From: Agromyces sp. H66
GTDB taxonomy: Bacteria; Actinomycetota; Actinomycetes; Actinomycetales; Microbacteriaceae
Direction of reading: 5' to 3'
Assembly: GCF_004959775.1 (NCBI RefSeq)
Contig: NZ_SJZG01000001.1
Span: 248,001 to 312,000, forward strand
DNA length: 64,000 nt
Below are positions 1 through 64,000 of the stretch, piece by piece. Each line of letters begins with the position of its first letter. Within the stretch, counting starts at the first letter, position 1. A program made the position numbers and the translations under genes. The notes beneath the pieces are model-generated. The model did no database searches. It had not been told where the DNA came from and worked only from the letters and a program-made list of their open reading frames with translations.

Positions 1-1
1 G

Positions 2-910
2 TCAGCGGTTCCACGCCTCGAGCTTGTCGGGGTTCATCACGATCCACACGTCGCGAATGCGCCCGGCGTCGGTGCCGAGCGCCACGATGCCGACCACGTC
101 ACCGCCCCTGCCGACCACGAGCCCCGGCTCGCCGTTCACCTCGTGCTCCTCGACCGTGATGTCGGTCGCCTTCTGCAGGATGCCGAGGATGAACCGGGCC
201 ACGTTGTCGGCGCCCACCACCGGACGGAGCGCGGCCCGCACCTTGCCGCCGCCGTCGCTCACCGACGTGGCCTCGGGGTCGAGGATGCCCACGAGCGTGT
301 CCAGGTCGCCGCTCTCGCACGCGAGCCGGAACGCGGTGACGAGACGTGCGTGCTCCGAGGCATCCGTCGGCCGTGAACGCAGGTCGCGGATGTGCCGACG
401 CGCCGACGACGCCAACTGACGCGTCGCCTCCGGGGAGCGGCCGACGATCTCGGCGATCTCGGCGAACGGCACGCCGAACACCTCGTGCAGCACGAACGCG
501 ACGCGCTCGGCCGGCGTGAGCGACTCGAGCACGACGAGCAGTGCCATGCTCACCGAGTCGTCGAGCGTGATGCGGTCGAGCGGGTCGACGGCCGGGGCCG
601 AGGCGCTCGCGGCATCCGTCGTCATCGACGGCAGCGGTTCGGGCAGCCACTCGCCCACGTAGCGTTCGCGACGCACCCGCGCCGAATCGAGGATGTTGAG
701 GCAGATGCGCGACGCCACGGTCGTGAGCCATGCGCGCGGTCGCTCGATCGCCGCTCGGTCCACGTCGCTCAGCTGGAACCAGCGCACGTAGGTCTGCTGC
801 ACCACGTCCTCGGCGTCGTTCCTCGATCCGAGCATGCGGAACGCGAGGTTGATGAGGTGGTCGCGTTCGTCCAGCAGCTCGCCGAGCGCCTCGGACCGGT
901 GCTCGGGCAT
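2..910 (-). CDS. SigJ-type ECF sigma factor with SnoaL-like C-terminal domain
   Basis: This 302-residue protein is an extracytoplasmic-function sigma factor of the SigJ type. Region 2 lies at about residues 12-85 (LINLAFRMLGS, DAEDVVQQTYVRW) and region 4 at about 120-180 (LLVVLESLTPAERVAFVLH, FAEIAEIVGRS). The remaining 110 or so residues form a SnoaL/NTF2-like domain, which in this family replaces an anti-sigma factor as an intrinsic regulator. It is divergent from a membrane protein and an NAD(P)H-binding protein, a common arrangement for SigJ-type factors, so these are likely targets. A ggaggaacc ribosome site precedes the ATG. The stop codon lies at the window edge, so the gene is complete. 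Confidence 0.93.
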   Translation of the reverse strand: MPEHRSEALGELLDERDHLINLAFRMLGSRNDAEDVVQQTYVRWFQLSDVDRAAIERPRAWLTTVASRICLNILDSARVRRERYVGEWLPEPLPSMTTDAASASAPAVDPLDRITLDDSVSMALLVVLESLTPAERVAFVLHEVFGVPFAEIAEIVGRSPEATRQLASSARRHIRDLRSRPTDASEHARLVTAFRLACESGDLDTLVGILDPEATSVSDGGGKVRAALRPVVGADNVARFILGILQKATDITVEEHEVNGEPGLVVGRGGDVVGIVALGTDAGRIRDVWIVMNPDKLEAWNR

Positions 911-1049
911 GGTTCCTCCAAGTGGGTCGGCGGCGGGGCATCCGTCGTCGGCGGCCCCTCACCATTCAAGACCAGACGGCGGCGCGGAACGTGAGGTCGG
1001 ATGCCGCGTTCCGCGACTCGCTCACATTTCGGATGGCTGCCCGGTCGTA

Positions 1050-1508
1050 ATGGGTGTGAACACCACATCGAGACGCATCATCCTCTGGATACTGAACGCC
1101 ACGGCCGCGTTCGTCGGCATCTGGGCGCTCGTCTTCCCACGCGGATTCTCCGACGCCTTCCCCGGCTTCGGGTTCGCCGCATGGGTCGGGCACGACGGGC
1201 CGTACAACGAGCACCTCATCCGCGACGTCGGTGCCCTCTACCTCGCCCTGCTCGCCGCGGGCGTGGTCGCGGCCCTGCAACGGCGAGTGGATGCCGCGAT
1301 CGCCGTCGGCGCCGCCTGGCTCGTGTTCTCCGTGCCGCACCTCGGCTACCACGTCGCGCACCTGGAGGACCTCTCGGTGCTCGACGCCGTCGCCCAATCG
1401 GTCGCCCTCGCGGCGCCGATCGTCCTGAGCATCCCGTTGCTCGTCCCGGCTCGAGCCGCTCGAACCACCACCGCAGGAACCACGACAGAACTGGAGCACA
1501 CCCGATGA
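1050..1508 (+). CDS. Small four-helix membrane protein (DUF4345-like), SigJ neighbour
   Basis: A 152-residue protein with about four hydrophobic segments (near residues 9-28, 55-75, 80-98 and 115-135) and a short polar tail. It resembles small DUF4345/DoxX-like integral membrane proteins often found beside SigJ-type sigma factors, but I cannot assign a reaction. The open frame runs further upstream. I chose the ATG that opens the first helix (MGVNTTSRR), because the upstream extension would read into the sigma factor gene on the other strand. Its TGA overlaps the next ATG (ATGA), so translation of the two genes is probably coupled. Confidence 0.75.
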   Translation: MGVNTTSRRIILWILNATAAFVGIWALVFPRGFSDAFPGFGFAAWVGHDGPYNEHLIRDVGALYLALLAAGVVAALQRRVDAAIAVGAAWLVFSVPHLGYHVAHLEDLSVLDAVAQSVALAAPIVLSIPLLVPARAARTTTAGTTTELEHTR

Positions 1509-2263
1509 AGATCGCCGTCGCCGGAGGAACCGGCACCGTTGGACGCCACGTCGTCGACGTCGTTCGCGAACGCGGCCACCACGCCGTCGTCCTCAGCCGC
1601 TCGACCGGGGTCGACCTCGTCGCCGGCGCCGGACTCGCCGAAGCGCTCGCAGGCATCGACGCCGTGATCGACGTCTCGTCGACGCAGACCCTGTCGGATG
1701 CCGAGTCCCGCGCGTTCTTCGGAGCGGTCACGCGGCACCTGCTCGACGCCGAGGCGGCCGCGGGCGTCGGCCACCACGTGGCGCTCTCGATCGTCGGCGT
1801 CGACCTCGCGCCCTACGGCTACTACGCCGGCAAGGTGCTGCAGGAGCAGCTCGTGGAGGCAGGGCCCGTGCCGTGGACGATCCTGCGTGCCGCCCAATTC
1901 CACGAGTTCTCGTCGCAGCTGCTGCAGCGCATGCGATTCGGCCCGCTCGTGGTGGTGCCCCGGATGCAGTCGCAGCCGGTGGCCGCGCGCGAGGTCGCCG
2001 AGCGGCTCGTCGAGCTCGCCGAGGGTTCGCCCGCCGGCCGTGTGCGCGACCTCGCCGGGCCGCGCGTCGAGCGCATGCACGACATGGTGCGTCGGAGCGC
2101 GGCGATCGCGGGCGTACGCGGGCTCATCGTCGAGGTGCCGATTCCCGGCGCGTATGGCAAGGCCATGCGCGATGGCACGATGCTCGCGCGCCCCGGCGCC
2201 GACATCGGCAGGCAGTCGTTCGACGAGTGGGTCGACGCCGCCCAGGCACGAACCGCGGCCTGA
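1505..2263 (+). CDS. NmrA/SDR-like NAD(P)H-binding protein
   Basis: A 252-residue atypical short-chain dehydrogenase/NmrA-type protein. It opens with a Rossmann dinucleotide motif (MKIAVAGGTGTVGRHVV). After it comes a SIVGVD segment and YGYYAGKVLQEQ, which resembles the YxxxK region of SDRs; the segment PWTILRAAQFHEF is typical of NmrA-like proteins. Such proteins act as redox sensors or as oxidoreductases on small substrates; the actual substrate is unknown. It overlaps the preceding membrane protein gene by 4 bp and sits divergent from the SigJ-type factor, so the three are likely one stress-response unit. Confidence 0.88.
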   Translation: MKIAVAGGTGTVGRHVVDVVRERGHHAVVLSRSTGVDLVAGAGLAEALAGIDAVIDVSSTQTLSDAESRAFFGAVTRHLLDAEAAAGVGHHVALSIVGVDLAPYGYYAGKVLQEQLVEAGPVPWTILRAAQFHEFSSQLLQRMRFGPLVVVPRMQSQPVAAREVAERLVELAEGSPAGRVRDLAGPRVERMHDMVRRSAAIAGVRGLIVEVPIPGAYGKAMRDGTMLARPGADIGRQSFDEWVDAAQARTAA

Positions 2264-2323
2264 TGGGTTCCCGCGGGTCGGGGAACGCCGCGCGCGGCGC
2301 CACGTTCCTCGACCCGCAGACGC

Positions 2324-3286
2324 TCACGATCGGGGTGTGAGCGCGGCGGCCTCGGCTGCCGCGAGAGCCGTCTGGATCTCCTCCTCGATGAGATCGGCGT
2401 TGATCGTCGCTCCGGCGACGTTGCCGGCTCCGGATGCCACGGGCACCGACGCCGAGGGATTCACGACGTTGCCCACGGCCCAGACACCGTCGACGCTCGT
2501 TCGCCCGGTCTCGTCGACCTCGACCCACGGTGCGCCGCCGTGGCCCGGCACGGTGGCGGCGCCGAGGCTCAGGAGGAGCCCGTCGTTCGGCACGACGCGC
2601 GGGTGCAGGAAGATCACGTCGATCGTCGCGGTGTCGCCGTCGGAGAGGCGGATGCCGCTGAGCCGGCCGTCGTCGTCGTTGCTCGTGCCGGCGATGGCGC
2701 GCCGTTCGACGGCGATGCCGCGCGCGGTCAGCTCGGCGACCGTGTCATCGGGCAGCTCGGCGCCGTTCGTGAAGTAGGCGACGTCGGGCGACCACTGCCG
2801 GAGCATCTGCGCCTGGTGGGCCGACATCGGTCCGGTCGCGAGCACGCCGATGCGCCGGTCGCGCCACTCCCAGCCGTCGCAGTAGGGGCACACGAATGCG
2901 CCGCGGCCCCACTGCTCGGCGAGGCCGGGGATGTCGGGCAGTTCGTCGTGCAGTCCGGTCGCGATGAGCAGGCGACGTGCGCGGTGGCGGTCGCCGGTGC
3001 CGAGCTCGACGTCGAAGCCCGAGTCGTCGTGTGCGACGGCGACGACCTCGGCGGGCGTCACGACGCCGCCGTAGCGCTCGATCTCGGTGCGACCGGTGGC
3101 GAGCAGGTCGAGCGGCGACCAGCCGTCGCGACCGAGCACGCCGTGCATGTGCGCGGCGAACCGGTTGCGGGGCGCACCGGAGTCGACCACGAGCACGCGG
3201 CGCCGGGCGCGCACGAGCATGAGGGCGGCGCTGAGCCCGCCGCTGCCGCCGCCGATGATGATGGCATCCCAGGTTTCGTGGTGCAT
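2324..3286 (-). CDS. FAD-dependent NAD(P)H oxidoreductase, thioredoxin-reductase-like
   Basis: A 320-residue class II pyridine nucleotide flavoprotein. The N-terminal FAD motif is AIIIGGGSGGLSAAL. A Cys pair in VCPYCDGWEWR lies where thioredoxin reductases carry their redox disulfide. The C-terminal GVWAVGNVVNP is the second FAD-binding motif. Length fits single-domain thioredoxin-reductase-like enzymes. The C-P-Y-C spacing is that of low-molecular-weight relatives rather than the CATC of true TrxB, so the disulfide partner is uncertain. I chose the ATG giving MHHETWDAIIIGG; an upstream GTG-rich extension is not conserved-looking. It is divergent from an XRE-cupin regulator 68 bp away, a recurring pairing in actinobacteria. 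Confidence 0.9.
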   Translation of the reverse strand: MHHETWDAIIIGGGSGGLSAALMLVRARRRVLVVDSGAPRNRFAAHMHGVLGRDGWSPLDLLATGRTEIERYGGVVTPAEVVAVAHDDSGFDVELGTGDRHRARRLLIATGLHDELPDIPGLAEQWGRGAFVCPYCDGWEWRDRRIGVLATGPMSAHQAQMLRQWSPDVAYFTNGAELPDDTVAELTARGIAVERRAIAGTSNDDDGRLSGIRLSDGDTATIDVIFLHPRVVPNDGLLLSLGAATVPGHGGAPWVEVDETGRTSVDGVWAVGNVVNPSASVPVASGAGNVAGATINADLIEEEIQTALAAAEAAALTPRS

Positions 3287-3354
3287 GCGCCCACTCTCGT
3301 CGGAGTCTGCGAGAATCGCAACGAACATTGCTGGAACGGCAAAGGGAGTTCGGA

Positions 3355-3927
3355 ATGGCAGATGACCTCGGAACCGTGCTCGATGCCGTCGCCCCGCGAC
3401 TGCGAGCCCTGCGGAATCGTCGCGGCTACACGCTCGCCGAGCTCTCGGCCGAGACCGGCATCTCGGTCTCGACGCTGTCGCGGCTCGAGTCGGGCCTGCG
3501 CAAGCCCACGCTCGACCTGCTGATCCGGCTCGCCGGTGCGTACCGCGCGAGCCTCGACGACCTCGTGGGGGCGCCGCAGATCGCCGACCCGCGCATCCAC
3601 CCGAAGCCGTTCTACCGCAACGGTCGCGCGATCATCCCGCTCACTCGGCAGAACCCCGACCTGCACGCGTACAAGATCGTGCTGCCGGGGCATCCGCCCG
3701 ACGCCCCGCTCGAGCGAGGCGCCCACGAGGGGTACGACTGGGTCTACGTGCTGAGCGGCCGGATTCGGCTGGCCCTCGGCGACGAGGAGACCGTGCTCGA
3801 GACCGGCGAGGCCGCCGAGTTCGACACCCGGATGCCGCATGGGTTCGCGAGCGCATCGGAAGAGCCCGCCGAGGTGATCAACCTGCTGAGCACCCAGGGC
3901 GAGCGCATGCACCTGCGGAACGGGTAG
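3355..3927 (+). CDS. XRE-family regulator with C-terminal cupin domain
   Basis: A 190-residue transcription factor. The HTH lies at about residues 17-70 (RRGYTLAELSAETGIS, TLSRLESGLRKPTLD) and a cupin fold at about 105-180 (HEGYDWVYVLSGRIRLALG, DTRMPHGF). Cupin-XRE proteins bind a small ligand and control an adjacent gene, here the divergent flavoprotein. The start was set at ATG 3355 because an AAGGGAG ribosome site lies 7-8 nt upstream; a longer frame starting 27 nt earlier would place the site inside the coding sequence. Nothing odd is seen in the domain order. Confidence 0.92.
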   Translation: MADDLGTVLDAVAPRLRALRNRRGYTLAELSAETGISVSTLSRLESGLRKPTLDLLIRLAGAYRASLDDLVGAPQIADPRIHPKPFYRNGRAIIPLTRQNPDLHAYKIVLPGHPPDAPLERGAHEGYDWVYVLSGRIRLALGDEETVLETGEAAEFDTRMPHGFASASEEPAEVINLLSTQGERMHLRNG

Positions 3928-3936
3928 GCCCGCCGC

Positions 3937-3961
3937 CCTGCGGTGTGCTTCGGCCCGCAGG
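3937..3961. terminator. Weak hairpin between convergent genes
   Basis: Perfect 7-bp arms CCTGCGG and CCGCAGG flank an 11-nt loop 10 bp after the XRE-cupin stop. No T tract follows. It probably ends transcription of the regulator, and its position suggests it could also serve the convergent YcaQ-like pseudogene. Confidence 0.4.
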
Positions 3962-3978
3962 TCGCGGAGACGCGCCGC

Positions 3979-4726
3979 TCAGGCGCGCGCGACCTCGAGG
4001 CCGAGCCACTGCGTGAGGTCGGCGATCTCGTCGTCGACCTCGCGACGCACCACCGGCGTGAACGGCACGTCCTCGTGCACGGCGGTGACGACGAGCACCC
4101 CGGCCTTGCGGTCGGCCTTCGCGTCGAGCTTGCCGACGAGGCGGTCGCCGTGCAGGATCGTCGGGGTAGACGCGCTCGGCGAGGTCCCAGATGCGCTCGC
4201 GCCTGCGGCGGCCGGCGATCGCGACCTCGCCGCGCATCATGAGGAACTCGAGCATCTGCGTGACGTTGCGATTGGCGGTCCATCCCGACGACGGCCACGG
4301 CACGACGCTCGTGTCGGGGATGTCGCGCGAGATGAGCGGGCCGGCGTCGCGGAGCCGGTCGAGCACGTCCCTGCGGAACGAGTCGTTGTCTCGCAGCCAC
4401 GCGGCGCTGCGCTCCCACGTCGGCCAGGTCGCCATCTCGGGGCGGTAGAGGGCGAGATCCTCGATGGGCCGGATGAGCGCGTCGAGCTCGAACAGGTCGC
4501 GGTCTTCCTCGAGGGCGCGCACGAGAGCGGCGGGCTCGTACGATCGGCCGAGGCGGCTCCACGCGACGAGGTCGGCGTTCGGGGCGATCGCCGCGGTCGG
4601 GTCGACCTGCAGGAAGGTCAGCCGCCGCACGGTCTCGACGAGGTCGGTGGGTCGCCGTGCGTCGAGCAGCTGCGCCCGGATCGCGATGCGCCTGGCGTCG
4701 GCCCGGGAGAGTCGGTGCGGTTCCAC
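3979..4726 (-). pseudogene. YcaQ/AlkZ-like DNA glycosylase, internal deletion plus frameshift
   Basis: The N-terminal part (from GTG 4726: VEPHRLSRADARRIA, then FLQVDPTAAIAPNADLVAW) matches the winged-helix YcaQ/AlkZ family, which unhooks DNA interstrand crosslinks and alkylated bases. The QVD triplet fits the Q-hydrophobic-D catalytic motif described for the YcaQ-like branch. After RERIWDLAERVYP the frame breaks. The C-terminal part resumes in another frame as TILHGDRLVGKLDAKADRK and ends at TGA 3979. In intact relatives more than 100 residues lie between these segments, so the gene has lost an internal block at about 4157-4168. The fragments total about 249 codons against roughly 380-400 for the family. 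Confidence 0.85.
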
Positions 4727-4841
4727 GCGGGCCACGTTAGCGCGAGGGTCCGACGCCGCGCCGCGCCCGCGGCGGCCCTCGCTCGCCGCGGCGGCCCGAC
4801 TTGGCGCCGCCGTCGAGAGGATCGGCCGCCGCAGGCCCCGC

Positions 4842-6374
4842 TCACGGCGCGCGCTCGTACACGGCCACCACGTCCGACTCGAGTGCCACCCGCTCCGTCG
4901 GCTCGAACCCCTCGCGCCGAAGGGTCGCGACGTCGTCATCGACGCCGCGGACGCTCCGCGACACGACCACGACGCGATCGATCCCGACGAGGCGCTCGCT
5001 CACCTCGGCGAGGGGCGCCGTGACATCCCACAGCCCGTCGGTCTGGTCGTAGGGCCGTACCAGCCCGAGGTCGACGAGGCCGACGAACCCGTGCGGGTAC
5101 GTGTGCATCGCGAGTCGGGGCCGACGCGACGGGCGCACGCTCTCGTCGAAGACGATGCCGTCGCCGGGCTCGGCGACCTCCGAGACGACCTCGGCGACGT
5201 CCTGCCAGTCGGTGCCGCCGTTCTTCCAGTACGGCGTCCGCTGGTCGAGATAGGCGGGAGCCGCGAGTGCCGCGATGACCGCGACCGAGACGACCTGCAT
5301 CCACCGGCGCGGCAGCGACGCGACGGCGACCGCGATCATGATCGCCGCGCCCGGCGCGCTGAAGGCCAGGTAGCGCGGCGTGTATCCGAGCCCGGCGATC
5401 GCGGACACGAGGATCAGCGCGACCGTCGGAACGGCCAGCCACGTTCCGCCGAGGAGGAGCAGCTGTCGTTCCCCGCGCGCCGCACGATCGCGAAGGCCGA
5501 CGGCGACCGCGATCGACACGACGATGAACGCGGATGCCACGAGCGCGAGCACCTCGAGCATGAACCACTGGTCGACGAGCACCCCCTCGGCCGTGACGAC
5601 GCGCCACCGCCGCCGGAAGTCGATCTGGTCGCGCTGGCGCACCGCGACGACGCCGATCGGCGCGGCGAGGAGCACGGCTCCGGCCCAGGCAACGAGGAAT
5701 CGACGCATCCGGATGCCGTGCAGCCCACCCGAGGCGCGAAGCGCCACGGCGGCGACGATGGCGTGCACCGGGATGAGCAGCGCCAGGTAGAGGTGGAGGT
5801 GCACGGCGACCCCGAGCCCGAGCGCGTAGGCCCACCACCAGCCCCGGCGCATCCGATCATCGACCAGCCGCAGCATGAGGAGCGTGAGCCACACGGCCGC
5901 GGCGGTCGCGAGCGACAGCGACCTGGCCTCCACCGCGAGGAACGTGGTCCGCGGCAGCACCGTGAACACGGCCGCCGCGATCAGCGCCGTCGCCTGTGGC
6001 GCGCGTCGCCGGACGAGCAGGAAGAGACCCGCGGATGCCGCACCCACGGCGATCCCCGACGGCAGGCGCACGGCGAACGGGGAGTCGCCGACGAGGTCGA
6101 TCCACACGTGCAGGACTGCGTAGTAGAGCCCGTGAACCGCATCGATGTCGCCGAGGAGCGCCCAGAGCGAACCCCAGTCCCGACGAGCCGACATGATGCT
6201 CGCGGCCTCGTCACCCCACAGCGACGGAATCCACGATCCGGCCACGACGAGCACGGTGGATGCGACGCCGACCACGATGGCGACACGCCGATCGGTCCAG
6301 CGCGTCGTCGACGCGTCGGCGATGTCGGAGCCGGCGCGTCCGGCTCCGCCGGTCAGGACCATCTCGGTCAGCAT
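4842..6374 (-). CDS. GT39-type membrane glycosyltransferase (ArnT/PMT-like)
   Basis: A 510-residue polytopic protein of the GT-C fold. The first transmembrane segment (VAIVVGVASTVLVVAGSW) is followed at once by SLWGDEAASI, where D55/E56 match the acidic loop-1 catalytic motif of lipid-phosphate-sugar-dependent glycosyltransferases. About nine more hydrophobic segments follow, then a 150-residue soluble domain (WQDVAEVVSEV, GIVFDESVRP). It likely moves a sugar from polyprenyl phosphate to an external acceptor. The start ATG 6374 is the first before the first helix; an in-frame extension upstream reads antisense through lacI and was discarded. It shares orientation with the lacI remnant but appears independent. 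Confidence 0.85.
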   Translation of the reverse strand: MLTEMVLTGGAGRAGSDIADASTTRWTDRRVAIVVGVASTVLVVAGSWIPSLWGDEAASIMSARRDWGSLWALLGDIDAVHGLYYAVLHVWIDLVGDSPFAVRLPSGIAVGAASAGLFLLVRRRAPQATALIAAAVFTVLPRTTFLAVEARSLSLATAAAVWLTLLMLRLVDDRMRRGWWWAYALGLGVAVHLHLYLALLIPVHAIVAAVALRASGGLHGIRMRRFLVAWAGAVLLAAPIGVVAVRQRDQIDFRRRWRVVTAEGVLVDQWFMLEVLALVASAFIVVSIAVAVGLRDRAARGERQLLLLGGTWLAVPTVALILVSAIAGLGYTPRYLAFSAPGAAIMIAVAVASLPRRWMQVVSVAVIAALAAPAYLDQRTPYWKNGGTDWQDVAEVVSEVAEPGDGIVFDESVRPSRRPRLAMHTYPHGFVGLVDLGLVRPYDQTDGLWDVTAPLAEVSERLVGIDRVVVVSRSVRGVDDDVATLRREGFEPTERVALESDVVAVYERAP

Positions 6375-6439
6375 GCGCCCCTCGGACGAGATCCGCGAGG
6401 GGGTTGCGGCCGTGGCGGCGCCCGCGCGTCGGCCCGTCG

Positions 6440-6970
6440 TCAGCGCGGCGGTGCCGCCGTGCTCGCGCGCACCACGAGCTCGGTGTCGACGAGCGTCGTG
6501 CCGCGCGGCCGGCCACCCTCCACCTCGTGCAGCAGCGTCTCGACCGAGCGTCGTCCGACCTCGCCGAAGAACTGGCGCACCGTCGTGAGCGTCGGCCAGA
6601 AGCTCGCCGACTCGGCCATGTCGTCGAAGCCCACGACGCTGACCTCGGCCGGCACGGCTCGGCCGGCCTCGTGCAGCGCACGGAGCACGCCGAGTGCCAT
6701 CTGGTCGTTCGCCGCGAAGATCGCCGTGACCTCGGGATCGCGGGCGAGCTCGACGCCGAGGGCGTGGCCCGACTCGCTCGTCCAGTCGCCGACCTGCACG
6801 GGCGGCACCTCGGCACCGTGCTCGTGGAGCGTCCGCGCCCACGACTCGCGCCGACGCGTCGCCGAGTACGAGCGCTCGGGACCGGCGACGTGCCACACGG
6901 TGCGGTGCCCGAGGCCGAGCAGGTGCTCCGTCGCGAGCCGCGCGCCGTGCGCCTGGTCGGTGTCGACCAC
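6440..6970 (-). pseudogene. LacI-family repressor, 5'-truncated (no HTH)
   Basis: The 176 remaining residues are the second half of a LacI-type sugar-binding core: TEHLLGLGHRTVWHVAGP, FAANDQMALGVLRALHEAG, VSVVGFDDMAES and a C-terminal VDTELVVRAST. The DNA-binding HTH, hinge and first subdomain (about 165 residues) are absent. Upstream of residue V1 (6970) the sequence abruptly becomes the 3' end of a plus-strand permease gene. The intact gene presumably faced the permease operon divergently and repressed it. The remnant cannot bind an operator. Confidence 0.9.
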
Positions 6971-6971
6971 C

Positions 6972-7106
6972 GGGTACGCCTACAACCTCTCGTTCTCGGG
7001 GCAGCAGTACAACGCGTCGGCCACGGTGGCGATCGTGATGGGCGTCATCACCGCCGTCATCGCCTACCTCGTGCAACTCCGTGGTTCGCGGAAGGAGGAG
7101 CGATGA
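6972..7106 (+). pseudogene. MalF-type sugar ABC permease, 3' remnant only
   Basis: Only about 44 codons remain: GYAYNLSFSGQQYN, one hydrophobic helix (ATVAIVMGVITAVIAYLV) and the basic tail QLRGSRKEER. This is the characteristic end of the first permease of a carbohydrate ABC importer, whose normal length is about 300 residues. Its TGA overlaps the ATG of the second permease (ATGA), the usual malF-malG coupling. The 5' part, including the promoter, ends at the same point where lacI is cut, so one deletion explains both losses. Confidence 0.88.
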
Positions 7107-8038
7107 CGACGACCGCCGTCCGCGGCATCCGCCCGGCTCTCGAAGACGAGCGAACGGATGCCGCGAGCCGACGTCGTCGGCACCGCTCGCCCCTGCGGCC
7201 CCGCAAGTCGGTCGCGTTCACCCTGCTCATGGGCATCTTCGTGATCTACAGCCTCGTGCCGATCGCGTGGCTCGTGATCAACGCCACGAAGACGCAGAGC
7301 GGGCTGTTCTCGAGCTTCGGCCTGTGGTTCGGCGACGAGTTCGTGCTGTTCCAGAACGTCTGGGAGACGCTCACCTATCGCGACGGCATCTTCCTGCGCT
7401 GGCTCGGCAACACGCTGCTCTACGTCGTGCTCGGCGCCGGCGGCGCGACCCTGCTCGCCACGCTCGCCGGCTACGGGCTCGCCAAGTTCCGCTTCACCGG
7501 GCGACGCGCCGTGTTCGCCGTCGTGCTCGGCGCGATCGCGGTGCCCGGCACCGCCCTCGCCGTGCCGACGTTCCTCATGTTCAGCCAGCTCGGCCTCACG
7601 AACACGCCGTGGGCGATCATCATCCCATCGCTCATCAGCCCGTTCGGGCTCTACCTCATCTGGGTCTACGCCGTCGACTCCGTGCCGACCGAGATCCTCG
7701 AGGCCGCCCGCATGGACGGCGCGGGGGAGTTCCGCACGTTCTTCACCATCTCCATCCGGCTGCTCGCACCGGGCATCGTCACGGTGCTGCTGTTCACCGT
7801 CGTGGCGACGTGGAACAACTACTTCCTGCCCCTCATCATGCTGAGCGACCCCACCTGGTACCCGCTCACCGTGGGCCTCAACCAGTGGAACGCGCAGGCG
7901 ACCGGCGTCGGCGCCCAGCCCATCTACAACCTCGTGATCACGGGGTCGCTCCTCACGATCATCCCCATCGTCGTCGCGTTCCTCGGCCTGCAGCGGTTCT
8001 GGCAGTCGGGACTCAGCGCCGGAAGCGTCAAGCAGTGA
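7103..8038 (+). CDS. Carbohydrate ABC transporter permease, MalG type
   Basis: A 311-residue inner-membrane permease with six predicted helices. The EAA loop that contacts the ATPase is visible as EILEAARMDGAGEFRTFFTISIRLLAP. A GGAAGGAGGAG ribosome site precedes the ATG. It normally pairs with a MalF-type partner, but only the 3' end of that gene remains upstream, so this importer is probably non-functional unless a partner exists elsewhere. Directly downstream lie the binding protein and a GH35 enzyme, pointing to a galactoside substrate. The N-terminal codons include an inverted repeat (CGCGGCATCCG at 7121 and CGGATGCCGCG at 7155). Confidence 0.92.
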   Translation: MTTTAVRGIRPALEDERTDAASRRRRHRSPLRPRKSVAFTLLMGIFVIYSLVPIAWLVINATKTQSGLFSSFGLWFGDEFVLFQNVWETLTYRDGIFLRWLGNTLLYVVLGAGGATLLATLAGYGLAKFRFTGRRAVFAVVLGAIAVPGTALAVPTFLMFSQLGLTNTPWAIIIPSLISPFGLYLIWVYAVDSVPTEILEAARMDGAGEFRTFFTISIRLLAPGIVTVLLFTVVATWNNYFLPLIMLSDPTWYPLTVGLNQWNAQATGVGAQPIYNLVITGSLLTIIPIVVAFLGLQRFWQSGLSAGSVKQ

Positions 8039-8130
8039 CCGGGCGGCACCGCGTGACGAACACCACCAACGCCCGACCGGAGCGTCCTGCCCCGGACCAC
8101 ACGGCACAACGAAGTGAAGGGACACATCAC

Positions 8131-9474
8131 ATGGCCATCTCCCGGACCGCCCTCCGGCGGACCACGACGATCGTCGCGGCGGCCGCGCTCACGGGCCTGC
8201 TCGCCGCCTGCGCGTCCGGCGCCGGCTCGGCCGACGACGGCGGCGGCTCGGCCGACGACCTCGACGCCGCGCTCGAGGCCGGCGGCGAGCTCACCTACTG
8301 GAGCTGGACCCCGAGCGCCGAGGCGCAGGTCGCCGCCTTCGAGGAGGCCTACCCGAACGTCGACGTCGAGCTCGTGAACGCCGGCACCAACACCGAGGAG
8401 TACACGAAACTCCAGAACGCGATCAAGGCGGGCTCGGGCGCGCCCGACGTCGTGCAGATCGAGTACTACGCGATCCCGCAGTTCGCGCTCTCGGACGCGC
8501 TCGTCGACCTCGGCGAGTACGGCCTCGACGAGCTCGAGGACCAGTACTCCGCGTCGACGTGGGGTGCCGTGAACGTCGACGGCAAGCTCGTCGGCCTGCC
8601 GCAGGACTCCGGCCCCATGGCGCTCTTCTACAACAAGGCGGTCTTCGACCAGTACGGCATCGAGGTGCCGGCGACGTGGGACGAGTACGTGCAGGCCGCC
8701 CGCGACCTGCACGCGGCCGACCCCACGAAGTACATCACCTCCGACACCGGCGACGCCGGGTTCGCGACGAGCATGATCTGGCAGGCGGGCGGTCGCCCGT
8801 TCGCGATCGACGGCACCGACATCACCGTGGACCTCGCCGACGAGGGCACGCAGCAGTGGACGGGCGTGTGGAACCAGCTCATCCAGGAGGAGCTGCTCGC
8901 GACCACTCCCGGGTGGAGCGATGAGTGGTTCAAGGGCCTCGCCGACGGCTCGATCGCCACGCTCGTGATCGGCGCCTGGATGCCGGGGGTGCTGGAGTCG
9001 AGCGTCGCGGATGCCGCGGGCGACTGGCGCGTGGCGCCCATGCCGACGTACGACGGCACCCCGGTCGCGGCCGAGAACGGCGGCGGCGGCCAGTCGGTCA
9101 CCAAGCAGTCGAAGAACCCGGCGCTCGCCGCGGCGTTCCTGCGCTGGCTGAACAGCGACCCCGCGTCGATCGAGGTGTTCCTCGAAAGCGGCGGCTTCCC
9201 GTCGACCACGGCCGACCTCGAGGACCCCGACTTCGTCGGCCTCGAGTCCGAGTACTTCGGCGGCCAGAAGATCAACGAGGTGCTCACGCAGGCGTCGAAG
9301 GACGTGGCATCCGGCTGGTCGTACCTGCCCTACCAGGTGTACGCGAACAGCATCTTCGGCGACACCGTCGGACAGTCCTACGCGAACCGGGCCGACCTCG
9401 GGGAGGGACTCGCCGCCTGGCAGGCCCAGCTCGTCGAGTACGGCAACGAGCAGGGCTTCACGGTCGGCGAGTAG
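8131..9474 (+). CDS. Sugar-binding lipoprotein of ABC importer
   Basis: A 447-residue family 1 extracellular solute-binding protein. The signal peptide ends in a lipobox (LTGLLAACASG), so it is membrane-anchored outside the cell. The mature part has the usual ABC sugar-binding features: LTYWSWTPSAEAQVAAFE, a cluster near GSGAPDVVQIEYYAIPQFA, and GLPQDSGPMALFYNKAVFD. AAGGGA lies 14 nt before the ATG. A strong hairpin follows the stop, before the GH35 gene. The context indicates uptake of a beta-galactoside. No ATPase gene is present here; such systems often share a multipurpose MsiK-type ATPase encoded elsewhere. Confidence 0.92.
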   Translation: MAISRTALRRTTTIVAAAALTGLLAACASGAGSADDGGGSADDLDAALEAGGELTYWSWTPSAEAQVAAFEEAYPNVDVELVNAGTNTEEYTKLQNAIKAGSGAPDVVQIEYYAIPQFALSDALVDLGEYGLDELEDQYSASTWGAVNVDGKLVGLPQDSGPMALFYNKAVFDQYGIEVPATWDEYVQAARDLHAADPTKYITSDTGDAGFATSMIWQAGGRPFAIDGTDITVDLADEGTQQWTGVWNQLIQEELLATTPGWSDEWFKGLADGSIATLVIGAWMPGVLESSVADAAGDWRVAPMPTYDGTPVAAENGGGGQSVTKQSKNPALAAAFLRWLNSDPASIEVFLESGGFPSTTADLEDPDFVGLESEYFGGQKINEVLTQASKDVASGWSYLPYQVYANSIFGDTVGQSYANRADLGEGLAAWQAQLVEYGNEQGFTVGE

Positions 9475-9490
9475 CCGCCGTCGAACGCGG

Positions 9491-9516
9491 GGCCGGCCGG
9501 GTGCGCTCGGCCGGCC
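9491..9516 (+). terminator. Intra-operon hairpin after the binding-protein gene
   Basis: Perfect 9-bp arms GGCCGGCCG and CGGCCGGCC with an 8-nt loop, 16 nt after the binding-protein stop and 37 nt before GH35. With no T tract it may act as a partial terminator or as a 3' stabilising hairpin that raises binding-protein mRNA above the enzyme mRNA. Confidence 0.6.
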
Positions 9517-9552
9517 TCGCTCCGTCCAGACGACCCGGAACCACCAGAACGG

Positions 9553-11319
9553 ATGCCAGTGACCGCCCCTTCCCGCTTCGCCATCGGCGCGACCGACTTC
9601 GAGCTCGACGGCCACCCGCACCGCATCCTCGCCGGCGCGCTGCACTACTTCCGCGTGCACCCCGACCTCTGGGCGGACCGCATCCGCAAGGCTCGGCTCA
9701 TGGGCCTCAACGCGATCGAGACGTACGTCGCGTGGAACGCCCACGAGCGACGCCCCGGCGAATGGCGTGCCGACGGCGGGGTCGACCTCGGGCGGTTCCT
9801 CGACCTCGTCGCGGCCGAGGGCATGCACGCCATCGTGCGGCCGGGCCCGTACATCTGCGCCGAATGGGACAACGGCGGCCTGCCCGCGTGGCTGTTCCGT
9901 GATCCGGCGGTCGGCATGCGCCGGTCGGAGCCGACCTACCTCGACGCCGTGGGTGGGTATCTCCGCCAGGTGTACGAGATCATCGCGCCGCGCCAGATCG
10001 ACGCCGGCGGGCCGGTCGTCCTCGTGCAGATCGAGAACGAGTACGGCGCCTACGGATCCGACAAGGCCTACCTCGCCGAGCTTGTCAGGGTGACCCGTGA
10101 GGCGGGGATCACCGTGCCCCTCACGACGATCGACCAGCCGACGCCGCGGATGCTCGCCGACGGCAGCCTCCCCGGCCTGCACCTCACCGCGTCGTTCGGG
10201 TCGCGCGCCGCCGACCGGCTCGCGACCCTGCGCGAGTTCCAGCCCACGGGCCCGCTCATGTGCATGGAGTTCTGGTGCGGCTGGTTCGACGACTGGGGGT
10301 CGCATCATCACACCACGGATGCCGCGGCATCCGCCGCCGAACTCGACGTGCTGCTCGCGGCCGGCGGGTCCGTGAACATCTACATGTTCCACGGCGGCAC
10401 GAACTTCGGGCTGACGAACGGCGCGAACGACAAGGGACGCTACGCGCCCATCACCACGAGCTACGACTACGACGCACCGCTCGACGAGTCGGGGCATCCG
10501 ACCGAGAAGTTCCGGGCGTTCCGCGAGGTGATCGCGAAGTACGCGCCGGTTCCCGACGAATGGCCGGCGCCGCGCCCGCCGGCACCCGAACTCGTCGCGC
10601 CGCTCGCCGTCGGGCCGTCGTTGCTCGAGGTCGCCGCGCGCCTCGGCGACGAGACCCGGCACGCCACCGTGCCGACCTTCGACGAACTCGGCCACGACCG
10701 AGGCGTCGCGCTGTTCGCCACCCGACTCGGCCGTGGCGGCCCGGGCGTACTCACGGTCGGCGAGGAGGTGCGCGACCGCGCGTGGGTGCTGCTCGACGGG
10801 GTGCCGGTCGGCGTCATGTCGCGCGACGCCCACGAGCGCTCGGTCGTGCTGCCCGACACTCGCGGCGAGCTCGTGATCGTGGTCGAGGACCAGGGGCGCG
10901 TGGACTACGGGGCTCGCCTCGGCGAGCACAAGGGCCTCATCGGCGGCGTCGCCATCGACGGCAGGGAGGTCACCGACTGGTGCGTGCGTCCCGTCGACCT
11001 CGACCGCGTGCCGGAGCTCGCATCGCGCGGGCGTGCCGCGGGGTTCGGCGCCGGCCCGACGCTGGCGCGCGGGGAGATCGAGCTCGCCGCGCCGGCCGAC
11101 CTGTTCCTCGACACCCTGCACTGGGGGAAGGGGCTGGCGTGGGTGAACGGATTCCTGCTCGGCCGGTACTGGCGCCACGGGCCGCAGCGTACCCTCGTCG
11201 TGCCCGCGCCGGTCACGCGATCGGGCGCGAACGAGGTCGCGGTGCTGGAGTTCGAGTCGTTGGCCGTGCCGGAGATCCGCACGGTGGCCGCGCCGCGGCT
11301 CGGGCACACCGAGATCTGA
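9553..11319 (+). CDS. Beta-galactosidase, glycoside hydrolase family 35
   Basis: A 588-residue GH35 retaining enzyme. The barrel begins RILAGALHYFRVHPDLWADRI. The acid/base is E163 in QIENEYGAYG, and the nucleophile is E239 in LMCMEFWCGWFDDWG. The motif IYMFHGGTNFG follows. The C-terminal beta domains end with HWGKGLAWVNGFLLGRYW, typical of the family. There is no signal peptide, so it acts in the cytoplasm on galactosides imported by the upstream transporter. The ATG at 9553 has a poor ribosome site, and a GTG 6 nt later is an alternative. It is intact although the permease and repressor upstream are broken. Confidence 0.95.
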   Translation: MPVTAPSRFAIGATDFELDGHPHRILAGALHYFRVHPDLWADRIRKARLMGLNAIETYVAWNAHERRPGEWRADGGVDLGRFLDLVAAEGMHAIVRPGPYICAEWDNGGLPAWLFRDPAVGMRRSEPTYLDAVGGYLRQVYEIIAPRQIDAGGPVVLVQIENEYGAYGSDKAYLAELVRVTREAGITVPLTTIDQPTPRMLADGSLPGLHLTASFGSRAADRLATLREFQPTGPLMCMEFWCGWFDDWGSHHHTTDAAASAAELDVLLAAGGSVNIYMFHGGTNFGLTNGANDKGRYAPITTSYDYDAPLDESGHPTEKFRAFREVIAKYAPVPDEWPAPRPPAPELVAPLAVGPSLLEVAARLGDETRHATVPTFDELGHDRGVALFATRLGRGGPGVLTVGEEVRDRAWVLLDGVPVGVMSRDAHERSVVLPDTRGELVIVVEDQGRVDYGARLGEHKGLIGGVAIDGREVTDWCVRPVDLDRVPELASRGRAAGFGAGPTLARGEIELAAPADLFLDTLHWGKGLAWVNGFLLGRYWRHGPQRTLVVPAPVTRSGANEVAVLEFESLAVPEIRTVAAPRLGHTEI

Positions 11320-11399
11320 GCCGGCGTGGAACGCGGGCGGCGCTGGATGCCCTGCGCGGCCGGGCGTAGCCTGAGCGGGATCGAACCTGAGGGGGCATC

Positions 11400-11844
11400 G
11401 TGGCGAACCTCGTCGTGCACTTCGAGATCCATGCATCGGAGCCGCAGCGGCTCATCGACTTCTACGCGGCGCTGTTCGGCTGGCGATTCACGCGGGCAGG
11501 CGAGATGGAGTACTGGCTCATCGAGACCGGCGAGGGCGCGGTCGGAGTCGACGAGCCGGGGCGCGGCATCAACGGCGGTCTCACGCAACGCGAGGGCCCG
11601 AGTCCCGAGCCCGGAGCGCCCGTGAACGGCTGACATCGTCGTCGGCATCGACGGCGACGTCGACGCGATGTTCGCGCGGGCGCTCGAACTCGGTGCGACG
11701 GAGTCGATGGCACCATACGACATGACGGGAGTCGGTCGTGGCGCCTACCTGCATGACCCCGACGGGAACCTTTTCGGCATCCTGTCGCCGGTGCTGTCCG
11801 ACGGCACGAACGTGATGGACACGCCGGGCGCACTCGACACCTGA
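11400..11844 (+). pseudogene. VOC/glyoxalase-fold protein, frameshifted
   Basis: The N-terminal half (GTG 11400: MANLVVHFEIHASEPQRLI, then GWRFTRAGEMEYWLIETG) and the C-terminal half (DIVVGIDGDVDAMFARALE, YLHDPDGNLFGILSPVLSD, TGA 11842) together make a single VOC-fold protein of about 148 residues. Reading breaks at PVNG, where a TGA (11631-11633) appears. Relatives read NG-A-D-I-V, so two bases seem to be missing near 11630 (or one added). A GAGGGGG ribosome site precedes the GTG. It may be a genuine pseudogene or a sequencing indel. Confidence 0.82.
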
Positions 11845-11874
11845 CGGGCAGGAGATCGAATCGAGGACTGAACG

Positions 11875-12510
11875 ATGAAGCTCACGAAGTACGGCCATGC
11901 CTGTGTTCTTCTGGAGAAGGACGGACGTTCGCTCGTCATCGACCCGGGCGTGTTCTCCGATGCACCATTGCTCGATGAAGTGGCGGCCGTGCTCATCACG
12001 CACGGGCACGCCGACCATCTCGATATCGAACGGCTCGCGGCATCCGGCCCCCTCGAGGTCTGGACGTGCGCTGCCGTGGCCGAGGCACTCGCCGAGACTC
12101 CGGCGAGCGTGCACGTCGTGGCCGATGGAGACCGCTTCGAGGCCGCCGGATTCGCCGTGCAGGTGTTCGGCGAGCGGCACGCCCAGGGTCACCCCGACGT
12201 CTCGATCGCATCGAATGTCGGCTTCCTCATCGACGAGGAGGTGTTCTATCCGGGCGATGCGCTGACGGTGCCCGAGGTCCCGGTGCCGACCCTCCTGCTC
12301 CCCACCCACGCACCGTGGATGCGCGGCCGAGAGATGATCGACTACCTGCGGACCGTGCGCCCGGTCCGGGCCTACTCGACTCACGACGGCATGCTCAACG
12401 AGCACGGACTGGCATCCGTCGACGCGTGGCTGGGACTCGAAGCCCAGCGCGCCGGCGACGGCGCCGACATCCGTCGCCTCGCCATGGGCGAATCGATCAC
12501 GCTGGGCTGA
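11875..12510 (+). CDS. UlaG-like MBL-fold metallo-hydrolase
   Basis: A 211-residue metallo-beta-lactamase-fold protein of the UlaG/YtnP branch. The metal site motif is LITHGHADHLD, with later ligands plausible in GERHAQGHPD, FYPGDALTVP and LLPTHAPWM. It starts MKLTKYGHACVLL, a hallmark opening of UlaG-like enzymes, where the early His can be a ligand. The substrate is not predictable. It is intact, although it lies between two damaged genes. The stop is immediately followed by an aldo/keto reductase fragment. Confidence 0.9.
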   Translation: MKLTKYGHACVLLEKDGRSLVIDPGVFSDAPLLDEVAAVLITHGHADHLDIERLAASGPLEVWTCAAVAEALAETPASVHVVADGDRFEAAGFAVQVFGERHAQGHPDVSIASNVGFLIDEEVFYPGDALTVPEVPVPTLLLPTHAPWMRGREMIDYLRTVRPVRAYSTHDGMLNEHGLASVDAWLGLEAQRAGDGADIRRLAMGESITLG

Positions 12511-12518
12511 CGGCGTGC

Positions 12519-13065
12519 GCCCGCGATGAGGCGACCAAGGGCGGCCACCTCCGCCCGGGCGACGGCACCTGGACGCGGGACGGCCGGCCCGAGTACCTGA
12601 AGGAGGCCGCGAAGGCGTCGGCCCGGCGCCTCGGCGTCGACGCCATCGGGCTCTACCAGTTCCACCGCCCCGACCCCGACGTGCCCTACGCCGACTCGGT
12701 CGGCGCCATCCGCGACCTGCTCGACGACGGCGTCATCGAGCTGGCCGGCATCTCGAACGCGAACATCGCCCAGATCGACGAGGCCAACGAGATCCTCGGC
12801 GGACGGCTCGTCTCGGTGCAGAACCGGCATCAGCCGTGCCGGCGACATGGGCCGACAGCACGTCGCGTTCCGGGACGTCGCCGACGCCCACGGCGTGAGC
12901 GCGCAGCAGGTCGCGCTCGCGTGGGAGCTCGCGCTCGCCCCCGTGGTGATCCCGATCCCGGGCGCCTCGCGGCCCGAGAGCATCCGGGACTCGGTGCGTG
13001 CGGCGGAGTTGGTGCTCGCCGCCGACGAGGTCGATGCACTCTCGGGCGTCTCGCGGGCAGCCTGA
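12519..13065 (+). pseudogene. Aldo/keto reductase, 5'-truncated and internally deleted
   Basis: The fragment starts at ATKGGHLRPGDGTW, which in intact NADPH-dependent aldo/keto reductases lies about 90 residues into the protein, so the catalytic Tyr and Asp region is gone. It continues (SARRLGVDAIGLYQFHRPDP) to VSVQN near 12820. There the frame changes and about 30 residues (the usual FSPAFRS...PWSPLGG part) are missing. The rest reads ISRAGDMGRQHVAFRD and VIPIPGASRPESIRDS to TGA 13063. Two separate deletions are needed. The normal length is about 290-330 residues. Confidence 0.87.
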
Positions 13066-13073
13066 CCCACGCG

Positions 13074-13112
13074 GGAGGCGGCGGACCATCCTAGCAATGG
13101 TCCGCCGCCTCC
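13074..13112. terminator. Perfect 16-bp hairpin
   Basis: Arms GGAGGCGGCGGACCAT (13074-13089) and ATGGTCCGCCGCCTCC (13097-13112) enclose the 7-nt loop CCTAGCA. It lies 8 nt after the aldo/keto reductase stop and is a strong terminator candidate without a T tract. Confidence 0.8.
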
Positions 13113-13157
13113 TCGCACCCGTTGACAGGGCCGTACGGCGGGGGGCACCGTCGGCAC

Positions 13158-13241
13158 ATGAGAGTCGTCTTCACGTCGTGGCTCGCGGTGATCGCGGCGG
13201 GCTTGGCCTACATGCTCGCCATCGGACTGATGGGGAGGTGA
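13158..13241 (+). CDS. 27-residue hydrophobic peptide, possible leader
   Basis: A short frame reads MRVVFTSWLAVIAAGLAYML and ends IGLMGR, one transmembrane segment. It ends 5 nt before the DUF6766 ATG, and its last codons contain that gene's GGGGAGG ribosome site, so if translated it would couple to the downstream gene. No clear ribosome site of its own is visible. It could equally be the chance product of a hydrophobic-coding stretch. Confidence 0.35.
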   Translation: MRVVFTSWLAVIAAGLAYMLAIGLMGR

Positions 13242-13246
13242 ACGAC

Positions 13247-13915
13247 ATGCGGATCCGGCAGCACGCGCTCAGCATCGCCTTCGGGGCGCTCTTCGCGCTG
13301 GCCCTGATCGGCCAGTCCGTCGCCGGACTCTTCCGCGTCAACGAGGAGCAGGCGTCGCACGGATCGCCGCCCTACACCTGGGCCGAGTTCGTCACGTCGT
13401 CGGAGTTCGTGGTCGACGTGGCCGAGAACTGGCAGTCCGAGTACCTGCAGTTCTTCCTGTTCATCCTCGCCACGATCTGGCTCGTGCAGAAGGGCTCGCC
13501 CGAGTCCAAGAAGCCGGGCGAGGAGGGCATCGGCACCGACGAGGAGCAGCTTGTCGGCGAGCACGCGCGGCGCGATTCCCCGATGTGGGCGAAGGCCGCC
13601 GACTGGCGCCGCACGGTCTTCTCGAACTCGCTGCTCCTCGTGATGGGCGCGATCTTCCTGCTCTCGTGGCTGGCCCAGTCGCTCTCCGGGATGGTCGTGT
13701 TCAACTCGGAGCAGGTCGAGCACGGCCAGGCGATCGTCTCCTGGACCGAGTACCTCGTCTCGGCCGACTTCTGGAACCGCACCCTGCAGAACTGGCAATC
13801 CGAGTTCCTCGCCGTCGGCAGCATGATCGCGTTGTCGATCTACCTGCGCCAGCGGGGATCGTCGGAGTCGAAGCCGGTCGGCGCGCCCCACCACGAGAGC
13901 GCCGTCTCAGGCTGA
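13247..13915 (+). CDS. DUF6766 family membrane protein
   Basis: A 222-residue integral membrane protein with four main hydrophobic segments. It consists of two similar halves: NWQSEYLQFFLF followed by QKGSPESKKPG in the first, and NWQSEFLAVGSM followed by RQRGSSESKPVG in the second; each half also has a VNEEQ/FNSEQ loop. This internal duplication is characteristic of DUF6766 in Microbacteriaceae and relatives. The function is unknown. A GGGGAGG ribosome site precedes the ATG. The stop codon lies inside the first copy of a 28-nt tandem repeat. Confidence 0.85.
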   Translation: MRIRQHALSIAFGALFALALIGQSVAGLFRVNEEQASHGSPPYTWAEFVTSSEFVVDVAENWQSEYLQFFLFILATIWLVQKGSPESKKPGEEGIGTDEEQLVGEHARRDSPMWAKAADWRRTVFSNSLLLVMGAIFLLSWLAQSLSGMVVFNSEQVEHGQAIVSWTEYLVSADFWNRTLQNWQSEFLAVGSMIALSIYLRQRGSSESKPVGAPHHESAVSG

Positions 13916-13965
13916 GGACTCAGGACTGAGGGCCGTGGACTGAGGACTCAGGACTGAGGGCCGTG
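13912..13965 (+). repeat. Tandem 28-nt direct repeat at the DUF6766 stop
   Basis: The unit CTGAGGACTCAGGACTGAGG... (28 nt) occurs at 13912-13939 and again, 26 of 28 positions, at 13940-13965. The first copy contains the TGA of DUF6766. Each unit holds a short inverted repeat CTGAG-GA-CTCAG. It fills most of the gap to the convergent cupin gene. Confidence 0.85.
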
Positions 13966-13994
13966 CGCGGCTGGGCCGGGCCCAGCCGCGCCCA

Positions 13995-14396
13995 TCAGGC
14001 CCCGACCTCGTCGGCGTTCTCCTGGATGATCGTGTCCGACGGGTGGATGCCGAGCACCTTGAGGCGCCCGGTCCCGGCATTCTTGAACCCATGCCACAGG
14101 CCCGCGGCGCAGGTCGCGGTGTCGCCCGCGGTGGCGATGAACTGCTCGCCGCCGACGGTGAAGCGCGCCTCGCCCTCGAACACGATCCAGGTCTCGGGGT
14201 ACGGGTGCCGGTGCAGGTCGGGTCCCTGCCCGGGCTCGGCATTGACGAGGAAGTACGAGATCGCCGAGCCGTGGTCGCGGCCCTCGAACCGCAGGGTTCC
14301 TCTCGTGCCGACGCGGATCGCCTCGGCCGGCACGACCCCGGCGAGGTTCGGGGCGGCGTCCGGCGCACCGGTGGTGTCGAGGTCTGCGAGCGTCAT
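13995..14396 (-). CDS. Single-domain cupin protein
   Basis: A 133-residue cupin. The metal-binding motif 1 is visible as GPDLHRHPYPETWIVFEGEARF and motif 2 as GDTATCAAGLWHGFKNAG. A small cupin of this kind may be a dioxygenase, isomerase or ligand-binding protein; no substrate is suggested. A GAAAGGA ribosome site precedes ATG 14396. It is divergent from an ArsR-like regulator whose promoter region carries a short dyad, suggesting that the regulator controls it. Confidence 0.88.
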   Translation of the reverse strand: MTLADLDTTGAPDAAPNLAGVVPAEAIRVGTRGTLRFEGRDHGSAISYFLVNAEPGQGPDLHRHPYPETWIVFEGEARFTVGGEQFIATAGDTATCAAGLWHGFKNAGTGRLKVLGIHPSDTIIQENADEVGA

Positions 14397-14418
14397 GGTG
14401 CTGGTCCTTTCGTGTCGC

Positions 14419-14437
14419 GGATGACCTGCCGTCATCC
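14419..14437. promoter_or_regulatory. Dyad between cupin and ArsR-like gene
   Basis: GGATGAC and GTCATCC, 7-bp arms with a 5-nt spacer, lie midway between the divergent starts and are a plausible operator for the ArsR-like regulator. Confidence 0.4.
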
Positions 14438-14474
14438 ATCGCCCACAGGCTCCCGCCGAGGCATCCGTCGCCGA

Positions 14475-14480
14475 TACCAT
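14475..14480 (+). promoter_or_regulatory. -10 hexamer of a leaderless promoter
   Basis: TACCAT occupies -12 to -7 relative to GTG 14487, so transcription probably begins at the start codon. This supports the GTG start of the ArsR-like regulator. Confidence 0.5.
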
Positions 14481-14486
14481 TTCGAC

Positions 14487-15476
14487 GTGGATCGAAAGTA
14501 CGTGGACTTCCGGCTCGCGCCAGACGACATCTCGGCGATTCGTTTCGGGGTCTCGCCCGGCCATGAGCTGTGCAATGCCCTGCGCGTGCTGCAGCGGCCC
14601 GAGGACCAGCCCATGCAGTGGGGCTGGCTGCGTTCGGTTCGCGCTCGCGTGCCGCGGGAACCGTTCGACCTGATATCGACGGTCATCGGCGCCGACGGCT
14701 ACTTCCCCGACTTCTTCACGGCCACTCCGAGCTGGGACATGGCGCCCGCCGACGAGGCCGAGCGGCTGCGGGCCGTGCCGCCCGAGCTGTTCCGCGCGGA
14801 TCTCACGAAGATGCTCGCGAGGTCGAGCGGACGCCGGCACCAGGCCATCGCCCGCATGATGGAGCATCCGGAACGCTCGCGCGAGCTGATCGCCGACGCG
14901 TGGACCGAGCTCTGGGACGCGCTGCTCGCACCGGTGTGGACGCAGCTCGACCGCATCCTGCGCGCCGACATCGCCGTGCGGGCGAGGCGGGTGACGACCG
15001 ATGGCATCGCCTCGATGGTGCGGGCGTTGCACGAATCGGTGACCTGGCACGGCGACGGGGTGCGGGTGCGACTGCGCCGGCACAGCGAGCTCGTCGACTG
15101 CCGGGGCAGCGGGCTCGTGCTGGTGCCCTCGGTCATGAGCTCGCACCGGTGCGCCGTGCTCACCGAGCCGCCCGCGCAGCCCACGCTGTTCTACCCGGCG
15201 CAGGGCGTGACCGAGACGTGGGCCCGCGACCCCGAGGCGGCGTCGCGCTCGCTCGGCGCGCTGTTGAGCCCCGCGCGTGCCGAGATCCTGCTCAGCGCCC
15301 ACGACCCGCGCACGACCTCGCAGGTGGCCCACGACTGCGGCATGGCGGTGTCGACCGCGTCGCACCACCTGACGGTGCTCCGCAACAGCGGCCTCGTCGC
15401 GAGCGTGCGCGACGGAGCCCGGGTACTGCATTCGCGCACGCCCCTCGGCGAGGCGCTCGTCGGCGCCACGATCTGA
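14487..15476 (+). CDS. DUF5937/ArsR-type winged-helix regulator
   Basis: A 329-residue regulator. The first 230 residues match the DUF5937-like ligand domain of actinobacterial regulators (FGVSPGHELCNALRVLQ, WGWLRSVRARV, FFTATPSWDM). The last 90 residues are an ArsR-type winged helix (LLSPARAEILLSAHD, TSQVAHDCGMAVSTASHHL, TVLRNSGLVASVRDGARVLH). No metal-binding Cys cluster is seen. GTG 14487 was chosen because a TANNNT hexamer sits exactly 12 nt upstream; a second GTG 15 nt later is possible. The divergent cupin is the likely target. Confidence 0.87.
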   Translation: MDRKYVDFRLAPDDISAIRFGVSPGHELCNALRVLQRPEDQPMQWGWLRSVRARVPREPFDLISTVIGADGYFPDFFTATPSWDMAPADEAERLRAVPPELFRADLTKMLARSSGRRHQAIARMMEHPERSRELIADAWTELWDALLAPVWTQLDRILRADIAVRARRVTTDGIASMVRALHESVTWHGDGVRVRLRRHSELVDCRGSGLVLVPSVMSSHRCAVLTEPPAQPTLFYPAQGVTETWARDPEAASRSLGALLSPARAEILLSAHDPRTTSQVAHDCGMAVSTASHHLTVLRNSGLVASVRDGARVLHSRTPLGEALVGATI

Positions 15477-15510
15477 CGGGTGTGCGCGGGTCGTTGGGGT
15501 TCGAGCCGGC

Positions 15511-16245
15511 TCAGCGGGCGGCGACCAGGCGCGCACCGGCGACGGCCAGCGGCGCGTAGCAGACGAGACCTGCGAGCACGCCGACGGGACCGGGGACGAG
15601 CCCGGGCGCGATCCAGGGCAGGAAGCCGAGCGGCGCGATCCACCACGAGACCGCCTCGGCGCGCGCCAGGGCGAGCGACATCAGTCCCATGCCGAGCAGC
15701 CCACCGCCCATGCCGGTGTACTGCCAGATGGCCGAGGTCCACTCCTTCGCGTTGGCGTCCATGAGCACGGCGTCCTCGATGGCGAGCGTGTTCCCGGCGC
15801 TGATCAGGAACCAATCCGACAGCAGCAGGCCCGACATCTGGATGGCTCCGAAGGCGACGAGCAGCGCCGTGATCGGCAGGAAGATGCGGCCGCGGCGGCC
15901 ACGAAGCAGGCCGATGGAGGCGATCGCGCCGAGCGCGAGGGCGACCCATCCGTAGTGCAGCAGGTTCGCCGACCAGAGGCTGAGCGCCGGGTCGGCGGCC
16001 AGCGACTCGATGTAGCCGGCGGTGCCGGGCGAGGTCTGCTGCGGCGATGTGAGCATGCCGGCGGTGAACAGCAGCGGTGCGGCGATGAGCCCGGCGCCGG
16101 CGATGCGCTGCAGGCGGTTCGCGCGCACGGGGCCGAGGGCGGCGGTCGCCTCGGGCGTGCGCCCCGTCTCCGCCCGCTGCGCCGCTTCAGCCGGCGCATC
16201 GGGCGCGGAGGTGGCGCGGTCGGTGGCGGTGGCGAAGAGATCCAT
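15511..16245 (-). CDS. DUF998 family membrane protein
   Basis: A 244-residue membrane protein. About 45 polar N-terminal residues precede five or six hydrophobic segments beginning IAGAGLIAAPLLFTAGML. The pattern of a long loop (SPQQTSPGTAGYIESLAADPALSLWS) followed by paired helices resembles the DUF998 family; the function is unknown. GAAAGG lies upstream of ATG 16245. A GTGTCCCG word lies 76 nt upstream of the start, the same word that is repeated before the sensor kinase at 19998. Confidence 0.75.
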   Translation of the reverse strand: MDLFATATDRATSAPDAPAEAAQRAETGRTPEATAALGPVRANRLQRIAGAGLIAAPLLFTAGMLTSPQQTSPGTAGYIESLAADPALSLWSANLLHYGWVALALGAIASIGLLRGRRGRIFLPITALLVAFGAIQMSGLLLSDWFLISAGNTLAIEDAVLMDANAKEWTSAIWQYTGMGGGLLGMGLMSLALARAEAVSWWIAPLGFLPWIAPGLVPGPVGVLAGLVCYAPLAVAGARLVAAR

Positions 16246-16394
16246 GTGATTGCGCCTTTCGTGGGTTCCGGGTTGGTGATCCCAGATTCCCGGGGGCGCG
16301 ACCCGGGCCCACAGGGAGCGGTGTCCCGCGGATGTCTCGACCTGCGCCCGGGACCGCGCGAATCCGAGACCGCCGGCGAGCTGGGACCCCGACC

Positions 16395-17156
16395 TCACCG
16401 AGCTCGAGACGCGCGCTCCCAGAGGGCTTCGAGTGCGCTCACCAGCCGCTCGGGCTCGATGCGGTGCGGCGGATCGAAGTGATGTCGTTCCGGGAACACC
16501 TCGAGGGTGAAGTCCGAGAAGATGGACCGGCACCGCTCGGCCATCTCGCCGAAGAAATCGGCGTTGCTCCGACCGCCGAGTGCGTAATACACGGGTACAT
16601 CGATGGCTCGCAGCACGTCGACATCGACGTGGGTTCGGGCGAATGCACGCATGATCGCCGCGATGCCGGCGGGCCTCGTCCGCATCCACTCGGGAGCGGG
16701 TCCGTCGGGGCGGGGAGGCGGTTCGACGCCGGGTGCCAACTGGATCCTGGTGAACTCGGCGAGCCTGGCGTCGGGCGGCAGCTTCGCCGCCTCGTCGAGT
16801 TCCGCCCTGGTGCGCAGTTCGCCGGGACCCATGTCGTCGTTGCCCAGCCAGGCGGGCTCGAGGAGGGCCAGGCTCTCGATGCGCTCGGGGTGGGCCGCCG
16901 TGAACGCGAAGGCGACCGCGCCACCGCCCGAGTACCCCATCAGGTGGAAGCGCTCGAAGCGGGCCTCGTCGGCTGCCCGCAGCACGCCCTCGATCTCGAG
17001 GTCGAGCCCGTAGTCGGCGGGCGGCTCACCGTGGGCGTAGATCTCGAGGTCCTTGACGACCGGATCGACCCAGGCGGGGAGTTCCTCGCGCAGGACGGCG
17101 AAGGCGAGGTCCGCCGGGAGGATGATGCCCGGTAGGAAGATCACCGACGCTCGCAT
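16395..17156 (-). CDS. Alpha/beta hydrolase
   Basis: A 253-residue alpha/beta hydrolase. The nucleophile elbow is LMGYSGGGAVAFAF (Ser), the oxyanion strand RASVIFLPGIILPAD, and the likely catalytic His is in ERHHFDPPHRIE near the C-terminus. An acidic residue is plausible near DVPVYYALGGRSNADFF. The class includes esterases and lactonases; the substrate is unknown. ATG 17156 follows a GGGAGGT ribosome site at the right distance, preferred over an upstream ATG at 17207. Confidence 0.9.
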   Translation of the reverse strand: MRASVIFLPGIILPADLAFAVLREELPAWVDPVVKDLEIYAHGEPPADYGLDLEIEGVLRAADEARFERFHLMGYSGGGAVAFAFTAAHPERIESLALLEPAWLGNDDMGPGELRTRAELDEAAKLPPDARLAEFTRIQLAPGVEPPPRPDGPAPEWMRTRPAGIAAIMRAFARTHVDVDVLRAIDVPVYYALGGRSNADFFGEMAERCRSIFSDFTLEVFPERHHFDPPHRIEPERLVSALEALWERASRAR

Positions 17157-17246
17157 GGCCGACCTCCCGGATGCCGCGGGACGAAGTGCACGATTGTTCG
17201 GAACCAACGGTACCGCGCCGGCGTCCCGGCCGTCAGTCCGCCGACG

Positions 17247-17906
17247 CTACCCGCGCCCGAGCCCGGCGTCGCGGGCGCGCACGATCGCCTCGGCGCGGTC
17301 GGCGACCTGCAGCTTCGCGAAGATGTTCGACACGTTGTTGCGCACGGTCTTCGGCGAGAGGAAGAGCGCCTGCGCGATCTGCGGGTTCGACCGGCCGGCG
17401 GCGAGCAGGTCGAGCACCTCCCGCTCGCGCGCCGTGAGCTGCGGGAACACCTCGGCGACCGGCGCCGACGCCGGCCCAGCCGCGAAGAACTCCGCGACGC
17501 GCCGCGCGATCGCCGCCCCGAACACGAGCTCCCCGGCCGCGGCGCTGCGGATCGCCCGAAGGATCTCATGCTGGCTCGCGCCCTTCACGAGGTAGCCGCG
17601 GGCGCCGGCGCGCATCGCCGCGAAGACGGTCTCGTCGTCCTCCGACATGGTGAGCACCACGACGGCGAGGTGCGGATGCCGCGACACCAGCTCGCGGGTC
17701 GCGGCGATGCCGTCGAGGCGCGGCATCTGCACGTCCATCACGACGACGTCGGGGTCGGCGGCCTCGACGACCGAGAGCGCCTCCCGGCCGTCGGCGGCGG
17801 TCGCGGCGACGTCGACGCCGTCCATCGATTCGAGGAGCATCGACAGGCCCTCGCGGTACACGGGGTGGTCGTCGACGAGCACGACGCGGATCGGGTCCTC
17901 AGGCAT
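17247..17906 (-). CDS. NarL/LuxR-type response regulator
   Basis: A 219-residue response regulator. The receiver domain is at residues 5-120, with acidic pocket VVLVDDH and the phospho-acceptor Asp in DVVVMDVQMPRLDG; the LuxR-type HTH is at about 150-215 (LTAREREVLDLLAAGRSNPQ, LSPKTVRNNVSNIFAKLQV). Its ATG lies inside the 3' end of the sensor kinase gene, an 8-bp overlap that couples the pair. It probably activates or represses genes near a GTGTCCCG-type site seen upstream of the kinase. Confidence 0.95.
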   Translation of the reverse strand: MPEDPIRVVLVDDHPVYREGLSMLLESMDGVDVAATAADGREALSVVEAADPDVVVMDVQMPRLDGIAATRELVSRHPHLAVVVLTMSEDDETVFAAMRAGARGYLVKGASQHEILRAIRSAAAGELVFGAAIARRVAEFFAAGPASAPVAEVFPQLTAREREVLDLLAAGRSNPQIAQALFLSPKTVRNNVSNIFAKLQVADRAEAIVRARDAGLGRG

Positions 17907-19998
17907 CGGCGGTGGCCTCCATGGGGGTCTCGGCTTCGGGTTCGGGCTGCCCATCGGGCGGAGCGACCGGATGCCCCAGCGGCAGCGCCGCTCGGACGAC
18001 GGTGCCGCGCCCATCGGCGGGTCCGATCTCGAGCGTGCCGCCGAGTTCCGCCGCCCGCTCGCGCAGCGACCGCAGGCCGACACCGCCGACCGCGTCGACC
18101 GGGATGCCGGCACCGTCGTCGCGCACCTCGGCGCGGAGCATCCGCTCGTCGAGCTCGAGGCGCACGACCACGTGCGCGGCGCCCGAGTGCCGGCGCGCGT
18201 TGGTGAGCGCCTCGGAGACGATGCGGTAGGCGGCGACCTCCACGGCCGGCGGCAACTCGCGGGGCAGGTCGCCCGACACCTCCACGGCGAGGCCGCCGCC
18301 CGTGAGACGCGTCGCCTGCTGTTCGAGTGCGCGCACGAGCCCGAGGTCGTCGAGGGCCGGCGGCCGCAGGTCGTGCACGATGCGGCGGATCTCGTCGATC
18401 ACCTCCGACTGGTCGTCGATGGCCGCGTCGAGCAGGGCGAGCGAGCGCTCGGGGTCGCGTTCGGCGAGGTTCCGGGCGGTCTCGAGGCGCAGCTTCACGC
18501 CGCCGAGGAGCGGGCCGAGGCCGTCGTGCAGCTCGCGGCGCAGGCGCGAGCGTTCCTCCTCGCGGGCGACGACGAGTCGCTCGCGGATCGCCTGCAGCTC
18601 GCGGCCCAGCTCGGCGTTGCGCATCGCGGCCACGGCGAGCCGGACGAGGTCGCCGAGGAGGCGCTGGTCGCGCTCCGACACGACCGGCCGTCGTCCCGGT
18701 TCCATCAGGATGCGACCCACGACGGCGCCGCCGTAGTCGATCGGGATCTCCTCAAGCGCCGCCGTGGGGGTGCCCTGCTCGGCGACGATCGGGTCGGCGT
18801 CGGGCCGGTCGAGCTCGACGCGCACGTACGGCGACGCGAACGCCTCGGCGATGGCGGCGGCGAGGTCGCCGAGCCGGGTGGGCGTGTCGGTGGCCCGGTC
18901 GAGGCGATCGCCGAGCGACGACACCACGCCGTAGGGGTCGCTGCGCCGGCCGTTCACGATCAGGCTCGCGAGGGCGAACAGCCGACCGCGAAGCGGCGCG
19001 TAGGCGAGCATCACCACCACCACGGCCACGAGCATCGCGGCGCGATCGTCGATCGCGCTCCCGACGGCGAGCACCACGAGCACGTCGACCGCCACGATCG
19101 CGGCGATGAGCACCGCGTACACGAGCGTCCACGACAGCAGGCGGTCGATGGCGTAGAGCCGGTGGCGCGTCACCGCGACCACGACCGACGCAGACATGAG
19201 CGCGATGGTCACCGCGACCAGCACATCGACGAGCACGGCCGGCAGCAGCGGAGCGATCGCGAGTGACGCGACGAACACCACACCCGACCAGACCAGCCAC
19301 CGCAGCTGCGCGCGCTCCTCGGCCGTCGCGCCGAATCGGCGGCTCACCGCGACGACCAGCGCGAGCAGGAGGCTCGCGATGAGGCACGGCAGTGCGGCGG
19401 CGAGGATTGCGACCCACGCGACATCCGGCAGCGGGATCGTCGGCAGCGGCGGCTCGAACGCGGCGAGCAGCTCGGTGCGCAGAGGGTCGTCGGAGGCGAG
19501 CACGTCGTAGGGCACGAACAGGAACGCGAACGGCATCACGAGCCCGAGTACGATCGCGACGATCGACACGGCGCGCCAGCCGCGGCCGCGCCGCAGCCGG
19601 CCGTCGGGGAACAGCAGCAGGAGCAGCACGATCGGCAGGATCAGCACCGACCCGAGTCGCGTGAACATCCAGAACGCCGGCACCGCCCACCACGCGTCGC
19701 GATCCTCGTACCAGGCGAGGTTCACCGCAGCGGAGGCGAGGCCGTCGATCACCCACAGCGTGCCGAACCCGGCGAGCACCACGGCGATCGGATGCCACGG
19801 CAACCGCCAGAGCAGGAGGCACCCGGGCACCAGCATCGCGACCCCCGGCAGCACCCCCGACCAGCCTGAGGACATCGGCGCGTCGGGGTGCTCGGGCAGC
19901 ACGCGCAGGTCGAACGCGATCGCGCCGACGGCCGCCACGAGCGACACGCACAGCGCGACGATCGTCGCGATGCGGCTCGTGGCGAGGGCGCGGGTCAT
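17899..19998 (-). CDS. NarL-partner sensor histidine kinase
   Basis: A 699-residue membrane sensor kinase. About nine hydrophobic segments fill residues 1-330. A GAF-like linker follows (TRLGDLAAAIAEAFASPYVRV). The dimerisation/His domain is REEERSRLRRELHDGLGPLLGG, with the phospho-His in ELHDG. The HATPase domain has EALTNARRHSGAAHV, DDGAGIP and GVGLRSLRERA. The N-terminal multi-helix sensor suggests a membrane-embedded signal. It overlaps its response regulator by 8 bp. The start at ATG 19998 is tentative, as no strong ribosome site is visible. Confidence 0.93.
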   Translation of the reverse strand: MTRALATSRIATIVALCVSLVAAVGAIAFDLRVLPEHPDAPMSSGWSGVLPGVAMLVPGCLLLWRLPWHPIAVVLAGFGTLWVIDGLASAAVNLAWYEDRDAWWAVPAFWMFTRLGSVLILPIVLLLLLFPDGRLRRGRGWRAVSIVAIVLGLVMPFAFLFVPYDVLASDDPLRTELLAAFEPPLPTIPLPDVAWVAILAAALPCLIASLLLALVVAVSRRFGATAEERAQLRWLVWSGVVFVASLAIAPLLPAVLVDVLVAVTIALMSASVVVAVTRHRLYAIDRLLSWTLVYAVLIAAIVAVDVLVVLAVGSAIDDRAAMLVAVVVVMLAYAPLRGRLFALASLIVNGRRSDPYGVVSSLGDRLDRATDTPTRLGDLAAAIAEAFASPYVRVELDRPDADPIVAEQGTPTAALEEIPIDYGGAVVGRILMEPGRRPVVSERDQRLLGDLVRLAVAAMRNAELGRELQAIRERLVVAREEERSRLRRELHDGLGPLLGGVKLRLETARNLAERDPERSLALLDAAIDDQSEVIDEIRRIVHDLRPPALDDLGLVRALEQQATRLTGGGLAVEVSGDLPRELPPAVEVAAYRIVSEALTNARRHSGAAHVVVRLELDERMLRAEVRDDGAGIPVDAVGGVGLRSLRERAAELGGTLEIGPADGRGTVVRAALPLGHPVAPPDGQPEPEAETPMEATADA

Positions 19999-20019
19999 CC
20001 GATCATGGTGGCAGCCGGG

Positions 20020-20049
20020 GTGTCCCGCTGTCACGGGACACGTGTCCCG
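20020..20049. promoter_or_regulatory. GTGTCCCG triple repeat before sensor kinase
   Basis: GTGTCCCG (20020-20027), its inverse CGGGACAC (20034-20041) after a 6-nt spacer, and GTGTCCCG again (20042-20049). This is a dyad plus adjacent inverse, 22 nt upstream of the kinase start on the minus strand, consistent with an operator for the cognate response regulator. Confidence 0.5.
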
Positions 20050-20072
20050 TTCATCGGCGCGGCTGCGCGCGG

Positions 20073-22457
20073 TCAGCCGGCGACACGGGCGCCGGCGAGC
20101 TCGGGCGGGCACGCGCGGGCCGCGGCATCCGCTCCGGCGACCGATTCGAGGCGGTCGAGGGCGGCGAGCGTCGCGACGCGGTCGCCCCGCCTCCAGTGCG
20201 CGCGGACCAGTCGGGTGAGCGCGGTGGTCTGGTGGGTGACGTCACCGGCGCTCCGTGCCGCACCGAGGGCCTCTTCGAGGAGGGCGACGCGCTCGTCGGA
20301 TCCGGCCAGCCGTGCCCGGAGCAGGAGGCTGCGGGTCACGCAGCGCAGGTCGCCGAGGCGCCGGAACGTCGCCGTGAGCTCGGCGAGGTCGTCGGGCGCG
20401 GCGAGTCCCTCCCGTTCGTCGGCGTCGGGCGAGCGCCGACTCGGTTCATCGGATGCCGCGGGGCTCGCGGCATCCGTTCGAAGCATGGCCTGCACGAGGT
20501 GGGCGTGGGCGAGCTCGTGCTGGTTCCCGGTCCGCAGGGCGTAGTCGGCGCACTCGGCCGCCCACAGGGCCGCCTGCTCGAGCCCGAGCCGATCCTCCGC
20601 CGCAGAGAACGCCATCATGAAGCGCGCGTTGTTGGCGTGCATGGCATCGCCGGCGAGCGCGTAGCCGCGCATGGCGGCCTCGAACGCGGCGACGGCGCGG
20701 ACCGAATCCGGAGGCGAGGCGTGGCAGTACGCGACGCCCCGCATCTGGCGGATCGCGGCGAGTTCCCACGCCTGGTCGAGCTCGATGGCGAGCCGCTCGG
20801 CCTCGTCGAGGTGCGCCTGCGCCTCGGGGACGCGGTCGTGGTACGCGTCGGCGAGGCCCGCGAGGTGGTTGGCCGCGAGGCGCGACCGGGGGTCGTCGGC
20901 GCGGGCGAGCGCCAGCCGCGCGAGCTCGTCGACGAGGTTCACGTCGACGAAGGCGAGCCCGATGCCGAGATCGAGCAGTTGCCGGGCGGAGGCCCCGGCA
21001 CGCACCCGCTCGTCGTTCGCCGCCATGGCGAGCGTTCGCACGCTGTCGACGTCGGAGCCGTACTGCTCGACGCCCACGGCCAACGATGCGGCGAGGGAGA
21101 TGGCCGACGGATGCCCCGCCGCGAGCGCCCATCGAATGGCCGCATTGACCTCGGGGCACAGGGTCTCCGACGTGCGCACGGCCTCGGCGCTGTCGTCGAT
21201 GCGTGCGTGGCGCACGAACTCGGTCACGACCTCGTCGATGTACTCCGCGTGCCGTCGCAGCACCTCGCGGATGACGGCGGGATCGGTGCGTGCCCGCACG
21301 AACTCGCGCATGACGGCGAGGAGCCGGAATCGACGTGGACGCCCACCGGCCGGAACGACCATGGAGTGGTCGAGGAGGCGCAGCAGCACGCCCTCCGCGC
21401 CCTGATGGGTGACCGCGACGGCGAGGTCGACGTCGAACGTGCGGGGCAGGGCGGCGAGTCGGCAGAGCACCTCGCGTTCCTCGTCGGTGAGCAGGTCCCA
21501 CGTCCATTCGAACGCGGTCTCGAGGGTGCGGTGACGGCCCTCGGGCACGGCCCGGTCGAGTGTGGCGAAGTCGCGGTCGAGGCGCACCGCGAGCTCGTCG
21601 AGGGAGAGGTGGCGGGCGACCGCGGCGGCGAGTTCCAGGGCGAGCGGCAACCCGTCGAGCCGACGGCAGACCCGCGCCGCCACCTCGTAGTCGGCGGGCG
21701 CGGGCCGGGCGGCCGACAGCGCCATCGGCGCCGCGGTCGCACGACCGGCGACGCCCAGCCGGTCGAGGAACATGGCGACGGCCGCGGCATCCGGACCCTC
21801 CGTCGCGAGCGGCGCGAGCGGATACACCGACTCGGCGGCGTCGCCGATGGGGGTGCGCGAGGTCGTGAGCACGCGCAGGTCGGGGGCGGCGGATTGCGCG
21901 CGCGCCACGATCTCGCCGGCGGCGGGACCGACCCGGTCGGCGTTGTCGAGCACGAGCAGGTACGGGTTCGCCGCGAGCGCCACGGCGATCGAGGCGGAGG
22001 CATCCGTGCTCGACCCCGCCTCGAGGTCGAGTGCCCGGGCGATGCGGGCGACGACGTCCCCGGGCTCGGCGTGCTCGAGCTCGACCACCACGGGCACGCG
22101 TTCGCTGCGGCCCGCGAACTCGAGGGCGAGGCGCGTCTTGCCGACGCCGCCCGGCCCGACCACGGTGACCCATCGGTGCGTCTCGAGCAGGTCGGCGAGG
22201 GCGGCGAGCTCGGCGTCGCGGCCGACGAACGCGTTGCGGGGCAGTCGCACGGATGCCGCGCGCTCGCGCCGCGCGCCGGCCGCCGCGATGAGGTCGGCGC
22301 GCGATTCGGCGCCGAGCTTGCGCTTCAGGCTCGCGATGTGGCTCTCGACGGTGCGCACGGAGATGAACAACTCCGCCGCGATCTCGGGGTTGCTGAGGCG
22401 CCGTTCGATGGCGGTGAGCACCGCGCTCTCACGGGGGGTCAATCGCTGGCCCGGCAC
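20073..22457 (-). CDS. LuxR-HTH/ATPase regulator (LAL/AfsR-like architecture)
   Basis: A 794-residue protein with an N-terminal LuxR-type HTH (residues 1-60: LTPRESAVLTAIERRLSNPE, FISVRTVESHIASLKRKLGA) and an NTPase domain with Walker A VGPGGVGKTRLALEF and Walker B LLVLDNAD. A TPR-rich C-terminal half follows. HTH-first order differs from MalT/LAL proteins, where the HTH is C-terminal, and matches a group of actinobacterial predicted-ATPase regulators. It is a signal-integrating transcription factor of unknown ligand. GTG 22457 is supported by TAGACT at exactly -12 to -7. Downstream, after 74 bp, lies the two-component pair. Confidence 0.9.
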   Translation of the reverse strand: MPGQRLTPRESAVLTAIERRLSNPEIAAELFISVRTVESHIASLKRKLGAESRADLIAAAGARRERAASVRLPRNAFVGRDAELAALADLLETHRWVTVVGPGGVGKTRLALEFAGRSERVPVVVELEHAEPGDVVARIARALDLEAGSSTDASASIAVALAANPYLLVLDNADRVGPAAGEIVARAQSAAPDLRVLTTSRTPIGDAAESVYPLAPLATEGPDAAAVAMFLDRLGVAGRATAAPMALSAARPAPADYEVAARVCRRLDGLPLALELAAAVARHLSLDELAVRLDRDFATLDRAVPEGRHRTLETAFEWTWDLLTDEEREVLCRLAALPRTFDVDLAVAVTHQGAEGVLLRLLDHSMVVPAGGRPRRFRLLAVMREFVRARTDPAVIREVLRRHAEYIDEVVTEFVRHARIDDSAEAVRTSETLCPEVNAAIRWALAAGHPSAISLAASLAVGVEQYGSDVDSVRTLAMAANDERVRAGASARQLLDLGIGLAFVDVNLVDELARLALARADDPRSRLAANHLAGLADAYHDRVPEAQAHLDEAERLAIELDQAWELAAIRQMRGVAYCHASPPDSVRAVAAFEAAMRGYALAGDAMHANNARFMMAFSAAEDRLGLEQAALWAAECADYALRTGNQHELAHAHLVQAMLRTDAASPAASDEPSRRSPDADEREGLAAPDDLAELTATFRRLGDLRCVTRSLLLRARLAGSDERVALLEEALGAARSAGDVTHQTTALTRLVRAHWRRGDRVATLAALDRLESVAGADAAARACPPELAGARVAG

Positions 22458-22463
22458 GGCGCC

Positions 22464-22469
22464 AGTCTA
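22464..22469 (-). promoter_or_regulatory. -10 hexamer of a leaderless promoter
   Basis: TAGACT on the minus strand occupies -12 to -7 of GTG 22457, suggesting that the regulator mRNA starts at its start codon. Confidence 0.5.
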
Positions 22470-22515
22470 GATCCGGCGGTGCCCGGCCGCACCGGTGCGA
22501 CCCCTGAAGACGGGG

Positions 22516-23169
22516 TCAGGGCCGACGGCCCGTCTCGTGCGCCCAGATCGCGAGTTCCACGCGGTTGCGGGCGCCGATCTTCGCCATGAGGTTCCCGAGG
22601 TGGGTCTTCACGGTGCTGACCGAGAGGTGCAGCTCGTCGGCGATCTCGAGGTTGCCGAGGCCCCGCGCGACGGCGGCGAGCACGTGCTCCTCGCGTTCGG
22701 TGAGCGGCTCGACGGGCTGCGCGGGTGCGGCGGCGGGTGCGGAGCCGGCGAACGCCTCGAGCAGACGCACCGTGACGTTCGGGTCGATGAGCGCGTCACC
22801 GCGCGCAGCGGCGTGCACGGCCTGCGTGAGCAGGGCCGGGCCGGCGTTCTTCAGGAGGAACCCGCGAGCGCCCGCCCGCAACGCCTCGTACACGACCTCG
22901 TCGAGATCGAACGTGGTGATGACGACCACCGGCAGCGGGTCCTCCACGCCCGGCCCGGCGAGGGTTCGCGTCGCCTCGATGCCGTCGACCACCGGCATCC
23001 GGATGTCGAAGAGGCACACGTCGGGCCGCAGGCTGAGCGCCAGCGCTACCGCCTCGGCGCCGTCGGCGGACTCGCCGACCACCTCGAGGTCGGGCTGGGC
23101 GTCGAGGATCATGCGCAGACCGGTGCGCACGAGCTCCTGGTCGTCGGCGATCAGCACGCGCACGGTCAT
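22516..23169 (-). CDS. NarL/LuxR-type response regulator (DesR-like)
   Basis: A 217-residue response regulator. The receiver has VLIADDQELVRTG and the phospho-acceptor in DVCLFDIRMPVVDG. The LuxR HTH is LTEREEHVLAAVARGLGNLE followed by LSVSTVKTHLGNLMAKIGA. Its ATG overlaps the kinase stop (ATGA), forming a tight operon with that kinase and the DUF2306 protein. The target is unknown; the DUF2306 membrane protein may be part of the signal or the output. Confidence 0.95.
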   Translation of the reverse strand: MTVRVLIADDQELVRTGLRMILDAQPDLEVVGESADGAEAVALALSLRPDVCLFDIRMPVVDGIEATRTLAGPGVEDPLPVVVITTFDLDEVVYEALRAGARGFLLKNAGPALLTQAVHAAARGDALIDPNVTVRLLEAFAGSAPAAAPAQPVEPLTEREEHVLAAVARGLGNLEIADELHLSVSTVKTHLGNLMAKIGARNRVELAIWAHETGRRP

Positions 23170-24371
23170 GCCGACCAACCCGTCCGGGGAAGCACGGCCG
23201 TCACGGCCCAGCCGCCATCGTGCGCCGGGCCTGCCTCGCAGGTGCCGCCGAGCAGGGCCGCGCGCTCGGCCATGCCGATGAGACCGTAGCCGAGGGCAGC
23301 GGATGCCGCGGGGTCGCCGTCGTCGCGCACGTCGAGCCGCACGCCGTGCTCGTCGGCCCGCACGAGCACGTCGACGTGCGTCGCGTTGCGCGCGTGCCGC
23401 CGCGCGTTCGTCACGGACTCCTGCGCCATCCGGTACACCGCGGCGGCGACGGTCGACGGCACCGCGTCGACGTCCCCCACGAGCCGCACGTCGACGTCGG
23501 GGCCGCCCGGGTGCGCGCCGTCGAGACGCCGCAGGTCGGCGATGGCCGGACCGGGCGCGTGCTCGGGCCGCGTCGAGGCGCCGGCGGCGGTCGCGCCGGC
23601 CGCGCCCTGCGCGCCGCCCGCGCCGTCGCGCCGGAGCATCCGCACGATCGAGCGCATCTCGTCGAGCGTGCGCGACGCCTCGTCCTCGATCACGTGCAGC
23701 ACGCGGGCCGCGGCATCCGGATCGGTCGCCGCCACCGCGGTACCGGCCTGGGCCTGGATCGCGATCGCGGAGACGTGGTGGGCGACGGTGTCGTGCAGGT
23801 CGCGCGCGAGCTGTTCGCGCTCGACGAGGCGGATGCGGTCGACCTCCCGCGCGCGGGCCGCGGCACGCCAGCGGAACGCGACGCCCAACGTGACTGTCGC
23901 GCTGAGGACGGCGAGCGCGCCGATGACGTCGGCGAGCTCGATGGTCTGGCCGGCGAACGACTGGAGTGCGAAGGAGAGGAGGGAGCTGGCCGCCACGAGG
24001 CCCGCAGCGGCCAGCATCGCGCGCCCCGTGCCCCAGCGCACCACCGCGTAGATCAGGATGAGGAAGTAGGCCGTCGAGACGAGCTGCGGGTCGCCGCCGG
24101 TGGCGAGCGTGCCGAGCGCGCCGGCTCCGAAGGCGATCGCGAGCATGAGCCCCGGGCGGGTGCGACGCCAGAGCAGCGTGGGGACGAGCGCGATGAGCGT
24201 GATCGCCCACAGGACCCGCCCCGGCGCCTCGGGCCGCGCCACCGCTTCGAGCGCGACGAGGGGTGGGAGCGCGGCGACGAGCACCCAGTCGCGCCAGACG
24301 CGCCGGGGCGGCGGTGGGGTGGCGGCCGGAGCATCCCACACCGAACGGAGGGGGCTCGTCATGACCCTCAT
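23166..24371 (-). CDS. DesK-type sensor histidine kinase
   Basis: A 401-residue kinase with four or five N-terminal helices (VLVAALPPLVALEAV, VLWAITLIALVPTLLW, AYFLILIYAVVRWG and others). The His box is EREQLARDLHDTVAHHVSAI with phospho-His in DLHDT. The catalytic domain has ESVTNARRHARN, VRDDGDP and GYGLIGMAERA. The ATG at 24371 overlaps the TGA of the DUF2306 gene, which supports this start over the internal ATG 24362. It overlaps the response regulator at its 3' end. Confidence 0.94.
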   Translation of the reverse strand: MRVMTSPLRSVWDAPAATPPPPRRVWRDWVLVAALPPLVALEAVARPEAPGRVLWAITLIALVPTLLWRRTRPGLMLAIAFGAGALGTLATGGDPQLVSTAYFLILIYAVVRWGTGRAMLAAAGLVAASSLLSFALQSFAGQTIELADVIGALAVLSATVTLGVAFRWRAAARAREVDRIRLVEREQLARDLHDTVAHHVSAIAIQAQAGTAVAATDPDAAARVLHVIEDEASRTLDEMRSIVRMLRRDGAGGAQGAAGATAAGASTRPEHAPGPAIADLRRLDGAHPGGPDVDVRLVGDVDAVPSTVAAAVYRMAQESVTNARRHARNATHVDVLVRADEHGVRLDVRDDGDPAASAALGYGLIGMAERAALLGGTCEAGPAHDGGWAVTAVLPRTGWSA

Positions 24372-25102
24372 GATAGGCGCGCGGGCAACGCCCCGGATCG
24401 ACGGGAGCGGTGGGCCACCGGGCCCGACCCGGCCGCGCGCCGGCGGATGACCGCCTCGGCGACGGCCAGGTTGATCACCCAGCCCGCGCCCATGGCCACG
24501 GCCCGACCGGCTTCGTCGGGCGTTCCGCCGAGCAGCAGCCACGGCAGGTGCGTGAACACCTGGGTGCCGGCGCCCAGCCCGATGGCGTACGCACGGGTCG
24601 TCCACGCACTGTGTGCGCGCACGTCGCCCTGCCGGATCGCCAAGATCGCCACGACGAGGCTCGCCGCCATGGCCGTGCCGAACAGCAGCCGGAGCACGAG
24701 GAGTGCTTCCCCGTCGACGGCGGGCAGCGCGGGGGACAGGCTCAGCCAGAGCCCCGAGAGCGCGGCGATCAGCCCGGCCGGCAACACCGCGCGCCCGGCG
24801 ATCCGGTGCCAGCGCCGGCGTCGCAGCGACGGCACGAACTGGAACGCGCCGAGCACGCTGAACACGCTCGCGCCCACGATATGCAGCACCACGGGCACCG
24901 GCGCGTCGAAGAACCGCGCGTTGCCGGGCGTGATGGCCGCCGCGCTCGCCAGCTCGGTGAGCCGGGCCGCCCCGGCCACGATCGGCACGAGGCTCAGCAG
25001 CAGGAGCCCGGTGACGGCCCACGCCGCCCGCTTCCGGTTCGCCGGTCGACCGCGGGCCGTGCGGGCAATGGGTGACGGGCGGGTGACGGATGATTCGCTC
25101 AT
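24368..25102 (-). CDS. DUF2306 membrane protein
   Basis: A 244-residue membrane protein with about seven hydrophobic segments. A basic N-terminus precedes WAVTGLLLLSLVPIVAGAARL. The loop VPSLRRRRWHRIAGRAVLPAG and the later DVRAHSAWTTRAYAIGLGAGTQ, with conserved-looking His residues, fit the DUF2306 family. The function is unknown; the His residues could bind a metal or heme. It is the first gene of a three-gene operon with a DesK-type kinase and its regulator, each overlapping by 4 bp. Confidence 0.82.
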   Translation of the reverse strand: MSESSVTRPSPIARTARGRPANRKRAAWAVTGLLLLSLVPIVAGAARLTELASAAAITPGNARFFDAPVPVVLHIVGASVFSVLGAFQFVPSLRRRRWHRIAGRAVLPAGLIAALSGLWLSLSPALPAVDGEALLVLRLLFGTAMAASLVVAILAIRQGDVRAHSAWTTRAYAIGLGAGTQVFTHLPWLLLGGTPDEAGRAVAMGAGWVINLAVAEAVIRRRAAGSGPVAHRSRRSGALPARLS

Positions 25103-25210
25103 GCCTCGATGCTGGCGAGGCGGGCCCGCCCGCGGATCGGCCGATCGGCTCGAATCACCTCGTCCGATCGGCTCGACCCGGGCCCGGCCCCCGAGAGATG
25201 CGGCCGGATT

Positions 25211-25244
25211 CGGGTCCGGCCCCCAGGAGGAGAGGCCGGACCCG
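25211..25244 (-). terminator. Perfect 11-bp hairpin
   Basis: CGGGTCCGGCC (25211-25221) and GGCCGGACCCG (25234-25244) lie 18 nt beyond the stop of the small minus-strand gene at 25262 and are likely the terminator of that gene and the upstream methyltransferase. Confidence 0.65.
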
Positions 25245-25261
25245 GTCGGCGCAGTGCGTCG

Positions 25262-25483
25262 TCAGCATTCCGCCGGGCGCGGCGGCCTCAGCGGGCGGAG
25301 GCGCCGGGGAAGCAGGGCACGGATGCCCCGGCGCGGGCGCGCGGCATCCGTCACCCCCGCCTCGGGGTCCACGGTCTCGGCCAGCCGCTCGGCGGCGACG
25401 CGCTGTCGCTCGAGCTCGTGGAGCATCCGCTGCTCGCCCAGCCGGTGGAGCTCGGCGGCGACGTAGTCTGCGCTGTGGTGCAC
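25262..25483 (-). CDS. Small 73-residue hypothetical protein
   Basis: A GTG-started frame encodes MHHSADYVAAELHRLGEQRM and continues LHELERQRVAAERLAETV, which looks amphipathic and coiled-coil-like. A basic, Pro-Arg-rich tail follows. I recognise no family. It lies 24 bp after the methyltransferase on the same strand, and a good hairpin follows its stop, which supports a real transcript end there. The tail composition resembles out-of-frame GC-rich sequence, so only the first half may be meaningful. Confidence 0.5.
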   Translation of the reverse strand: MHHSADYVAAELHRLGEQRMLHELERQRVAAERLAETVDPEAGVTDAARPRRGIRALLPRRLRPLRPPRPAEC

Positions 25484-25507
25484 GATGGATCTTCCGTTCG
25501 GGCCCTC

Positions 25508-26341
25508 TCAGCGCACGCGGGCGGTCAGCAGCAGGTATTCCCACTGCATGGCGCCCGAGGCGTCGAGGGCATCGTTTCCGAGGGCGGCCAGCGCCGCGTC
25601 GAGCGCGGCGACCTGGTCGGGGTCGTCGGCGATGCGGTTGTACACCGCGATCGTGGGGCCGTAGTGCTGCTTGAAGTAGTCGCGGAACGCCTCGCCGGTC
25701 GGGAATCGGATCTCGACGGTCTGGCGCTCGGCCGTCACGTCGGCGATCCGGTCGCCGAACAGGTCGCGCACGTGCTGCTCGTCACCCCACAGCGGCGCGG
25801 GCTGCGCGCCCTCGGGCAGGGGAGCGGCGAACGGCTTCATGACCTTGAACATCCGACCGATGAAGCCCTCGGGCGTCCAGCTGATCAGGCCGATCCGGCC
25901 GCCGGGCGCCGTGACGCGCACGAGCTGGTGGGCGGCCTCCCGGTGGTGCGGGGCGAACATGATGCCCACGCAGGAGAGGGCCACGTCGAACGAGTCGTCG
26001 GCGAACGGCAGCGCCTCCGCGTCGGCTTCGCGCCACTCGAGCTCGGCTCCCGCCTCGGCCGCGAGCCGGCGACCCGTCTCGAAGAGCTCGGGCGTCAGGT
26101 CGCTCGCGACGACCGTGGCGCCGTGCAGGGCGGCCGGGATGGCGACGTTCCCGCTGCCGGCCGCGATGTCGAGCACGCGCTCGCCGGGGCGCACGTCGGT
26201 GGCGGCGACGAGCCGCGGGCCGAGCTCCCAGATGAGGTCGGAGGCGAGGGTCGGGTAGTCGCCCGACGCCCACATGGCGCGGTGCTTGGTCTTCAGCGCA
26301 CGGTCGGCTTCGGAACGGGTCGGGACTGCGGTGTCGGTCAT
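25508..26341 (-). CDS. Class I SAM-dependent methyltransferase
   Basis: A 277-residue methyltransferase. Motif I is VLDIAAGSGNVAIPAA, with an acidic residue ending strand 2 in VVASDLTPELFE, motif II DDSFDVALSCVGIMFAP, and GGRIGLISWTPEGF after strand 5. The segment TPEGFIGRMFKVMKPF and the following SAM-binding-domain cap resemble UbiE/COQ5-like or small-molecule methyltransferases. The substrate is unknown. GGAGACGACC precedes ATG 26341. The small protein downstream may belong to the same operon. Confidence 0.92.
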   Translation of the reverse strand: MTDTAVPTRSEADRALKTKHRAMWASGDYPTLASDLIWELGPRLVAATDVRPGERVLDIAAGSGNVAIPAALHGATVVASDLTPELFETGRRLAAEAGAELEWREADAEALPFADDSFDVALSCVGIMFAPHHREAAHQLVRVTAPGGRIGLISWTPEGFIGRMFKVMKPFAAPLPEGAQPAPLWGDEQHVRDLFGDRIADVTAERQTVEIRFPTGEAFRDYFKQHYGPTIAVYNRIADDPDQVAALDAALAALGNDALDASGAMQWEYLLLTARVR

Positions 26342-26529
26342 GGTCGTCTCCTCGACGGGTCGGTTGGATCGGGATACCGGTACAGCGTGCGCTCATGCGA
26401 CCGCGGGCACATCCGTGCCCTGCACGGAGATTTCCTCGGGGTTCACCCCGAGCGCCCAGGAACCTGCGGCACCGGGCACCCGGCGACCGTCGGGTCGCCG
26501 CCCAGCTCGGCTCCCGTAGGCTGGAGGCC

Positions 26530-27180
26530 ATGCTGCTCGCCCTCATCCGCCACGGACAGACCGACTGGAACCTCGCGGGGCGCATGCAGGGGCGCACCGA
26601 CATCCCGCTCAACGACACGGGGCGTGAGCAGGCGCTCGTCGCGGCATCCGCACTCGCGGCCGAGCCGTGGGACGCCGTCGTGAGCTCGCCGCTCACGCGG
26701 GCGCGCGAGACCGCCGAGATCATCGCGACGACGATCGGCGCATCGCTCGGCGGCACCTACGACGAACTCGTCGAGCAGGACTTCGGTGTCGCCGAGGGCA
26801 CGCTCGTGTCCGAGCTCGACGCGCGGTGGCCCGACCGCGACTTCGCCGACAAGGAGCCCGACCACGAGGTCGGGCCCCGCGGCATCCGGGCCCTCGAGCG
26901 CATCGCCCGCGATCATGGTCGCGCCCGCGTGCTCGCGGTGGCGCACGGCACCCTCATCCGGCACACGCTCGCCGCCATCACGGGCCACGATGCGCGTCAC
27001 TACCCGCGTCTCGACAACGCGTCGTCGTCGATGCTCCGCTTCACGGATGCCGCGTGGAGCGTGCTCACCGTCGGCGGCGCGGAGTTCGCCGACGTGCTGC
27101 CGCGGCTCGACCTCGCGGCCGACGCGCCGGCCGTGCGGGTCGCCGGCGACACGGGGCTGCACCAGGCTGCGGCCCGCTGA
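26530..27180 (+). CDS. Histidine phosphatase family protein (phosphoglycerate-mutase-like)
   Basis: A 216-residue histidine phosphatase. The catalytic RHG motif is LLALIRHGQTDWN, with the phospho-His in RHG. The second conserved Arg is in SSPLTRARETAEII, the acid Glu in YDELVEQDFGVAEG, and the second His in VLAVAHGTLIRHTL. These enzymes dephosphorylate small metabolites. A GGAGG site lies 3 nt before ATG 26530. A strong bidirectional hairpin follows the stop. Confidence 0.93.
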   Translation: MLLALIRHGQTDWNLAGRMQGRTDIPLNDTGREQALVAASALAAEPWDAVVSSPLTRARETAEIIATTIGASLGGTYDELVEQDFGVAEGTLVSELDARWPDRDFADKEPDHEVGPRGIRALERIARDHGRARVLAVAHGTLIRHTLAAITGHDARHYPRLDNASSSMLRFTDAAWSVLTVGGAEFADVLPRLDLAADAPAVRVAGDTGLHQAAAR

Positions 27181-27186
27181 CGCGAA

Positions 27187-27254
27187 GCTTGCGCAGGAGA
27201 TCCGGCTGAATCAGACCAGATCCGCGGGCATGGGGCCCATTCTCCTGCGCAAGC
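27187..27254. terminator. Bidirectional terminator between convergent genes
   Basis: GCTTGCGCAGGAGA (27187-27200) pairs perfectly with TCTCCTGCGCAAGC (27241-27254), leaving a 40-nt internal part. It lies between the stops of the phosphatase (27180) and the TetR gene (27260) and probably ends both transcripts. Confidence 0.75.
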
Positions 27255-27259
27255 CGGGG

Positions 27260-27955
27260 TCAGCGGCCCAGTGCGCGCCGCTCGATCCCGTCGAGGATGA
27301 GGTCGAGCCCGAACTCGAACTCGACGCGATCATCGCACCAGCCGAGGGTGGAGTCGGGGTCGTCGTGCGCGACCACTGCGAGCATGGCGGCGAGGTGCGG
27401 CACGTGCTCGGCCATCTGCTCGAGCACCTCGGGATCGGGTGCCGTGCCGTCGTCGGTCGCGCCGAGCTCCTGCGAGAACCCGTACATGCGGCTGCCGAGT
27501 GCGTGCAGCGAGTGGTGGATGAGGTCGAACGAGAGCCCGCCGGAGCGCAGGATGCCCACGACGGCGTCGACGTAGCGCGCGTTCGCGAGGCCGAGCTCGG
27601 CGCGCGTGTCCATGACGCCGGGGGCCCACGGGTGCCGCAGCATCACCTCGCGGGCGGCGAGGATGCGCGTGCGCAGGGTCGTCTTCCACGCGGCATCCGC
27701 CTCGGCGACGGCGAACCCGCCCACCGCCTGTTCGATCTCGCGGAAGACGCGGTCGACGATGCCGTCGAGGATCGCCTCCTTGTTGGGCACGTGGTAGTAG
27801 AGCGACATCGGCTCCACCCCGAGTTCGACGGCCAGACGGCGGATCGTGAGCCCATCGATGCCGGCCGTGTCGGCGAGCTCCACCGCCGCCTCGAGCACGC
27901 GGTCGCGCGTCAACGGCGCGCGGCGGCCGGCGCGCGGTTCGGTCGTCGATGACAT
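27260..27955 (-). CDS. TetR-family repressor
   Basis: A 231-residue TetR-type regulator. The HTH is at residues 15-60 (LTRDRVLEAAVELADTAG, LTIRRLAVELGVEPMSLYYH), followed by VPNKEAILDGIVDRVF. The C-terminal half resembles the TetR_C tetracycline-repressor-like ligand domain (ILAAREVMLRHPWAPGVMD). It is divergent from a quinone-reductase-like gene. A 35-bp palindrome overlapping that gene's promoter is its likely operator. ATG 27955 was chosen as the start nearest the HTH; an in-frame ATG 42 nt further upstream is possible. Confidence 0.93.
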   Translation of the reverse strand: MSSTTEPRAGRRAPLTRDRVLEAAVELADTAGIDGLTIRRLAVELGVEPMSLYYHVPNKEAILDGIVDRVFREIEQAVGGFAVAEADAAWKTTLRTRILAAREVMLRHPWAPGVMDTRAELGLANARYVDAVVGILRSGGLSFDLIHHSLHALGSRMYGFSQELGATDDGTAPDPEVLEQMAEHVPHLAAMLAVVAHDDPDSTLGWCDDRVEFEFGLDLILDGIERRALGR

Positions 27956-28014
27956 CCGGTGGAACCTCCCGTCCCCAACGGTACAAGTGCGAGGCATCCG
28001 GAGCCGTCGAACCC

Positions 28015-28071
28015 TCGACAGATCCTCGGATCCACGCTACCTTACGTTGTAAGTCGTACAACGTAAGGTAG
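28015..28071 (+). promoter_or_regulatory. TetR operator overlapping promoter of the quinone-reductase gene
   Basis: CTACCTTACGTTGTA (28037-28051) and TACAACGTAAGGTAG (28057-28071) are perfect 15-bp arms around AGTCG. A -35-like TCGACA (28015-28020) and a -10-like TACCTT (28038-28043), 17 bp apart, place the -10 in the left arm, so repressor binding would block initiation. An AGGAGG ribosome site starts just after the right arm. Confidence 0.85.
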
Positions 28072-28083
28072 AGGAGGCTCGAG

Positions 28084-29088
28084 ATGAGCGAGACACAGGT
28101 GAAGGCCGCCACGAGGATGCGAGCCGCGGTGGCCCGCCGCTTCGGCGGCCCCGAGGTGGTGCAGGTCGAGGACATGCCGAAGCCCGTGCCGCGGGCCGAT
28201 GAACTGCTGATCCGCGTGCACGCGAGCACGGTGAGCATCGCCGACCACCGCACTCGCGCCCGCGACCTGCCGAAGGGGCTCTGGTTCTACATCCCGCTCT
28301 CGCTCGGCGTGTTCCGACCGCGCCACCCGATCCTGGGCATGGATGTCGCGGGCACGGTCGAGGCCGTCGGCAGCGAGGTCACCCGCTTCGCACCGGGTGA
28401 CGAGGTCATGGTCATGCTCGGTGCCGAGTACGGCGGGCACGCCGAGTACGTGACGGTGACGCACGACGGCGCGATCGCGCCGAAGCCGCGGAACCTCACG
28501 TGGGAGGAGACCGCCGCGCTCGTGTTCGGCGGGCACACGGCCCTCGCGTACCTCGGCATGGCCGAGATCGGGCCGGGCACCGAGGTGCTCGTGAACGGGG
28601 CATCCGGGGCCGTCGGCACGGCGGCCGTGCAGCTCGCGAAGCACCGCGGCGCCCGGGTCACCGCGGTGTGCAGCGGGCGGAACGCCGAGCTGGTACGTTC
28701 GCTCGGCGCCGACCGCGTCATCGACCACACCGTGCAGGACTTCGCGGCCGAGGGCCGCCGATACGACGTGATCGTGGAGTGCGTCGGCAACGCGCCGTTC
28801 GAGCGGGTCGAGCACGCCCTTGTGCCAGGCGGTGCGCTGCTCCTCGTCATCGCCGATCTGAGGGGCGCCCTCACGGCGTCCCGTCACACGAAGCGGAGCG
28901 GCCGGCTCGTGACGATGCGCGGCGCGACCATCGGCGGCGCCGAGTTCGCCGAGCTCACCGCCCTCGCCGAGGCGGGGGAGCTCCGCCCGGTGATCGACCG
29001 CACCTACGACCTGGCCGACGTCGTCGAGGCGCACCGCTACGTCGACACGGGCCGCAAGCGCGGCAACGTGGTGCTCCGCATCGCCTGA
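28084..29088 (+). CDS. Zinc-independent MDR family NAD(P)-dependent oxidoreductase
   Basis: A 334-residue medium-chain reductase of the quinone oxidoreductase type. The N-terminal GroES-like domain begins MRAAVARRFGGPEVVQVEDM; the nucleotide-binding domain has VLVNGASGAVGTAAVQLAKH. No structural-zinc Cys cluster or catalytic Cys/His pair of zinc alcohol dehydrogenases is visible. It likely reduces quinones or enones with NADPH. It is controlled by the divergent TetR through the overlapping operator, which suggests induction by a toxic substrate. AGGAGG precedes the ATG. A 28-bp perfect inverted repeat follows the stop. Confidence 0.92.
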   Translation: MSETQVKAATRMRAAVARRFGGPEVVQVEDMPKPVPRADELLIRVHASTVSIADHRTRARDLPKGLWFYIPLSLGVFRPRHPILGMDVAGTVEAVGSEVTRFAPGDEVMVMLGAEYGGHAEYVTVTHDGAIAPKPRNLTWEETAALVFGGHTALAYLGMAEIGPGTEVLVNGASGAVGTAAVQLAKHRGARVTAVCSGRNAELVRSLGADRVIDHTVQDFAAEGRRYDVIVECVGNAPFERVEHALVPGGALLLVIADLRGALTASRHTKRSGRLVTMRGATIGGAEFAELTALAEAGELRPVIDRTYDLADVVEAHRYVDTGRKRGNVVLRIA

Positions 29089-29107
29089 CCGCGCGTCAGT
29101 CGTCCAT

Positions 29108-29181
29108 TTCTGCGGATATACGATCGGGCGCGCCGAGTTCGGCCGCCCTGCGGCGGCGCGCCCGATCGTATATCCGCAGAA
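29108..29181. repeat. Long perfect inverted repeat (28-bp arms)
   Basis: The left arm begins TTCTGCGGATATACGATCGG at 29108 and the right arm ends CCGATCGTATATCCGCAGAA at 29181. They pair perfectly over 28 bp (29108-29135 with 29154-29181), leaving an 18-nt loop. The position, 20 nt after the oxidoreductase stop, suits a terminator, but the arm is unusually long and has an AT-rich core. I saw no second copy in the window. Confidence 0.85.
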
Positions 29182-29243
29182 CGCGACATCGACGGCGGAC
29201 GCGCGCGGCGGGCGAGTCCGGCCGCACCCCCGGCGAAGCGACG

Positions 29244-29249
29244 TACAAT
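29244..29249 (+). promoter_or_regulatory. -10 hexamer of a leaderless promoter
   Basis: TACAAT, near the consensus, lies at -12 to -7 of ATG 29256 with no ribosome site between, indicating a leaderless mRNA. Confidence 0.6.
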
Positions 29250-29255
29250 TCGAAA

Positions 29256-29792
29256 ATGGAGGCACCGACAAGCACCACACTGGTCGTCGTCGGCGACGAG
29301 TCGACGTCGGCCATCCACGCCCTCGAGGGCTTCGCGAACGTCCGGGCGGCGACCTTCGACGACGCCCCCGACGACGCGGTGGCCCGCTGGTCCGCCGCGG
29401 TCGACGCGCCCTATGTCGTGCACGACCACGATCCGCTCGCCCACGTCGCGGCCGCCTGGGTGGAGTTCTTCGACGACCAGTCCACCTACGGCGTGCTCGA
29501 GCTCGAGATCGAGCGCACCGTCGAGGCCGCCGAGCGCCACGCCATCGCCGTGCCCGACTACTACGTCGTGCTGCACCCCGAAGAGCTGCCGGTGACCTGG
29601 AAGCACTGGTGGCTCGGCGTGCTCGCGAGCGCCTCGCCGACCCGCGTCATCCCGTGGCCCGACGCCGACGACTCGCTCGCCCGACTGCTGCGACGACTGC
29701 CCACCGGCCGGGCCTGGCCCGATGTCGAGGAGTGGCTGCCGAGCGTCGTCGGCGCCGTGCCCGATCGCGTCGGGCTGCCGCGCTCGGCGTAG
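29256..29792 (+). CDS. Conserved hypothetical protein, 178 residues
   Basis: An acidic, soluble-looking protein with no recognised domain. It opens MEAPTSTTLVVVGDE and contains Trp-rich stretches (HVAAAWVEFFDDQSTYGV and VTWKHWWLGVLASASPTRV) and ends near WPDVEEWLPSVVG. The beginning looks like a beta strand followed by a nucleotide-loop-like turn, but no glycine-rich motif follows. The ATG is fixed by a TACAAT hexamer exactly 12 nt upstream. It stands alone between a long inverted repeat and the ABC importer on the other strand. The function is unknown. Confidence 0.75.
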   Translation: MEAPTSTTLVVVGDESTSAIHALEGFANVRAATFDDAPDDAVARWSAAVDAPYVVHDHDPLAHVAAAWVEFFDDQSTYGVLELEIERTVEAAERHAIAVPDYYVVLHPEELPVTWKHWWLGVLASASPTRVIPWPDADDSLARLLRRLPTGRAWPDVEEWLPSVVGAVPDRVGLPRSA

Positions 29793-29838
29793 CGGCGCCG
29801 CCGCCGCCGCGCCGGCTCCGTACCGGGCCCCGCGCCGC

Positions 29839-30921
29839 TCAGCCCGCCGGCCGCACCGCCACGGGCACCGGATCGAACCCGACGTCGACGCGCTCGCCGA
29901 ACTCCAGCCGCTCGCGAGCCGGGTGCTGCATGCGGATGAGCGCGCCGTCCTCGGTGCGCAGCAGCGTGCGACGCATGCTGCCGAGGAACGTGCTCTCCTG
30001 CACGACGGCCGCGACCGGCCCGCCCACGTGCACGTTCTCGGGACGCACGAACACCTCGGCGGGCCCGTCGGGCACCTCGCCGATCAGTGGCATGGTCACG
30101 CCGAGCACGGATGCCTCCCCGCCCGCGACGACCGCCGGCAGCACGCTCGACAGGCCCACGAACTCGGCCACGTGTGCGGTGGCGGGTCGGAGGTAGAGTT
30201 CCTCGGGCGTGCCGACCTGGTCGATGCGGCCCGCCTGCATGACGGCGATCCGGTCGGAGACGGCGAGCGCCTCCTCCTGGTCGTGGGTCACGAAGAGCGT
30301 GGTGATGCCGAGGCGCAGCTGGATGCGCCGGATCTCGTCGCGCAGCTGCACGCGCACCTTCGCGTCGAGCGCCGACAGCGGCTCGTCGAGCAGCAGCACG
30401 CGCGGCTCGGTGACGAGGGCGCGCGCGAGGGCCACGCGCTGCTGCTGGCCGCCCGACAGCTCGTGCGGGTAGCGGTCGGCGAGGTGCGCGAGCCCCACGA
30501 GCGCGAGGGCGTCGCGCACCCGGTCGGATGCCTCCGTCTTCGGCACCTTGCGCATCCGCAGGCCGAAGGCCGTGTTCGCGGCGACGTCGAGGTGCGGGAA
30601 CAGCGAGTACGCCTGGAATACCATGCCGAGGTCGCGGTGGTTGGTGGGTACCCGCGAGACATCCGTCCCCCCGATGCGCACCGTGCCGCCGTCGGCGCGC
30701 TCGAGCCCGGCGAGCACCCGCAGCGCCGTGGTCTTGCCGCAGCCCGACGGGCCGAGGAGCGAGACGAACTCGCCCGGCTCGATCACGAGGTCGACGCCGT
30801 GCAGCACGCGGGTGGCGCCGTAGTCCTTCACGACGCCCTCGAACGAGACGGCGGTGCCGTCGCCGCGCGCGGCGAGGATCGAGTTGTCGGCGGTGGCGAG
30901 CGTGGCGGAGTCGGCGGTCAC
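29839..30921 (-). CDS. ABC importer ATPase (PotA/FbpC-like)
   Basis: A 360-residue ATP-binding subunit. Walker A is GPSGCGKTTALRVL (residues 57-65 region), Q-loop MVFQAYSLFPHLD, signature LSGGQQQRVALARAL, Walker B VLLLDEPLSALDA, and switch His FVTHDQEEALA. A C-terminal TOBE-like domain follows (EVFVRPENVHVGG). It energises import together with the two permeases and binding protein upstream, in the style of polyamine, ferric iron, thiamine or 2-aminoethylphosphonate systems. Its GTG start overlaps the preceding permease stop (GTGA). Confidence 0.94.
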   Translation of the reverse strand: MTADSATLATADNSILAARGDGTAVSFEGVVKDYGATRVLHGVDLVIEPGEFVSLLGPSGCGKTTALRVLAGLERADGGTVRIGGTDVSRVPTNHRDLGMVFQAYSLFPHLDVAANTAFGLRMRKVPKTEASDRVRDALALVGLAHLADRYPHELSGGQQQRVALARALVTEPRVLLLDEPLSALDAKVRVQLRDEIRRIQLRLGITTLFVTHDQEEALAVSDRIAVMQAGRIDQVGTPEELYLRPATAHVAEFVGLSSVLPAVVAGGEASVLGVTMPLIGEVPDGPAEVFVRPENVHVGGPVAAVVQESTFLGSMRRTLLRTEDGALIRMQHPARERLEFGERVDVGFDPVPVAVRPAG

Positions 30922-31742
30922 GAGCGGCCTTCCTTCCTGGAGCGGTGAGCGGCGCGGCCGGGTGTTCGGCGGCCCGCGCGGCCGATGGCGACGAGCAGCA
31001 CGAACGCGAAGGCGAGCGCGAGGAGCGAGAGGATCACGGACGCGTACGGGTCCTGCTTGCCCACGACGACGAGCGCGGTCTGCAGGTTCTGGCGGTTCAG
31101 GAGCGATGCGATCGTGAACTCCCCGAGCACCACCGCGACCGAGATGAGGGATGCCGCGATGAGCCCGGTTCGCAGGTTGGGGGCGAGCACGCGCAGCAGC
31201 ACGGTCGGCCAGCTCGCGCCGAGCGAGCGCGCCGCCTCCGAGAGCGTGCGCACGTCGGTCGCATCCATCGACGCCTGGATCGACCGGTACGCGAACGGCA
31301 GCACGGTGATGCCGTACGCGAACGCGAGTGCCCAGACGCCCGTGCCGAACGTGCGCCCGATCACGAGGTAGATCGGGGCGAGGCCGACCACGAGCACGAT
31401 CGCCGGGATCGTGATGGGCAGCAGCACCAGGAACTCGAAAGGGCGGCGGAGCCGCGGGAAGCGGAGCGCCACGAGCACCATGGTGGGTGCGAGCAGGAGC
31501 AGCACGATCGCGACGGTGACGAGCGCGAGCACCAGCGAGTTGCCGAGGCCGATCCAGATCGGCCGGTACTTCGCGGCGTTCGCCGGATCGACGAGGGCCG
31601 CCCAGTGCACGAGCGAGTGTCCGTCGACATCGCGCAGCGTGTACTCGGCCATCGAGACGATGGGGATGGCGAAGAGGCCCACGATCACGAGGCCGATGAC
31701 CCAGCGGGTGAGCGGATGCGGAGCCAACCCCTGCCCGTTCAT
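30918..31742 (-). CDS. ABC importer permease, second subunit
   Basis: A 274-residue permease with six predicted helices (WVIGLVIVGLFAIPIVSMAEY, LVLALVTVAIVLLLLAPTMVL, FLVLLPITIPAIVLVVGLA and others). The EAA loop is LSEAARSLGASWPTVLLRVLAPNL. It is the PotC/FbpB-like partner of the permease encoded just upstream, overlapping it by 4 bp (ATGA), and overlaps the ATPase start likewise. The substrate class cannot be told from this subunit alone. Confidence 0.93.
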   Translation of the reverse strand: MNGQGLAPHPLTRWVIGLVIVGLFAIPIVSMAEYTLRDVDGHSLVHWAALVDPANAAKYRPIWIGLGNSLVLALVTVAIVLLLLAPTMVLVALRFPRLRRPFEFLVLLPITIPAIVLVVGLAPIYLVIGRTFGTGVWALAFAYGITVLPFAYRSIQASMDATDVRTLSEAARSLGASWPTVLLRVLAPNLRTGLIAASLISVAVVLGEFTIASLLNRQNLQTALVVVGKQDPYASVILSLLALAFAFVLLVAIGRAGRRTPGRAAHRSRKEGRS

Positions 31743-32665
31743 CGCTGCCACCTGGCCGCACGACGCTGCACGACCGAGTAGAGCCACATGGTCGCGGCCA
31801 TGACGAGGATCATGCCGAGTGCGAGCGCACCCGCCAGGTTCTCGCGCCCGAGCATGGTCTCGCTCGTGAGCGCCGTGCGGATCTGGAGCGGCACGATCTG
31901 CGACCCCTGGCTCGCGAGCGCGGCCGCGGTGGCGTACGACGAGAACGCATTCGCGAACAGCAGCAGCAGGCTCGCGAAGAACGAGGGAGCGAGCACGGGC
32001 AGGCCGACGTGCAGCCAGAACCCCCGCCGGGTCCCGCCGAGCGTGAGGTTCGCCTCGGCCCACTGCGGCTTCAGCGCGCCCATCGCCGGCATGAACGTGA
32101 TGATCATGAGCGGCACCTGGAAGTAGATGTAGGGCAGGATCAGCCCGGGCAGCCCGTAGATCCACGCGCCCTCGGCGAAGATGTCGATGCCGAACGTGTC
32201 GCGCAGCCACAGGGTGACGAGGCCCTGGAGTCCGATCGTGGCGATGAAGGCGAACGCGAGCATGACGCCGCCGAACTGGGCGAGCACGCCGCTCGCCGCG
32301 TCGACGAGGCTGCGCACCCGGCCGTGCTCGAGGCCGATGAGGGCGTAGCAGGCGAGCGCGCCGATCACGGCGCCGATCACGGCGGTGAGCGCCGAGAGCC
32401 ACGCCGAGTTCGCGAAGGTCTGCAGGATGACGGGGTCGCCGAGCGCGGCGACGTTCGCGAGCGTGAACGAGCCGTCGTCGTCGAAGAACCCGCTCGCGAC
32501 GGCCAGGAGCGTGGGCAGGGCGAGGAAGCACAGCACGTACGCGGCGAACGGCACGAGGCCGAGCGCCGCGGGAATGCCGGGGCGGCCGCCCGACCGCCGG
32601 GACGGGGTCGGGGCATCCGACTCCGTCCCGGCGGCGGCAGGCGCCGCCGGAGCGACGACGGTCAT
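31739..32665 (-). CDS. ABC importer permease, first subunit
   Basis: A 308-residue permease. About 30 Pro/Ala-rich residues precede the first helix (ALGLVPFAAYVLCFLALPTLL). A large external loop (SGFFDDDGSFTLANVAALGD) follows, then five helices with the EAA-type loop ANLTLGGTRRGFWLHVGLPVLAP. It forms the channel with the next permease. The ATG shares a base with the binding-protein stop (TGATG), so the four genes are translationally chained. Confidence 0.93.
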   Translation of the reverse strand: MTVVAPAAPAAAGTESDAPTPSRRSGGRPGIPAALGLVPFAAYVLCFLALPTLLAVASGFFDDDGSFTLANVAALGDPVILQTFANSAWLSALTAVIGAVIGALACYALIGLEHGRVRSLVDAASGVLAQFGGVMLAFAFIATIGLQGLVTLWLRDTFGIDIFAEGAWIYGLPGLILPYIYFQVPLMIITFMPAMGALKPQWAEANLTLGGTRRGFWLHVGLPVLAPSFFASLLLLFANAFSSYATAAALASQGSQIVPLQIRTALTSETMLGRENLAGALALGMILVMAATMWLYSVVQRRAARWQR

Positions 32666-33786
32666 CAACCGACCGCCGCGGCCCACTTCTCGCCGAGCAG
32701 CGTGCCGGCGTTCGTGCTCTGCTCCTCGGTGGGAACGACCGTGTCGTCGGGCGCGGCCGGGAGGTTCGAGAAGAGTTCCTCGTCGATCGTGCCGGCCTCG
32801 GCCATGGCGTCGGCGCGCACCGGGCGCGCGCCGCCCTTCAGCCACAGGTTCTGCGCCTCGTCGCTGTAGAGGAACTCCTGCCACAGGCGAGCGGCGGCCG
32901 GGTGCGGGGCATCCTTGTTGATGGCCTGGTTGTAGTAGCCGGCGTAGCCGGTGCCGGGGAGGATGACGACCTCCCAGTCGGGGTTGGCCTCGCGGTGCCC
33001 CGCGTTGAGGTAGTCCCAGTCGAAGACGACGGGGGTCTCGCCCGAGGTGACGGTTGCGGTGGTGACGTCGACCTTCAGCAGGTTGCCGGCCGCGTTCAGG
33101 TCGGCGAAGAAGTCGATGCCGGCCTGGAAGTCGTCGAGCGTGCCGCCCGACTGCACCGTCGCGAGGCCCACCGCGGCGAACGCCGCGCCCGCCTGCGTCG
33201 GGTCGCCGTTGATCGCGACCGAGCCCTTGTAGTCGGCGCCGAGCAGGTCCTCGAGCGATTCGGGGGCCGGGAACTTCGACGAGTCGTAGCCGACCGACAT
33301 GTACCCGCCGTAGTCGCCGACGAAGAGGCCGCTCGGCTCCTTCAGTGCGTCGGGGATCTCGTCCCACGTCGCCACCTGGTAGGGCGCGAAGCGGTCGGTG
33401 TTCTGCAGGGCGACCGTGAGGCCGAGGTCGAACACGTCGGGGGCGGTGTCGAGGCCCTCGTTCGTCTCGGCGGCCTGGATCTCCTCGGCGCTCGACGCGT
33501 CGGGCGAGGCCTCGTTGATGGTGATCTCGGGATACTTCTCGGCGAACAGGTCGAGGACCTCGCCGTAGTTCGCCCAGTCGCGCGGCAGCGCGATGACGTT
33601 GAGCTGGCCCTCCGCCTTCGCCGCCTCCTCGAGCGCCGCGAGGTCGCCGAAGTCGGCGAGGCTCGTCGCGGTCGCGGCGTCCGTGCCCCCTTCGCCTGCG
33701 TCGGCAGCGCCCGCGCACCCGGTGAGCCCGAGCGCGACGGCGGTCGACAGCCCGACCGCGGCGAGCGTGAATCGCTTCTTCAACAC
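32665..33786 (-). CDS. ABC importer binding lipoprotein (iron/polyamine/phosphonate type)
   Basis: A 373-residue solute-binding protein. The signal peptide ends with a lipobox (VALGLTGCAGA). The mature core has QLNVIALPRDWANYGEVLDLF, a loop AAETNEGLDTAPDVFDLG and FDWDYLNAGHREANPDWEV, typical of the PotD/AfuA-like superfamily. No Tyr pair diagnostic of ferric binding proteins is evident, so a polyamine, thiamine or aminoethylphosphonate ligand is as likely. GTG 33786 follows GGAGGA at short distance; TTG 33783 is an alternative. It is the first gene of the operon. Confidence 0.9.
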   Translation of the reverse strand: MLKKRFTLAAVGLSTAVALGLTGCAGAADAGEGGTDAATATSLADFGDLAALEEAAKAEGQLNVIALPRDWANYGEVLDLFAEKYPEITINEASPDASSAEEIQAAETNEGLDTAPDVFDLGLTVALQNTDRFAPYQVATWDEIPDALKEPSGLFVGDYGGYMSVGYDSSKFPAPESLEDLLGADYKGSVAINGDPTQAGAAFAAVGLATVQSGGTLDDFQAGIDFFADLNAAGNLLKVDVTTATVTSGETPVVFDWDYLNAGHREANPDWEVVILPGTGYAGYYNQAINKDAPHPAAARLWQEFLYSDEAQNLWLKGGARPVRADAMAEAGTIDEELFSNLPAAPDDTVVPTEEQSTNAGTLLGEKWAAAVG

Positions 33787-33946
33787 ATGTCCTCCGTTTG
33801 GCGTCACCCGGCCGCCCGCGCTGTGGGGCGGGCGTTTCGAACCGGGGAGCCGGGGACACGTTAGGTCGGGCATTCGTCGGCATGGGGCCGGCGGGGTGAA
33901 CCGCGGATGAACCGCCGTCGACCGTTCGGATTCCGCGCACGGAAAA

Positions 33947-33980
33947 GCGGGCGGTGGCCCATTCCTGGTCCACCGCCCGC
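33947..33980 (-). terminator. Hairpin with T4 tail, possible attenuator
   Basis: GCGGGCGGTGG (33947-33957) and CCACCGCCCGC (33970-33980) are perfect 11-bp arms. Read on the minus strand the stem is followed by TTTTCC. It lies about 160 nt upstream of the binding-protein start, so it could terminate a leader RNA. Confidence 0.6.
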
Positions 33981-34197
33981 CGGTGAGGAGGTCGGCCCAT
34001 CCCCCGATAGGGCGATCATCGACTCACACTGTGATGCCTGAAGTTTCGGGCTCCATTGCACCGATATCATGCTCGCACCTCGCAAGGGGCGATTCCGGGT
34101 CTTTGGTCCTACGGATTCGAGATTCTCTCGAATCCCCCGTCGACGAGCGAGCGGATGCCGCGGACGGTCGCCGTGCTCGCGACGTCGGCGGCCTTCG

Positions 34198-34235
34198 CTC
34201 GCGGTGGCGGCCCGAACTCGGCCCGCCACCGCGAG
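34198..34235 (-). terminator. Hairpin after the EEP-family gene
   Basis: CTCGCGGTGGCGGCCCG and CGGCCCGCCACCGCGAG form a 17-bp stem with one mismatch, starting 16 nt after the stop at 34251. Confidence 0.7.
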
Positions 34236-34250
34236 GATGCGCCGCCGAGC

Positions 34251-35501
34251 TCAGCCGTGCACGCGGAGGTCGACCCACACGAGCCGGTGGTCGCTCGACG
34301 GGAACGGGAACACCCCGGTGAGCGCCGACAGCGGGTCGCCCAGCACGGGCCAGAACACCCCGGCGTCGGTGACCCGGAGGTCGCGCGAGGGCAGCACGTA
34401 GTCGGCACGGAGGTTGCCCGGCGCCGGGTTGTCGTTGAAGTCGGCCGTGTCGTACGCCGGGTCGCCCTCGTGCGCGAGGTTGGCTCCGCCCTGCAGCACG
34501 GATGCCTCGACGGCGCCCTCGGAGGTCGGCAGCGGGTCGGTGATGCGCGGGTGGTCGAGGAACTGCAGGATCGCGTCGGCGGTGGAGTCGCCGTCGAGCG
34601 GGTCGGCGTTCTGGTCGCCCAGGATCACGAACGATTCGCCGGGCTTCAGGCCGCCCGTCTCGCCGGCATCGTCGGAGATGTACCTGGAGGCCATACCGGG
34701 CGTGACGTAGTCGGCCCAGAACCGGATCTCGTCGTGGTTGCGCGTGCCGTTGCGGTCCTCGGCGCCGTCGAACGTCGGCGGGGTCGGGTGCGAGGCGAGC
34801 ACGTGCACGGTGTGGCCGCCGACCTCGACGGGAACGTCCCAGTGCGACTTGCTCGAGAGCCGGAACACCTCGAGCTCCTCGGCCGAGTACCAGTCGGCCG
34901 GCTCGGGCGTCGCCGGGTCGTCGGGCAGCAGCGCGCCCGGCATGTCCTTCCAGAGGAAGTGCTGGAAGGTGCGCACGTCGTCGGTGGCGATCGGGTACTT
35001 GGAGAGCACCGCCATGCCGTACTGGCCTTCGAAGAGGCCGAAGCCGAAGGCGTCGTCGCCTCCGCCGATCACGCCGTTGTTGTTGAGGTCGAATCCGCTC
35101 GGCACGCCCGTGTTCGAGGGAGCGACGAAGGCGTAGGGGTACTCGGCCGGGTCGGCGCCGTTCTGCGAGACCTCGAGGTAGTTGTCGCGGAAGAGGTCGA
35201 CGGCGACGCCGCCCTCGACGTAGTCGAACTCGTTGAGCAGCACGATGTCGGGGTTCGCGCGCTGGATGATCTCGGCGACCGTCTTGGCCTGCGCGTTCGT
35301 GCCTGTCGTGAGGTCGTCGACGAGCTGGCCGGGGGCGTTGCGGTTGAGCGAGAGGTTGTAGGTCGCGACGCGGAGGTCGACGGGAGCGTTCGCCCACTCG
35401 GGCGGTGATGCGGCGGCCGGGCCGGTGGCCAGGGTCGTGGCCGCGAGCGCCCCGAGGGCGGTGGCGGCGAGGGTTGCGGTCAGGCGACGTCGCGTGGACA
35501 T
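34251..35501 (-). CDS. Secreted endonuclease/exonuclease/phosphatase-family protein
   Basis: A 416-residue exported protein. A Sec signal peptide (STRRRLTATLAATALGALAA... ending PAAASPP) precedes the EEP fold: VDLRVATYNLSLNRNAPG with the metal-binding Asn, IVLLNEFDYVE with a metal Glu, VHVLASHPTPPTFDG, SFVILGDQNADPLDG and the C-terminal SSDHRLVWVDL with the catalytic DH pair. It may cleave phosphodiesters or phosphoesters outside the cell. Next to an ABC importer of possible phosphonate type it could feed it, but this is only inferred. AAGGAG precedes ATG 35501. Confidence 0.92.
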   Translation of the reverse strand: MSTRRRLTATLAATALGALAATTLATGPAAASPPEWANAPVDLRVATYNLSLNRNAPGQLVDDLTTGTNAQAKTVAEIIQRANPDIVLLNEFDYVEGGVAVDLFRDNYLEVSQNGADPAEYPYAFVAPSNTGVPSGFDLNNNGVIGGGDDAFGFGLFEGQYGMAVLSKYPIATDDVRTFQHFLWKDMPGALLPDDPATPEPADWYSAEELEVFRLSSKSHWDVPVEVGGHTVHVLASHPTPPTFDGAEDRNGTRNHDEIRFWADYVTPGMASRYISDDAGETGGLKPGESFVILGDQNADPLDGDSTADAILQFLDHPRITDPLPTSEGAVEASVLQGGANLAHEGDPAYDTADFNDNPAPGNLRADYVLPSRDLRVTDAGVFWPVLGDPLSALTGVFPFPSSDHRLVWVDLRVHG

Positions 35502-35551
35502 GCGCACTCCTTCATCGGCGGTCATCGGCGGTGCTTGCGGATGCGTCCACG

Positions 35552-36583
35552 TTAGGCCCGTCGGGTGACGACCGGAAGAACCGGAGGTGACGGATGTCCC
35601 CGCACGGTACGGGCAGCGACGGCAGCCGGTCGGCCGTTCGCGGCGCGCAGGTATCGCTCGGCGAAGGTCCGCAGGATCTGGCGGAGCTCGGCGGGCGACT
35701 CGACGGTGAAGTCCATTCCGAGCATGCCGATGTACGCCGCGATCGTGTCGAGGCTGTCGGCACCGGTGACGAGCACCGATTCGTCCTCCGAGATCGACTC
35801 CACGACGCCCACGGTCGGGTTGATCCGCTCGAGCACGGCGTCGGCCGGAGCCGCGATGCGGAGCCTGGCATGCACGTTCCAGCCGCTCGCGGCGATCGAG
35901 CGCATCGCGAAGGCGGTGTAATCGCCGTCAGGGAGGGGTGTGGGGGAGAAGCGGCGGCGCGTCGGCATGCGCGGCTCGATCCAGTCGACTCGGAAGACGC
36001 CCCAGTCGCCCGTCGCGGGGTCGCGGCCGACGAGATACCAGCGACGCTGCCAGCTGAGCAGGCGGTACGGCTCCACGAGCCGCGGCGTGCCGCGGTCGTC
36101 GAAGCGGAACCACTCGACGTCGCGGATGGCGGCGGCGATCGCGGCGAGCACGGCCGGATCCACTTCGGGATCGGGGGCATCCGTTCCCGTGTTCTCGGGC
36201 GCCCGATCGACGACCGACGAGACCGCCGCCACCATGGGTCGCAGTCGCGACGGCAGCACCTGCTCGAGCTTCGTCAGGGCGCGGGCGCTCGACTCGGCGA
36301 TCCCTGCGATCCCGGTCGCGGCACGCAGCCCGACGGCGACGGCCACCGCCTCCTCGTCGTCGAGGAGCAGGGGCGGCAGCTTGCCGCCGGCGCCGAGCCG
36401 GTAGCCGCCCGCGGCGCCCCGCGTCGCATCCACGGGGTAGTCGAGTTCGCGGAGGCGGTCGATGTCGTTGCGCACCGTCCGCGTCGACACGCCGAGGCGC
36501 GACGCGAGCTCGGTGCCGTTCCATTCGGGCCTGGTCTGGAGCAGCGAGAGGAGCGCGAGCAACCGCGCGGCGGTGTCGGACAT
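35552..36583 (-). CDS. WYL-domain transcriptional regulator (YafY-like)
   Basis: A 343-residue regulator. The N-terminal winged HTH (DeoR-like) is ELASRLGVSTRTVRNDIDRL with RELDYPVDATRGAAGGYRLG. The WYL domain spans about residues 140-320, with WQRRWYLVGRDPATGDWGVF replacing the canonical WYL triplet by WYLVG. WYL domains sense ligands, often nucleotides. It is divergent from an epoxide hydrolase, 62 bp apart, which is its probable target. ATG 36583 is the only good start before the HTH. Confidence 0.93.
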   Translation of the reverse strand: MSDTAARLLALLSLLQTRPEWNGTELASRLGVSTRTVRNDIDRLRELDYPVDATRGAAGGYRLGAGGKLPPLLLDDEEAVAVAVGLRAATGIAGIAESSARALTKLEQVLPSRLRPMVAAVSSVVDRAPENTGTDAPDPEVDPAVLAAIAAAIRDVEWFRFDDRGTPRLVEPYRLLSWQRRWYLVGRDPATGDWGVFRVDWIEPRMPTRRRFSPTPLPDGDYTAFAMRSIAASGWNVHARLRIAAPADAVLERINPTVGVVESISEDESVLVTGADSLDTIAAYIGMLGMDFTVESPAELRQILRTFAERYLRAANGRPAAVAARTVRGHPSPPVLPVVTRRA

Positions 36584-36645
36584 GTCTCGACCTTCGTCGA
36601 CTATTAGGAACGAAATGTGCCTATATGCACCGTACCGTCGGAGAC
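36584..36645. promoter_or_regulatory. Divergent promoter region, WYL regulator / epoxide hydrolase
   Basis: This 62-bp region is AT-richer than its flanks and contains GTGC-CTATAT-GCAC (36617-36630), a dyad that could be bound by the WYL regulator, and TACCGT (36633-36638) 13 nt before ATG 36646. Confidence 0.4.
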
Positions 36646-37800
36646 ATGAACACCACCACCTCCACCATCGACATCCGCCCCTTCCGCGTCGAGGTCTCGC
36701 AGGCCGAGCTCGACGACCTCATGGAGCGCCTCGCGCGCACCCGCCTCCCGCAGCCCGCTCCCGTCGACGACTGGGACGCCGGTACGCCCAACTCGTACCT
36801 GCGCGAGGCGATCGACGCGTGGCGCACCACGTTCGACTGGCGCGCAGAGGAAGCGCGCATCAACGCGTTCCCGCACTTCACGACCGAGATCGACGGCCAG
36901 GCGATCCACTTCATCCACGTACGCTCGCCGCACGCGGACGCGACGCCGCTCCTGCTCGCGCACACCTACCCCGGGTCATCCGTCGACTACCTCGACCTGA
37001 TCGACGAGCTCGTGGACCCGGTCGCCCACGGCGGCCGCGCCGAGGACGCGTTCGATGTCGTGATCCCGGATGCCCCGGGCTACGGCTTCTCGAACCCCGT
37101 CGTCGAGTCGGGCTGGACCACGGCGCGCGTCGCCCGGGCCTACGACACGCTCATGCGCGGCCTCGGCTACGAGCGGTACGGCATCCACGGCTCCGACAAC
37201 GGTGCCCTCGTCGCCCGCGAGCTGGGTCTCCTCAACCCCGAGGGGTTCCTCGGCCTGCACGTGCTGCAGCTCTTCTCGTTCCCGTCGGGCGACCCCGCGG
37301 AGTTCGAGCGCCTGGAGCCGCAGGACTACGCCGGCCTCGAGCACATGCAGTGGTTCCAGTCCGTGGGCGGCTACAACACGATGAACGCGAGCCGCCCGCA
37401 GACGATCGCGGCCGGACTCAGCGACTCGCCCGTGGGCCTGCTCGCCTACAGCGAGCTGTTCAACTCCTTCGGCAACGGCACCTCGCTCGTGCCGCTCGAG
37501 AAGATCCTCACCGAGGTCACGGTCAACTGGTTCGCGAACGCCGCGGCCGGGATGAGCCGCAGCTACCTCGAGAACGCGCGAGCGGATGCCGCGGGCGCCG
37601 AGCCGCGGGTGAACGCCGCGCGCACCGGGGTCGCCGTCTTCAAGGACGACTTCCAGACCATCCGCGTCTTCGCCGAGCGCGACAACTCGAACATCGTGCA
37701 CTGGAGCCGGTTCGACGAGGGCGGCCACTTCGCGGCGCTCGAGGTGCCCTCGGTCGTCGTGGGCGACATCCGGGCGTTCTTCGCACCGGTGCGCGACTGA
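36646..37800 (+). CDS. Epoxide hydrolase family protein (EHN domain)
   Basis: A 384-residue enzyme with the N-terminal EHN domain of microsomal-type epoxide hydrolases (IRPFRVEVSQAELDDLMERL, TTFDWRAEEARINAFPHFTT). The oxyanion motif is LLAHTYPGSSVDY, in place of HGWPGS. The Asp nucleophile is D184 in GIHGSDNGALVAREL. The catalytic His is in FDEGGHFAALEVP. It opens epoxides by hydrolysis. ATG 36646 is preferred over 36625 because a GGAGA site and a TANNNT hexamer lie upstream. It is paired with the WYL regulator. Confidence 0.93.
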   Translation: MNTTTSTIDIRPFRVEVSQAELDDLMERLARTRLPQPAPVDDWDAGTPNSYLREAIDAWRTTFDWRAEEARINAFPHFTTEIDGQAIHFIHVRSPHADATPLLLAHTYPGSSVDYLDLIDELVDPVAHGGRAEDAFDVVIPDAPGYGFSNPVVESGWTTARVARAYDTLMRGLGYERYGIHGSDNGALVARELGLLNPEGFLGLHVLQLFSFPSGDPAEFERLEPQDYAGLEHMQWFQSVGGYNTMNASRPQTIAAGLSDSPVGLLAYSELFNSFGNGTSLVPLEKILTEVTVNWFANAAAGMSRSYLENARADAAGAEPRVNAARTGVAVFKDDFQTIRVFAERDNSNIVHWSRFDEGGHFAALEVPSVVVGDIRAFFAPVRD

Positions 37801-37850
37801 GCGTCACCCGGATGCCGCGGCCGCGGCAGATCGGTCGCCCCCTCGTCCGC

Positions 37851-39278
37851 TCAGGCCGGCGCGGGGGCGGTTGCCGCGTCCGGGGACGTTCCAGACCGGT
37901 CGCGCCACACCACGACCATGACGAGCACCACCACTGCCAGCGCCGCCGTCGTGGACGCGAGCAGCAGCCAGTCGACGGGCCCCGTGCCCCCGGCGAACGA
38001 GACGCCCACGACCACGGTCGAGCCGATGCAACCGAGCGACCGCGCGGTCTGGAACAGTCCGGCCGCCTCGCCGACCTGGTCGGGCGGCGCGGCGACGTAG
38101 AGCGACTGCGTGATCGAGATGAGTACCACCACGTAGGGGATGCCGATGGCGGCCGCCACGAGGAGCACGACCCACGGGGCGGTCGAGGCGGCGAGCAGCA
38201 GCAGTGCGAGGGTCGCCACCGCGAGCCCCGAGGTGCCGAGCACCAGGGTCGACCGGAGCCCGCGACGGTCGATCAGACGTTCCACCACCGGGGTGATGAA
38301 CACGTTGAACGCCGCGAGCGGGATGAGCAGCGCGCCGACCGTCGCGGTGTGGAAGCCCGCGTGGTCCTCGAGGTACTGGGGAATGCCGAAGAGGGCGCTG
38401 TAGAACACGAGGGTCGCCAGGATGAACGTCACGTAGACCCGGATGAGCGGCAGGTTCGAGCCGAGCATCCGCAGGTCGACGAAGGGCTTCGCGCAGCGGA
38501 GCTCGCGCCAGGCGAACAGCGCGGCCCCGCCGACGGCCGCGGCGAGGAGCAGCCAGTTCGGGTCGCTCGTCAGGTCGAGCAGGAAGATGAGGAGCGCCAC
38601 GACGGTGGCGCTGAACGCGAGGATGCCCGGGAGATCGGAATCGGCGATCGTCGTGCGGAGCGGCACGTGGTCGCGCGGCTCGTCGCGCGGCGCCAGCAGC
38701 AGCGCGGCGACGAACGCGATGGCGGCGAGCGGGATGTTGATCCAGAAGACCGCCTCCCAGCCCGCGAGCGCGAGCAGCGCGCCGCCGACCACCGGTCCGA
38801 TCGCCGCGGTGCTCGTGTCGATGAGCTGGATGCGGGCGATGAGCTTCTTCGGGGAGCCGCCGGACACTGCCGAGATGGACCGGACCATGGCCGCGGCGGC
38901 CGGGAAGGCCGTGGCCGTGCCGACGGCGAGGAGGACCCGCACGGCGCAGAGCCACGCCAGCGACGGCGCGAACGGCCCGAGCGCGCCGGCGAGCATGATG
39001 ACGATCATGCCGGTCGTGAAGACGCGCCGCGGACCGTACCGATCGGCGAAGCGGCCCATGAGCGGCTGCAGCACGGCGGACGTGAGGTAGAAGACCGAGA
39101 TCACCCAGGTCACGGTGGCGACGTCCACCGCGAACTCGCGTCGCAGGGTGCTGAGCGACACCGCGATCATGCCGGAGTTCAGCGCGCTCAGGACCGTGCC
39201 GGTGCAGAGCGCCGCGATCGTCCAGTTCTCCCGGGCTCGGGATGCCCGCGCGGCCGCGGGGCCCTCCTGCCGCGGCAT
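37851..39278 (-). CDS. MFS drug-efflux-type transporter (DHA2/EmrB-like)
   Basis: A 475-residue transporter with about 14 predicted helices. The motif A region reads LMGRFADRYGPRRVF after helix 2, and GPVVGGALLALAGWEAVFWIN is the motif C/D region typical of drug/H+ antiporters of the EmrB/QacA group. It likely exports toxic compounds by proton exchange. GGGGAGG lies 7 nt before ATG 39278. It stands next to, but convergent with, the epoxide hydrolase. Confidence 0.92.
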   Translation of the reverse strand: MPRQEGPAAARASRARENWTIAALCTGTVLSALNSGMIAVSLSTLRREFAVDVATVTWVISVFYLTSAVLQPLMGRFADRYGPRRVFTTGMIVIMLAGALGPFAPSLAWLCAVRVLLAVGTATAFPAAAAMVRSISAVSGGSPKKLIARIQLIDTSTAAIGPVVGGALLALAGWEAVFWINIPLAAIAFVAALLLAPRDEPRDHVPLRTTIADSDLPGILAFSATVVALLIFLLDLTSDPNWLLLAAAVGGAALFAWRELRCAKPFVDLRMLGSNLPLIRVYVTFILATLVFYSALFGIPQYLEDHAGFHTATVGALLIPLAAFNVFITPVVERLIDRRGLRSTLVLGTSGLAVATLALLLLAASTAPWVVLLVAAAIGIPYVVVLISITQSLYVAAPPDQVGEAAGLFQTARSLGCIGSTVVVGVSFAGGTGPVDWLLLASTTAALAVVVLVMVVVWRDRSGTSPDAATAPAPA

Positions 39279-39382
39279 CCGGTGCCTCCCCTCGCGAGGT
39301 TCGCGGTGACGGGCGTCTCGGAGCGAGCATCGCGCCGACGACCCGAGGTGTCAAGCGTCGTCGGTCGGAGGCACGCCGTCGC

Positions 39383-39505
39383 TCAGCCCTGCCGGCGCGC
39401 CTCGCTCAGCTCATCTGCGATGAGCTGCCGGATGTCGATCGGCTGCGTGATCGGAAGATCGATCGCCCTCTGATCGAGCTGCGATGAACCGTCTGGGAGA
39501 TCCAT
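39383..39505 (-). CDS. 40-residue acidic peptide with a strong ribosome site
   Basis: The peptide reads MDLPDGSSQLDQRAIDLPIT, then QPIDIRQLIADELSEARRQG. GAGGAGGAG lies 3-4 nt before ATG 39505, one of the best ribosome sites in the window. The C-terminal half looks helical. Codon use is less GC-biased than that of its neighbours (GAT, CTT, TCA, GCA). I recognise no family; a peptide precursor, a small regulator or a toxin/antitoxin component are all possible. No processing enzyme is adjacent. Confidence 0.5.
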   Translation of the reverse strand: MDLPDGSSQLDQRAIDLPITQPIDIRQLIADELSEARRQG

Positions 39506-39909
39506 GATCTCCTCCTCTCATTCGTCGGCTCGTGCCGGACGAGGTGATGCGGGGGTGGGTGGCTGTGCCGAAGCCCGATGTGCTTCGTCGACGTCGAGGC
39601 TGCAGTGCACCGCGCCGCCGTCCGATGCGGCGGCCGGCTCGAGTTCCCCCGATCGAGCCGGCGACCCACCGGGATGCAAGGATCCTTCACGTTCCTGCAT
39701 CGAACCCCAAGATCGCAGTCCGAGCCCGCCGCCATCGGGCCATAGGTCCCTTCGGCATGATCGTGCACCCACCGATCGGCGGCTCTCGTCAAGTCCGCCG
39801 AAGAGGGGACTGGCGGTGCCGACTCGTTTCAGGCGAGGATCGATCCGAAATCGAGGACGGTGGCATTGCACCGCCGCCGTCCTCGTCCAATGCTTCCGGA
39901 CCCGACCGG
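39506..39909. other. 404-bp gap with no convincing gene
   Basis: Several open frames of about 100-140 codons cross this stretch on both strands, but their composition is irregular and none has a ribosome site or a family match. It contains the hairpin at 39852-39885 and a shorter imperfect dyad near 39673-39700 (GATGCAAGGA / TCCTGCATC). The base composition is lower in GC than flanking genes, suggesting decayed or regulatory DNA. Confidence 0.5.
39852..39885 (-). terminator. Hairpin downstream of the Lys-rich protein gene
   Basis: CGAGGACGG (39852-39860) and CCGTCCTCG (39877-39885) are perfect 9-bp arms, 25 nt beyond the stop at 39910. Confidence 0.6.
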
Positions 39910-40050
39910 CTACTTCTTGCGGTGCGTGGCGTCGGTGACGTCGTTGCCCGCGCGGTTCGCGACCTTCGCCTTCTTGTCGGCGCGCTTCTCCTTGAGCGAC
40001 TTCGCAGCGGGGGTCTTGCCGGACGACTTCTTCGGTGACTTATCTGACAC
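39910..40050 (-). CDS. Small Lys-rich protein, 46 residues
   Basis: It reads VSDKSPKKSSGKTPAAKSLK, then EKRADKKAKVANRAGNDVTD and ATHRKK, very basic and probably unstructured. Similar 40-50-residue proteins with an SLKEKRA-KKAK core are widespread hypothetical proteins in actinobacteria. An AGAGGA site lies 8 nt before GTG 40050, and a hairpin follows the stop. A nucleic-acid-binding role is plausible from charge alone. It is divergent from the b-type membrane protein. Confidence 0.78.
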   Translation of the reverse strand: MSDKSPKKSSGKTPAAKSLKEKRADKKAKVANRAGNDVTDATHRKK

Positions 40051-40275
40051 GGTGACGTCCTCTGATCGGGAGCCCGGACGGCCCCGTGGTGGCAACCCTA
40101 GTGCCGCCCGCCGTGAATCGATCGGGTCGCCCCGTTGCGAGTGGACTTCGCGCTCCCGGCCACCGGCGATATCGTCGAGGCATCCGCAATCCACCGCTGC
40201 GGCCGTCGAGTGCCTCCCGCGCCGTCGGTCGGACGGATGCCCCGGCCCGCCGCCGGAGAAGGAATCGCCTCCGAG

Positions 40276-41217
40276 ATGACCGTGACCTCGCCGAAGTCCG
40301 CTCGCGCCGCCGAATGGTGGAGGGCGAAGCGCAAGCAGGTGCTCTGGACCACCGTCATCGCGGTCGTGGTGGTCGTGCTCGGCGTGCTCGTGGCGCGCTG
40401 GCTGCGCGGGATGCCCGCGGTGGCGGACTTCGTCGAGGCGTATCCCGGCATCGTGCCGCCGCCCGAGGGCACCCCGGTCGGGATCCCGGCGTGGCTCGGC
40501 TGGCAGCACTTCCTCAACTCGCTCTTCCTGCTGCTCCTCGTGCGCACGGGCTACCAGCTCCACTCGAAGAAGCGTCCGCCCGGGTTCTGGACGCGCGACA
40601 ACACGCGGTGGCCGCGCACGAAGCGGGCGCCGCGGCGCATGGGCATCCACCTCTGGTTCCACCTCTGGCTCGACGTGCTGTGGATCGCCAACGGCGTGGT
40701 GTACGTCGTCGTGCTGTTCGCCACCGGCCAGTGGCTGCGCCTCGTGCCGACCGACTGGGCCGTGATGCCGAACGCCCTGTCGGCCGCGCTGCAGTACGCC
40801 TCGCTCGACTGGCCGACCGAGGACTCCTGGGTCGTGTACAACTCGCTGCAACAGCTCACGTACTTCGCGATCGTGTTCGTCGCCGCCCCGCTCGCAATCC
40901 TCTCGGGGCTGCGGCTCTCGTCGGTGTGGCCGCTGGAGGGGCCGCTCGTCCGCGTCATCCCCGAGAAGCTCGCCCGCGCGGTGCACTATCCCGTGATGCT
41001 GGTGTTCCTCGTCTTCACGTTCGTGCACGTGGTGCTCGTGTTCACGACCGGGATGCTCCGAAAGCTCAACCAGATGTACGCGTCCCGCGACGCCGACGAC
41101 TGGGTGGGCTTCGCCGTGTTCGCGGCATCCGTCGTGGTCATGGCCGTCGTCTGGGTGCTCGCGAAGCCGCCGCTCCTCAAGCGCATCGCCGCGACATCCG
41201 GACGCGTGCAGGGCTGA
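40276..41217 (+). CDS. Cytochrome b/b6-like integral membrane protein
   Basis: A 313-residue membrane protein with five main helices. Histidines sit inside or at the ends of helices (AWLGWQHFLNSLFLLLL, MGIHLWFHLWLDVLWI, HYPVMLVFLVFTFVHVVLVF), a pattern fitting bis-His heme b binding as in NiFe-hydrogenase or formate-dehydrogenase cytochrome b subunits. No partner oxidoreductase is encoded next to it, so the electron donor is unknown. ATG 40276 was chosen because the upstream in-frame extension has low-complexity composition. Confidence 0.8.
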   Translation: MTVTSPKSARAAEWWRAKRKQVLWTTVIAVVVVVLGVLVARWLRGMPAVADFVEAYPGIVPPPEGTPVGIPAWLGWQHFLNSLFLLLLVRTGYQLHSKKRPPGFWTRDNTRWPRTKRAPRRMGIHLWFHLWLDVLWIANGVVYVVVLFATGQWLRLVPTDWAVMPNALSAALQYASLDWPTEDSWVVYNSLQQLTYFAIVFVAAPLAILSGLRLSSVWPLEGPLVRVIPEKLARAVHYPVMLVFLVFTFVHVVLVFTTGMLRKLNQMYASRDADDWVGFAVFAASVVVMAVVWVLAKPPLLKRIAATSGRVQG

Positions 41218-41236
41218 CGTCGGCGCGAAGGCGCGC

Positions 41237-41242
41237 TAGCGT
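41237..41242 (+). promoter_or_regulatory. -10 hexamer of a leaderless promoter
   Basis: TAGCGT at -12 to -7 of GTG 41249 supports the GTG start of the methyltransferase. Confidence 0.5.
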
Positions 41243-41248
41243 GCGAGG

Positions 41249-41848
41249 GTGACCGTGCCGCCCATCCCGCTCATCGACGACGACGAGCTCGACGACCTCG
41301 AGCGCGAGTTCGTCGCGCGGGTGCGCGGACGGGTGCTCGAGATCGGTGCGGGCGACGGCGAGAACTTCGGCGCCTTCGATCCCGGGGTGGAGTGGGTCGG
41401 CCTCGAACCCCACGCGCCGCGCCGCGCCGAACTCGCGACCCGCGCCCGGGAGTGGCGGCACGCCGCCGAGCCGCTCGACGCGGTCGCGGAGTCGATTCCG
41501 CTGCCGGATGCCTCGGTCGACGCGGTCGTGGGAACGTACGTGCTCTGCTCCGTCACCGATCCGTCCGCTGCGCTCGCCGAGATCCGGCGCGTGCTCGTGC
41601 CCGGCGGCCGCGTGGTCTTCGTCGATCACGTCCTGGCCCCGCCGCGCTCGCTGAAGCGGGCGGTGCAGCGGGTCGCGACCCCCTTCTCGAAGCGGTTCTG
41701 CCACGGCTGCCACTGGGACCGCGACACCGAGGCGGCCCTCGTCGCGGCGGGCTTCGTGGGCACCGACGTGCGGCGGCTGCGGGTGCGGTCCATGCCGTTC
41801 GGTCCCGTGCCGATGCTGCTCTTCGACGGACGCGCCCCGAGCGCCTGA
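41249..41848 (+). CDS. Class I SAM-dependent methyltransferase (Methyltransf_11-like)
   Basis: A 199-residue methyltransferase. Motif I is VLEIGAGDGENFGAFDP; the acidic residue after strand 2 is in GLEPHAPRRAEL. DASVDAVVGTYVLCSVTDP is motif II and VLVPGGRVVFVDHVLAPP the post-motif. CHGCHWDRDTEAALVAAGF is typical of small UbiE-like enzymes. The substrate is unknown. GTG 41249 is fixed by a TAGCGT hexamer 12 nt upstream. Its stop is 3 bp from that of the convergent EI24 gene. Confidence 0.9.
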   Translation: MTVPPIPLIDDDELDDLEREFVARVRGRVLEIGAGDGENFGAFDPGVEWVGLEPHAPRRAELATRAREWRHAAEPLDAVAESIPLPDASVDAVVGTYVLCSVTDPSAALAEIRRVLVPGGRVVFVDHVLAPPRSLKRAVQRVATPFSKRFCHGCHWDRDTEAALVAAGFVGTDVRRLRVRSMPFGPVPMLLFDGRAPSA

Positions 41849-41851
41849 CCG

Positions 41852-42667
41852 TCAGGGCCGGACGGCGGGCGGCGTCGGGCCCGGGGTGGTGACGGCGGCG
41901 CCGGCGCTCGCGGCCGCCGCGGCCGCGTCCAGCGCCGACCGCGCGAGCAGCGTCGACCCGGCCACCGCGGCCGGCATCGCGAACACCGCGCCGAAGGGGA
42001 TCATGAAGCACAGTTGGGTCGCGACGCCGAAGCCGAGCAGCTGGGCCCGGTGCCCGCGCAGGATCGCGCGGCGGGCGGAACCGGCGATGCCCCGCGCCTC
42101 GAACGCCCGGGAGCTCAGCTCCATCGCGAGCAGCCGACCCGACAGGATCACGCCGAGGGTGGGAGCGAGCACGGCGCCGACGACGGGCACGAAGCCCGAG
42201 AGGGCCACCGCGATCGCGGCGACCAGCCCGAGGCCGATGAGCTTCAGCGAGTCGCGCACCGATCGCCAGAAGCCGAGGCCGTGATCGGGCACCGAGCCGC
42301 CGACCTCGAGTTCGACCGCGTGCCAGATCCGCTCGTAGAACGGGTCGCCCACCGCGAGCGTGAGCGCCGTGAAGGTGACCGCGGCCAGCACGATGGCCGC
42401 AGCGAACAGGATCGCGCCCACGGCGGCGCGGAGGATGCCCGGCCACGGGTCGTCCCACCCGTCGGCGAACGGCGTGAGCCAGTCGGTCAGGGTCGGCATG
42501 CCGAACCCGAGGGCCACGAGGGCGCCGACGATGACGGCGAACACGATCGCCGCCGGGATGAGGCCGAGCAGCATGATGCCCGGCCGCCTCGCCCAGAAGC
42601 CGAAGCCGCGCAGCAGCATGCCGACGCCGGTGAAGAACCGGCCCAGCACCCCGGCCACGCGTGTCAC
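41852..42667 (-). CDS. EI24/CysZ-like membrane protein
   Basis: A 271-residue membrane protein of the EI24 domain family. It begins with FFTGVGMLLRGFGFWARRPGI and has four to six hydrophobic segments (IMLLGLIPAAIVFAVIVGALV, ILFAAAIVLAAVTFTALTL and others). The motif VGDPFYERIWHAVELEVG lies between them. CysZ, in the same family, transports sulfate, but actinobacterial members are uncharacterised. GTG 42667 is supported by TAGGCT exactly at -12 to -7. Confidence 0.88.
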   Translation of the reverse strand: MTRVAGVLGRFFTGVGMLLRGFGFWARRPGIMLLGLIPAAIVFAVIVGALVALGFGMPTLTDWLTPFADGWDDPWPGILRAAVGAILFAAAIVLAAVTFTALTLAVGDPFYERIWHAVELEVGGSVPDHGLGFWRSVRDSLKLIGLGLVAAIAVALSGFVPVVGAVLAPTLGVILSGRLLAMELSSRAFEARGIAGSARRAILRGHRAQLLGFGVATQLCFMIPFGAVFAMPAAVAGSTLLARSALDAAAAAASAGAAVTTPGPTPPAVRP

Positions 42668-42673
42668 CCGCCC

Positions 42674-42679
42674 AGCCTA
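42674..42679 (-). promoter_or_regulatory. -10 hexamer of a leaderless promoter
   Basis: Minus-strand TAGGCT at -12 to -7 of GTG 42667 suggests a leaderless EI24 mRNA. Confidence 0.5.
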
Positions 42680-42727
42680 GAGTGGGCAGCGCGGCGGAGG
42701 ATCGGGCTTGACGACGGGAGACCGGAC

Positions 42728-43573
42728 ATGGTGGACGCGCGCGACGTGAGACTCGAGAATGGCCGGGTGCTGCGGGCCTACGACACGGGGACGCACTCCG
42801 GGCCGGGGGCCGCGTCGAGCCTCACGCTCGTCTGGCACCACGGGTCGCCGCAGACCGGCGCCCCGCTCGAGCCGGTGCTCGCCGCGGCGGCGGCTCGCGG
42901 CATCCGTCTCATCTCCTATGCCCGCCCGAGCTACGGTGGCTCCTCGCCGCGGCCGGGACGTGATGTGGCGTCCGCGGCGGCGGATGTCGCGGCGGTCGCC
43001 GACGCCTTCGGGGTCGAGCGGTTCGCCGCCATGGGCGCCTCGGGCGGCGCGCCCCATGCGCTGGCGGGTGCGGCGCTCGAGCCGCGCCGGGTGACGGCGG
43101 TCGTCTCGATCGCGGGCATCGCGCCGTACACCGAGGCGTTCGACTGGTTCGCCGGCATGCGTTCGCCGGGTGCGCTCCGCGCAGCGCTCGACGGACGCGA
43201 GGCCCGTGCGCGTTTCGCCGAGACGGACGAGTTCGACCCCGAGCAGTTCCTCCCGGCCGACTACGCCGCGCTCGAGGGGGAGTGGGCATCGCTCGGCGCC
43301 GACGTCGGCCGTTCCGACGCGTTCGGCCCCGACGGCCTCATCGACGACGACGTCGCCTTCGCCTCGCCGTGGGGCTTCGAGCTCGAGCAGGTCGCCGCGC
43401 CCGTGCTGCTCGTACAGGGCGAGGGCGACCGGGTCGTGCCACGCACGCACGCGGCGTGGATGCTGAGCCGGCTGCCGAACGCGCAGCTCTGGATGCGCCT
43501 CGACGACGGGCACGTCTCGGTGCTCGGCACGGTGCCCGACGCGATGGACTGGTTGCTCGAACGGGCACGGTGA
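42728..43573 (+). CDS. Alpha/beta hydrolase
   Basis: A 281-residue alpha/beta hydrolase. Oxyanion strand LVWHHGSPQTGAP, nucleophile elbow FAAMGASGGAPHALA (Ser), catalytic acid probably in VLLVQGEGDRVVPRTHA and His in RLDDGHVSVLG. A lid domain lies around residues 140-200. The GASGG elbow and HHGSPQTG start are usual in actinobacterial hydrolases of unknown substrate. GGGAG lies about 9 nt before ATG 42728. Confidence 0.9.
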   Translation: MVDARDVRLENGRVLRAYDTGTHSGPGAASSLTLVWHHGSPQTGAPLEPVLAAAAARGIRLISYARPSYGGSSPRPGRDVASAAADVAAVADAFGVERFAAMGASGGAPHALAGAALEPRRVTAVVSIAGIAPYTEAFDWFAGMRSPGALRAALDGREARARFAETDEFDPEQFLPADYAALEGEWASLGADVGRSDAFGPDGLIDDDVAFASPWGFELEQVAAPVLLVQGEGDRVVPRTHAAWMLSRLPNAQLWMRLDDGHVSVLGTVPDAMDWLLERAR

Positions 43574-43610
43574 CGGGTCGGCCTCCTCGAGGGCCGTTCG
43601 GTCGCGGAGC

Positions 43611-44699
43611 TCAGGCGAGCGAGTCGAGGGCGGTCACGAGATCCCGGTGCAGGTCGTCGACGTGCTCGAGCCCGACCGAGAGGCGCACGAGGCCCTCGGG
43701 GATCGTCGGCGCCTCCGCGGGCCACCGGCGACGACGCTCGAACGTCGACTCGACCCCGCCGAGGCTCGTGGCGTGCACCCACAGCGATGTGCGCTCGACG
43801 AGGGCGTCGGCGGGGTCGGCGCCCCCGCGCACGACGATCGACACGATGGCGCCGAACCCCGGGTAGCGCACCTCCTCGAGCGCCGGGTGGCCGGTGAGGC
43901 GGCGCACGAGCTCCTGCGCGTTCGACTGCGCACGCTCGAGGCGCACGGGCAGCGTGCGCAGGCCCCGCAGGGCCAGGAACACCTCGAGCGGGCCGGGGAT
44001 CGCCCCGAACAGCGAGCGGTGCCGCACGATGGCGGCGGCCAGGTCGTCGGATGCCGCGATCACGGCGCCCATGACCACGTCGCTGTGACCCGAGATGTAC
44101 TTGGTGGCCGAGTGCACGACCAGGTCGGCGCCGTGCCCGAGCGGACGTTGCAGCAGCGGTGTCGCGAAGGTGTTGTCCACCGCCACGAGAGCACCGTGCT
44201 CGTGTGCGCCGCGCGTGATCGCGGGCAGGTCGGCGACCTCGAGCGCGGGGTTCGTGGGCGACTCGAACCACAGCATCGCGGCACCCGCGCAGGCGTCCGT
44301 CACCGCCGCCGCCGTGTCGGTGATGTCGACGAACACCGCGCGAAGGCGGCCCTTCGACTCGAGCTCCCCGAGCAGTCCCACGGTGCCCGTGTACGAGTGG
44401 CGCGGCGCCACGACGGTGCCGCCGGGCTCCACCAGGTCGATGACGGCGGCGATGGCGGCGATCCCCGAGGCGAAGGCGACGCACCGCCCACCTTCGAGCG
44501 CGCCGAGGGCGTGCTCGAAGGCGGTCCACGAGGGGTTGCCGTACCGCCCGTACTCGAGGTCGCCGCCCGCGCCGTAGGTCGAGGTGAGGTGCACGGGCAC
44601 GTTCATCGGCGCGTCCACGCCATGCGGCGGGCGGCCTGCGGTGATGGCCAACGTCTCGGGGTGCAGCACGTCGGTTCCTGTCGTGTTCGCGTCGTGCAC
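43611..44699 (-). CDS. Cys/Met-metabolism PLP-dependent enzyme (cystathionine gamma-synthase-like)
   Basis: A 362-residue PLP enzyme. The Schiff-base Lys is in [51 protein letters not shown] and [15 protein letters not shown] are the conserved cofactor-contacting motifs of the family. It could be a cystathionine synthase or lyase or a methionine gamma-lyase; the family does not separate by eye. GTG 44699 has a GGAGG site 6 nt upstream. No transsulfuration neighbours are present. Confidence 0.92.
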
Positions 44700-44785
44700 G
44701 TCGTACCTCCGTCGAGTCGAGGGTGAGCGGATGTCGCGGCCGCGGCGGCGCGCCATCGCCAGCGTATCGCCGGCGGTCGTCCGAC

Positions 44786-45360
44786 TCAGTCCGCGCGAGC
44801 GTCGTCGCCCCCGACGCGTGCACCCGCACCGTCCCGGAAGTATCGCTCGGCTGCGGCATCCTGCGGGGAGAACAGCTCGACCCGGAGCTCGTCGAGCGTG
44901 ACCTCGCTGACCAGATCGAAGCGGGCCACCATGGCGATGGTGCGCACCACGGCGTCGTCGATGCGGAACCAGGGACACACGGCCGCGGCGGCCGGTCGCG
45001 CGCCCGAGAGGCCGGGGATCCCGGTGACGGCGAGCTCGGCCTCGGCGAGGAGCGCCGCGAGCTCGCCGTCGAACGGAGCGCGGTCGCTCTCGTGGCGCAG
45101 CCGGTCGAGGGTGGCACCCGCGACGTCGGGCCGGTTGACGATCGAGGTCCTGGCCGTGGTGCCGAGCACGAAGCGCCGCACCACGTTGCTGCCGACCGCA
45201 TCCGCGCCGAACAGCCGAACGGCGCCGTCGTTGGCCGAGACGACGTTCCAGTGCGAGTCCACGAGCAGGGCGGGATACGGCTCGTGTGCGCGCATCAGGC
45301 GCTGCGCCAGGCGCGGAGGCGCTCGCCGAAGGCGCTCGACGCGGTGGCCGTCTCGGACAT
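44786..45360 (-). pseudogene. XRE-MmyB regulator with HTH region deleted
   Basis: The gene opens at ATG 45360 as MSETATASSAFGERLRAWR, the usual start of MmyB-type XRE regulators, then stops two codons later (TGA 45295). A second frame continues without a gap as MRAHEPYPALLVDSHWNVVS, then VRRFVLGTTARTSIVN, CPWFRIDDAVVRTIAMVARF and ELRVELFSPQDAAAERYF to TGA 44786, the MmyB ligand-binding domain. About 70 residues covering the HTH are missing and the frame is shifted. The gene can no longer encode a DNA-binding protein. Its operator still stands upstream. Confidence 0.88.
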
Positions 45361-45394
45361 GGCCGAAGTCTCGCACGCCGGGGGCGTGGTTTCC

Positions 45395-45411
45395 ATTCCC
45401 TGATCGGGAAT
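45395..45411. promoter_or_regulatory. Palindrome between MmyB regulator and hydrolase
   Basis: ATTCCC-TGATC-GGGAAT, 6-bp arms, lies between the divergent starts and is a probable operator of the lost XRE-MmyB regulator. Confidence 0.65.
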
Positions 45412-45447
45412 CGATTCGGCTCCTTCCGGACCGTGGCGTCGTTGCCC

Positions 45448-46332
45448 ATGAACGCCAGCCTGCCGGCGCATCGCGCCCGCCTCTCAACCCTCGCCGTCGA
45501 CCGCGGCCGCATCGCCTACCTCCACCTCGGCCCGCGCGACGGCCAGCCGGTCGTGCTCGTGCACGGCATGCCGACCTCCTCGTATCTCTACCGACGCATC
45601 GCCGATCGGCTCGCCGACGCCGGGCTTCGCGTGATCGTTCCCGACCTGCTCGGGTTCGGCGCGAGCGACAAGCCGCGCGATACGGCGGCCCACACGGCCG
45701 AGGCCCAGTCCCACCGCATCACGGCGCTCCTCGACCACCCTGGGCGTCGAGCGGGCGACCTTCGTGGCGCTCGACCCGACCTCGGCGGTCCCTGGGTGTT
45801 CGAGATCGCCGACCGGGAACCGCAACGCGTCGCAGCGCTCGTCGTGCTCAACACCTCGGCCTACGCCGAACTCATGACGCCGCCGCGCGAGGCGCTGCTC
45901 GTGGACGGACCAATCGGCGCACCGCTCGCACGACTCATGGGTTCGCGGCTGGGGCGGCGGATGATCGCGGACTTTCTCGGCAGGTTCACGCACGCCGGTC
46001 GAGGATTGGCCCCCGAGGTGGTCGAGGCGCAGTGGACACCCCTGCACGAGGGCAGTTGGCGGGCGTTCCGCGCCTTCGCGGCCGGGCTCGATGCCGCGAT
46101 GGCGGAGTTCTCCCGGTACGCCGCCGCGCTGCGTCGACTCGAGGTTCCGGCAACCGTGATCTGGGGCGGCGAGGACTCCGTGCTCGACGCGGCGCGCCTG
46201 GTGCCGGCGTTCGTCGCGGACCTCGGCGTCGACCCGGCCGACGTGCATGTGCTCGACGCCGCGAGCCACTTCCTGCAGGAGGATCGGCCCGACGACCTCG
46301 CGGCGATCATCGCCGCGTTCGTGCGGCGCTGA
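45448..46332 (+). pseudogene. Haloalkane-dehalogenase-like alpha/beta hydrolase with compensating indels
   Basis: The reading frame is open over 294 codons. The oxyanion motif VVLVHGMPTSSYLYRRIADR resembles that of haloalkane dehalogenases. Between about 45739 and 45777 the frame encodes PGRRAGDLRGARP. Shifting by one base in this stretch gives LGVERATFVALD, the expected strand before the DLGGPWVF nucleophile elbow. One extra C near 45739 and two extra bases near 45776 explain it. The catalytic His region is near HVLDAASHFLQEDRP. A protein could be made, but 13 residues next to the nucleophile are scrambled. The stop lies in an 18-nt repeat. Confidence 0.75.
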
Positions 46333-46460
46333 CGGCCCTGCCGGCGCTGACGGCCCTGCCGGCGCTGATGACCCCGCCGGCGCTGATGACCCTGCCGGCG
46401 CTGATGGCGCTGCCGGCTCGGTGGCGCGGCCGGCGCTGATGGCGCTGCGGGCTCGGCCGG
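46326..46460 (+). repeat. 18-nt minisatellite, about seven copies
   Basis: The unit is GCGCTGACGGCCCTGCCG, with variants (GATGACCC, GATGGCGC). Copies begin at 46326, 46344, 46362, 46380, 46398, then degenerate through about 46460. The first copy contains the stop codon of the hydrolase gene. Read in frame, the unit would give hexapeptides such as ALTALP or GADGPA. Confidence 0.85.
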
Positions 46461-46521
46461 CTCGCGGCATCCGTCGTCGATCTCGGCTCACCCGGTGGGG
46501 AGGACGGATGGCCTCGTCGGC

Positions 46522-46527
46522 TAGCCT
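46522..46527 (+). promoter_or_regulatory. -10 hexamer of a leaderless promoter
   Basis: TAGCCT at -12 to -7 of ATG 46534 supports the small membrane protein gene. Confidence 0.5.
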
Positions 46528-46533
46528 CGAGGT

Positions 46534-46707
46534 ATGAGCCGTACCGTCTGGACCGTCATCGGCGTGATCGCCGCCGTGCTCATCGCGTGGTTCATCGTCG
46601 ATGTGGTCTTCAGCGTGCTGTGGTTCATCGTCAAGCTCGCGATCGTCGCGGTGGTCGCCGTCGTGGTGTTCTTCGTGCTGCGCGCACTCTTCCGCTCGTC
46701 GGATTGA
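46534..46707 (+). CDS. 57-residue small membrane protein
   Basis: It begins MSRTVWTVIGVIAAVLIAWF, continues IVDVVFSVLWFIVKLAIVA and ends VVFFVLRALFRSSD, i.e. two hydrophobic stretches with a basic end. TAGCCT at -12 to -7 implies a leaderless mRNA starting at this ATG. Small two-helix proteins of this kind are common hypotheticals in actinobacteria. It lies between the VNTR and the SOS-controlled nuclease gene, and no function can be named. Confidence 0.72.
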   Translation: MSRTVWTVIGVIAAVLIAWFIVDVVFSVLWFIVKLAIVAVVAVVVFFVLRALFRSSD

Positions 46708-46758
46708 GATCGATCGAACCTGCATTTGGAAGTTCGGCCATCGAGTTTCCCACAGGAC

Positions 46759-46787
46759 TCGAATACATGTTCGAGTTCCGGTAGGAT
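46759..46787 (+). promoter_or_regulatory. LexA/SOS box plus leaderless -10 before DUF222-HNH
   Basis: TCGAATACATGTTCGA (46759-46774) matches the actinobacterial SOS box TCGAAC-N4-GTTCGA at 11 of its 12 fixed positions. TAGGAT (46782-46787) is the -10, at exactly -12 to -7 of ATG 46794. The box covers the -35 region, where LexA would block RNA polymerase. Confidence 0.82.
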
Positions 46788-46793
46788 CGGGAC

Positions 46794-48197
46794 ATGCCCA
46801 ATCGGAGTTCGAATGGCTGGTCAGCCAAGAGTTCCGAGCGCTTCGACCTGCCGTCCGGTGAGGTCCGTTCGCCGTATGCGATGGCGCAAGACGGTCTGGC
46901 CGAGCTGATCGACGCGGCCGTGCAGGCGCAACGGGTCGAGGCGATGAACGCGGCGATGCGGGTCGACCTGATCTTCCTCGCCGTGAGCTATGCGCTGCGC
47001 AGCGAGGAGGCGTTCGTGGCGCCGACGCTGTCGCCGCAGCGTCGGCACGAGCTCGCTCGGCGCAGCGTGACCGCCGAGCTCGCGACGGCGCTGCGAGTGC
47101 CCGAACGCACGATGGAACGCCAGATCGCCGAGGCGTGGGCGCTGTCCACGGGCCTGCCGGCCACGCTCGGCGCGATGCGCGAGGGCTTCATCAGTGCCCG
47201 GCATGCGGCGGTGATCGTCGAGGAGACCGCCGACCTCGGCGGTGAGCCGGCACTGCGCACCCGGCTCGACGAGCGACTCGCCGTCGTCGCCGCGAGCACG
47301 ACGGCGGCAACGCTGCGCCGCCGGGCCCGGGCCCTGCGGGAGGAACTCCTGTCCGAGTCGATCGCCGAGCGGCACCGCGCGGCACGCGCGGAACGCCGCG
47401 TGGAGCTCGAGCCCGCCCCTGAGGGCATGGCCTGGCTGCACGCCCTGCTGCCCGCGGCCGACGCGATGTCGATCAAGGATCGGCTCGATCGCGTCGCCCG
47501 CGCCGTCGGCGGCGGCGGAGGCCGCTCCGACCCGAGGCTCGTCGACCAGGTGCGGGCCGACGCGGCGCGCGACCTGCTGCTCCACGGCAGGTTGCCGGCC
47601 GACTCCGAGTTCGCCGAGGCGGCCGCGACGGTCCGTCCGACGGTACACGTGACCGTGCCGGTGATGACGCTCCTCGGTGCGTCCGCGGAGCCGGCAACGC
47701 TCGGCGGGTACGGGCCGATCGACGCAGACACCGCTCGCCGGCTCGCTGCGCACGCGCCGTCGTTCATCCGGCTGCTCACCCATCCGGTCTCCGGCACGGT
47801 GCTCGATGTCGACCGAACCAGCTACCGACCGCCGGCGGACCTGAAGCGGTGGCTCGAGGTTCGCGACGAAACGTGCCGATTCCCCGGCTGCAACCGTCGT
47901 GCGGTCCGATGCGACGTCGACCACACCGACGATTGGGACCACGGCGGCTGCACCGCGTTCGACAACCTCGCGCACCTGTGTCCGCTCCACCACCACCTCA
48001 AACACGAGACCTCCTGGTCGGTGCGGCACCTGGCCGGGGGCGTGCTCGAGTGGACGTCGCCGGCCGGCCGCCGCCACATCACCCACCCACGACGCCGCAT
48101 CCCGAGCGGTGCCGACACCACCGGGCCGCCGGAGCGGCGAGAGCCAGAGCATCGGCTGCGACATGCGACGACGGCTGACGAGTCGCCACCGTTCTGA
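46794..48197 (+). CDS. DUF222 (13E12 repeat family) HNH endonuclease
   Basis: A 467-residue protein. The N-terminal 300 residues are the helical DUF222/13E12 region (RVDLIFLAVSYALRSEEAF, GFISARHAAVIVEETADLG, MAWLHALLPAADAMSIKDRL). The HNH domain is near residues 350-410: CRFPGCNRRAVRCDVDHTDDWDHGG then NLAHLCPLHHHLKHE, with CxxC, the DH catalytic pair and HLCPLHH. It is a predicted DNA nuclease of unknown purpose. An SOS box controls it. Related 13E12 genes of mycobacteria are LexA targets. A short dyad-rich gap separates it from an immunity-like gene. Confidence 0.95.
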   Translation: MPNRSSNGWSAKSSERFDLPSGEVRSPYAMAQDGLAELIDAAVQAQRVEAMNAAMRVDLIFLAVSYALRSEEAFVAPTLSPQRRHELARRSVTAELATALRVPERTMERQIAEAWALSTGLPATLGAMREGFISARHAAVIVEETADLGGEPALRTRLDERLAVVAASTTAATLRRRARALREELLSESIAERHRAARAERRVELEPAPEGMAWLHALLPAADAMSIKDRLDRVARAVGGGGGRSDPRLVDQVRADAARDLLLHGRLPADSEFAEAAATVRPTVHVTVPVMTLLGASAEPATLGGYGPIDADTARRLAAHAPSFIRLLTHPVSGTVLDVDRTSYRPPADLKRWLEVRDETCRFPGCNRRAVRCDVDHTDDWDHGGCTAFDNLAHLCPLHHHLKHETSWSVRHLAGGVLEWTSPAGRRHITHPRRRIPSGADTTGPPERREPEHRLRHATTADESPPF

Positions 48198-48330
48198 GCG
48201 GTGATCGACCGATACGTTCACGACCCTCGCCGTTCGGGGCTGCGCTCGCGAGCGCTGCGGGGCCGTGGGGGCCGAGTGACCGCGAGCGCCGAGTGGCGTT
48301 ATCACTGCGCCCGAGACGAGGATGGTGCCC

Positions 48331-48870
48331 ATGGCGAACGAGACCGGCGAGCTCGTCCTGAGCATGCAGGAGCTCCGTGAGGTCGCACGGTACGCCGCCG
48401 AGAGCGCACAGGGAGTCCTCGGGATCTTCGAACGCGAACACCCGGCCGACTCCCGTCCTCGCGCCGCGATCGACGCCGCATGGGCCTTCGCTCGAGGCGG
48501 GGAACGCGGCAAGACACTACGCGACACCGCCTGGGCTGCGCTCAAGGCGGCCCGTGTTGCGGGCACCACGGCCGCAGGCGACGCCGCACGGGCAGCGATG
48601 GCCGCGGCGGGCGCCGCGTACCTGCATCCGCTGGCCGACGCACACCAGGTGAAGCACATCCTGGGGGCCGCGGCCCACGCCGCGCGAGCGGCCGAACTGA
48701 TGGCGGGCGGTGACCACGCCGTCGGCGCCGATCACCTCGAGCAGGCGCGCCGGCGCGCGACGCCGATCATCATCGACGTGCTCGGGCGCTACCCCACAGC
48801 GCCGCCCGGTGGAGGGCGCGTCGGTCAACTGCTTCGGGAACTGGACGACGCCCTTCGCGCCGCGACCTGA
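48331..48870 (+). CDS. Putative immunity protein-like (Imm-5-like) alpha-helical protein
   Basis: A 179-residue Ala-rich helical protein. REVARYAAESAQGVLGIFER with EHPADSRPRAAIDAAWAFARG, and AHAARAAELMAGGDHAVGADH, match the pattern of proteins annotated as putative immunity proteins (Imm-5-like). These are usually not next to a known toxin. Here it lies 133 bp after the SOS-controlled HNH gene on the same strand. ATG 48331 is preferred; an in-frame ATG at 48322 is possible because GAGG sits between them and the upstream region. Confidence 0.72.
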   Translation: MANETGELVLSMQELREVARYAAESAQGVLGIFEREHPADSRPRAAIDAAWAFARGGERGKTLRDTAWAALKAARVAGTTAAGDAARAAMAAAGAAYLHPLADAHQVKHILGAAAHAARAAELMAGGDHAVGADHLEQARRRATPIIIDVLGRYPTAPPGGGRVGQLLRELDDALRAAT

Positions 48871-48890
48871 TGCCGCGGTCGACGTGCTGC

Positions 48891-49448
48891 TCAGCGCGAT
48901 CGCCGCACCCGCCCCCACGGCTTGAACACCGAGAGCGTCATCGCGACGATCACGACCGTCGACGACACGACGGGAGGGAACACGAGCGTTGCGCCGACCA
49001 CGGGCGTATCGCCCGACTCGAGTGCCGCACGCCCGGCCTCCCCGATCGCGGTCATGCCGGGCCAGAGCACGAGCACCACGAGCGTGACGAGTACCAGGTT
49101 GATGGCGAGCTTCGCGAGCACCCACCAGTAGCGCACGAGTCCGTACTTGCTGCCGAGTCCGAGCAGCACCCCCGAGACGAGCGTCACGACGCCCACGATC
49201 ACGAGCGGCCACGTCGCCACCGCGGCGAGGCTCGCGGCGGCGGCGGCGGCAGCGGTCGGGTCGGCGCCGAGCGCCGTCAGCACGAGGATGCCGAGCACCA
49301 GGTCGAGCCCGAGCCAGACGCCCGCCGCAGCGAGATGCACGAGCAGGACGAGCTTGCGCACCCGGGCCGGAAGGTGCAGCCGGATGACGCGGGCATCGGC
49401 CGGTGCGCGGCCGGCCGCGATCGTGGGGGTGGTCGTGGTGACGTTCAT
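48891..49448 (-). CDS. Four-helix membrane protein (DUF2269-like)
   Basis: A 185-residue membrane protein. Residues 30-60 form the first helix (VRKLVLLVHLAAAGVWLGLDL with an internal His). Three further helices follow (ATWPLVIVGVVTLVSGVLLG, WVLAKLAINLVLVTLVVLVLW, VFPPVVSSTVVIVAMTLSVF). The pattern resembles DUF2269/DUF6069-like proteins. No function can be assigned. The start at ATG 49448 has no strong ribosome site, and the N-terminal Thr-rich stretch may be longer than the true protein. Confidence 0.75.
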   Translation of the reverse strand: MNVTTTTPTIAAGRAPADARVIRLHLPARVRKLVLLVHLAAAGVWLGLDLVLGILVLTALGADPTAAAAAAASLAAVATWPLVIVGVVTLVSGVLLGLGSKYGLVRYWWVLAKLAINLVLVTLVVLVLWPGMTAIGEAGRAALESGDTPVVGATLVFPPVVSSTVVIVAMTLSVFKPWGRVRRSR

Positions 49449-49558
49449 GACGTCCACGATGCCGACGGCGCGTGGCGGCGGCATCCGCTCGTCGGAGTCA
49501 TCCCGGATACGTCCGCCGGCGTACCCGTGGAGCCGTGCGCACACGGTTCAATGGAGGC

Positions 49559-50254
49559 ATGCGACTCGTCGTGCTCACCGGTGCCGGGATCTCCGCCGAG
49601 AGCGGCGTGCCCACCTTCCGCGACGCGGGCGGGCTCTGGGAGGGGCACCGCGTCGAGGACGTGGCGACGCCCGAGGCGTTCGAGCGCGACCCCGACACCG
49701 TGCACCGCTTCTACGACTCGCGCCGCCACGCCGTCGCGCAGGTCGAGCCGAATCCCGCGCACGACGCGCTCGCCCGCCTCGAGCGCGAGCTCGGCGACGA
49801 CCTGCTCGTGGTCACCCAGAACGTCGACGACCTGCACGAGCGCGCCGGGTCGCGCCGGGTGCTGCACATGCACGGCGACCTGCTCACGGCGCGCTGCACG
49901 GCGTGCGAGTCGCGCTCGCCGATCGTCGCCGACCTCATCGGGCGGCCCTCGTGCCCGGAATGCGGCGAGCGGATGCTCCGCCCCGACGTCGTGTGGTTCG
50001 GCGAGATGCCGTACCGTCTCGACGAGATCGACGAGGCGCTCCTCGCGTGCGACGTGTTCGCCGCGATCGGCACCTCGGGCGCGGTCTACCCGGCCGCCGG
50101 CTTCGTGATGACGGCGGCCGAGTTCGGCGCCCGAACGATCGAGCTGAATCTCGCCGCGAGCGAGATCACGCCGCTGTTCGAGGAGGTGCGGCACGGGCCC
50201 GCGAGCGTCGTGGTGCCGACGTGGGTCGACGAGGTGCTCGCGGCTCGCGACTGA
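49559..50254 (+). CDS. Sir2-family NAD-dependent deacylase, class III-like
   Basis: A 231-residue sirtuin. The NAD motif is LTGAGISAESGVPTFRDAGG. TQNVDDLHERAG and the catalytic His in LHMHGDLL follow. The zinc site is CTAC and CPEC. HRFYDSRRHAV contains the Tyr-xx-Arg pair that, in class III sirtuins such as CobB and SIRT5, binds succinyl or malonyl lysine, so a desuccinylase function is likely. The start lies at the glycine-rich motif's natural beginning, with GGAGG just upstream. It is a post-translational regulator of metabolic enzymes. Confidence 0.95.
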   Translation: MRLVVLTGAGISAESGVPTFRDAGGLWEGHRVEDVATPEAFERDPDTVHRFYDSRRHAVAQVEPNPAHDALARLERELGDDLLVVTQNVDDLHERAGSRRVLHMHGDLLTARCTACESRSPIVADLIGRPSCPECGERMLRPDVVWFGEMPYRLDEIDEALLACDVFAAIGTSGAVYPAAGFVMTAAEFGARTIELNLAASEITPLFEEVRHGPASVVVPTWVDEVLAARD

Positions 50255-50280
50255 GCGCGGGCCTCGGGGCGTGCGCGGCC

Positions 50281-50304
50281 CCCGGGGCCTGCGCGTGCCC
50301 CGGG
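50281..50304. terminator. Bidirectional hairpin between sirtuin and HAD genes
   Basis: CCCGGGGC and GCCCCGGG, perfect 8-bp arms with an 8-nt loop, lie between the convergent stops at 50254 and 50318. Confidence 0.65.
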
Positions 50305-50317
50305 CCCCATCCCTGTC

Positions 50318-50914
50318 TTACGGCTCGACGTCGACCCCGCCATTGCGGAGCGCGCCACGCAACCCGTGGAGATCCGTGTAGTGATGCGTCGGCATGCCGA
50401 GCGCCGCCGCTCCCACGAGCTTCGCGGGGGAGTCGTCGGTGAAGAACACGTGCCGTCCGGTCACGCCGAGGGCGTCGAGCACGTGCCGGAACGCCCGCTC
50501 GTCCGGCTTCGCGTATCCGATCGTCGCCGAGTTGAAGATGTCGTCGAAGTGGGCGTGGAGGCCGAGTGCCTTCGCCTCGGCGGGAATGGTGTCGGTGCCG
50601 TTGGTGAGGATCGCCGTCATGAGTCCCATCGCGCGGAGCTCATCTGCGAGCGCGAGAACGCCGAGGTCCGCACGAAAGGGTTGGCGACCCCACTCCTCGG
50701 CAGCGTCGCGATTGCCGACGAGGTCGCCGACCTGCGCGATCCAATCCCGGCGGGTCATGCGTCCCGTGGTGACCATCTCGATCATCGGGCTGCTGAACGC
50801 GAAGCCCTCGATCGTGCCCGGCGCGATGCCGTGCCGGACCTCGATGGCGGCGACGTTCCGCTGGTCGAAATGACGCACGACCCCGTCGAGGTCGAAGAGG
50901 ACGGCACGGATCAC
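50318..50914 (-). CDS. HAD-family hydrolase (phosphatase-like)
   Basis: A 198-residue HAD hydrolase. Motif I is AVLFDLDGVV with nucleophile and acid/base Asp, motif II TAILTNGTD, motif III Lys in GYAKPDERAFRHVL and motif IV VFFTDDSPAKLVGA. A small cap domain lies at residues 18-80. Such proteins dephosphorylate small metabolites. GTG 50914 is supported by TAGAGT exactly at -12 to -7. Confidence 0.93.
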   Translation of the reverse strand: MIRAVLFDLDGVVRHFDQRNVAAIEVRHGIAPGTIEGFAFSSPMIEMVTTGRMTRRDWIAQVGDLVGNRDAAEEWGRQPFRADLGVLALADELRAMGLMTAILTNGTDTIPAEAKALGLHAHFDDIFNSATIGYAKPDERAFRHVLDALGVTGRHVFFTDDSPAKLVGAAALGMPTHHYTDLHGLRGALRNGGVDVEP

Positions 50915-50920
50915 TCCTCG

Positions 50921-50926
50921 ACTCTA
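50921..50926 (-). promoter_or_regulatory. -10 hexamer of a leaderless promoter
   Basis: Minus-strand TAGAGT at -12 to -7 of GTG 50914. Confidence 0.5.
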
Positions 50927-51046
50927 CCGAGCACGCGCTCGAGGACCTTCCGGGAGCCGGTTCCACGGACCCCACCGTGCGGTCGCGGGACCCTAACGGA
51001 TCGGCGGCGCGCCCGCGAGGGGGCGCACGACCGGCCCGAAGATTCG

Positions 51047-51052
51047 TAGTGT
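51047..51052 (+). promoter_or_regulatory. -10 hexamer of a leaderless promoter
   Basis: TAGTGT at -12 to -7 of ATG 51059, the AI-2E-type transporter gene. Confidence 0.5.
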
Positions 51053-51058
51053 GGCGGC

Positions 51059-52270
51059 ATGCGGATGCCACGACGACGCGAGAAGCCCTCCGCCGAGCGG
51101 CCGGGCGCATCACGATCACCGTCCGGCGAGGTCGGCGACGCGCCACGGAGTTCCAACCTCGGCTCGATCTGGAACGACCGCCTCGGCCGCTGGGCCATCC
51201 GGAGCCTCCAGGTGCTCATCGTCGTGGCGCTCGCCGCGCTCGCGATCTGGGCGCTCGTGCAGGTCAAGGTGCTCCTCATCGCCGTCCTCGTCGCGCTCAT
51301 CCTCGCCGCGGCGGCGGCGCCGCTGGTCGGATGGCTCCGGCGGCACCGGGTCTCGCCCATGCTCGCCGCGTGGATCACGCTGCTCGGCGGCATCCTCGTG
51401 CTCGGCGGCATCATCACCGCCATCGTGTTCGCCGTGCGAAGCCAATGGGCGGACCTCGCGGACTCGGCCGCGCAGGGCTTCGAGGATCTGCTCGATTGGA
51501 TTCAGACGCTGCCGATCCCGATCGACCAGCAGCAGATCGATGACGCGCGCGACGCGATCGTCGACTTCGTGACGAGCGCCGAGTTCAGCCAGGGCGCACT
51601 CCTGGGCGTCTCGCGGGCGACCGAGTTCATCACCGGGCTGCTGCTCATGGTCGTCGTGCTCTTCTTCTTCCTCAAGGACGGCGACCGCATCTGGGCGTTC
51701 TTCATGCGACCGCTCGACGGGGTGCGCCTCGAGCGCGGGCGCCGCATCGGCGTCACGGGCGTCAAGGTGCTGGGCGGCTATGTCCGGGGCACCGCGATCG
51801 TGGCGTTCGTCGACGCGTTCTTCATCGGTCTGGGCCTCGCGATCCTCCAGGTGCCGCTCGCATTGCCGCTGGCGGTGATCGTGTTCCTCACGGCGTTCAT
51901 CCCGCTCGTCGGAGCCACCGTCGCGGGCATCCTCGCTGCACTCGTCGCGCTGGTCGCGAACGGACCGATCGTCGCCCTCATCGTCGTCGCGATCGTCATC
52001 CTGGTGAACCAGCTCGAGGGCGACCTCCTGCAGCCGGTCGTGATGGCGCAGTCGCTCAAGCTGCATCCGCTCGTCATACTGATCGCCCTGACCGCGGGCA
52101 CCATCCTCGGCGGCATCGCGGGCGCCGTGCTGGCGGTGCCGCTCACCGCGGTCGGCTGGGCGATCGTCAAGGTCTGGGACGCGCCCGACCCCTCTCTCGA
52201 CGAACGCAGGACGTACCATCTCAGGCGGCGTCGGCGCCCCGACGCCGGCGCGTCGCCCGCGCGCGGATGA
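51059..52270 (+). CDS. AI-2E (PF01594) family membrane transporter
   Basis: A 403-residue membrane protein with about eight helices. The first 45 residues are polar and basic. Helices 1-2 form VLIVVALAALAIWALVQ and KVLLIAVLVALILAAAAAPL; then a long soluble loop leads to FITGLLLMVVVLFFFLKDGDRIWAFF, the conserved FFLKDG motif of the family, and VNQLEGDLLQPVVMAQSLKL near the end. Members transport signal molecules or ions; the true substrate is unknown. TAGTGT lies exactly 12 nt before ATG 51059. Its 3' end overlaps the convergent GT2 gene by 50 bp. Confidence 0.93.
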   Translation: MRMPRRREKPSAERPGASRSPSGEVGDAPRSSNLGSIWNDRLGRWAIRSLQVLIVVALAALAIWALVQVKVLLIAVLVALILAAAAAPLVGWLRRHRVSPMLAAWITLLGGILVLGGIITAIVFAVRSQWADLADSAAQGFEDLLDWIQTLPIPIDQQQIDDARDAIVDFVTSAEFSQGALLGVSRATEFITGLLLMVVVLFFFLKDGDRIWAFFMRPLDGVRLERGRRIGVTGVKVLGGYVRGTAIVAFVDAFFIGLGLAILQVPLALPLAVIVFLTAFIPLVGATVAGILAALVALVANGPIVALIVVAIVILVNQLEGDLLQPVVMAQSLKLHPLVILIALTAGTILGGIAGAVLAVPLTAVGWAIVKVWDAPDPSLDERRTYHLRRRRRPDAGASPARG

Positions 52271-53069
52271 TGCGCAGGTAGCGGAACGGCGGCAGCTCAC
52301 GCGGCCAGTGCTTCACGAACGTGTGCACCGCCATCGCGACGTACCGCCGGAGCTTCGCCGCGTCGCGGAACGGACGCGAGGAGACCCCGACCGACAGGTG
52401 CCGGTCGCGGATCACGCGCGTGCCCGGCGGCAGGTGCACGCTGAGGTCGAGGTCGTCGTGCACCCGCTGGTCGCCGCGACAGAACCGCGTCCGGGCCACG
52501 CTCCAGACGTGTCGGCGGACGAGCATCGACGATCCCCACAGCGGGCGATGGCCGAGCCCGATGCCCGCAGCCAGCGTGTATCCGCCGAGGTAGGCGGCGA
52601 CGCCGAGCCGCGACACGCGGCGCGGGGCGTTCGGCATCCATGCCCAGCCCGTGACCGCCTCGACCGCGGGATCGGCGAACCGTTCCCGCGCGGCGTGCAC
52701 CCACCGCGGCGGCAGCACCGAGTCGGCATCGATGCGCGCGAGCACCTCGGCGGATGCCGCGTCGAAGCCGGTCGCCGTCGCCGCCGGGATGCCGACCACG
52801 GGCTCCGCCACGATGCGGAACCGGAAGCGCGCGGCGAGCTCGCCCAGGTCGCCGTTCTCGCCGTTGTCGACGATGATGAGCTCGTCGGGCGGCACCGATT
52901 GCGCCTCGATCGAACGGAGGCATCGTGCGAGGTAGCCGCGGTCGTTCCGCACCGGGATGACGATCGCGACGGTGGGCCAGCCGGCGCTCGGCGCACGGAT
53001 GGACGCCGCCGGCGTGCGTGCACGGTCGTCGTCGTTCGCGCGATCGTCCCCACCGCCTGCGCTGCTCAC
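52221..53069 (-). CDS. Family 2 glycosyltransferase
   Basis: A 282-residue GT-A glycosyltransferase. VAIVIPVRNDRGYLARCLRS opens the fold. ELIIVDNGEN and ARIDADSVLPPRW contain the nucleotide/metal-binding Asp residues (DxD-like DAD). No membrane helices are obvious, so it is cytoplasmic or peripheral. The sugar donor and acceptor are unknown. GTG 53069 is preferred over GTG 53078 because TAGCGT lies 13 nt upstream. It shares 50 bp at its 3' end with the AI-2E gene. Confidence 0.9.
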   Translation of the reverse strand: MSSAGGGDDRANDDDRARTPAASIRAPSAGWPTVAIVIPVRNDRGYLARCLRSIEAQSVPPDELIIVDNGENGDLGELAARFRFRIVAEPVVGIPAATATGFDAASAEVLARIDADSVLPPRWVHAARERFADPAVEAVTGWAWMPNAPRRVSRLGVAAYLGGYTLAAGIGLGHRPLWGSSMLVRRHVWSVARTRFCRGDQRVHDDLDLSVHLPPGTRVIRDRHLSVGVSSRPFRDAAKLRRYVAMAVHTFVKHWPRELPPFRYLRIIRARATRRRRGADAA

Positions 53070-53160
53070 GTCGCCCACGCTAGGGCGGGGTCGCCGCTGC
53101 GGGCCAGGGGTTGCGCGGCGTGCGCGGGCGGTGCGCGTCGGCGGTGCGCGCGGCGGTGCG

Positions 53161-54147
53161 TCACATCTCGAGGACGACCTTGGCGCCCGCGAGCCCCCGG
53201 TCGACGCGCTCGTGCGCCGCGCGGGCGTCGGCGAACGGCACGAGCTCGACGGACGGCGCCCGGAGCTCGCCGCTCGCGACGCGATCGAGTTCGCCGGCGA
53301 GGAGCGATCGCGCGCGGGCCGGGCGGGTCGCGACGAAGGCGGGCACCGACACCAGTCGCTCACGCGGTCGAGCGGCTGCCCGCGACAACGTCGCGAGGCT
53401 CCCCGTGACGGTGTCACGTCGTTCCCGGCCGGGTCGGCCGACGAACGACAGGCGCACCACGGTGCCGCCGGATGCCACGGCCGCACGCACCCCGTTCGAG
53501 CCGGTGTGGTCGACGGCCGCGGCGATGCCCCCCGTCGTCGCTGTTCGCACGCGTGCCACCAGCTCGGGGTCGCGGTAGTCGAGCCAGGTGGCGCCGAGCG
53601 CCTCGACGGTGCGGCGATTGGCCGCCGATGCCGTGCCGAGGACCGGATGGCCCGCCGCGACGGCCCGCTGCGTGATGAGGGAGCCGACCGCCCCGCTCGC
53701 GCCCTGCACGAGGAGGCGATCACCGGGGCGGAGGCGTGCGAGTCGGAGGGCGAGTTCCGCGGAGAGGGCGTCGAGGGGGAGTGCGGCTGCGATCTCGGAC
53801 GGCAGGGCGTCGGGCACGGGCACGAGCAGTCGTGGCGGCACGAGGATCGACGTGGCATGCGAACCCATGCGCGGCAGGCACGCCGCGACCCGGGTGCCGA
53901 CGGCGAGCCCGCGGGCCGCGGCATCCGACGTCGTCGTCTCGAGCACTCCGACGAAGTCGTAGCCGGGCGTGAAGCCGGGGAAGGGCTGCAGCAGGTAGCG
54001 GCCGCGACGGGCGAGCACGTCGGTCGATCCGACCGAGGCGTGCGTCACCCGGACGCGCACGCGGCCCCGGCCCGCCACCCGGGCGGAGGCGGGCACGAGG
54101 TCGATCACCTCGGGCCCGCCGAATCGGTTCACGAGGATGCGTTCCAT
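53161..54147 (-). CDS. MDR-family NAD(P)H quinone oxidoreductase-like
   Basis: A 328-residue medium-chain reductase without zinc ligands. The GroES-like part begins ILVNRFGGPEVIDLV; FTPGYDFVGVLE lies before the hinge; and the NADPH motif is LLVQGASGAVGSLITQRAV. It most likely reduces quinones or alpha,beta-unsaturated carbonyls. It is divergent from a MarR regulator with twin palindromes between the starts, so it is under MarR repression. ATG 54147 was chosen; the longer frame would begin inside the regulator's promoter. Confidence 0.92.
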   Translation of the reverse strand: MERILVNRFGGPEVIDLVPASARVAGRGRVRVRVTHASVGSTDVLARRGRYLLQPFPGFTPGYDFVGVLETTTSDAAARGLAVGTRVAACLPRMGSHATSILVPPRLLVPVPDALPSEIAAALPLDALSAELALRLARLRPGDRLLVQGASGAVGSLITQRAVAAGHPVLGTASAANRRTVEALGATWLDYRDPELVARVRTATTGGIAAAVDHTGSNGVRAAVASGGTVVRLSFVGRPGRERRDTVTGSLATLSRAAARPRERLVSVPAFVATRPARARSLLAGELDRVASGELRAPSVELVPFADARAAHERVDRGLAGAKVVLEM

Positions 54148-54162
54148 GGGCTGCTCGATTCT

Positions 54163-54208
54163 GTGACATGTCACGTAATTGATGTCGTCTAAGATACATG
54201 ACATGTCA
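54163..54208. promoter_or_regulatory. Twin MarR palindromes and start-codon operator
   Basis: Perfect palindromes GTGACATGTCAC (54163-54174) and TGACATGTCA (54199-54208) have centres 35 bp apart. The second covers ATG 54203 of marR. TAAGAT (54190-54195) lies between them as a -10 candidate. The layout predicts autoregulation plus control of the divergent reductase. Confidence 0.8.
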
Positions 54209-54679
54209 CAGGCTGCAAGCCCCTCGTCCGCCGCGATCGAATTCGCCTACGAGGTGAAGGCGCTCGTGCCGGCGCTCAACGCCGCCCTGGCGGAGGCGTT
54301 CCACCCGATCGGGCTGTCGTGCGTGCAGGCGGACGCGCTCATGGCGCTCGAGGAGCGCCAGCCTGTGACGCTGAGCGGGCTCGCGCAACATCTCGTGGCG
54401 GAGTCGGGGCATCCGAGCCGGCTGGTCTCGCGATTGGAGGCCATGGGGCTCGTGCGCCGCGAGAGCTCGCCGCACGATGGTCGAGCGTCGCTCCTCACCC
54501 TCACCGACGACGGAGCGGCGAAGGCCGCCGCCGCGCGTCGGGCGCGGGAGCCGCTCGCGAGCGGCCTGGCCGCACGGCACGGCGAGGCGCTCCGGCGCAT
54601 CACCGCCGAGCTGCGGCAGCTTCGCGAAGAGCTGGACGGGTCGCGCGAGGCGCGACCCCCGGTCAGCGCGGCGCCTTGA
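54203..54679 (+). CDS. MarR-family regulator
   Basis: A 158-residue winged-helix regulator. The HTH is PVTLSGLAQHLVAESGHPSR and the wing RLEAMGLVRRESSPHDGRAS. Helices flank the DNA domain as in the dimeric MarR fold. ATG 54203 lies inside an operator palindrome, with TAAGAT 13 nt upstream, so the mRNA is nearly leaderless. It probably represses itself and the divergent quinone reductase until a ligand binds. Confidence 0.93.
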   Translation: MSQAASPSSAAIEFAYEVKALVPALNAALAEAFHPIGLSCVQADALMALEERQPVTLSGLAQHLVAESGHPSRLVSRLEAMGLVRRESSPHDGRASLLTLTDDGAAKAAAARRAREPLASGLAARHGEALRRITAELRQLREELDGSREARPPVSAAP

Positions 54680-54767
54680 TCAGGGACCAGAGTGCAGCCA
54701 GTCCCAGTACGCCGACGACGACGGCGGTCACGCCGAGGATCGACCAGATGACGGCTTCGATGGTCAT
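54663..54767 (-). CDS. 34-residue single-helix membrane peptide
   Basis: It reads MTIEAVIWSILGVTAVVVGV, then LGLAALWSLIKAPR. It is one membrane segment with a basic C-terminus. A GGAGGT site lies 6 nt before ATG 54767. The 3' end overlaps the marR stop region by 17 bp on the opposite strand. No family is recognised. It resembles small toxic or regulatory membrane peptides, but nothing shows which. Confidence 0.52.
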   Translation of the reverse strand: MTIEAVIWSILGVTAVVVGVLGLAALWSLIKAPR

Positions 54768-54964
54768 CGTGCACCTCCAGGGGTCTTGGGCCCATTCTGG
54801 CCTGCGCGGCGGCGCGCCCTCTAGTGCTGATCGGCGAGGCGCTCGCTCGGGTACCGAGCGGGCCACCGAGTCGGCCGCCGAGTCAAGCCGCCGAGTCAAG
54901 CCGTTGACGGATGCCGCAGTCCCGCCGGACGCTCGTGGGAGAAGCCGCGAGTGAGGAGCATCCG

Positions 54965-55219
54965 ATGAGCGATCCCGATCAGCCGGGCCCCGACCGCCCC
55001 GACCGGCAGCAGGGCTCCGGCGAGCCCGACGACACGGGTGTCGGGCTCGCCGCCGAGGCCGAGACGACGCCGCACGCCGAGACGACGCCGCACGCCGAGA
55101 AGACGCCGCACGCCGAGAAGACGCCGCACAAGGGGCCCGACGTCAACGACCTCCAAGCCGACAACGCGGTCGAGGAGGAGACGATCGAGTCGGTCGACCC
55201 CGACAACGCCCCGGCGTAG
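54965..55219 (+). CDS. Small acidic protein with hexapeptide repeats
   Basis: An 84-residue hydrophilic protein. MSDPDQPGPDRPDRQQ leads into four AE(T/K)TPH repeats, followed by KGPDVNDLQADNAVEEETIE. There is no secondary-structure-forming core. An in-frame ATG 54 nt upstream would add a poor N-terminus. GAGGAG lies upstream of ATG 54965. Similar disordered short proteins occur in Microbacteriaceae and have no known role. Confidence 0.68.
   Translation: MSDPDQPGPDRPDRQQGSGEPDDTGVGLAAEAETTPHAETTPHAEKTPHAEKTPHKGPDVNDLQADNAVEEETIESVDPDNAPA
55058..55129 (+). repeat. Four in-frame 18-nt tandem repeats
   Basis: Units at 55058, 55076, 55094 and 55112 are GCCGAGACGACGCCGCAC (twice) and GCCGAGAAGACGCCGCAC (twice), encoding AETTPH or AEKTPH. 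Confidence 0.9.
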
Positions 55220-55233
55220 GGCCCGGCGAGCGC

Positions 55234-55821
55234 CTACGCGGCCTGCGCGAGCGAAGCGGCCTCGCGCACCGAGCGAAGGGCGGCGGCCCACGGCACGAGC
55301 TGGTCGAGCTGGGCGGCGAGCATGCCCGCGTGATACCCGGCCGGCGTGAACCTCGTGTAGGCCTCGAAGTCGGTCGCCAGCGAGAACGAGACCTGTTGGC
55401 GCACGTCGGCGACCTGCAGCTCGCCGAGGATGAGACGGAGGTGCTCCGCTGCTCGCGTGCCGCCGGCGCCGCCGTAGCTCACGAGCCCCGCGGCCTTGTT
55501 GTTCCACTCGGCGTAGACGAAGTCGATCGCGTTCTTCAGCGCCCCCGAAGTGGAGTGGTTGTACTCGGGCGTCACGAAGATGTAGCCGTCGAACGAACCG
55601 ACCTTGGCGGCCCACGCCTTGGTGTGGTCGTTGGCGTACTGCCCGAGGGCCGCCGGCGCCGCCTCGTCGAGATGCGGGAGGGCGAAGTCGGCGAGGTCGA
55701 CGAGCTCGAACTCTGCGTCGCTGCGTGCCGCGGCGTGTTCGAGCACCCAGCGCGCGACCTGGTCGCCGACCCGGCCGGGGCGGGTGCTGCCGATGATGAC
55801 GCCGATCCTGACTGCGGACAT
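55234..55821 (-). CDS. NADPH-dependent FMN reductase-like flavoprotein
   Basis: A 195-residue flavodoxin-fold reductase. The FMN phosphate loop is IGVIIGSTRPGRVGDQVARW. FVTPEYNHSTSGALKNAIDF is the second flavin-binding loop, typical of the azoreductase/FMN_red family. It likely reduces quinones or azo/nitro compounds. An AAGGA site precedes ATG 55821. A TTGACA-16-TATGAT promoter lies on its strand and overlaps two MarR boxes, so it is probably de-repressed by a ligand of the divergent regulator. Confidence 0.93.
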   Translation of the reverse strand: MSAVRIGVIIGSTRPGRVGDQVARWVLEHAAARSDAEFELVDLADFALPHLDEAAPAALGQYANDHTKAWAAKVGSFDGYIFVTPEYNHSTSGALKNAIDFVYAEWNNKAAGLVSYGGAGGTRAAEHLRLILGELQVADVRQQVSFSLATDFEAYTRFTPAGYHAGMLAAQLDQLVPWAAALRSVREAASLAQAA

Positions 55822-55843
55822 TGAATTCCTTTCGAGAAGTAGT

Positions 55844-55897
55844 TGACGTGTCATCATAACCCGGGAAGATGACGTGTCAACAACTTAGGGATATGAT
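55844..55897. promoter_or_regulatory. Divergent promoters with two MarR boxes
   Basis: TGACGTGTCA occurs at 55844-55853 and 55870-55879. On the minus strand TTGACA (55880-55875) and TATGAT (55858-55853), 16 bp apart, form the FMN-reductase promoter. On the plus strand TATGAT (55892-55897) sits at -12 to -7 of the MarR ATG 55904. Confidence 0.8.
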
Positions 55898-55903
55898 CGG
55901 ATC

Positions 55904-56380
55904 ATGTCCGAGGTGTCCGAGATCGACGCGGCCGAGTGGGCCATGTGGGCCGACTTCGTGCGCGTCCAGCACGAACTCGCCCGCGAGCTCGATCGGCGCC
56001 TCCAGCGCGACGCCGGCATCTCGCAGGGCGACTACGGCGTGATGCTCGCGCTGTTCCAGGCGCCCGAGCGCCGGCTTCGCCCGAGCGCGCTCGGCGACGC
56101 GATCGGCTGGGAGAAGAGCCGACTCTCGCACCAGCTCACCCGCATGGTCGCCCGCGGCCTCGTCGAACGCGAGGAGTGCGACACCGACGGGCGTGGTTCC
56201 TGGGTCGTGCTCACGCGCGAGGGCCGGCGGGCGCTGCTGCGTGCGATGCGCGATCACGCCCGCGACATCCGCTCGCTCTTCCTCGATCTGCTCGAGCCCG
56301 ATGAGAAGCGGGCCATCGCGGAGGCCTCGACGCGCGTGCTCGCCCGGCTCGTCGCTCCGTCGGAGTCCGGCGCCGACTGA
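55904..56380 (+). CDS. MarR-family regulator
   Basis: A 158-residue MarR protein. RLRPSALGDAIGWEKSRLSH is the recognition region and RMVARGLVEREECDTDGRGS the wing. The start is fixed by TATGAT exactly 12 nt upstream. It most probably represses the divergent FMN reductase through the two TGACGTGTCA boxes. Confidence 0.93.
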   Translation: MSEVSEIDAAEWAMWADFVRVQHELARELDRRLQRDAGISQGDYGVMLALFQAPERRLRPSALGDAIGWEKSRLSHQLTRMVARGLVEREECDTDGRGSWVVLTREGRRALLRAMRDHARDIRSLFLDLLEPDEKRAIAEASTRVLARLVAPSESGAD

Positions 56381-56450
56381 CCGCACCCGCGCCGCGCACG
56401 TCGCACGGGCCTCGTCGCGCCCGCGCGTGGCCGTCGCGATCGCGCTCGTG

Positions 56451-56954
56451 TCAGCGCGACGACAGCACGAGCAGGGAGCTCGACGCCGTCGCGACGAGAT
56501 TGCCCTCGGCGTCGACGACCCCGCCCTCGGCGAAGACCACGCGTCGGCCCTCCTTCACGACGGTTCCCGTGGCGGTGAGGGAGCCGGTGTCGAGCGTGAC
56601 CGGCCGGAGATAGCTGACCTTGAGCTCGATCGACGTGTAGCCGGTGCCCTGCTCGAGGGTCGTGTGCGTCGCGCATCCGATGACCGTGTCGAGCAGCGTG
56701 CAGAGCAGCCCGCCGTGCACGATGCCGAGCGGGTTGTAGTGCTCCTCACCGGGTGCGCAGGTCATCACGACGCGGCCGTGCTCGGCCTCTACCATCTCGA
56801 GGCTCATCAGCACGCCCATGGGCGGCCACGGGGCGGTGCCGTCGCGGACCGCGTGCATGTACTCCAGGCCGCTCATGCCCATCACCTGGTCGGCCGTCGC
56901 AAGCGGGTCCACCCACTCGAAGGTCTTGCTCCTGCGCGCCGTGACGTCGGTCAT
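56451..56954 (-). CDS. PaaI-type hotdog-fold thioesterase
   Basis: A 167-residue hotdog thioesterase. The catalytic region is YNPLGIVHGGLLCTLLDTVIG, with the HGG loop and Asp. YTSIELKVSYLRPV follows. It hydrolyses acyl-CoA thioesters, like PaaI or related aryl-CoA enzymes. A GGGAG site precedes ATG 56954. It is alone between MarR and ClgR-like genes, so its pathway is not clear. Confidence 0.92.
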   Translation of the reverse strand: MTDVTARRSKTFEWVDPLATADQVMGMSGLEYMHAVRDGTAPWPPMGVLMSLEMVEAEHGRVVMTCAPGEEHYNPLGIVHGGLLCTLLDTVIGCATHTTLEQGTGYTSIELKVSYLRPVTLDTGSLTATGTVVKEGRRVVFAEGGVVDAEGNLVATASSSLLVLSSR

Positions 56955-57087
56955 GTCACCGCTCCCTCCGGACCGGGGCGGATCGCCCGTTCGTTCGTCC
57001 ACCCCAGCGTGCTCCCACCGAGGTGTCGCCGTAAAGAGCGGATTCTGCTCTGAGCGGATCGCCCTGTCGACGGCCGCGATGGGCGAT

Positions 57088-57093
57088 TAGCCT
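57088..57093 (+). promoter_or_regulatory. -10 hexamer of a leaderless promoter
   Basis: TAGCCT at -12 to -7 of ATG 57100, before the ClgR/PopR-like gene. Confidence 0.5.
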
Positions 57094-57099
57094 CTCGAC

Positions 57100-57510
57100 A
57101 TGGGCAGCGTCATCGAGTTCACGCGAGGTACCGGATCGCACGCGCCGAAGCCGCTCTGGAGGCACGTGCTCGGCGAGGTGCTGCGCGGCGAGCGGCTCGA
57201 CCAGGAGCGGATCCTCACCGAGGTCGCCGCGACCGCGGGCGTCTCGCCGCAGTACCTCTCCGAGATCGAGCGCGGACGCAAGGAGCCGTCGAGCGAGATC
57301 CTCGGGTCCGTCGCCGATGCGCTCGGGCTGGAACTGTTCGACGTCGTGCGCCGCGTGGGCGACCGGCTCGGTGCCCGACTCGACGAGGAGCGGCGCGAGG
57401 CGGAGCGGCGCGAGAGGCTGCTCCTCGAGGCGTCGCTGGCATTCCGGGCCGACGCGCTGCCGGGGCATCCGCCCAGCGCAGTCGCCGACGTGTTCCTGCT
57501 CGCGGCCTGA
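57100..57510 (+). CDS. XRE regulator, ClgR/PopR-like
   Basis: A 136-residue regulator. The HTH, at residues 27-85, reads VLRGERLDQERILTEVAATA with VSPQYLSEIERGRKEPSSEI, closely resembling ClgR/PopR of actinobacteria, which activate clp protease genes and are degraded by Clp. A charged helix (EERREAERRERLLLE) and a C-terminal DVFLLAA tail follow. A hydrophobic -AA end is a known type of Clp degradation signal. It is convergent with the clpP pair and may control it. The ATG is set by a leaderless -10. Confidence 0.85.
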   Translation: MGSVIEFTRGTGSHAPKPLWRHVLGEVLRGERLDQERILTEVAATAGVSPQYLSEIERGRKEPSSEILGSVADALGLELFDVVRRVGDRLGARLDEERREAERRERLLLEASLAFRADALPGHPPSAVADVFLLAA

Positions 57511-57545
57511 CGCACCTCGCGGGTCGGTGCGCCGCTCCGCCAGCC

Positions 57546-57571
57546 GCCCCGCCGGCCGCGCCTGGCGGGGC
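57546..57571. terminator. Bidirectional hairpin between ClgR-like and clpP genes
   Basis: GCCCCGCC (57546-57553) and GGCGGGGC (57564-57571) are perfect 8-bp arms between convergent stops, overlapping none of the genes. Confidence 0.6.
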
Positions 57572-57574
57572 GCG

Positions 57575-58159
57575 TCAGCCCGCGAGCACGCGGTCGGCGA
57601 GCCCGTAGTCGACGGCGGCCTGCGCGGGCAGGATGAGGTCGCGGTCGGTGTCGTGACGCAGCTTCGCGACATCCTGGCCGGTGTCGGCCGCGAGCGCCGT
57701 CTCCAGGTCGGCCCGCACCCGCAGTACCTCGTCGGCATGCAGGATCAGGTCGGGCACCGTCCCCCGCCCCTGCGACGCGGGCTGGTGCAGCGTCACCTTG
57801 CCGTGCGGGAGGATCGCCCGCAGGCCCTTCGCGCCACCCGCGAGGAGCACCGCCGCGGGCCCGCCCGCCTGGCCGACGCACGTCGTCGCGACATCCGGCC
57901 GGATGTGCTGCATGGTGTCGTAGACCGCGAGCGCCGCGCCCGGCGAGCCGCCCGGCGAGTTGAGGTAGAGGCTGATCGGCGTCTCGCTCGACTCCGACGC
58001 GAGGTGCAGCAGCTGTGCGATGAGCACGTTCGCGACGCCGTCGTCGATCTCGGTGCCGAGGTAGACGATGCGTTCCGACAGCAGGCGGCTGTAGACGTCG
58101 AGCGAGCGCTCCGTGTTGCCGCGCTTCTCGATGACGTAGGGGATCGTGTAGGTACTCAT
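57575..58159 (-). CDS. ClpP-like subunit lacking the catalytic serine
   Basis: A 194-residue ClpP-fold protein. The axial and handle regions are recognisable (RIVYLGTEIDDGVANVLIAQ, YLNSPGGSPGAALAVYDTMQ). In the nucleophile loop, CVGQAGGPAAVLLAGG, the position of the usual Ser (GQAAS) is Gly100 (codon at 57860-57862). His125 in VTLHQPAS and Asp174 in DTDRDLILPA remain. It is thus probably a non-catalytic partner, like ClpR proteins. The ATG overlaps the stop of the next clpP, giving a coupled pair. Confidence 0.9.
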   Translation of the reverse strand: MSTYTIPYVIEKRGNTERSLDVYSRLLSERIVYLGTEIDDGVANVLIAQLLHLASESSETPISLYLNSPGGSPGAALAVYDTMQHIRPDVATTCVGQAGGPAAVLLAGGAKGLRAILPHGKVTLHQPASQGRGTVPDLILHADEVLRVRADLETALAADTGQDVAKLRHDTDRDLILPAQAAVDYGLADRVLAG

Positions 58160-58782
58160 GCCGACACCCCCAAGCCGGTCATCACGCCCCGGCCGGGGAT
58201 CGGCATCAGCTCCTCGACCTCGTGGGCGACGCGGTCGATGAAGCCGTAGTCGACTGCCTGGTCGGCCGTGAACCACCGGTCGCGCAGCGAGTCCTGCGCG
58301 ATGCGCTCGATCGGCTGGCCGGTGAGCTCGGCGGTGATGCCGAGCACGGTGTCGCGCGTGTAGCGGAGGTCCTCGGCCTGCAGCTCGATGTCGACCGCGG
58401 TGCCGCCGATGCCGGCCGACCCCTGGTGCATGAGGATGCGCGCGTGCGGCAGCGCGAACCGCTTTCCCGGGGTGCCCGCCGTGAGCAGGAACTGTCCGGC
58501 GCTCGCCGCCCAGCCGACGGCGATGGTCGCGACGTCGTTCGGGATGGCGCGCATCACGTCCATGATGGCGAGCATCGCCGGCACCGAGCCGCCGGGGGAG
58601 TTGATCCAGAACCGGATGTCGCGGCGAGGGTCGTCGGCCGACAGGGTGAGCAACTGGGCGATGAGGCGGTTGCCGCCCGCCTGGTCGAGCTCCTCGCCGA
58701 GGACGATGATGCGCTCGTGGTAGAGCCGCCGCGTGAGTTCGGCGTCGATCGGCTGGATGGGTGTGGACTGGTCTTCGCTCAT
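58156..58782 (-). CDS. ClpP protease subunit
   Basis: A 208-residue ClpP with an intact triad: Ser94 in VGWAASAGQFLL, His119 in ILMHQGSAG and Asp168 in SLRDRWFTADQ. NSPGGSVPAMLAIMDVMR and ELTGQPIERIAQDS are typical. It forms barrel rings that degrade substrates delivered by Clp ATPases. Here it is co-translated with a Ser-less paralogue, suggesting a mixed ring, as in clpP3-clpP4 systems. The start ATG 58782 has a weak ribosome site (GGACGC). Confidence 0.95.
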   Translation of the reverse strand: MSEDQSTPIQPIDAELTRRLYHERIIVLGEELDQAGGNRLIAQLLTLSADDPRRDIRFWINSPGGSVPAMLAIMDVMRAIPNDVATIAVGWAASAGQFLLTAGTPGKRFALPHARILMHQGSAGIGGTAVDIELQAEDLRYTRDTVLGITAELTGQPIERIAQDSLRDRWFTADQAVDYGFIDRVAHEVEELMPIPGRGVMTGLGVSA

Positions 58783-58824
58783 GCGTCCAGCGTGCGTCGT
58801 GAACGGATGCCGCGGGGCGGGTGC

Positions 58825-58954
58825 TGCCCACGGCAGTGCTGCCGTGGGCAGTGCTGCCCACGGCAGCGGCGCGGTCGGCGGCAGCGGCGCGGTCGGCGGC
58901 GCAAAGGTCGCAGTCGTGCAGGCTTCGGAGCCGCGGAGGTCGCACGACTGCGAC
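58825..58954. repeat. Nested inverted and direct repeats between clpP and marR
   Basis: TGCCCACGGCA (58825), TGCCGTGGGCA (58840) and TGCCCACGGCA again (58855) alternate with GTGC spacers. GCGGCGCGGTCGGCGGCA is then repeated at 58866 and 58884 (17 of 18). A hairpin follows, GTCGCAGTCGTGC (58907-58919) with GCACGACTGCGAC (58942-58954) and an inner GGCT-TCGG-AGCC. The last probably terminates the MarR transcript. Confidence 0.8.
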
Positions 58955-58979
58955 TTCGATCGCGCGACCCGGAGCCGCG

Positions 58980-59501
58980 TCAGCCCGCGCGCGCGACCGC
59001 CGGGCCCTCGCTGAACTGGCACGACGTGGCCGTGAGCCGCCCGTCGGGATCGAGCCGCGCGAGCACCGCGCCCGCGATCGCGTAGAGCTGCTCGAGCTGC
59101 TCGGGCGTGAGCACGTCGAGCACGCTGGCGCGCACCGTCTCGACATGGCCCGGCGCGGCATCGGCGATGAGCTGCAGACCGGCTTCGGTGATCGTCGCGT
59201 TCGTGGCGCGCCGGTCGGTCGGGCACGGGAACCGGCGGATCAGCCCGCGCTCCTCGAGGCGGCGCGCGACGTGCGAGAGGCGGGGGAGCGTGGCGTTGGT
59301 GCGAGAGGCGAGTTCGGTCATGCGCATCGTGCGGTCGGGTGCCTCCGCGAGTGCCATGAGCGCGACGTACTCGAAGTGCGTGAGCCCCGCGTCTCGCAGC
59401 AGCTGCGCGTCGAGCGCGCCGGGGAGCAATTCGGCGAGCGCGACGAGGCGCACCCAGGCCGCGGATTCCTCGGTGCTCAACCATCTCGTGTCGGCGCTCA
59501 T
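58980..59501 (-). CDS. MarR-family regulator
   Basis: A 173-residue MarR-type regulator. ALAEAPDRTMRMTELASRTN and TLPRLSHVARRLEERGLIRR form the winged HTH. CPTDRRATNATITEAG is the wing, typical of the family. GTVR-like leucine-rich helices flank it. ATG 59501 has TAGACT exactly at -12 to -7, so it is leaderless. It is divergent from an NADP-binding reductase and likely controls it. Confidence 0.92.
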   Translation of the reverse strand: MSADTRWLSTEESAAWVRLVALAELLPGALDAQLLRDAGLTHFEYVALMALAEAPDRTMRMTELASRTNATLPRLSHVARRLEERGLIRRFPCPTDRRATNATITEAGLQLIADAAPGHVETVRASVLDVLTPEQLEQLYAIAGAVLARLDPDGRLTATSCQFSEGPAVARAG

Positions 59502-59507
59502 GTCGCC

Positions 59508-59551
59508 AGTCTATCGCATTGGTTGACGCGACAACTGAATTGGGGTTATGG
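59508..59551. promoter_or_regulatory. Divergent promoters, MarR / NADP-dependent reductase
   Basis: Minus-strand TAGACT (59513-59508) is the -10 of the MarR gene. On the plus strand TTGACG (59523-59528) and TTATGG (59546-59551), 17 bp apart, form the reductase promoter. GTTG-ACGCGA-CAAC (59522-59535) is a weak dyad over the -35 and a possible MarR site. Confidence 0.6.
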
Positions 59552-59601
59552 TGTTTGTTGTACCCACAAGTAATCGCGCCGGACGGCGCGGAGAGGACGA
59601 C

Positions 59602-60171
59602 ATGACCACCGTCAGCATCATCGGAAACGGCAACATGGGCAGCGCCATCGGCGGCGTCGTCGCGGCAGGCGGCAACACCGTCGAGTACGTCACGCGCGAC
59701 ACCGACACCATCACGGGCGACATCGTGGTGCTCGCCGTGCCGCACACCGCGCTCGACGACATCGTCGCCCGGCGCGGCGCCCAGCTCGCGGGCAGGATCG
59801 TCGTCGACATCACGAACCCGCTGGACTTCGAGACCTTCGACTCGCTCGTCGTCCCCGCCGACAGCTCGCGGGCCGCCCAGCTCGCCGAGGCCCTGCCCGC
59901 GTCGACCGTGCTCAAGGCGTTCAACACGAACTTCGCCGCGACGCTCGCGTCGAAGACCGTCGGCGGCCGGCCGACCACCGTGCTCATCGCGGGTGACGAC
60001 GCCGACGCCAAGCAGGCGCTCTCCGACGTCGTGCGCGCCGGCGACCTCGACGCCGTCGACGCAGGCAGCCTCAAGCGGGCCCGCGAGCTCGAGGCCATCG
60101 GCTTCCTGCAGATCACGCTCGCCGCCGCCGAGAAGATCAACTGGACGGGCGGCCTCGCCGTCGCGGCGTGA
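59602..60171 (+). CDS. NADP-binding oxidoreductase, F420-dependent NADP reductase-like
   Basis: A 189-residue single-domain Rossmann protein. The motif VSIIGNGNMGSAIGGVVAAG is that of the NADP oxidoreductase coenzyme F420-dependent family. VLAVPHTALDDIV and VVDITNPLDFETFD follow, and VLKAFNTNFAATL resembles the substrate pocket. It could reduce NADP or a related dinucleotide-linked substrate. GAGAGGA precedes ATG 59602. It lies in divergent pairing with a MarR regulator. Confidence 0.88.
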   Translation: MTTVSIIGNGNMGSAIGGVVAAGGNTVEYVTRDTDTITGDIVVLAVPHTALDDIVARRGAQLAGRIVVDITNPLDFETFDSLVVPADSSRAAQLAEALPASTVLKAFNTNFAATLASKTVGGRPTTVLIAGDDADAKQALSDVVRAGDLDAVDAGSLKRARELEAIGFLQITLAAAEKINWTGGLAVAA

Positions 60172-60174
60172 CGC

Positions 60175-60969
60175 CTACGCGGTGCCCCTGAGGTACCGCA
60201 GCTGCGCTCGAACGGATGCCTCGGCTGCACCTCGCACCGAGGCATCCGTGTCGGCGTACACGAGATCGGTCACCTGCTCGGCCGATGCGTCGGCACCGAG
60301 CCGGTCGAGGGCGGCGCGGATCTGGTCGAGCCGCTCGGTGCGATGCGCGAGGTACGCGTCGCAGACCGCCGCGAGATCGGGGAGCACCGGCCCGTGACCC
60401 GGCAGCACGGTCACGTCCCCGGTCGCGCCGAGTGCTCGGAGCCGCCCCAGCGAGTTCAGGTACGGCCCGAGCGCACCATCGGGGTCGGCGATGATCGTCG
60501 TGCCGCGGCCGAGCACCGTGTCGCCCGTGAGCACCGCGCCGTGCGCGCCGTCGTCGGGGAGCACGAAGCACACCGAGTCGGCCGTGTGGCCGGGGGTCGC
60601 GATCACGTGCAGCGCGAGTCCCGCCGCCTCGATGCGTTCGCTGTCGACGAGCGGATCGGCGCCGATGCAGAACGCCGGATCGATCGCGCGCGCCGGGGCA
60701 TCCGCCATGGCCGCGAACTCCGCGAGCGCCTCGCTGTGGTCGACGTGGTGGTGCGTGAGCAGCACCAGTTCGACGCGGCCCGCATCGGCGAGGCGGCGCA
60801 GGTGCGCGGCATCCGACGGCCCTGGATCGACCACGACCACTCCCTGCGAGCCCGGTGCGCGCAGCACGTACGAGTTCGTGCCGTCGAGCGTCATGGGTCC
60901 GGGGTTGGGCGCCCGAACGAGCGTCGCGAATCGGGAGACGGCGTCGCCGCCGACGGATGCCTCAGCCAT
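60175..60969 (-). CDS. MBL-fold metallo-hydrolase (LACTB2/glyoxalase-II-like)
   Basis: A 264-residue metallo-beta-lactamase-fold enzyme. The metal motif is LVLLTHHHVDHSEAL. HVIATPGHTADSVCFVL and VLTGDTVLGRGTTII give further ligands. GPMTLDGTNSYVLRAPG and a C-terminal helical tail resemble LACTB2-like hydrolases. The substrate may be a thioester or RNA. ATG 60969 is supported by TACACT at -12 to -7. Its stop lies 3 bp from that of the NADP-binding protein. Confidence 0.93.
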   Translation of the reverse strand: MAEASVGGDAVSRFATLVRAPNPGPMTLDGTNSYVLRAPGSQGVVVVDPGPSDAAHLRRLADAGRVELVLLTHHHVDHSEALAEFAAMADAPARAIDPAFCIGADPLVDSERIEAAGLALHVIATPGHTADSVCFVLPDDGAHGAVLTGDTVLGRGTTIIADPDGALGPYLNSLGRLRALGATGDVTVLPGHGPVLPDLAAVCDAYLAHRTERLDQIRAALDRLGADASAEQVTDLVYADTDASVRGAAEASVRAQLRYLRGTA

Positions 60970-60975
60970 GTCGGC

Positions 60976-60981
60976 AGTGTA
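60976..60981 (-). promoter_or_regulatory. -10 hexamer of a leaderless promoter
   Basis: Minus-strand TACACT at -12 to -7 of ATG 60969. Confidence 0.5.
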
Positions 60982-61037
60982 GCCGCGCCGTTTCGCCGCG
61001 GGCGCGCCGTACCCGTGCGCGAGTGGCTCGACGCGCC

Positions 61038-61043
61038 TAGTCT
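61038..61043 (+). promoter_or_regulatory. -10 hexamer of a leaderless promoter
   Basis: TAGTCT at -12 to -7 of ATG 61050, the NUDIX gene. Confidence 0.5.
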
Positions 61044-61049
61044 GAGTCC

Positions 61050-61781
61050 ATGGACAGCGACCTTGAATCACTCACCAACGACGAGGTTCCTGGCTCGGCC
61101 GCGACCGTCGTGATGCTTCGCGACGGGGAACGCGGCCTCGAAGTGCTCCTCGCCGAGCGACCGCGCGACCGCGGCTCGTTCGCCGGGGCGTGGGTCTTCC
61201 CCGGCGGCGCCGTCGACGAGGAGGACGCCGCGGGCGGCCCGGTCGACACCGAGGAGGCCGCGCGCCGCGCGGCCGTACGCGAGACGCGCGAGGAGCTCGG
61301 ACTCGAGCTCGACGCCGACGAGCTCGTGGCGTTCTCGCGGTGGACACCGCCGCCGACCACCACCCAGAAGCGACTCAGCACCACGTTCTTCGCCGTACGC
61401 GTGCCCGACGGCGAGATCCGTCCCGATCCCGACGAGGTGATGGCCGTCGAGTGGATCCGGCCCATCGACGCCATCGATCGCCACAGCGCCGGCTCGATGT
61501 CGCTGTGGCCGCCGACGTGGGTGACGCTGCACGGGCTGAAGGACGCGGCATCCGTCGACGAGGCCCTCGCGGAGCTGCGCTCGGGCGACGTCCGCCCGTA
61601 CGTCTCGCGATTCAGCGACGACGGCACCATGATCCTCTGGCAGGAGGACGACGAGTACGAGGCCGAACGGGAACGGCAGGAGCTCGACCCCGACGTGCCC
61701 GACGACGCTCCCGACGCCGAGGGCAACCGCCACCGGCTCATGATGGACCGCCTGCCGTGGGTCTACCTGAACTCCTTCTGA
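61050..61781 (+). CDS. NUDIX-domain hydrolase
   Basis: A 243-residue NUDIX protein. The box is AAVRETREELGLEL, following GAWVFPGGAVDEEDAAGG, with a longer insert than the classical G-x5-E spacing, as in CoA pyrophosphatase or NUDT7/8/19-like branches. VLLAERPRDRGSFAG and the acidic C-terminal stretch (QEDDEYEAERERQE) support the larger 7/8/19-like type. It cleaves nucleoside-diphosphate-linked substrates such as CoA derivatives. ATG 61050 has TAGTCT exactly 12 nt upstream. Confidence 0.92.
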   Translation: MDSDLESLTNDEVPGSAATVVMLRDGERGLEVLLAERPRDRGSFAGAWVFPGGAVDEEDAAGGPVDTEEAARRAAVRETREELGLELDADELVAFSRWTPPPTTTQKRLSTTFFAVRVPDGEIRPDPDEVMAVEWIRPIDAIDRHSAGSMSLWPPTWVTLHGLKDAASVDEALAELRSGDVRPYVSRFSDDGTMILWQEDDEYEAERERQELDPDVPDDAPDAEGNRHRLMMDRLPWVYLNSF

Positions 61782-61797
61782 GCCGGGCCCTGATCGC

Positions 61798-63240
61798 GTG
61801 ATCGACGTCACGGTCGTGGGGAGCGGGCCCAACGGGCTCGTCGCCGCGGTCGTGGCCGCGCGCGCGGGACTCTCGGTGCGCGTGCTCGAGGGCGCCCCGA
61901 CGATCGGCGGCGGGGTGCGAACGGCCGAACTCACCCTGCCCGGGTTCCGGCACGACGTGTGCTCGGCGGTGCATCCGGCGGCGCTCGCCTCGCCCGTGTT
62001 CCGGCGGCTCGGCCTCCTCGACCGGATCGACTGGATCGTGCCCGAGGTCTCGTACGCGCATCCGCTCGACGGTGGTCGTGCTGGAGTGGCCTGGCGAGAC
62101 CTCGACCGCACGGTCGACGCCCTGGGTGCCGACGGCCCGGCGTGGCGCCGGCTCATCGGCCCCCTCCTCGCGCGGCGGCGGGGCGTCGTGTCGTTCACGG
62201 GGTCGCAGCTGCTGCGCGTGCCGCGCGACCCGATCGCCGCGGTGCGCTTCGGCCTGCGCGCGCTCGAGCAGGGTACGTCGGCGTGGAACCTTCGGTTCGA
62301 TGGGGATGTCGCGCCCGCGCTCTTCACCGGGGTCGTCGCACATGCCGCCGGCGGCATGCCCTCGCTGCCGTCGGCAGGCGCCGGACTCCTCCTCGCGATG
62401 CACGCGCACGGCGCAGGTTGGGGATTCCCCGCCGGTGGATCGCAAGCCATCGCCGACGCGCTCGCCGACGAATTGCGCGCGCTGGGCGGGGAGATCGTGA
62501 CGGATGCCCCGGTGTCGCGCCTCTCGGAGGTGTCCGATTCCCGGGCTGTCCTGCTCGACACCGCACCCGACCTGCTGTTCACGGCCGACCTGCCGGCGCG
62601 GTACGCCCGGGCGCTGCGCCGCTACCGATACGGGTCCGGCGTCGCGAAGGTCGACTTCGCGCTCGATGGGCCGGTGCCCTGGGCGAATCCCGACGTGCGA
62701 CTCGCGCCGACCGTGCACGTCGGCGGATCGCGGGCCGAGATGGCGGCGGCCGAGAACGCCGTGCGGCGTGGCTACCAACCCGGAGCGGACGGCGCGCCGG
62801 CGCGGCATCCGTACGTGCTCGTGACGCAGCCGAGCGTCGCCGACCCGACCCGGGCGCCGGCGGGCAAGCACGTGCTGTGGGCGTACACGCACGTGCCGGC
62901 GGGCTCGACGCTCGATGCCACCGAGCTGATCACGGCGGAGATCGAGCGGTTCGCGCCCGGGTTCCGGGACACGATCCTCGCGTCGGCGTCGAGCACGGCG
63001 ACCCAGATCGCCGAGCACAACCCCAACTACGTCGGCGGTGACATCTACGCCGGTGAACTGACGATGGCGCAGCTCGTGAAACGGCCCGTGGTGTCGCCCG
63101 CGCCGTGGCGCACGCCGGTGCCCGGCGTCTACCTCTGCTCGAGCGCGACCCCGCCCGGGCCGGCCGTGCACGGCATGAACGGCTGGTGGGCGGCGCGCCT
63201 CGCGCTGCGCGAGCGGTTCGGGATCGGCTTCCCGGGGTAG
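61798..63240 (+). CDS. Phytoene-dehydrogenase-like FAD oxidoreductase
   Basis: A 480-residue flavoprotein of the CrtI/RetSat/phytoene dehydrogenase type. The dinucleotide motif is VTVVGSGPNGLVAAVVAARAG. GGGVRTAELTLPGFRHDVCS follows, and the C-terminal motif GVYLCSSATPPGPAVHGMNG closes the FAD site. It desaturates or isomerises hydrophobic substrates. No carotenoid genes (crtB/crtE) are seen nearby, so the substrate is open. GTG 61798 lies 16 nt after the NUDIX stop, suggesting a shared transcript. Confidence 0.93.
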   Translation: MIDVTVVGSGPNGLVAAVVAARAGLSVRVLEGAPTIGGGVRTAELTLPGFRHDVCSAVHPAALASPVFRRLGLLDRIDWIVPEVSYAHPLDGGRAGVAWRDLDRTVDALGADGPAWRRLIGPLLARRRGVVSFTGSQLLRVPRDPIAAVRFGLRALEQGTSAWNLRFDGDVAPALFTGVVAHAAGGMPSLPSAGAGLLLAMHAHGAGWGFPAGGSQAIADALADELRALGGEIVTDAPVSRLSEVSDSRAVLLDTAPDLLFTADLPARYARALRRYRYGSGVAKVDFALDGPVPWANPDVRLAPTVHVGGSRAEMAAAENAVRRGYQPGADGAPARHPYVLVTQPSVADPTRAPAGKHVLWAYTHVPAGSTLDATELITAEIERFAPGFRDTILASASSTATQIAEHNPNYVGGDIYAGELTMAQLVKRPVVSPAPWRTPVPGVYLCSSATPPGPAVHGMNGWWAARLALRERFGIGFPG

Positions 63241-63277
63241 GCCGCGGACGCGCCTCCTCAAACTGCGGGGTTCGCGG

Positions 63278-63283
63278 TAGCGT
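63278..63283 (+). promoter_or_regulatory. -10 hexamer of a leaderless promoter
   Basis: TAGCGT at -12 to -7 of GTG 63290. Confidence 0.5.
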
Positions 63284-63289
63284 GAGGGC

Positions 63290-64000
63290 GTGGACTGGCT
63301 CGACTGGTTCGACGCGCATGACTACGAGATCGCCCGCCAGGTGCTGCAGCGAGGGGTCGCGGCGCTCGCGTTCGTCGCGTTCCTCTCCACGCTGAACCAG
63401 TTCCGTCCCCTCCTCGGCGAGCACGGACTGCTGCCGGTGCCCGAGCTCCTCCGGATCGCGTCGAGACTCCGAGGCCCGAGCCTGTTCCGCTGGGGCTACA
63501 CCGACCGCCGCCTCGTCGCGGTCGCCGTCACCGGGCTCGTGCTCGCGGCATCCGTCGTCGTGGGACTCCCGCAGCTGGGGCCGCCATGGGTGCCCATGCT
63601 CGTGTTCGGTGCGCTCTGGATCCTCTACCTCTCGATCGTGAACGTCGGCCAGACGTTCTACGGCTTCGGTTGGGAGATGCTCCTCTGCGAGGCGCTGTTC
63701 ATCATGGCGTTCCTCGGCTCGAACGACCAGCCGCCGTCGATCCTGATCCTCGTCGCGGTGTGGTGGCTCGTCTTCCGGCTCGAGTTCGGAGCCGGCATGA
63801 TCAAGATCCGCGGCGGCAGCGAATGGCGCGACCTCACGGCGCTCATGTACCACCACGAGACGCAGCCGATGCCCGGCCCACTGAGCCGACAGGCGCACCT
63901 GCTGCCGACGTGGTTCCACAAGGGCGAGGTGCTCGGCAACCACTTCGCGCAGCTCGTCGTGCCGTTCCTCCTCTTCGTGCCCGGGCCGATCGGCTCCGCC
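63290..64000 (+). CDS. Lipase maturation factor family protein, partial at window end
   Basis: The first 237 residues of a multi-helix membrane protein run off the window. The first 75 residues include one helix (VAALAFVAFLSTLNQFRPLL). Further helices follow, then WWLVFRLEFGAGMIKIRGGSEW, LTALMYHHETQPMPGPLSR and WFHKGEVLGNHFAQLVVPF, the signature of the LMF family, which in vertebrates helps lipases fold in the ER. Bacterial members are uncharacterised. GTG 63290 is fixed by TAGCGT at -12 to -7. The 3' end is not present. Confidence 0.9.
   Translation, partial: MDWLDWFDAHDYEIARQVLQRGVAALAFVAFLSTLNQFRPLLGEHGLLPVPELLRIASRLRGPSLFRWGYTDRRLVAVAVTGLVLAASVVVGLPQLGPPWVPMLVFGALWILYLSIVNVGQTFYGFGWEMLLCEALFIMAFLGSNDQPPSILILVAVWWLVFRLEFGAGMIKIRGGSEWRDLTALMYHHETQPMPGPLSRQAHLLPTWFHKGEVLGNHFAQLVVPFLLFVPGPIGSA

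Follow-up and report, generated by a model that had tools for sequence, protein, structure and literature searches.

A second clpP pair in Agromyces sp. H66

The window, a 64,000-nucleotide stretch of the Agromyces sp. H66 genome, encodes two consecutive ClpP proteins on its minus strand. The upstream gene, clpP3 (58156..58782), encodes a 208-aa ClpP with an intact catalytic triad (S94/H119/D168) and without the axial (N-terminal pore) loop. The downstream gene, clpP4 (57575..58159), encodes a 194-aa ClpP that has the axial loop and retains His125 and Asp174. When both proteins are aligned with E. coli ClpP (triad S97/H122/D171, mature numbering), the column of the catalytic Ser is occupied in ClpP4 by Gly100 (codon GGG, 57860..57862, minus strand). 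Judged by the Ser-His-Asp triad of an active ClpP peptidase, ClpP3 is complete and ClpP4 reads Gly-His-Asp. Translation and alignment thus bear out the residues that an earlier note on this DNA had assigned to the two triads.

The clpP3 stop and the clpP4 start share an ATGA (58156..58159, minus strand; ORF listing and translation), a 4-bp overlap that is probably associated with translational coupling and that supports the coupled pair described in the same note. All 35 Agromyces clpP3-clpP4 loci share this overlap, as do 180 of the 220 loci in the full set (identical duplicates included; starts chosen by script). The genome contains four ClpP genes, and the housekeeping clpP1P2 pair sits on another contig; the triads of the housekeeping ClpP1 and ClpP2 are both complete (SHD).

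Two regulator genes flank the pair. A ClgR/PopR-like helix-turn-helix (HTH) regulator (57100..57510, plus strand) is convergent with clpP4 and ends in LLAA, a putative ClpP degron. A gene for a MarR-type regulator (58980..59501, minus strand) precedes clpP3 on the same strand, and a relative of it is found upstream of clpP3 in 10/30 Agromyces loci (L005-L034; short fetched flank). Elsewhere in the window, four near-perfect 18-bp repeats (55058-55129, 98% matches) lie within a small ORF (54911-55219, plus strand) and encode an AEKTPH-type repeat.

Regulator, operators and promoter

The HTH regulator scores 74.5 bits against the ClgR model NF041677 (cut-off 170) and is outscored against this model by another gene of the same genome. 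We therefore describe it as ClgR-like rather than ClgR, since its score falls below the equivalog cut-off. ClgR-type substrates of ClpP1P2 are very likely marked for degradation by two alanines at the C-terminus (PMC9775585), and 176 of 205 regulator genes of this kind near clpP3P4 (duplicates included) end in AA.

Upstream of clpP3 are three CTGCC-N3-GGCAG dyads, 15 bp apart (58824..58866, minus strand), that are putative PopR-type operators; the PopR box is given as TCTGCC-3N-GGCGAATCTGCC-3N-GGCAGA (PMC9775585). The window contains four such dyads (the fourth copy at 62365) against 0.12 expected, and a search of this genome assembly for the exact tandem dyad revealed no further copy. At 58821-58900, the array of 15-bp units passes directly into another tandem repeat, whose unit is 18 bp long. 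Across 219 clpP3 upstream regions, we identified 65 occurrences of the strict dyad in 62 loci, against 2.5 expected; the strict PopR pattern is present in only 8/40 Agromyces upstream regions (identical duplicates included). A relaxed dyad, chosen after viewing the sequences, occurs in 30/35 distinct Agromyces upstream regions and 167/214 overall, against at most 8 in shuffles that, like those for the strict dyad, preserve base composition and not dinucleotides. Most copies start between -54 and -56 or between -69 and -71 relative to clpP3.

A putative -10 element (CACGCT, 58789..58794, minus strand) lies 6 nt before the clpP3 ATG, consistent with a leaderless start. The pattern [CT]ANNNT, likewise chosen after the sequences had been viewed, precedes the clpP3 ATG by exactly 6 nt in 115/214 distinct upstream regions and 30/35 from Agromyces, compared with a mean of 1.6 and a maximum of 6 in mononucleotide shuffles, which again keep base composition and not dinucleotides. 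These observations suggest that the clpP3 transcript is leaderless, with an activator bound upstream.

This organization resembles the clpP3-clpP4 operon with PopR of Streptomyces lividans (Viala 2000, 2002; via PMC9765437, PMC12607617, PMC9775585). In both cases, a second bicistronic clpP pair exists beside an intact clpP1P2, a regulator that is a ClgR paralogue adjoins it, and TCTGCC-N3-GGCAGA-type dyads precede clpP3. S. lividans requires clpP1clpP2 or clpP3clpP4 for viability and expresses clpP3clpP4 only when ClpP1P2 fails (PMC9765437). By analogy, ClpP1P2 would normally degrade the PopR-like activator of Agromyces, with the AA at the C-terminus of the activator as the signal; upon failure of ClpP1P2 the activator would accumulate and switch on the probably leaderless clpP3P4 transcript.

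A named pair on plasmid p1 of Streptomyces fungicidicus (L156), which falls inside the ClpP4 clade, shares with Agromyces an adjacent HTH gene, the same dyads and a broken ClpP4 triad. The two differ in that the clade of L156 lost His (to Gly) and keeps Ser, whereas Agromyces lost Ser (to Gly) and keeps His, and in that the clpP3 start looks leaderless in Agromyces and not in L156. Large plasmids carry clpP3P4 in Streptomyces, Tsukamurella, Embleya and Prescottella (L156, L157, L158 and L159), with an HTH gene adjoining in all three annotated cases. The module may therefore move between lineages.

Gly100 across Agromyces

We identified ClpP4 loci in 31 of 37 same-genus genomes (that of H66 included), and position 100 is Gly in all 31 (the last being L146). 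Among 35 distinct Agromyces ClpP4 sequences, position 100 is Gly in 35, encoded by GGG (15), GGC (13), GGT (4) and GGA (3). Position 101 is Pro in 34 of these sequences and His125 is present in all 35; Asp174 is present in 32 and replaced by Glu in three. No internal stop is found in any of the 35. The ClpP4 proteins of L009, L011, L012 and L018 are identical to those of named Agromyces species (L160-L163), and in the genome-contig scan seven Agromyces loci top the named relatives among the matches listed, with 75-93% identity.

The median pairwise dN/dS within Agromyces is 0.30 for ClpP4 and 0.37 for ClpP3 (595 pairs each). Housekeeping clpP genes give values of about 0.04-0.14 (four Agromyces), so that clpP3 and clpP4 both evolve faster.

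Gly at codon 100 might in principle be an error of sequencing or assembly, and the earlier note had named an alignment of orthologues at the Ser position as a check on this. We found nothing in favour of an error, and the presence of Gly in 35/35 distinct Agromyces sequences through four codons leads us to reject it as hardly credible. Because Gly is invariant while all four of its codons are used, and because dN/dS is 0.30, the sequence comparison indicates that Gly100 is real, old and kept, and that purifying selection on clpP4 is no weaker than that on clpP3.

Triad states in the wider ClpP4 family

The wider set comprises 252 loci: that of H66 (L002), 30 same-genus loci, 26 new loci from a class-level search of 394 genomes (weaker matches fetched in part only), sets of 95 and 4, 80 loci from the genome-contig scan (the best 80 of at least 576 stretches encoding a relative) and a further 16. 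Five loci with a ClpP4 identical to another and L166, which is cut by a contig end, were left out before counting, and 31 sequences were set apart as P2-type, including L118 and L151 on the basis of tree position. In 250 of the 252 loci, which come from many actinobacterial groups, P4 or P2 has another clpP as its neighbour; of the two exceptions, L076 is truncated by a contig end and L151 is P2-type.

The triad is intact in 45 and broken in 170 of 215 distinct ClpP4 sequences, a ratio that gives no prevalence since the loci are best matches to an Agromyces query. Written as the letters at the Ser, His and Asp positions, the states are GHD (61), AHD (50), SHD (45), SGD (16), WHT (8), EHN (6), GHE (5), EHH (5), SHN (4), WHD (2), SDD (2), SHS (2) and GND (2), with FHN, AQD, SGE, SHH, ATE, GHQ and DHD found once each. 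Among the ClpP3 partners, SHD is found in 214/214 readable sequences, the 215th (L205) being cut by a contig end at the Ser. P1-type sequences are SHD in 30/30 cases and P2-type sequences in 30/31.

Broken ClpP4 proteins are present in many genera, and both states can occur within one genus. Among named distinct sequences, Gordonia has three GHD and two SHD, Nocardioides has five WHT, one WHD, one SDD and three SHD, and Cellulomonas has one GHD and two SHD. The feature is thus limited neither to Agromyces nor to Ser, as orthologues lose Ser, His or Asp. In the loop, SEGG takes the place of SPGG in 73 of the 170 ClpP4 with a broken triad and in 0 of the 45 intact ones; the loci concerned are those of the Ser-to-Ala/Gly clade.

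The spread of these states bears on whether His125 and Asp174 might serve another nucleophile or another reaction. The retention of His125 in 35/35 Agromyces sequences is compatible with such a different chemistry. However, Asp174 is Glu in three of the 35, and other lineages lose His or Asp, or two residues at once (EHN, WHT, ATE). Because lineages lose different residues, no common replacement chemistry fits, and we consider an alternative nucleophile very improbable.

Phylogeny and number of losses

In a quick tree of the four paralogues, ClpP4 is sister to ClpP2 among the actinobacterial sequences used (SH-aLRT 97 on the P2 side and 86 on the P4 side), and ClpP3 falls among P1-type sequences. 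We mapped intact and broken states with the trait columns excluded. Parsimony gives six changes on a 168-sequence tree and seven on a careful 69-sequence tree.

A single origin of all broken ClpP4 as one clade is rejected (p-AU 3.9e-5). Placing the Ser-lost sequences in one clade, with L064 left out, is also rejected (AU p 0.013). A Ser-lost clade that allows two intact Cellulomonas sequences inside is not rejected (AU p 0.45), nor is a clade of the eight Gly sequences around Agromyces without these two (AU p 0.15). The Cellulomonas sequences (L173 and L178) encode a complete SHD ClpP4 nested within the Gly-type clade, a position that could possibly reflect a regain of Ser or several separate losses. 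The Ser losses may accordingly represent one loss followed by a regain, or several losses.

As a safe count, the tree indicates that the ClpP4 triad was lost at least four times independently: by loss of Ser, by His to Gly (in the clade with the named Streptomyces sequence), by His to Asp, and by Asp to Asn, His or Ser. The His-to-Asp clade includes a Nocardioides metagenome-assembled genome, and a single sequence, L120, would make a fifth loss. These losses must be separate, because clades with different lost residues each still keep the residue that the others lost.

The residues left over after a loss give a mixed picture of special constraint. In the Agromyces-type clade, His125 is unchanged, while positions 100 and 174 vary at about the rate of an average site; all three triad positions change in the W/A/F clade. 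Rates of this kind do not by themselves point to selection for the dead state outside Agromyces.

These rates are relevant to the possibility that ClpP4 is decaying, with the triad lost first and the gene next, as ClpP1P2 does the work. Besides the average rates at positions 100 and 174, decay would agree with the six of 37 same-genus genomes that have two ClpP genes only and with a clpP4 dN/dS above that of housekeeping clpP. Against this, all 35 Agromyces sequences are free of internal stops at a dN/dS no higher than that of ClpP3; the operators, the C-terminal AA of the regulator, the gene overlap and the partner are all conserved; and broken ClpP4 is spread over many genera. On this evidence we think decay improbable, and favour a ClpP4 whose fold would have been maintained after triad loss.

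Fold, axial loop and docking pocket

The AlphaFold model of ClpP4 (mean pLDDT 88) has a complete ClpP fold, with an axial hairpin (strands 8-13 and 16-21) and a handle helix (135-160). The 50 best PDB entries listed in a structure search with this model are all ClpP (Z about 29). As modelled, ClpP4 thus keeps the ClpP fold. Columns 7, 8, 12 and 15 of the E. coli axial loop are gapped in 90-100% of the 215 ClpP3 sequences and filled in ClpP4 and ClpP2.

The predicted chaperone-docking pocket is less well preserved in Agromyces ClpP4. Relative to E. coli, F49 is replaced by His, Y60 by Ser, F82 by His, F112 by Ala and I90 by Thr, with L48, Y62, L114 and L189 kept; Y62, which belongs to the hydrophobic patch, is shared by 99-100% of ClpP4 sequences. 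E. coli Y60, Y62 and F82 correspond to precursor residues Y74, Y76 and F96 (PMC4416901). This erosion weakens the case for docking by ClpP4 in Agromyces without overturning it.

A predicted backup Clp core with one inactive subunit

We consider it probable that this part of the window encodes a backup Clp core, namely a clpP3-clpP4 operon under PopR control in which the downstream gene encodes a non-cutting ClpP. As judged from sequence comparison and tree position, ClpP4 is a sister of ClpP2 that has no nucleophile, retains an axial loop and is under purifying selection, and ClpP3 groups with ClpP1.

Several observations on ClpP1P2 provide a template for this core. First, P3 resembles P1 and P4 resembles P2 of Mycobacterium tuberculosis and Streptomyces, by tree and axial loop (actinobacterial sequences). 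Second, the catalysis of P2 is dispensable and P2 docks the chaperones (PMC9067928, PMC9765437): M. tuberculosis depends on the activity of ClpP1 alone, ClpP2 activity being non-essential and ClpP2 scaffolding the chaperones (PMC9067928), and ClpP1 of Streptomyces hawaiiensis combined with ClpP2 S131A retains full proteolytic activity (PMC9765437). Finally, the triads of ClpP1 and ClpP2 are complete, whereas in ClpP4 the dispensable site would be gone by nature.

By this template, ClpP3 and ClpP4 would share a single barrel. Its likeliest layout is one ring of each subunit, with the P3 ring stacked onto the P4 ring, and it would contain seven active sites, every one of them in ClpP3. ClpP4 would provide the axial gate and would also be the subunit on which ClpX/ClpC dock, the latter being a role that ClpP2 has in Mycobacterium and Streptomyces. 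The triad of ClpP4 could then be lost repeatedly, and by different residues, because its chemistry would be dispensable in such a barrel. We infer the assembly and the docking by homology, and the leaderless start and the control from the features described above. Points that weigh against this reading are the eroded pocket of Agromyces ClpP4, the faster evolution of both genes than of housekeeping clpP, the two intact Cellulomonas sequences within the Gly-type clade and the average rates of change at positions 100 and 174.

The two subunits could instead be arranged as in cyanobacterial ClpP3/R, with P3 and P4 alternating in each ring and P4 diluting or tuning the active sites. The Synechococcus complex contains three ClpP3 and four ClpR per ring (PMC4673316), and mixed rings of this type would likewise hold about half the active sites. 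However, the nearest relatives, ClpP1P2, make one stacked ring of each subunit (PMC9067928, PMC8182300), and an axial loop that is present in ClpP4 but not in ClpP3 fits two different faces rather than alternation. We therefore regard mixed rings as unlikely, and consider a live P3 ring that carries a dead P4 ring likelier. For the mixed ring with half the active sites proposed in the earlier note, the hetero-barrel with half the sites still appears likely, and the mixed ring itself is too strong a reading.

The functional likeness to ClpP/ClpR drawn in that note is nonetheless upheld. Like ClpR of cyanobacteria and plastids, ClpP4 is a ClpP relative without a complete triad that is partnered with an active ClpP (PMC4673316). 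ClpR differs in residing in mixed rings; ClpP4 is sister to actinobacterial ClpP2 among the sequences used, and its lineages lost different residues. ClpP4 also resembles Listeria monocytogenes ClpP1, a heteromeric partner with an unusual triad, in a system where hetero-assembly and partial inhibition raise the affinity for ClpX (PMC5361862). The Listeria ClpP1 triad, which has Asn for Asp, is active in complex with ClpP2 (PMC9765437), whereas ClpP4 lacks the nucleophile.

The view that no such feature had been described for this actinobacterial pair proves too strong. One clpP allele without catalytic residues has been noted for Streptomyces coelicolor and Nocardia asteroides (d'Andrea et al. 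2022; PMC9067928), in a passage that mentions neither Agromyces nor clpP4. In the literature searched, outside which subscription papers lay, we found no statement of a repeated one-sided loss in ClpP4 or of the Agromyces case. The two Viala papers, from 2000 and 2002, may mention the Streptomyces ClpP4 residue. If the S. lividans ClpP4 also lacks His, like the Streptomyces clade, then there is already a cell that lives on a core whose P4 is dead.

Bacterial two-gene ClpP barrels raise the question of why two subunits are kept and whether both must cut. Several lineages appear to have answered it alike, in that one partner has given up its active site through differing changes, whereas the other retains it in all readable cases of the sample. 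On balance we favour the view that catalysis in actinobacterial two-gene Clp cores drifts one way: P4 would have died at least four times and no sampled P3 has, leaving a half-dead backup barrel whose dead ring serves as dock and gate. If true, evolution has done again what the 'forced asymmetry' experiment did in Mycobacterium. Such species would offer natural half-dead barrels for structural work, in which a division of labour between P3 (catalysis) and P4 (gate and docking) is testable, and compounds directed at the catalytic serine are predicted to be able to hit only ClpP3 in their backup core.
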